Assembly (NCBI GenBank): GCA_003242525.1
Contig: QGUU01000021.1
Coordinates: 1 to 13,860, forward strand
Source of the DNA: Pseudomonadota bacterium
GTDB taxonomy: Bacteria > Pseudomonadota > Alphaproteobacteria > Rhizobiales > Rhizobiaceae
Direction: 5' to 3'
DNA: 13,860 nt
The translations under genes were made by a program, and so were the position numbers. Of the stretch, positions 1 through 13,860 are shown piece by piece. Below the pieces are notes generated by a model, which searched no databases, was not told the origin of the DNA, and saw nothing but the letters and a program-made list of their open reading frames with translations. The stretch's first letter is position 1. The number at the start of each line of letters is the position of its first letter.

Positions 1-1
1 T

Positions 2-1027
2 TCCTACATCGTCTACGCACCGCTCCTGCACGGCTGTACCACCGTGATGTTCGAAGGCAAGCCGATCGGCACGCCGGACGCCGGCACGTTCTGGCGCGTC
101 ATTGCCGACCACGGCGTCGTCGCCCTCTTCACCGCGCCCACGGCTTTCCGGGCCATCAAGGGACAGGACCCGCAGGGCTCCTTCGTTCCAAAATACGACC
201 TGTCGAAGTTCCGCACGCTTTTCCTGGCTGGCGAGCGCGCCGACCCGGAGACGATCCGATGGGCGGAGCGGACGCTCAAGGTTCCCGTGATAGACCATTG
301 GTGGCAGACCGAAACCGGCGCGCCCATCACGCAGAATCCTGTCGGATTGGGCATGCTGCCGGTGAAACACGGTTCGCCCGGCGTTCCGATGCCGGGCTTC
401 GACGTGCACGTGCTTGACGACGCTGGCAATGACGTGCCCCGGGGCACGCTGGGCAATGTCGTGATCAAGCTGCCGCTGCCGCCGGCCTGCCTGCCCACCC
501 TGTGGAACGCCGACCAGCGGTTCCGCCAGGCCTATCTCGACGAGTTCCCCGGCTACTACAAGACGGCCGACGCTGGCATGATCGATGAAGACGGCTACCT
601 CTTCGTGATGGCCCGTACCGACGACATCATCAATGTCGCAGGCCACCGGCTCTCGACCGGCGCGATGGAGGAAGTGCTGGCCGAGCATCCGGCCGTGGCC
701 GAATGTGCCGTCATTGGCGTCAACGACGATCTGAAGGGCCAGGCGCCGCTGGGTCTGGTCGTGCTGAATGCCGGCGCAACCTGCGATCACGAGACGCTGG
801 AAAAGGAAGCCGTGGCGTTGGTGCGGGAACGGATCGGACCGGTTGCCGCATTCCGCAAAGTGGTGGTCGTCAAGCGCCTGCCGAAGACCCGCTCGGGCAA
901 GATCCTGCGCAGCACGATGCAGAAAATTGCCGACCGCGAGGAATGGACCATGCCGGCCACGATAGACGATCCTGCCATACTCGACGAAATCGCAGAGGCG
1001 CTGGCAAAGCGGGGCACCGGCGCCTGA
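2..1027 (+). CDS. prpE: propionyl-CoA synthetase (acyl-CoA synthetase, AMP-forming), 3' part
   Basis: ANL-superfamily adenylate-forming ligase that converts propionate (or acetate), ATP and CoA to acyl-CoA in the cytoplasm. The window opens inside the gene; 341 codons remain of a family usually near 630 residues. Visible motifs: WWQTETG around 299-319 (adenylation motif), the hinge region ARTDDIINVAGHRLSTG around 610-660, and the C-terminal PKTRSGKILR with the catalytic, acetylation-regulated lysine codon at 899-901. The opening residues SYIVYAPLL and the EGKP-GTPDAG stretch look more like PrpE than Acs, which is why propionate is preferred; acetyl-CoA synthetase remains the alternative. The stop at 1025-1027 lies in the same frame as the permease that follows, 84 bp before that gene's likely start. 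PrpE assignment is family knowledge; substrate is inferred. Confidence 0.88.
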   Translation, partial: SYIVYAPLLHGCTTVMFEGKPIGTPDAGTFWRVIADHGVVALFTAPTAFRAIKGQDPQGSFVPKYDLSKFRTLFLAGERADPETIRWAERTLKVPVIDHWWQTETGAPITQNPVGLGMLPVKHGSPGVPMPGFDVHVLDDAGNDVPRGTLGNVVIKLPLPPACLPTLWNADQRFRQAYLDEFPGYYKTADAGMIDEDGYLFVMARTDDIINVAGHRLSTGAMEEVLAEHPAVAECAVIGVNDDLKGQAPLGLVVLNAGATCDHETLEKEAVALVRERIGPVAAFRKVVVVKRLPKTRSGKILRSTMQKIADREEWTMPATIDDPAILDEIAEALAKRGTGA

Positions 1028-1111
1028 TCGCATCAGGGGCCGGGCGGAACTCCGACGGCAACGAAAAAGCCATGTCGGACGTTTCTTCCGGCCAAGCGCG
1101 GAGACACCAGG

Positions 1112-2890
1112 CTGACACTGCCGCAGATCCTATCCATAACGGTCATCGCCCTGATGATGGCGGCGTTCGTCTGGGGCCGGTTTCGCTATGACCTTGTGGC
1201 TGCGCTCGCATTGTTGATAGGGCTTGCCGTCGGCGTCGTTCCGTTCGACCGTGCCTTTGGCGGCTTCAGCGATGACATCGTCATTATCGTCGGCTCGGCG
1301 CTGCTGGTCAGCGCCGGAGTGGCGCGCAGCGGCATCATGGAATACATGCTGCAGCACTACGCGCCAAACGTCGCGTCGCTGCGCGCGCAGCTTGCCCTTC
1401 TGGTCATCACGGTTGCGCTGCTATCGGCCTTCGTGAAGAACATCGGGGCGCTGGCGATCATGATTCCGATCGCCTTCCAGTTCGCACGGCGTTCGGGCGT
1501 CTCCCCATCCTCCTTCCTCATGCCGATGGCCTTCGCCTCCCTGCTCGGGGGGTTGATGACGCAAATCGGAACCTCGCCCAACATCGTCGTGTCGCGACTT
1601 CGCGGGGAGCTCACCGGCACACCGTTCAAAATGTTCGACTTCACCCCGGTGGGCCTCGCGCTGACGGCGGCGGGCGTCGTCTTCCTGATCCTGTTCTATT
1701 GGCTGCTGCCGCAACGGCAAAAGCAGAACCAGCCCCTGCACGAGGCGCTGGATGCCCAGAACTATGCCGCCGAGGCGAAGGTAAGCAAGGACTCGACCGT
1801 CGCGAACAAGCCGCTGGCCGAACTGCTGAAGATCGCGGCCGGCGAAAGTGCCATTACATCGGTTCTGCGCGCCGGCGGGCTGCGGCTGGCACCACTTCCC
1901 GACCTCAAACTGCGCGTCGGCGACATCGTGCTGATCGAAGGAAGCCCGGAAGCGCTCGACCGGCTGGTCGCCCAGGCCAAGCTCGATATCGGCGAGGAAC
2001 GCGCCTCGGCCAAGGAAAACGGCTCGAAATGGGAGACGGTGGCAATCGAAGCGGTGGTCGGCGAGAGTTCGAGTCTTATCGGCTGGTCGGCGCAGCGCCT
2101 GCTGCTCTACGACCGTTTCAACGTCAATCTGCTGGCCGTCAGCCGCAAGGGCGAGCGGCTCGACCAGCGCCTGGGAACGATCACGCTGCGTCTCGGCGAC
2201 GTTGTGTTGCTGCGTGGCAGCCGTGATGCGCTGCCCGAATTCCTGCGCGAGTTCGGCCTGCTGCCTCTTGCCGAGCGGCCGCTCCTGCTCGGCAGCGTCC
2301 GCCGCGGCCTCGTGCCGGTTCTGATCCTGGCCGCCGCGATGGGCTCCACCGCCTTCAGCCTGCTCCCGGTACAGATTGCCTTCTTCGCGGCGGCGGTAGC
2401 CATGGTGCTGTTCCGTGTCATCCCGCCGCGCGAGATCTATGCCGCGCTGGATGGGCCCATCCTCGTCATGCTGGCGTTGCTGATCCCGGTGGCCGACTCC
2501 CTGCGCCTCACCGGCGCAACCGATGTGCTGGCCTCCTATCTCGGAGAAATCGGGCAGGGCATGCCAGGCTTCGGCGCGCTGGCGCTGATACTGGTCACCG
2601 CAATGGCGGTAACCCCGTTCCTCAACAACGCGGCGACCGTGCTGGTGATGGCCCCGATCGCCGCAGGTTTCGCGGCCAATCTGGGATATCGTCCGGAAGC
2701 CTTCCTGATGGCCGTGGCGATCGGCGCGGGTTGCGATTTCCTCACCCCGATCGGCCACCAGTGCAATACGCTGGTGATGGGCCCGGGAGGCTATCGCTTC
2801 TCTGACTATCCCAGGCTCGGTCTGCCGCTTTCCCTGCTCGTCATTCTCGTCGCCGTCCCGGCGCTGATGCTGGTGTGGCCGCTTAAATAG
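1112..2890 (+). CDS. SLC13-family anion permease with two RCK_C (TrkA-C) domains
   Basis: Polytopic inner-membrane transporter of the divalent anion/sodium symporter (SLC13, CitMHS-like) superfamily. Numbered from ATG 1154, it has an N-terminal membrane half (about 12-185), two soluble RCK_C domains (about 205-282 and 293-372) and a C-terminal membrane half (about 378-578). Transporter signatures are GTSPN at 139-143, NNAAT at 491-495 and TPIGHQCNTLV at 531-541. The RCK_C pair suggests ligand gating; the substrate cannot be read from sequence (sulfate, dicarboxylate or another anion). Start choice: ATG 1154 has no Shine-Dalgarno and would remove most of a first hydrophobic helix. The CTG at 1112 is preceded by GGAGA at 1099-1103, 8 nt upstream, and begins LTLPQILSITVIAL, a good first membrane segment. 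No ATG, GTG or TTG occurs in frame between the prpE stop and 1154. Start is uncertain; family call is firm. Confidence 0.85.
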   Translation: MTLPQILSITVIALMMAAFVWGRFRYDLVAALALLIGLAVGVVPFDRAFGGFSDDIVIIVGSALLVSAGVARSGIMEYMLQHYAPNVASLRAQLALLVITVALLSAFVKNIGALAIMIPIAFQFARRSGVSPSSFLMPMAFASLLGGLMTQIGTSPNIVVSRLRGELTGTPFKMFDFTPVGLALTAAGVVFLILFYWLLPQRQKQNQPLHEALDAQNYAAEAKVSKDSTVANKPLAELLKIAAGESAITSVLRAGGLRLAPLPDLKLRVGDIVLIEGSPEALDRLVAQAKLDIGEERASAKENGSKWETVAIEAVVGESSSLIGWSAQRLLLYDRFNVNLLAVSRKGERLDQRLGTITLRLGDVVLLRGSRDALPEFLREFGLLPLAERPLLLGSVRRGLVPVLILAAAMGSTAFSLLPVQIAFFAAAVAMVLFRVIPPREIYAALDGPILVMLALLIPVADSLRLTGATDVLASYLGEIGQGMPGFGALALILVTAMAVTPFLNNAATVLVMAPIAAGFAANLGYRPEAFLMAVAIGAGCDFLTPIGHQCNTLVMGPGGYRFSDYPRLGLPLSLLVILVAVPALMLVWPLK

Positions 2891-2927
2891 GCTCCCCCTC
2901 ACGCGCGCAGCGAGCGCCTGCTTGTTG

Positions 2928-2945
2928 CTGACAGACTGCTGTCAG
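2928..2945. promoter_or_regulatory. operator 1: 18-bp inverted repeat upstream of the DUF1127 gene
   Basis: The sequence reads CTGACAGACTGCTGTCAG: perfect 6-bp arms CTGACA/TGTCAG with a 6-bp spacer. It sits where the -35 region would be, exactly 11 nt before the -10 element at 2957-2962. The second copy at 3836-3853 has the same geometry, and both are followed by GGAGC. The likely ligand is the YafY/WYL regulator encoded at 3923-4639; that is inference from position and repetition. Confidence 0.75.
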
Positions 2946-2953
2946 GAGCGCTG

Positions 2954-2962
2954 TGCGACAAT
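2954..2962 (+). promoter_or_regulatory. extended -10 promoter for the DUF1127/DJ-1 operon
   Basis: TGC followed by GACAAT gives a TGn-extended -10 (2954-2962). No good -35 hexamer is visible; the operator occupies that space, which fits either a repressed extended -10 promoter or one needing an activator. Expected transcript start is near 2969, leaving a leader of about 22 nt that contains the strong Shine-Dalgarno AGGAGGT at 2980-2986. Confidence 0.5.
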
Positions 2963-2990
2963 GCTCCTGCCTGAACGAGAGGAGGTAGCC

Positions 2991-3164
2991 ATGCCAGGTT
3001 TTGTAGCGAACATGCGCGTCTATTTCGGCCGCATCCGGACGATGCGCAAGGAGATCCGTACTCGGCGCCTGCTCGACAGCCTGCCCCCGCACATCCAGGC
3101 GGACATCGGATGGTCAGGCTCCGGTTTTCCCGGTCGCCGCTCTGCGGTTGATGAATATCGATGA
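2991..3164 (+). CDS. DUF1127 small protein
   Basis: 57-residue basic protein. The C-terminal half, RTRRLLDSLPPHIQADIGW, matches the DUF1127 pattern (arginine-rich helix, then L-x-DIGW/L). DUF1127 proteins are small and arginine-rich; some alphaproteobacterial members have been linked to RNA turnover and to phosphate or carbon regulation, but the role here is unknown. ATG 2991 is chosen because AGGAGGT lies 4-5 nt before it; an in-frame ATG further upstream at 2922 would precede the operator and promoter. The gene is first after operator 1 and is followed 74 bp later by the DJ-1/PfpI gene, so the two are probably cotranscribed. Confidence 0.8.
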   Translation: MPGFVANMRVYFGRIRTMRKEIRTRRLLDSLPPHIQADIGWSGSGFPGRRSAVDEYR

Positions 3165-3238
3165 AATATTTCGATTGGACAATCGGGGCAGCGTCACCCA
3201 CATAGCAGACCCTACGGACCGGATGAGGAAAGGCTCGC

Positions 3239-3826
3239 ATGCCTGGGATCAAGACCATCGGTTTCGTGTTCATCCCCGGGGTGGCCGACTGGGAATATGG
3301 TCTGCTCTCGGCTTCCGCGGTGGAATGGTTTGGCGCCAGGGCAGTCCCGCTCACGCCCGACGGCGGGACGGTAAGGTCCGCCAGCGGATTCCGGATTGCT
3401 GCCGAGCGTCCGTTGGATGCGGCCGCCAACGGCGATCTCGATGCGGTTGCAGTGATCGGCTCCGACAACTGGGTCGGCGAAGACGCGCCTGACATCGGCG
3501 AACTGCTGACGAGCGTAAACGGGCGTGGAGGCGTGATCGGGGGCATTTGCGCCGGCACGCTCGCGTTGGCACGCGCTGGCCTTTTTGCATCAGCAGCACA
3601 CACCAGCAACGGCCGCGACTGGATCCTGCATCACCTGCCGGACTATGTCGGGCGGGACAATTACCGGAACGTGCCGCATGCAGTTGCCGACAGCAAAATC
3701 GTGTCGGCGCCAGGCTCGGCTCCGGGAACCTTTGCCGTGGCATTCCTGGCCGCGCTGTTTCCCGAAAGGACCGAAACACTGACGCAGATGCGGACGATGT
3801 TCGCGCGGGAGCATGCAGCGGGATGA
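3239..3826 (+). CDS. DJ-1/PfpI (ThiJ) family protein
   Basis: 195-residue cytoplasmic protein of the class I glutamine amidotransferase-like DJ-1/PfpI superfamily. The nucleophile-elbow motif GGICAGT places the reactive cysteine at C104. E19 in DWEYG and H121 in AAHTSNG fit the DJ-1 arrangement (human DJ-1 E18, C106, H126). Members act as deglycase/glyoxalase-like enzymes, chaperones, proteases or amidases; which applies here is not visible. Length is normal for a one-domain member and there is no AraC-type HTH fusion. GAGGAAAGG lies shortly before ATG 3239. It sits between DUF1127 and the WYL regulator and probably shares the operator 1 promoter. The 74-bp gap before it holds the palindrome GAAATATTTC (3163-3172), of unknown meaning. 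Confidence 0.85.
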   Translation: MPGIKTIGFVFIPGVADWEYGLLSASAVEWFGARAVPLTPDGGTVRSASGFRIAAERPLDAAANGDLDAVAVIGSDNWVGEDAPDIGELLTSVNGRGGVIGGICAGTLALARAGLFASAAHTSNGRDWILHHLPDYVGRDNYRNVPHAVADSKIVSAPGSAPGTFAVAFLAALFPERTETLTQMRTMFAREHAAG

Positions 3827-3835
3827 GATCCTCTC

Positions 3836-3853
3836 CTGACAACATGCTGTCAG
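3836..3853. promoter_or_regulatory. operator 2: 18-bp inverted repeat upstream of the WYL regulator gene
   Basis: The sequence reads CTGACAACATGCTGTCAG. Its outer arms are identical to operator 1 and its centre is CATG, so 16 of 18 positions are self-complementary. It shares TGCTGTCAGGAGC with operator 1 and also lies exactly 11 nt before a TGn-extended -10. Its position before the regulator gene suggests autoregulation. Confidence 0.75.
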
Positions 3854-3861
3854 GAGCCGCG

Positions 3862-3870
3862 TGCCATACT
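3862..3870 (+). promoter_or_regulatory. extended -10 promoter for the WYL regulator gene
   Basis: TGC followed by CATACT (-10 at 3865-3870), in the same register to the operator as the promoter at 2954-2962. The predicted start near 3877 leaves a leader of about 46 nt before ATG 3923. Confidence 0.5.
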
Positions 3871-3922
3871 GCCATGAAATTGTACTGGAGCAGGACGATC
3901 ATCAACGGCGAGGAACAGAACT

Positions 3923-4639
3923 ATGCGACGCGCCGACAGGCTCTTTCAGATTGTCCAGCATTTGCGTGGCGGCCGACTGGTCACCGCGCAGAAGCTGGGC
4001 GCATGGCTCGAGGTATCCGAGCGCACCATCTATCGCGACATAGCCGATCTGCAGGCGACCGGGGTGCCGATCGAAGGCGAGGCCGGTGTCGGCTACATGA
4101 TGCGGGAAGGCTTCGAACTACCGCCCCTGATGTTCACCCGTGACGAGATCGTGGCGCTGGTTGCGGGCGCACGCATGGTGCGCGCCTTCGGCGGAGCAGC
4201 CATGGCACGGGCGGCCGATGAAGCTCTGGTAAAGATCGGCGCTGTCTTGCCAGACAATGAGCGGGACCGCATCGCCCGCACCGAAATCCACACGCCGATG
4301 TGGGTGGTGAGCGACGAGGCTCGCGCCAATATCGATCTTATCGAGCGCGCCGTGGAGAAGCGTCAGGTGTTGACCATCGAATATCGCGACGAGGCCGGCC
4401 GCATCACCTCGAGGAACGTGCGGCCGCTCGGCCTCTGGTTCTGGGGCAAGGTGTGGACACTGGTTGCCTGGTGCGAGATGCGCAACGATTTCCGCGCCTT
4501 CCGCATCGACCGCATCGGATCGATCATAGCTTCCGGCCTCGTCTTCAAGCCGGAGCGGGGCAAGCAGCTCGCCGATTTCTACCGTGCCGTGGAGCGCAGC
4601 GAAGCCTACGGCATGGGGTCCACCGCCCGCGGCGCATAG
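3923..4639 (+). CDS. YafY-type HTH-WYL transcriptional regulator
   Basis: 238-residue DNA-binding regulator. An HTH_11/DeoR-like winged helix covers about residues 5-60, with the recognition-helix region LEVSERTIYRDIADLQ at 29-44. A WYL domain spans about 135-205, with WFWGKVWTLVAWCEMR at 172-187 and FRIDRI at 193-198. WYL domains are ligand-sensing modules (nucleic acid or nucleotide in characterised cases); this ligand is unknown. GAGGA lies about 10 nt before ATG 3923. An inverted repeat overlaps its own promoter, with a matching one before the DUF1127/DJ-1 pair, so it most likely controls itself and those genes. Whether it represses or activates is not visible. A weak hairpin follows the stop. 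Confidence 0.88.
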   Translation: MRRADRLFQIVQHLRGGRLVTAQKLGAWLEVSERTIYRDIADLQATGVPIEGEAGVGYMMREGFELPPLMFTRDEIVALVAGARMVRAFGGAAMARAADEALVKIGAVLPDNERDRIARTEIHTPMWVVSDEARANIDLIERAVEKRQVLTIEYRDEAGRITSRNVRPLGLWFWGKVWTLVAWCEMRNDFRAFRIDRIGSIIASGLVFKPERGKQLADFYRAVERSEAYGMGSTARGA

Positions 4640-4653
4640 GGTCACGGACGCTG

Positions 4654-4678
4654 AAGGGCCGATCAAAGAGTCGGCCTT
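4654..4678 (+). terminator. weak terminator-like hairpin after the WYL regulator
   Basis: The arms are AAGGGCCGA and TCGGCCTT around an 8-nt loop, with one bulged G. There is almost no T-tract after it, so intrinsic termination would be inefficient. It lies between the regulator stop and the rpmJ promoter. Confidence 0.4.
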
Positions 4679-4684
4679 CGCCGG

Positions 4685-4712
4685 TTGACAGCGCAAGCGC
4701 TCGTCGTTTAAG
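4685..4712 (+). promoter_or_regulatory. rpmJ promoter
   Basis: TTGACA (4685-4690), a 16-nt spacer, then TTTAAG (4707-4712). The perfect -35 fits a strong housekeeping promoter for a ribosomal protein. The expected start is near 4719, giving a leader of about 70 nt that contains the hairpin at 4729-4748. Confidence 0.6.
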
Positions 4713-4728
4713 AGCCACGCACGAATTC

Positions 4729-4748
4729 GGCGCGCCTTGCGGCGCGCC
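4729..4748 (+). promoter_or_regulatory. leader hairpin of rpmJ
   Basis: Two copies of the self-complementary octamer GGCGCGCC flank TTGC, forming an 8-bp all-GC stem with a 4-nt loop, followed by TTTCT. It lies between the promoter and the start codon of rpmJ. It could be an attenuator, an autoregulatory L36 or ribosomal-protein site, or a terminator for upstream transcription. The role is inferred. Confidence 0.5.
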
Positions 4749-4790
4749 TTTCTGGTTGGCCCGTAGGGGCACAAATTGACGGGCAGGACA

Positions 4791-4916
4791 ATGAAGATCA
4801 AGAACTCGCTCAAGGCGCTCAAGGCGCGTCACCGCGAAAACCAGCTGGTTCGCCGCAAGGGCCGCGTTTACATCATCAACAAGTCCGATCCGCGCTACAA
4901 GGCGCGCCAGGGCTGA
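4791..4916 (+). CDS. rpmJ: 50S ribosomal protein L36, zinc-independent form
   Basis: 41-residue highly basic protein beginning [14 protein letters not shown] and ending RYKARQG, typical of alphaproteobacterial L36. It is a component of the large ribosomal subunit. It contains no cysteine, so it is the C-minus (zinc ribbon-free) form, as in E. coli YkgO. AGGA lies just before ATG 4791. The gene stands alone rather than in a ribosomal protein operon, with its own TTGACA promoter and a leader hairpin. It is too short for most ORF finders and easily missed. Confidence 0.95.
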
Positions 4917-4921
4917 TGGTG

Positions 4922-4940
4922 AGCCGCCGGCACGGCGGCT
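4922..4940 (+). terminator. hairpin after rpmJ
   Basis: AGCCGCC and GGCGGCT form a 7-bp stem around a 5-nt loop, 5 nt after the rpmJ stop. There is no T-tract, so it is either a weak terminator or an RNA-stabilising 3' hairpin. Confidence 0.45.
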
Positions 4941-4961
4941 TGCACTCACGCACAATTCAGT

Positions 4962-4989
4962 TTGACGATCCGTTGGCAGGGACTAGAGT
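4962..4989 (+). promoter_or_regulatory. probable promoter of the TPR gene
   Basis: TTGACG (4962-4967), a 16-nt spacer, then TAGAGT (4984-4989). The start point would fall at about 4996-4997, on the likely ATG of the TPR gene. Confidence 0.4.
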
Positions 4990-4996
4990 CCTTTCC

Positions 4997-5590
4997 ATGC
5001 GGGTCGTTTTCGCTTTCTTCGCCGCCTTCCTGGCTTTCCCGACGCTGGTTGCCGCCGCGGCTGCGGCCCCGCCTGCAAGCAATGTCGTGCCCGGCGATTC
5101 CGTCTCGCGTGCCGAACGGCTGGACAAGCTGTTTTCAGAACTCAAGCGGGCGAGCAACCAGAACGCGGCAGGGCGGATCGCGAACAGCATCTCGCAAGTC
5201 TGGAACGATTCCGGCTCAGCCTCGATCGACCTGATGATGCTGTGGTCGGAGAAGGCCATGCGGGAACAGAAATTCGACGTGGCGCTGGATTTTCTGGATG
5301 AAGTGGTGACCTTGCGACCGGAGTTCGTTGAAGGCTGGAACAGACGCGCCACCGTGCATTTCATGATGAAGAACTTTGCGAAGTCGATGGCCGATATCGA
5401 CAAGACGCTGCAGCTAGAGCCGCGCCACTTCGGCGCCCTTTCGGGGCTTGCACAGATCATGACCGAAACCGGCCGCAAGGAACAGGCGCTCAGCGCCTGG
5501 CTGCGGGTGCTCGATCTCTACCCCATGCTGCGCAATGCACAGGCGCAGGTGGCCGCTCTTTCCGAAGAACTCGCCGGCGAAAACATCTGA
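4997..5590 (+). CDS. exported tetratricopeptide-repeat protein
   Basis: 197 residues. The N-terminus MRVVFAFFAAFLAF and an alanine run to about residue 25 form a signal peptide, so the protein is probably periplasmic. Helical repeats of TPR type lie at about 79-110, 112-145 and 146-178, with the consensus-like ending ...DKTLQLEPRHFGAL at about 134-148. TPR domains bind protein partners; no enzymatic motif is seen and the partner is unknown. ATG 4997 is chosen because it begins the signal peptide directly. An in-frame ATG at 4916 overlaps the rpmJ stop and would bury the signal. There is no Shine-Dalgarno before 4997, and the predicted transcript start coincides with it, suggesting leaderless translation. 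It stands alone, 86 bp before the MgtC-like gene. Confidence 0.8.
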   Translation: MRVVFAFFAAFLAFPTLVAAAAAAPPASNVVPGDSVSRAERLDKLFSELKRASNQNAAGRIANSISQVWNDSGSASIDLMMLWSEKAMREQKFDVALDFLDEVVTLRPEFVEGWNRRATVHFMMKNFAKSMADIDKTLQLEPRHFGALSGLAQIMTETGRKEQALSAWLRVLDLYPMLRNAQAQVAALSEELAGENI

Positions 5591-5676
5591 CTGTTCCGGT
5601 ATCGAGCTTTGTTCGATGTTCCTGGCGGGAACCGGTTCTCTTGCCGGCCGTTACCGGAAGCATCGAGGCGCGCTGC

Positions 5677-6249
5677 ATGGAAAACCTTGTCGACGAGTTC
5701 GGCCATCCCACCCATATTCCCTTTCAGGTGAGCGCTGCGCGATTATTGCTGGCGGCCTTGTTTGGTGCGGCCATCGGCTTCGAGCGTGAATGGCGCAACC
5801 GACCCGCTGGGCTGCGCACGCACATTCTTGTCTGCGTTGCCGCGGCATGTTTTGCGTTGCTCACCATCGAGATCGTGCACGCGCCCATGTTCGCGGCGCC
5901 GCTGACGCATGAGGCTACCCGCTTCGACCCCATCCGGCTGATCGAGGCGGTGACTGCCGGCGTTGCCTTTCTCGCGGCAGGCGTGGTGATCTTCACTCGC
6001 GGCCAGGTACATGGCCTGACCACGGGTGCCGGCATGTGGCTGGCTGGCGCAATCGGCGTGGCCTGCGGACTCGGCCTGTGGCAGATTGCCTTGCTGGCGA
6101 CGGTCATGGCGCTTCTCGTCCTGGGCCTGCTACAGGTCTTCGAAAGTCGGGCCGGCCTCAACGAGGGTGCGGATTTTGACATTTCCCGGAAAGAACGCAG
6201 GGACTCGCAAGAGGGCAGTTCTGCCGGGCACGACCGCCTTTCAGGATGA
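5677..6249 (+). CDS. MgtC/SapB family membrane protein
   Basis: 190 residues with four to five hydrophobic segments (about 20-36, 49-68, 90-107, 116-133, 136-154). Family signatures are the glycine/arginine block IGFEREWRNRPAGLRTH at 33-49 and GAGMWLAGAIGVACGLG at 118-134. The hydrophilic tail after about 160 is poorly conserved. MgtC proteins modulate F-type ATP synthase and magnesium/acid adaptation in pathogens, while many environmental paralogues (YhiD/SapB type) have no known role. ATG 5677 is preferred, with CGAGGCG about 10 nt upstream; a TTG at 5641 adds 12 non-hydrophobic residues and has no ribosome binding site. No clear promoter was found in the 86 bp before it. Confidence 0.85.
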   Translation: MENLVDEFGHPTHIPFQVSAARLLLAALFGAAIGFEREWRNRPAGLRTHILVCVAAACFALLTIEIVHAPMFAAPLTHEATRFDPIRLIEAVTAGVAFLAAGVVIFTRGQVHGLTTGAGMWLAGAIGVACGLGLWQIALLATVMALLVLGLLQVFESRAGLNEGADFDISRKERRDSQEGSSAGHDRLSG

Positions 6250-6297
6250 GGCCCTCTCCTGATGCCTGCCCGGGACGAGGCGGCCACGCCCCTATCA

Positions 6298-6326
6298 TTG
6301 CCCGCGCGCGAAAACATTGGTATTGA
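6298..6326 (+). promoter_or_regulatory. possible promoter upstream of the small ORF and leuC
   Basis: TTGCCC (6298-6303), a 17-nt spacer, then TATTGA (6321-6326). The predicted start at about 6333 coincides with the ATG of the 38-codon ORF. Confidence 0.4.
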
Positions 6327-6332
6327 GCCCGC

Positions 6333-6449
6333 ATGGAAGAGCTTTTCGGCGACCCCGCCTACAAGAAGTTCGTGCTGCAGGACCGCAAGCGCCTGCCGGC
6401 ACGTTTCTTTGCGCGTGTCTGCGGCGCACTGACCAGCCGACTCGGCTGA
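6333..6449 (+). CDS. 38-residue hypothetical small protein upstream of leuC
   Basis: Small basic protein beginning MEELFGDPAYKKFVLQDRKR and ending ALTSRLG; no family is recognised. It has an acidic N-terminus, a KK/RKR basic centre and an amphipathic C-terminus, with no signal peptide. Codon use is normal for the window (G/C-rich third positions). There is no good Shine-Dalgarno, but a plausible promoter places the transcript start at its ATG. It ends 63 bp before leuC. Five of the 38 residues are leucine and these are scattered, so a classical leucine attenuator peptide is not supported. It may be a real conserved small gene or a chance ORF. Confidence 0.4.
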   Translation: MEELFGDPAYKKFVLQDRKRLPARFFARVCGALTSRLG

Positions 6450-6512
6450 TCCGCTTCCCCGCACCGGCGCTTGCCGGACCTTTTCCATCCTTACATCGAC
6501 GGATTTACGCAA

Positions 6513-7921
6513 ATGAGCGCACCGCGCACCCTCTACGACAAGATTTTCGACGACCACGTGGTTGACCGCCAGGAAGACGGAACCTGCCTTCTGTGGATCG
6601 ACCGCCATCTCGTGCATGAGGTGACCAGCCCACAGGCTTTCGAAGGTCTGCGCATGGCCGGCCGCAAGGTCCGCCATCCGGAGAAGACGCTTGCCGTGGT
6701 CGACCACAACGTGCCGACCTCCCCGGACCGCGTGAACGGCATCAAGAACGAGGAGAGCCGCATCCAGGTCGAGGCCCTGGCGAAGAACGCGGCCGACTTC
6801 GGGGTCGAGTATTATTCCGAGAAGGACCGCCGCCAGGGCATCGTCCACATCATCGGGCCGGAACAGGGCTTCACCCTGCCCGGCATGACGATTGTCTGCG
6901 GCGACAGCCATACCTCGACCCACGGCGCTTTCGGCGCACTTGCCCATGGCATCGGGACTTCGGAGGTCGAGCATGTGCTCGCCACGCAGACGCTGATCCA
7001 GAAAAAGGCGAAGAACATGCTGGTGCGCGTCGACGGGCGGCTTCCCGAAGGCGTTACGGCCAAGGACATCATCTTGCCATCATCGGCGAGATCGGTACTG
7101 CGGGCGGCACCGGCTATGTCATCGAATATGCCGGCGAGGCGATCCGCTCGCTGTCCATGGAAGGCCGCATGACCGTGTGCAACATGTCCATCGAGGGTGG
7201 CGCGCGCGCCGGCATGATCGCGCCTGACGAGACCACCTTCGCCTATGTCAAGGACAAGCCGCGCGCGCCGAAGGGCGAGGCCTGGGATGCCGCGCTTTCC
7301 TACTGGAAAACGCTGAAGTCCGATGAAGGCGCCCATTTCGACAAGGTCGTGGTGCTGGACGCCGCCTCCCTTCCGCCGATCGTGACCTGGGGATCCTCGC
7401 CCGAGGATGTCGTGTCGGTCACCGGCGTGGTACCGGACCCGGATCAGATCGAGGACGAGAACAAGCGCAATTCCAAGAAGCGCGCCCTTGAATATATGGG
7501 GCTTCAACCGGGCACGAAGATCACCGACATCGAGCTCGACCGCGTCTTTATCGGCTCCTGCACCAATGGCCGCATCGAGGACCTGCGCGCAGCAGCCGCC
7601 GTCGCGAAGGGACGCAAGGTGCATCCGCGCGTGAGCGCCATGATCGTGCCGGGCTCAGGGCTCGTGAAGGCACAGGCCGAGGCGGAGGGACTGGACAGGA
7701 TATTCATCGAGGCCGGCTTCGACTGGCGCGAACCAGGCTGCTCCATGTGCCTCGCCATGAACGACGACCGCCTGAGGCCGCATGAGCGCTGCGCCTCCAC
7801 CTCGAACCGGAATTTCGAGGGCCGCCAAGGCTTCAAGGGACGTACCCATCTCGTCTCGCCGGCGATGGCCGCGGCCGCCGCAATTGCGGGCCATTTCGTC
7901 GATATTCGCGACTGGAAATAA
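6513..7921 (+). pseudogene. leuC: 3-isopropylmalate dehydratase large subunit, frameshifted by a 1-base deletion
   Basis: Aconitase-family large subunit of isopropylmalate isomerase, which with LeuD interconverts 2- and 3-isopropylmalate in leucine synthesis. Frame 1 covers 6513 to about 7076 ([15 protein letters not shown]... to ...GVTAKDIIL). The protein then continues in another frame from 7079 ([19 protein letters not shown]...) to the stop at 7919-7921. One missing base at about 7076-7077 (TTGCC where TTGGCC or CTCGCC is expected) explains it. Restoring it gives 470 codons (469 residues), the usual rhizobial length. The [4Fe-4S] ligands are intact: GSCTNG with Cys codon 7559-7561, and GCSMC with Cys codons 7739-7741 and 7748-7750. 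Without correction the product ends at 7172 after about 219 residues and is dead. No other lesions are present, so a sequencing or assembly error is at least as likely as a true mutation. Confidence 0.92.
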
Positions 7922-7945
7922 GTTTTTCCGGGCAATGCGCAGACC

Positions 7946-7971
7946 AAAGCCCCGCCGCGCGGCGGGGCTTT
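7946..7971. terminator. bidirectional rho-independent terminator
   Basis: AAAGCCCCGCC and GGCGGGGCTTT form a perfect 11-bp stem around GCGC. The A and T runs at either foot allow it to work in both directions. It serves leuC on the left and the minus-strand gene ending at 7985. Confidence 0.85.
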
Positions 7972-7984
7972 GCACTTTGAGAAC

Positions 7985-8293
7985 TCAAGGGCGGCGAACC
8001 AGTTCGTAGAAGCTGTCACGTCGGCCGGGCAGTTCCTCGGCCACGACCAGCGCCAGTTCATCAGCATCGAAGATCCTGAACCACTCGTCCCATTCCACCA
8101 GATCGTATCCACCCGCATTCGGCGGTCGCTCGGGTCGGTCCACGTCCTCATACGCCGCTTCCCCGAAAACGATACGCAGCATGGGTTGTGTGCCAGATTG
8201 TGGAGAAACATCCACGATGGCTGGATGCCCAGCGCGCCCGGCAGCCCAGTCCCGGATGGCTTCATGCTCGATCAACGTCACCGTGTTCGCCAT
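7985..8293 (-). CDS. conserved hypothetical small acidic protein
   Basis: 102-residue soluble protein, MANTVTLIEHEAIRDW to ...FYELVRRP. It is acidic and rich in W, D and E, with a YDLVEWDEWFRIFD block near the centre-right. It resembles an uncharacterised protein common in rhizobia; no domain or function is recognised. The start at 8293 is chosen over a longer reading to 8320 because AGGAGG (complement of 8302-8307) lies 8 nt before it. It converges on leuC, with the terminator between them, and diverges from the diguanylate cyclase gene across 139 bp. Confidence 0.8.
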   Translation of the reverse strand: MANTVTLIEHEAIRDWAAGRAGHPAIVDVSPQSGTQPMLRIVFGEAAYEDVDRPERPPNAGGYDLVEWDEWFRIFDADELALVVAEELPGRRDSFYELVRRP

Positions 8294-8432
8294 TCCTGTC
8301 GCCTCCTGTTGCGACCGCAACGCCTTCTAGGGCCGCCGGTTCCCTGGGCGATCGCACTTCGCATCCATGTTTAACGCCTTGTTTGCGCCTGTTGTGTAGA
8401 AAAATTCCTGAAGAAAACAGACAGGCGGCGCC

Positions 8433-9656
8433 TTGGACACGGGCCTTCTCGTAGCCCTGCTCAATCCCGGAATCGCGACCGTCCTGGCGGCCGCGTTCCT
8501 TCTTCTTTTCCTGCATCAGAAAGATCGCCCCTATCTGGCGCTCCTATGCGCTGGCTACATCTGTTCGGCGCTGGGCTTCCTGCTGCAATATTTCATCCTT
8601 CCCATAGGCTTCCTGCCGACCAAGTTGATCTCGGCCATCGCCTTTTTGCTGGCGGTCTGCCTTATCGGAAACGCGCTTGTCGCCCGCCACCACCGCCCGC
8701 TTCCCTGGCGCGGAACGGCCGCAGCCGCGCTGGCCGGCCTGGGTGCCTATTGCTGGTTCATGTTCATGGTGCCCGACCTGACATGGCGCGTCCTGTCGCT
8801 GAACCTCGCATGCGGAGCGGTCTCCCTGCTGATCGGGTTCGAACTGAGGAGAATTCCCAAGGCCAACTTCATCGACCGGCTGCTCAATATCTTCGTTCTG
8901 CTGGCAGCGGCAAACTTGATCCTGCGTCCCCTGCTTGTCATCACCATCGACGGACCCTTCGCCGGCTATGACACCTTCTATGGCTCGACATACTGGACAA
9001 CCATGGTCCTGTCGCATGCCCTGGTGTCGCTCATGCTCGCACTCACCTTGTTCACGGCGTCGGCATTCGACATCGTGTCGGCGCTTCGTTCCGATTCATA
9101 CACCGACCCGCTGTCAGGCCTGTTCAATCGCCGCGGCTTTGAGGAGCAGAGTACGGAAGTGCTGGACCATTGCGCCAGGCTGGGCTTGCCCGCCTCGCTC
9201 ATCCTTGCCGATCTCGACCATTTCAAATCCATCAATGACACGCATGGCCATGAAGCGGGCGACCGGGTGATCATGGACTTTGCCAGGCGTTTGCGCGAGG
9301 CAGCAGGAACCCGCGCCATAGCCGGCCGGCTGGGAGGCGAGGAATTCGCGGTGCTGCTGCCGCTGACCGATCTCGCCGGCGCTCGGCTTCTGGCCGAGGC
9401 TTTGCGCACGGCGTTTGCCGCCGCCACGATCGAGGGCCTGCCTGCCGGAACACGAACCACGGCAAGTTTCGGCGTTGCCGCCCGTTCAGGCGACGAGCCA
9501 TTGGTTCCGCTCCTGCGGCGCGCGGACGACGCGCTCTACAAGGCCAAGCAGAGCGGTCGAGATGGCGTACGCGTCTCCTATGAAAGGCCCCCGGCGCCCG
9601 GGTCGACCACTGCGAATCTGGCCGGAACGAACCGGGGCTTCAGCGGCATGGGCTGA
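8433..9656 (+). CDS. membrane-anchored diguanylate cyclase (GGDEF)
   Basis: 407 residues that synthesise cyclic di-GMP from two GTP. The N-terminal half has about six to seven membrane helices (roughly 5-28, 34-55, 62-83, 95-113, 118-136, 150-171, 189-212), an uncharacterised MASE-like sensor. The GGDEF domain spans about 220-385. Its active-site motif is GGEEF at 301-305, with metal-binding D260 in LILADLDHF, N268 in SINDTHGHEAGD, and DDALYKAK at 365-372. All cyclase residues look intact. The allosteric I-site RxxD, expected five residues before GGEEF, is absent: the two key positions are G and A. The start is TTG at 8433, which opens directly on MDTGLLVALL, with CAGGCGG a few nt upstream. 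No EAL domain is present. Its end overlaps the convergent gene by 17 bp. Confidence 0.9.
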   Translation: MDTGLLVALLNPGIATVLAAAFLLLFLHQKDRPYLALLCAGYICSALGFLLQYFILPIGFLPTKLISAIAFLLAVCLIGNALVARHHRPLPWRGTAAAALAGLGAYCWFMFMVPDLTWRVLSLNLACGAVSLLIGFELRRIPKANFIDRLLNIFVLLAAANLILRPLLVITIDGPFAGYDTFYGSTYWTTMVLSHALVSLMLALTLFTASAFDIVSALRSDSYTDPLSGLFNRRGFEEQSTEVLDHCARLGLPASLILADLDHFKSINDTHGHEAGDRVIMDFARRLREAAGTRAIAGRLGGEEFAVLLPLTDLAGARLLAEALRTAFAAATIEGLPAGTRTTASFGVAARSGDEPLVPLLRRADDALYKAKQSGRDGVRVSYERPPAPGSTTANLAGTNRGFSGMG

Positions 9657-9996
9657 GTTCAGGCATCTCGCCATCTGAAAGGCCGTACATGTAGCTTCGG
9701 CCTTTGACGAAAACCGGCGGGCGATAGCAGTCGCGCTGAACCCTACCGACAGATTCCTCGTAATATTCGACGTGAGGGTGAAGCTCGCCCGCCGCCAGAT
9801 AGCCGGCCATCTTCTTCGCCAACGCACCCTCCCCGACCACGATGCGCTTGTAACCTGCAGCGCTTTCGATGACGAGATTGCCGAACGAATCCGCATAGAC
9901 CCGATCCCGCGACCGCGCTTCGGCGGGAATGGTCACGATTGCCGTCCAGCCGGCAAGCAGAACGACCGAGGTGAAAAGTCGGAACTGTGAACGCAT
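9640..9996 (-). CDS. secreted hypothetical protein
   Basis: 118 residues. MRSQFRLFTSVVLLAGWTAIVTIPAEA (described as residues 1-27, hydrophobic core about 8-22) is a signal peptide with an AEA cleavage site, so the mature protein of about 91 residues is periplasmic or secreted. Confidence 0.7.
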   Translation of the reverse strand: MRSQFRLFTSVVLLAGWTAIVTIPAEARSRDRVYADSFGNLVIESAAGYKRIVVGEGALAKKMAGYLAAGELHPHVEYYEESVGRVQRDCYRPPVFVKGRSYMYGLSDGEMPELSPCR

Positions 9997-10040
9997 GGCG
10001 CGTCTCCCTGGGCAGCGATTCGTGCCTCCTGTCCGATACG

Positions 10041-10056
10041 TTAACCTTTTCTTAAC
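10041..10056. promoter_or_regulatory. CtrA-type binding site
   Basis: TTAACCTTTTCTTAAC is an exact match to the TTAA-N7-TTAAC consensus of the alphaproteobacterial cell-cycle regulator CtrA. A third TTAA at 10062-10065 follows with 6-nt spacing. The site lies 45-60 bp upstream of the minus-strand start at 9996 and about 150 bp upstream of the lipoprotein start at 10209. It could overlap the -35 region of the minus-strand gene. The consensus is known; occupancy is inferred. Confidence 0.55.
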
Positions 10057-10158
10057 CATTGTTAAGAGCTTTGGATGGCTCCATACCGTTCACTCGCGGA
10101 TATGGTTAACGCGCCCGTTCTGGTGCGCTCGAACATTCATCACGGAACGCCATACCCC

Positions 10159-10188
10159 TTGATCCCGGCGAACGGGGGCCTGTACTGT
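10159..10188 (+). promoter_or_regulatory. probable promoter of the lipoprotein gene
   Basis: TTGATC (10159-10164), an 18-nt spacer, then TACTGT (10183-10188), just before the GGGAGAA ribosome binding site. It is a moderate match. Confidence 0.4.
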
Positions 10189-10208
10189 CAGCGTGGGAGA
10201 ATCACCAT

Positions 10209-10577
10209 ATGGCGTTACGCCGAACATTTCGGGTGGCGCCTGTCCTTGCCCTGGCGCTCAGCACGGCAGCCTGCGTCGCCCAGCCTGGCCGCCCCACACA
10301 CGGGCCCGGTGGCGGTCCGGTCACCGGCGCGGAGAGCAACAGCACCCCGCAGCCTCGCTCCGCGCGATATGGCTGCGCGGACGGCAGCACCATTACGATA
10401 GAGAATTTCGGCAGTTCCATCCGCCTGAGGGATGCCGAAGGCGCGGAGGCAAGCCTGCCGGCCTCGCCACCCAACCAGAGCAGCCGATTTGGCGTCGAGC
10501 ATGACGCGGTCGTCATTGACGGGCGCGAAGCGCTCATCATGACCGGAGGGCGCGCTCCGCTCAGCTGCAGGCGTTGA
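10209..10577 (+). CDS. MliC-like lipoprotein (putative lysozyme inhibitor)
   Basis: 122 residues. An N-terminal lipoprotein signal ends in STAAC with the lipidated cysteine at C22, so it is anchored in the outer or inner membrane. A Gly/Pro linker (about 25-50) follows. The C-terminal domain (about 53-120) starts YGCADGSTITI and ends ALIMTGGRAPLSC, with C56 and C120 placed as in the disulfide of the MliC/PliC lysozyme-inhibitor fold; VVIDGREALI stands where MliC has its KG-EA strand. The characteristic tryptophan is missing, so the match is suggestive only. GGGAGAA precedes ATG 10209. It is divergent from the secreted protein at 9640-9996 across 212 bp. Function is inferred; lipoprotein export is well supported. 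Confidence 0.7.
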   Translation: MALRRTFRVAPVLALALSTAACVAQPGRPTHGPGGGPVTGAESNSTPQPRSARYGCADGSTITIENFGSSIRLRDAEGAEASLPASPPNQSSRFGVEHDAVVIDGREALIMTGGRAPLSCRR

Positions 10578-10674
10578 GCCGGCAAATCTCCGCAAAGGGC
10601 CTCGATCAAAACGATTGAACCCGCGTGATCGATTAAATCAGACTAAATGACGTTGCCGAAACGGTTTTCCGGCT

Positions 10675-10702
10675 TTGACGCGGTGCGAAAAGAGGGCTAG
10701 AA
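10675..10702 (+). promoter_or_regulatory. probable sdh operon promoter
   Basis: TTGACG (10675-10680), a 16-nt spacer, then CTAGAA (10697-10702). It lies in the 208-bp spacer before sdhC and leaves a leader of about 75 nt. The rest of the spacer (10578-10674) is relatively AT-rich around 10605-10650, with no regulator site I can name. Confidence 0.45.
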
Positions 10703-10741
10703 AACCCGCGTCCAATGTCGCCTTCGGAAATCCGCATGCCG

Positions 10742-10763
10742 TTTTCCGCCTTGGCGCGGAAAA
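10742..10763 (+). promoter_or_regulatory. sdhC leader hairpin
   Basis: TTTTCCGC and GCGGAAAA form a perfect 8-bp stem with a 6-nt loop in the 5' leader, ending 22 nt before ATG 10786 and just before the GGGGGAG ribosome binding site. A role in mRNA stability or translation is possible. Confidence 0.4.
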
Positions 10764-10785
10764 GGACGCCACTACTGGGGGAGCC

Positions 10786-11199
10786 ATGAGCCATTCACCA
10801 GCCACCCGAGGTCCGGCGCTGCGCGCAAGACCGCTTTCGCCTCACCTCACCATCTATCGCTGGCCCATCACCATGACGATGTCGATCATGCATCGCATCA
10901 CGGGCGGTGCGCTCTATGTCGGCGCTGTTCTCGTGGTGTGGTGGCTGGTTGCGGCAGCCACATCCGAGAGTCAGTTCGGCCTTATCGACTGGCTGGTCCG
11001 TTCGTGGTTCGGCAAGCTGGTGCTGTTCGGCTACACCTGGGCGATGTTCCACCACATGCTGGGCGGTCTCCGGCATCTGATATGGGATACCGGCGCCGGG
11101 ATGGACAAGGCCGGCGCATCGAAGCTGGCCTGGGCCACCATTGTCGGGTCCGTACTGCTGACACTGCTCGTCTGGGCAGTCTACATGGCCATTGCGTGA
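10786..11199 (+). CDS. sdhC: succinate dehydrogenase cytochrome b556 subunit
   Basis: 137-residue membrane anchor of complex II with three transmembrane helices (about 36-57, 72-98, 114-135). The signature RPLSPHLTIYRWPITMT at 15-31 leads into SIMHRITG at 33-40; S33 and R37 belong to the quinone pocket. H90 in FHHMLGGLRH aligns with the E. coli haem ligand H84. GGGGGAG precedes ATG 10786. It is the first gene of sdhCDAB, with sdhD starting 7 nt after its stop. Confidence 0.95.
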   Translation: MSHSPATRGPALRARPLSPHLTIYRWPITMTMSIMHRITGGALYVGAVLVVWWLVAAATSESQFGLIDWLVRSWFGKLVLFGYTWAMFHHMLGGLRHLIWDTGAGMDKAGASKLAWATIVGSVLLTLLVWAVYMAIA

Positions 11200-11206
11200 G
11201 GCTGAC

Positions 11207-11590
11207 ATGAGCGACATGAGAACACCTCTTGCCAGGGTGCGCGGGCTTGGCGCCGCACGCGAGGGCACAGGACAGTTCTGGCGCATCCGGCTTTCATCCG
11301 TTGCCCTCATACCGCTGTCCCTGTTTGTCATCGGCTGGATACTGTCCCTGAAGGGAGCTTCCTATGACGAGGTCCGCGCCTCGCTCTCGCAGCCGGTCGT
11401 CACGCTGATCGTCGCGCTCTTCATTGTGGTGAGCCTCGACCACATGCGGCTCGGCATGAAGGAAATCATAGAAGACTACGCACATGCCGAGGGCGGCCGG
11501 CTGACGCTCCTTGTCCTCAACACGTTCTTTACAGTAGCACTCGGCGTCGTGTCGCTCTTCGCGCTCGCCAGGCTGGCATTCGGAGGTTGA
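11207..11590 (+). CDS. sdhD: succinate dehydrogenase hydrophobic membrane anchor subunit
   Basis: 127 residues with three transmembrane helices (about 29-48, 63-80, 100-123). The block [13 protein letters not shown] at 79-91 holds the haem-ligand equivalent H79 and the D90-Y91 quinone-site pair, with the same 11-residue spacing as E. coli H71 and D82-Y83. It pairs with SdhC to bind haem b and ubiquinone in the inner membrane. ATG 11207 is chosen for the GAGG just upstream, overlapping the sdhC stop. sdhA starts 2 nt after its stop. Confidence 0.93.
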
Positions 11591-11592
11591 GC

Positions 11593-13425
11593 ATGGCCGG
11601 GCAGGAGAAAAAGGCGGGGCCCGCCTACACCTATGTCGACCACAAGTTCGACGTCGTCGTCGTGGGCGCCGGCGGCGCGGGGCTGCGAGCCACGCTCGGC
11701 ATGGCCGAGCAGGGCCTGCGCACCGCCTGCATCACCAAGGTGTTCCCCACCCGCTCGCACACGGTCGCCGCGCAAGGCGGCATTGCAGCCTCGCTGCAGA
11801 ACATGGGCCCCGACTCCTGGCAGTGGCATCTGTATGACACGGTCAAGGGCTCCGACTGGCTGGGCGATGTCGACGCCATGGAATACATGGTGCGCCACGC
11901 GCCGGAAGCCGTCTACGAGCTCGAGCACTATGGCGTTCCCTTTTCCCGCACCGAGGAGGGAAAGATCTATCAGCGGCCGTTCGGCGGCCACATGATGAAC
12001 TTCGGCGACGGTCCGCCGGTGCAGCGCACCTGCGCGGCGGCCGACCGCACCGGCCATGCCATATTGCACACGCTCTACGGCCAGTCGCTGAAGCACAAGG
12101 CGCAGTTCTTCATCGAATATTTCGCGCTCGACCTCATCATGGAGCCGGACGGCACCTGCACCGGCGTGGTCGCCTGGAACCTCGATGACGGCACCATTCA
12201 CCGCTTCTCGGCCAAGATGGTCGTGCTGGCGACCGGCGGCTATGGCCGCGCCTATTTCTCGTGCACCTCGGCCCACACCTGTACCGGTGACGGCGGCGGC
12301 ATGGTGGCACGTGCGGGCCTGCCCCTGCAGGACATGGAATTCGTCCAGTTCCACCCGACGGGCATCTATGGCGCGGGCTGCCTCATCACTGAGGGCGCGC
12401 GCGGCGAAGGTGGCTATCTCGTCAATTCCGAGGGCGAGCGCTTCATGGAGCGTTACGCGCCCTCGGCGAAGGATCTCGCCTCTCGCGACGTGGTCTCGCG
12501 CTGCATGACGCTGGAAATCCGCGAGGGGAGAGGAGTCGGCAAGAACAAGGATCACATCTACCTGCATCTCGATCACCTCGACCCCGCCGTGCTGCATGAG
12601 CGCCTGCCGGGCATTTCCGAGTCGGCGAGGATTTTTGCCGGTGTGGACGTGACTAAGGAGCCGATCCCGGTGCTGCCCACGGTCCACTACAATATGGGCG
12701 GCATCCCTACCAACTACTGGGGCGAGGCGCTGAACCCGACGCCGGACAGTCCCGACCGGGTCACGCCCGGTCTGATGGCGGTGGGCGAAGCCGGCTGCGC
12801 CTCGGTCCATGGCGCCAACAGGCTCGGCTCCAACTCGCTGATCGACCTGGTCGTGTTCGGCCGGGCCGCGGCGATCCGCGCCGGCCAGGTGGTCGACCGC
12901 AACGCGCCGGTTCCCTCGCCCAATAAGGCCTGCCTCGAAAAGATCATGGATCGTTTCGACCGGCTGCGCCACGCCAACGGCCCTCAGCCCACGGCCGTGC
13001 TGCGTGAAAAAATGCAGCGCGCCATGCAGGAGGATGCGGCGGTGTTCCGCACCCAGGAGACTCTCGAGGCCGGATGCAGGCGCATCACTCAGATCTGGGG
13101 CGAGTTGAAGGACCTGCGGGTGACAGACCGCTCGATGATCTGGAATTCCGATCTGGTGGAGACGCTGGAACTGGAAAATCTGATGGCCAACGCCATAGCC
13201 ACCGTCCACAGCGCCGAGGCGCGCAAGGAGAGCCGCGGCGCGCATGCGCGCGAGGACTTCACGGAGCGCGACGATGTCAACTGGCGCAAGCATACCCTGG
13301 CGCACGTGAGCGCTGACGGCAGGGTAACGCTCTCTTATCGTCCGGTGCACACCGAAACGATGCTTCCTGTCTCGGAAGGCGGCATCGACCCGGCCAAGAT
13401 CGCGCCCAAGGCGCGGGTGTATTGA
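11593..13425 (+). CDS. sdhA: succinate dehydrogenase flavoprotein subunit
   Basis: 610-residue catalytic subunit of complex II that oxidises succinate to fumarate through covalently bound FAD on the cytoplasmic face. The Rossmann motif VVGAGGAG lies at 23-30. The covalent-FAD histidine is H56 in [11 protein letters not shown]. The active-site residues H254 (FHPTG) and R298 (SRDVVSR) match E. coli H242 and R286. A second FAD-binding block, [20 protein letters not shown], is complete. Length and motifs are full, with no lesions. The GGAGGT ribosome binding site overlaps the sdhD stop, indicating tight translational coupling. sdhB begins 10 nt after the stop. Confidence 0.97.
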
Positions 13426-13435
13426 GGATCGCAGA

Positions 13436-13741
13436 ATGGTCGAACTCGCTCTCCCCAAGAACTCCCAGATCAGGCAGGGCAAGACCTGGCCAAAACCGGA
13501 AGGCGCGACGAACCTTCGGGAATATCGCATCTATCGCTGGTCGCCGGACGATGGCGAGAACCCGCGCGTCGACACCTATTTTGTCGACATGGACGATTGC
13601 GGGCCGATGGTTCTGGACGCGCTCCTGTGGATCAAGAACAAGATCGATCCCACGCTGACGCTGCGCCGTTCCTGCCGCGAGGGCATATGCGGCTCCTGCG
13701 CCATGAACATCGACGGCACCAATACGCTGGCATGCACCAAG
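13436..13741 (+). CDS. sdhB: succinate dehydrogenase iron-sulfur subunit, 5' part
   Basis: The first 102 codons of a protein usually near 260 residues. It passes electrons from FAD to quinone through three iron-sulfur clusters; only the N-terminal [2Fe-2S] domain is present. The cluster ligands C80, C85, C88 and C100 ([10 protein letters not shown]...LAC) are all there. GAGGA precedes ATG 13436. Genuine sequence stops at the AAG codon ending at 13741. Reading on gives the tail LSLIQIRR..., which is translated adapter, not SdhB. The two 4Fe-class clusters and the rest of the gene lie beyond the contig end. Confidence 0.95.
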
Positions 13742-13860
13742 CTGTCTCTTATACAAATCAGACGCTGCCGCCGAAAAGAGAGGAGGGGATTGAGGGTGGC
13801 AAGGCCTTATTAAAATAAGACCATTTTTAATCTCTACATATAGGACCGAAGATATAAGAA
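13742..13860. other. non-genomic tail: Tn5/Nextera adapter read-through
   Basis: From 13742 to 13760 the sequence reads CTGTCTCTTATACAAATCA, two substitutions from the 19-bp Tn5 mosaic end used in Nextera libraries. 13761-13774 reads GACGCTGCCGCCGA, one substitution from the adjoining adapter arm. 13775-13782 (AAAGAGAG) sits where an 8-base index would be. The remainder loosely follows the flowcell-side adapter, then becomes AT-rich noise. The preceding codon is still good sdhB. This stretch should be trimmed. Confidence 0.93.

Follow-up and report, generated by a model that had tools for sequence, protein, structure and literature searches.

The pair of CTGACA-N6-TGTCAG inverted repeats in the window (the whole stretch of DNA analyzed, 13,860 nucleotides) and the HTH-WYL regulator encoded beside them almost certainly form a real, conserved regulator-operator pair, as judged from their joint conservation in other genomes. 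Our preferred interpretation, which we hold to be somewhat better than evenly supported, is that of a self-regulating WYL activator akin to PafBC, DriD and SiwR that would govern nucleotide-excision repair together with electrophile detoxification. The elements of the locus are as follows.

2925..2948, + strand: predicted operator 1, TTG-CTGACA-GACTGC-TGTCAG-GAG, a 24-bp dyad whose left outer arm is degenerate.
2954..2962, + strand: extended -10 TGC-GACAAT of the DUF1127-like/DJ-1 promoter; a -35 match is absent and the N6 of the dyad occupies the -35 position.
2991..3164, + strand: DUF1127-like mini-protein of 57 aa, with an AGGAGG ribosome site just upstream.
3239..3826, + strand: DJ-1/PfpI family protein of 195 aa (PF01965, E=2.7e-11).
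3833..3856, + strand: predicted operator 2, CTC-CTGACA-ACATGC-TGTCAG-GAG, a perfect 24-bp dyad.
3862..3870, + strand: extended -10 TGC-CATACT of the regulator's promoter, in a register partly variable among relatives.
3923..4639, + strand: HTH_11-WYL (YafY-type) regulator of 238 aa (PF08279 and PF13280), without a long C-terminal extension past WYL.

The preliminary description of this DNA had reported CTGACA-N6-TGTCAG twice in the window, and both copies (2928-2945 and 3836-3853) are indeed exact, with no other mismatch-free copy in the window and none in 200 dinucleotide shuffles of it. Genome-wide (an assembly of 3.29 Mb, 90.7% complete), the pattern has four exact copies and the reversed-pattern control has none. 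The full element is a 24-bp dyad, CTCCTGACA-N6-TGTCAGGAG; at operator 1, TTG replaces CTC in the left outer arm, and the right outer arm alone is kept. The GGAGC that adjoins both sites on the 3' side, earlier described as a shared flank, is present as stated, but since the outer arms extend the dyad to 24 bp, its GGAG is the outer arm of the longer dyad. Operator 2 begins six bases past the DJ-1 stop codon, and its perfect 9-bp stem with a 6-nt loop could fold, two features that would suit RNA hairpins (terminators or attenuators); REP-kind repeat elements are a related possibility. We consider this whole reading highly improbable. The hairpin or terminator version was rejected because no T-run follows the dyads and because the conserved -10, the probable start region and the ribosome site come after the site-1 dyad, which puts that dyad upstream of the transcript. 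As for a repeat element, the dyad is present in only 0-8 copies per genome (61 genomes), in orthologous places and at a phased distance from the uvrB promoter.

Conservation of the operators was surveyed at the best 80 of 196 loci encoding a relative of the regulator, mostly from Mesorhizobium. Two exact sites lie upstream of the gene at 77 of the 80 loci and one at the remaining 3, among them L056, whose contig begins 986 bp before the gene; within the fetched stretches, no exact site was found outside the upstream region. The repeats, whose conservation beside orthologues the preliminary description had left to be checked, are thus conserved. Comparison of 74 distinct site-1 sequences shows a core without variation, an N6 with almost none and a variable flank upstream of the outer arm; the conserved block runs on through TGtGcGATAnT, a CA at the probable start and AGGAG. 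A search of 199 genomes of the family found CTGACA-N3-TGC-TGTCAGGAG in 44 of them, and a search of 385 genomes of the class found the 24-bp dyad in 30; the reversed controls gave 0 in both searches. We took 30 dyad loci from each search, the window's own locus being counted once in each, and found a YafY homologue within the 3-kb stretch around the dyad at 46 of the 60 (20/30 at family level, 26/30 at class level); at the other 14 none was found in that stretch, L102 and L107 showing the usual layout cut short. The 24 class-level sites that precede YafY proteins (42-71% identity) have A+30 in 21 cases, G+27 in 19, and T+34 and T+26 in 14 each. An exact dyad also precedes a VOC-YafY pair in records of Klebsiella and Enterobacter (Gammaproteobacteria) and of Sandaracinus (Myxococcota). 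Four of the seven named records lack the exact dyad: those of Vibrio (L287) and Agrobacterium pAt (L288) show none at up to 2 mismatches, the best match on a Mesorhizobium plasmid (L289) has 2 mismatches, and that in Terrarubrum (L290) has 1. The motif follows YafY homologues down to about 42% identity, through the class and beyond, in support of the earlier proposal that one regulator would control both transcripts, its own included. On plasmid-labelled Klebsiella and Enterobacter records (L285 and L291), the exact dyad occurs in the order secD-secF-VOC-YafY-tsx, a hint that the VOC-YafY module might keep a constant place beside secDF there; the Klebsiella record is 5.4 Mb long and perhaps a chromosome.

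At both window sites, a TGn-preceded hexamer stands 11 nt past TGTCAG, and the dyad, centred 20.5 bp upstream of the -10, lies over the -35 position. Among relatives, the exact register claimed earlier is fixed at site 1, all 78 loci (the window's among them) having a -10 offset of 29, and looser at site 2, where 44 of 78 loci have an offset of 29, 24 one of 27 and 10 another value. This geometry bears on an alternative in which the regulator would repress itself and detoxification genes until a small electrophile or metabolite lifts the repression, with secondary sites at uvrB and the desaturase (see below). Coverage of the -35 region at both window promoters is a classical repressor position, autoregulation through a dyad is commonly the mark of a repressor, and the variable spacing at site 2 suits a repressor equally. 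The neighboring VOC, DJ-1 and GST enzymes fit such a role, as do the BrxR and CapW structures that match our regulator model, several WYL regulators (BrxR and CapW) being repressors. On the other side, a consensus -35 was not seen at these promoters, as expected for activator-dependent ones, and DriD, PafBC and SiwR are activators. Together with the uvrB spacing described below, this leads us to regard repression as unlikely, although it is the most probable of the alternatives.

The proteins of the locus differ in how firmly they can be named. The mini-protein scored 14.4 bits against PF06568 (cut-off 23.3), thus missing the gathering score, and among four orthologues the same profile gave one sub-threshold match and three without a match, so that "DUF1127-like" is the safer label; the LPPHIQADIGW stretch at its C-terminus resembles the DUF1127 family. 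The DJ-1 protein exceeds its threshold (PF01965, 44 bits versus a gathering cut-off of 26.6), has 2fex as its best solved relative by sequence and contains a GICAG that we take to be a nucleophile-elbow-like cysteine. The regulator combines an N-terminal HTH_11 (PF08279, 60.4 bits, cut-off 25) with a WYL domain (PF13280, 66.2 bits, cut-off 21.8). NCBIfam models gave no match at cut-off for the four proteins tested. The preliminary description had suggested here a compact DUF1127/DJ-1/WYL response to stress or metabolite damage, and had proposed examining whether motif and gene trio co-occur. Motif and regulator do stay together, but DJ-1 is optional: among the 80 relatives' loci, the DUF1127-like gene is present at 78, a 136-aa protein at 67, DJ-1 at 38 and VOC at 16, and an SLC13/DASS-like upstream gene lies within 2.7 kb at only 2. 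We therefore rejected a self-contained, closed module, the more so as the dyad is also conserved at uvrB and the desaturase and occurs, in some relatives, at uvrA and GST genes. The 136-aa protein (MVKSWNDRLN...) is encoded between operator 2 and the regulator in relatives (e.g., L020, 3518-3928), and the corresponding interval of the window holds no ORF for it. It had no Pfam match and no significant relative in the PDB (best E 0.25), and among the 120 homologues listed of 560 it is "hypothetical" wherever named; it may resemble alkyltransferase-like proteins.

Two peculiarities of the window concern the sequence itself. The isopropylmalate isomerase large subunit, presumably leuC, is split into two ORFs that overlap but differ in frame (6471-7172 and 7157-7921), which makes a frameshift or assembly error likely. 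From about 13742 the window reads CTGTCTCTTATACAAATC..., which we take to be close to the Nextera/Tn5 adapter end motif, so that the last 120 bases (13742-13860), held by a gene that is presumably sdhB, are probably an adapter-derived chimera.

Of the two further exact sites of the window's genome, one lies upstream of uvrB and the other in the interval that separates the gene of a fatty-acid desaturase from that of an XRE-type regulator. Within the family, the exact dyad stands upstream of uvrB orthologues at 19 of 30 loci, with 0 inside genes and 0 in 600 shuffles, and upstream of desaturase orthologues at 13 of 28 (two weak matches among the 30, L203 and L204, were dropped), with 0 inside genes and 0 in 560 shuffles. 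Upstream of uvrA, the dyad is exact at 4 of 30 loci and has one mismatch at 5 of 30, next to a LexA-like box; in mononucleotide shuffles, the exact dyad did not appear and the one-mismatch form reached 0.2%. Matching genomes numbered 61 for uvrB, 33 for the desaturase and 59 for uvrA, and these counts cover the best loci among them. By coordinates, G043 has a further exact site upstream of uvrA; a search of the window's own assembly, which is incomplete (90.7%), gave no match to uvrA. The direct repeat GTTC-N7-GTTC, which we take as the LexA box motif, was found in none of 30 uvrB upstream regions, against 28 of 30 uvrA regions with a LexA-like box when the pattern was relaxed a little relative to that for uvrB. 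GST-like genes lie downstream of dyads at four loci (L099, L237, L244 and L246; the Pfam scan covered L244 only). Scattered single dyads also precede a glyoxalase-like gene and ligA (with what is presumably recN before it), and others have as neighbors a formaldehyde-activating-type enzyme, a putatively DUF1579-like protein that had no Pfam match, and what are presumably an acyltransferase and a basic-membrane-protein. Upstream of the desaturase, whose gene is divergent from that of the XRE-type regulator, the dyad (L001 1421-1438; L097, L098, L111; L175-L190) has another conserved element, TGCGCA...TTGTCGCATTGC, beside it; several genomes also show it merging into a further inverted repeat, GGAATC...GATTCC. 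Based on these sites, uvrB is very probably part of the regulon, which suggests that the regulon is larger than the preliminary description had claimed and reaches DNA repair. The stress or damage theme proposed there is in line with dyads at uvrB and at some uvrA genes, as far as sites can tell.

Sites and regulator also co-occur among 61 family genomes. All 29 genomes with a close orthologue have at least one site (109 sites), versus 12 of the 32 without (17 sites; Fisher p 3.8e-8), and the close orthologue is found in 19/19 genomes with a uvrB dyad versus 1/11 without (p 3.7e-7); the uvrB tree shows one change of the orthologue and two of the uvrB site, so that no more than one or two events underlie these Fisher values. 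By the uvrB-type pattern, 24 of the 61 genomes have a match, 23 of them with a close orthologue and one (G011) without. Such sites in genomes without a close orthologue indicate that paralogues may share the operator, and in some genomes YafY paralogues at about 40-46% identity do have the same dyad alongside. Conceivably, then, the uvrB, uvrA and desaturase dyads serve a paralogous WYL protein with the same motif and the window's regulator controls only its own locus. We find this improbable: the window's genome, 90.7% complete as assembled, has a single YafY match (E<=1e-20) for its four exact sites, and all 19 uvrB-site genomes of the orthologue survey have the close orthologue.

An extended -10 in register was not found at the uvrB or desaturase dyads, so the targets do not all fit a single mechanism. 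At uvrB, the conserved elements are CTTTCCATT...CCATATT, the ATG lying 12-13 nt past the C of CATATT (19 aligned loci); the uvrB mRNA may be leaderless. In the family, 137 of 394 genomes have the dyad followed by CCATATT (control 0), for a pattern that covered distances from dyad to -10 of 53.5-83.5 only. The spacing set comprises 136 of 138 rows, one YafY-type match and one overlapping reverse match having been dropped. From dyad centre to -10, the distances are 59.5-61.5 (31 matches), 69.5-72.5 (81), 81.5-82.5 (20) and other values (4), with none of the 136 at 63.5-68.5 or 75.5-80.5. At the genus level, 24 of 27 departures from the main mode fall within 1.5 bp of a 10.5-bp step, a binomial p of 3e-9 that assumes a uniform null, uses a tolerance set after the distances were known and ignores phylogeny. 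Two loci are contrary: L150, at 52.5, is out of phase and falls short of the range covered by the pattern, and L162 lies at 74.5. Class I activators acting at an upstream site from one helix face require such phasing, and we read the steps of about 10.5-11 bp as a sign of activation of this kind; simple occlusion by a repressor, from a dyad about 70 bp upstream of the -10, needs none. We thus favor, with reasonable though not strong confidence, a regulator that works as an activator.

The structural model of the regulator (pLDDT 79, pTM 0.59) has its best fold matches in PafBC, BrxR, CapW and DriD; the whole-chain rmsd is high, so that what is shared is the domains, not their arrangement. R187, R191 and R194 are invariant in an alignment of 24 homologues, many from operator-bearing loci, and align with arginines of a PafBC-complex chain (7p5x); they are candidate counterparts of the conserved ssDNA-binding arginines of WYL DNA-damage activators. 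The Pfam WYL match ends at residue 201 of 238, and with only 37 residues beyond it, where such activators have a WCX extension, the protein may bind another ligand than DriD or PafBC does.

Comparison with described WYL systems places the regulator near several of them. DriD of Caulobacter crescentus is a WYL activator of the SOS-independent DNA-damage response whose sites are centred on the -35 at a constant distance from a weak extended -10 (PMC12340889), and the window dyads likewise lie over the -35 position upstream of an extended -10. The DriD operator is ATACGAC-N7-GTCGTAT, a different dyad, and we rejected the DriD motif as an explanation of the dyads. DriD is about 325 aa long (the window regulator, 238 aa), its promoter is active regardless of DriD, unlike the autoregulation proposed here, and the targets named for it in the text consulted (didA, bapE, recJ, dnaG and CCNA_03891/01149) do not include uvrA or uvrB. 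PafBC, the mycobacterial DNA-damage activator, is a heterodimer or a fused pair, whereas the window regulator is one short protein; PafBC works through sigma adaptation. SiwR of Mycobacterium smegmatis is an ssDNA-binding WYL activator of the adjacent operon, with a 19-bp imperfect palindrome from -10 to -35 as its site and a glyoxalase-like gene alongside in some genomes (PMC10693628). It is the nearest described logic to the window regulator, although it is actinobacterial and its known targets are DinB/YfiT-like genes, a uvrB link not being among the features described in the text consulted. The YafY-family proteins beside VOC in Klebsiella, Enterobacter and Sandaracinus have the same domain plan, gene pair and exact dyad; they are annotated only, and no operator or regulon of such proteins was described in the openly available literature searched. 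WYL DNA-damage activators act at promoters with a weak -35 from a site placed over it; such a site position is seen at the DUF1127-like and regulator promoters but not at uvrB, where the site lies further upstream. As far as the searched literature shows, it would be a WYL-domain damage-response regulator whose operator, lineage and uvrB link are new.

From the dyads, their conservation at the regulator, uvrB and desaturase genes, their fixed or phased geometry and the fold match, we infer the following course of binding, activation, signal and physiological role. The adjacent HTH-WYL regulator, presumably a homodimer, would bind both window dyads and control its own promoter and that of the DUF1127-like/DJ-1 genes, acting from the dyad at the -35 position before the extended -10. 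The same protein would control uvrB and the fatty-acid desaturase in the window's genome, at uvrB from about 70 bp upstream of the -10 and from one helix face, and in relatives it may reach some uvrA, glutathione S-transferase and VOC glyoxalase-like genes. Its WYL domain could read DNA damage or damage-causing electrophiles, possibly as single-stranded DNA; we give a signal of either sort an even chance.

The ancestral task of the operator-VOC-YafY unit, from Myxococcota to Enterobacteriaceae, may have been electrophile detoxification, and the WYL activator would later have been wired onto uvrB, which is without a recognizable LexA box, and partly onto uvrA, such that detoxification would be induced jointly with repair of the DNA adducts that result. 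We advance only tentatively, at slightly less than even odds, this rewiring jointly with its corollary that in Mesorhizobium and relatives a second, LexA-independent damage regulon runs nucleotide-excision repair. The large and mostly unstudied YafY-type WYL family gains a concrete, portable operator with which any genome can be searched, and the proposal predicts what controls uvrB where LexA apparently does not. Two questions become directly testable: whether a WYL protein connects electrophile detoxification with nucleotide-excision repair, and whether WYL activators use both -35-centred and upstream helical-face modes.
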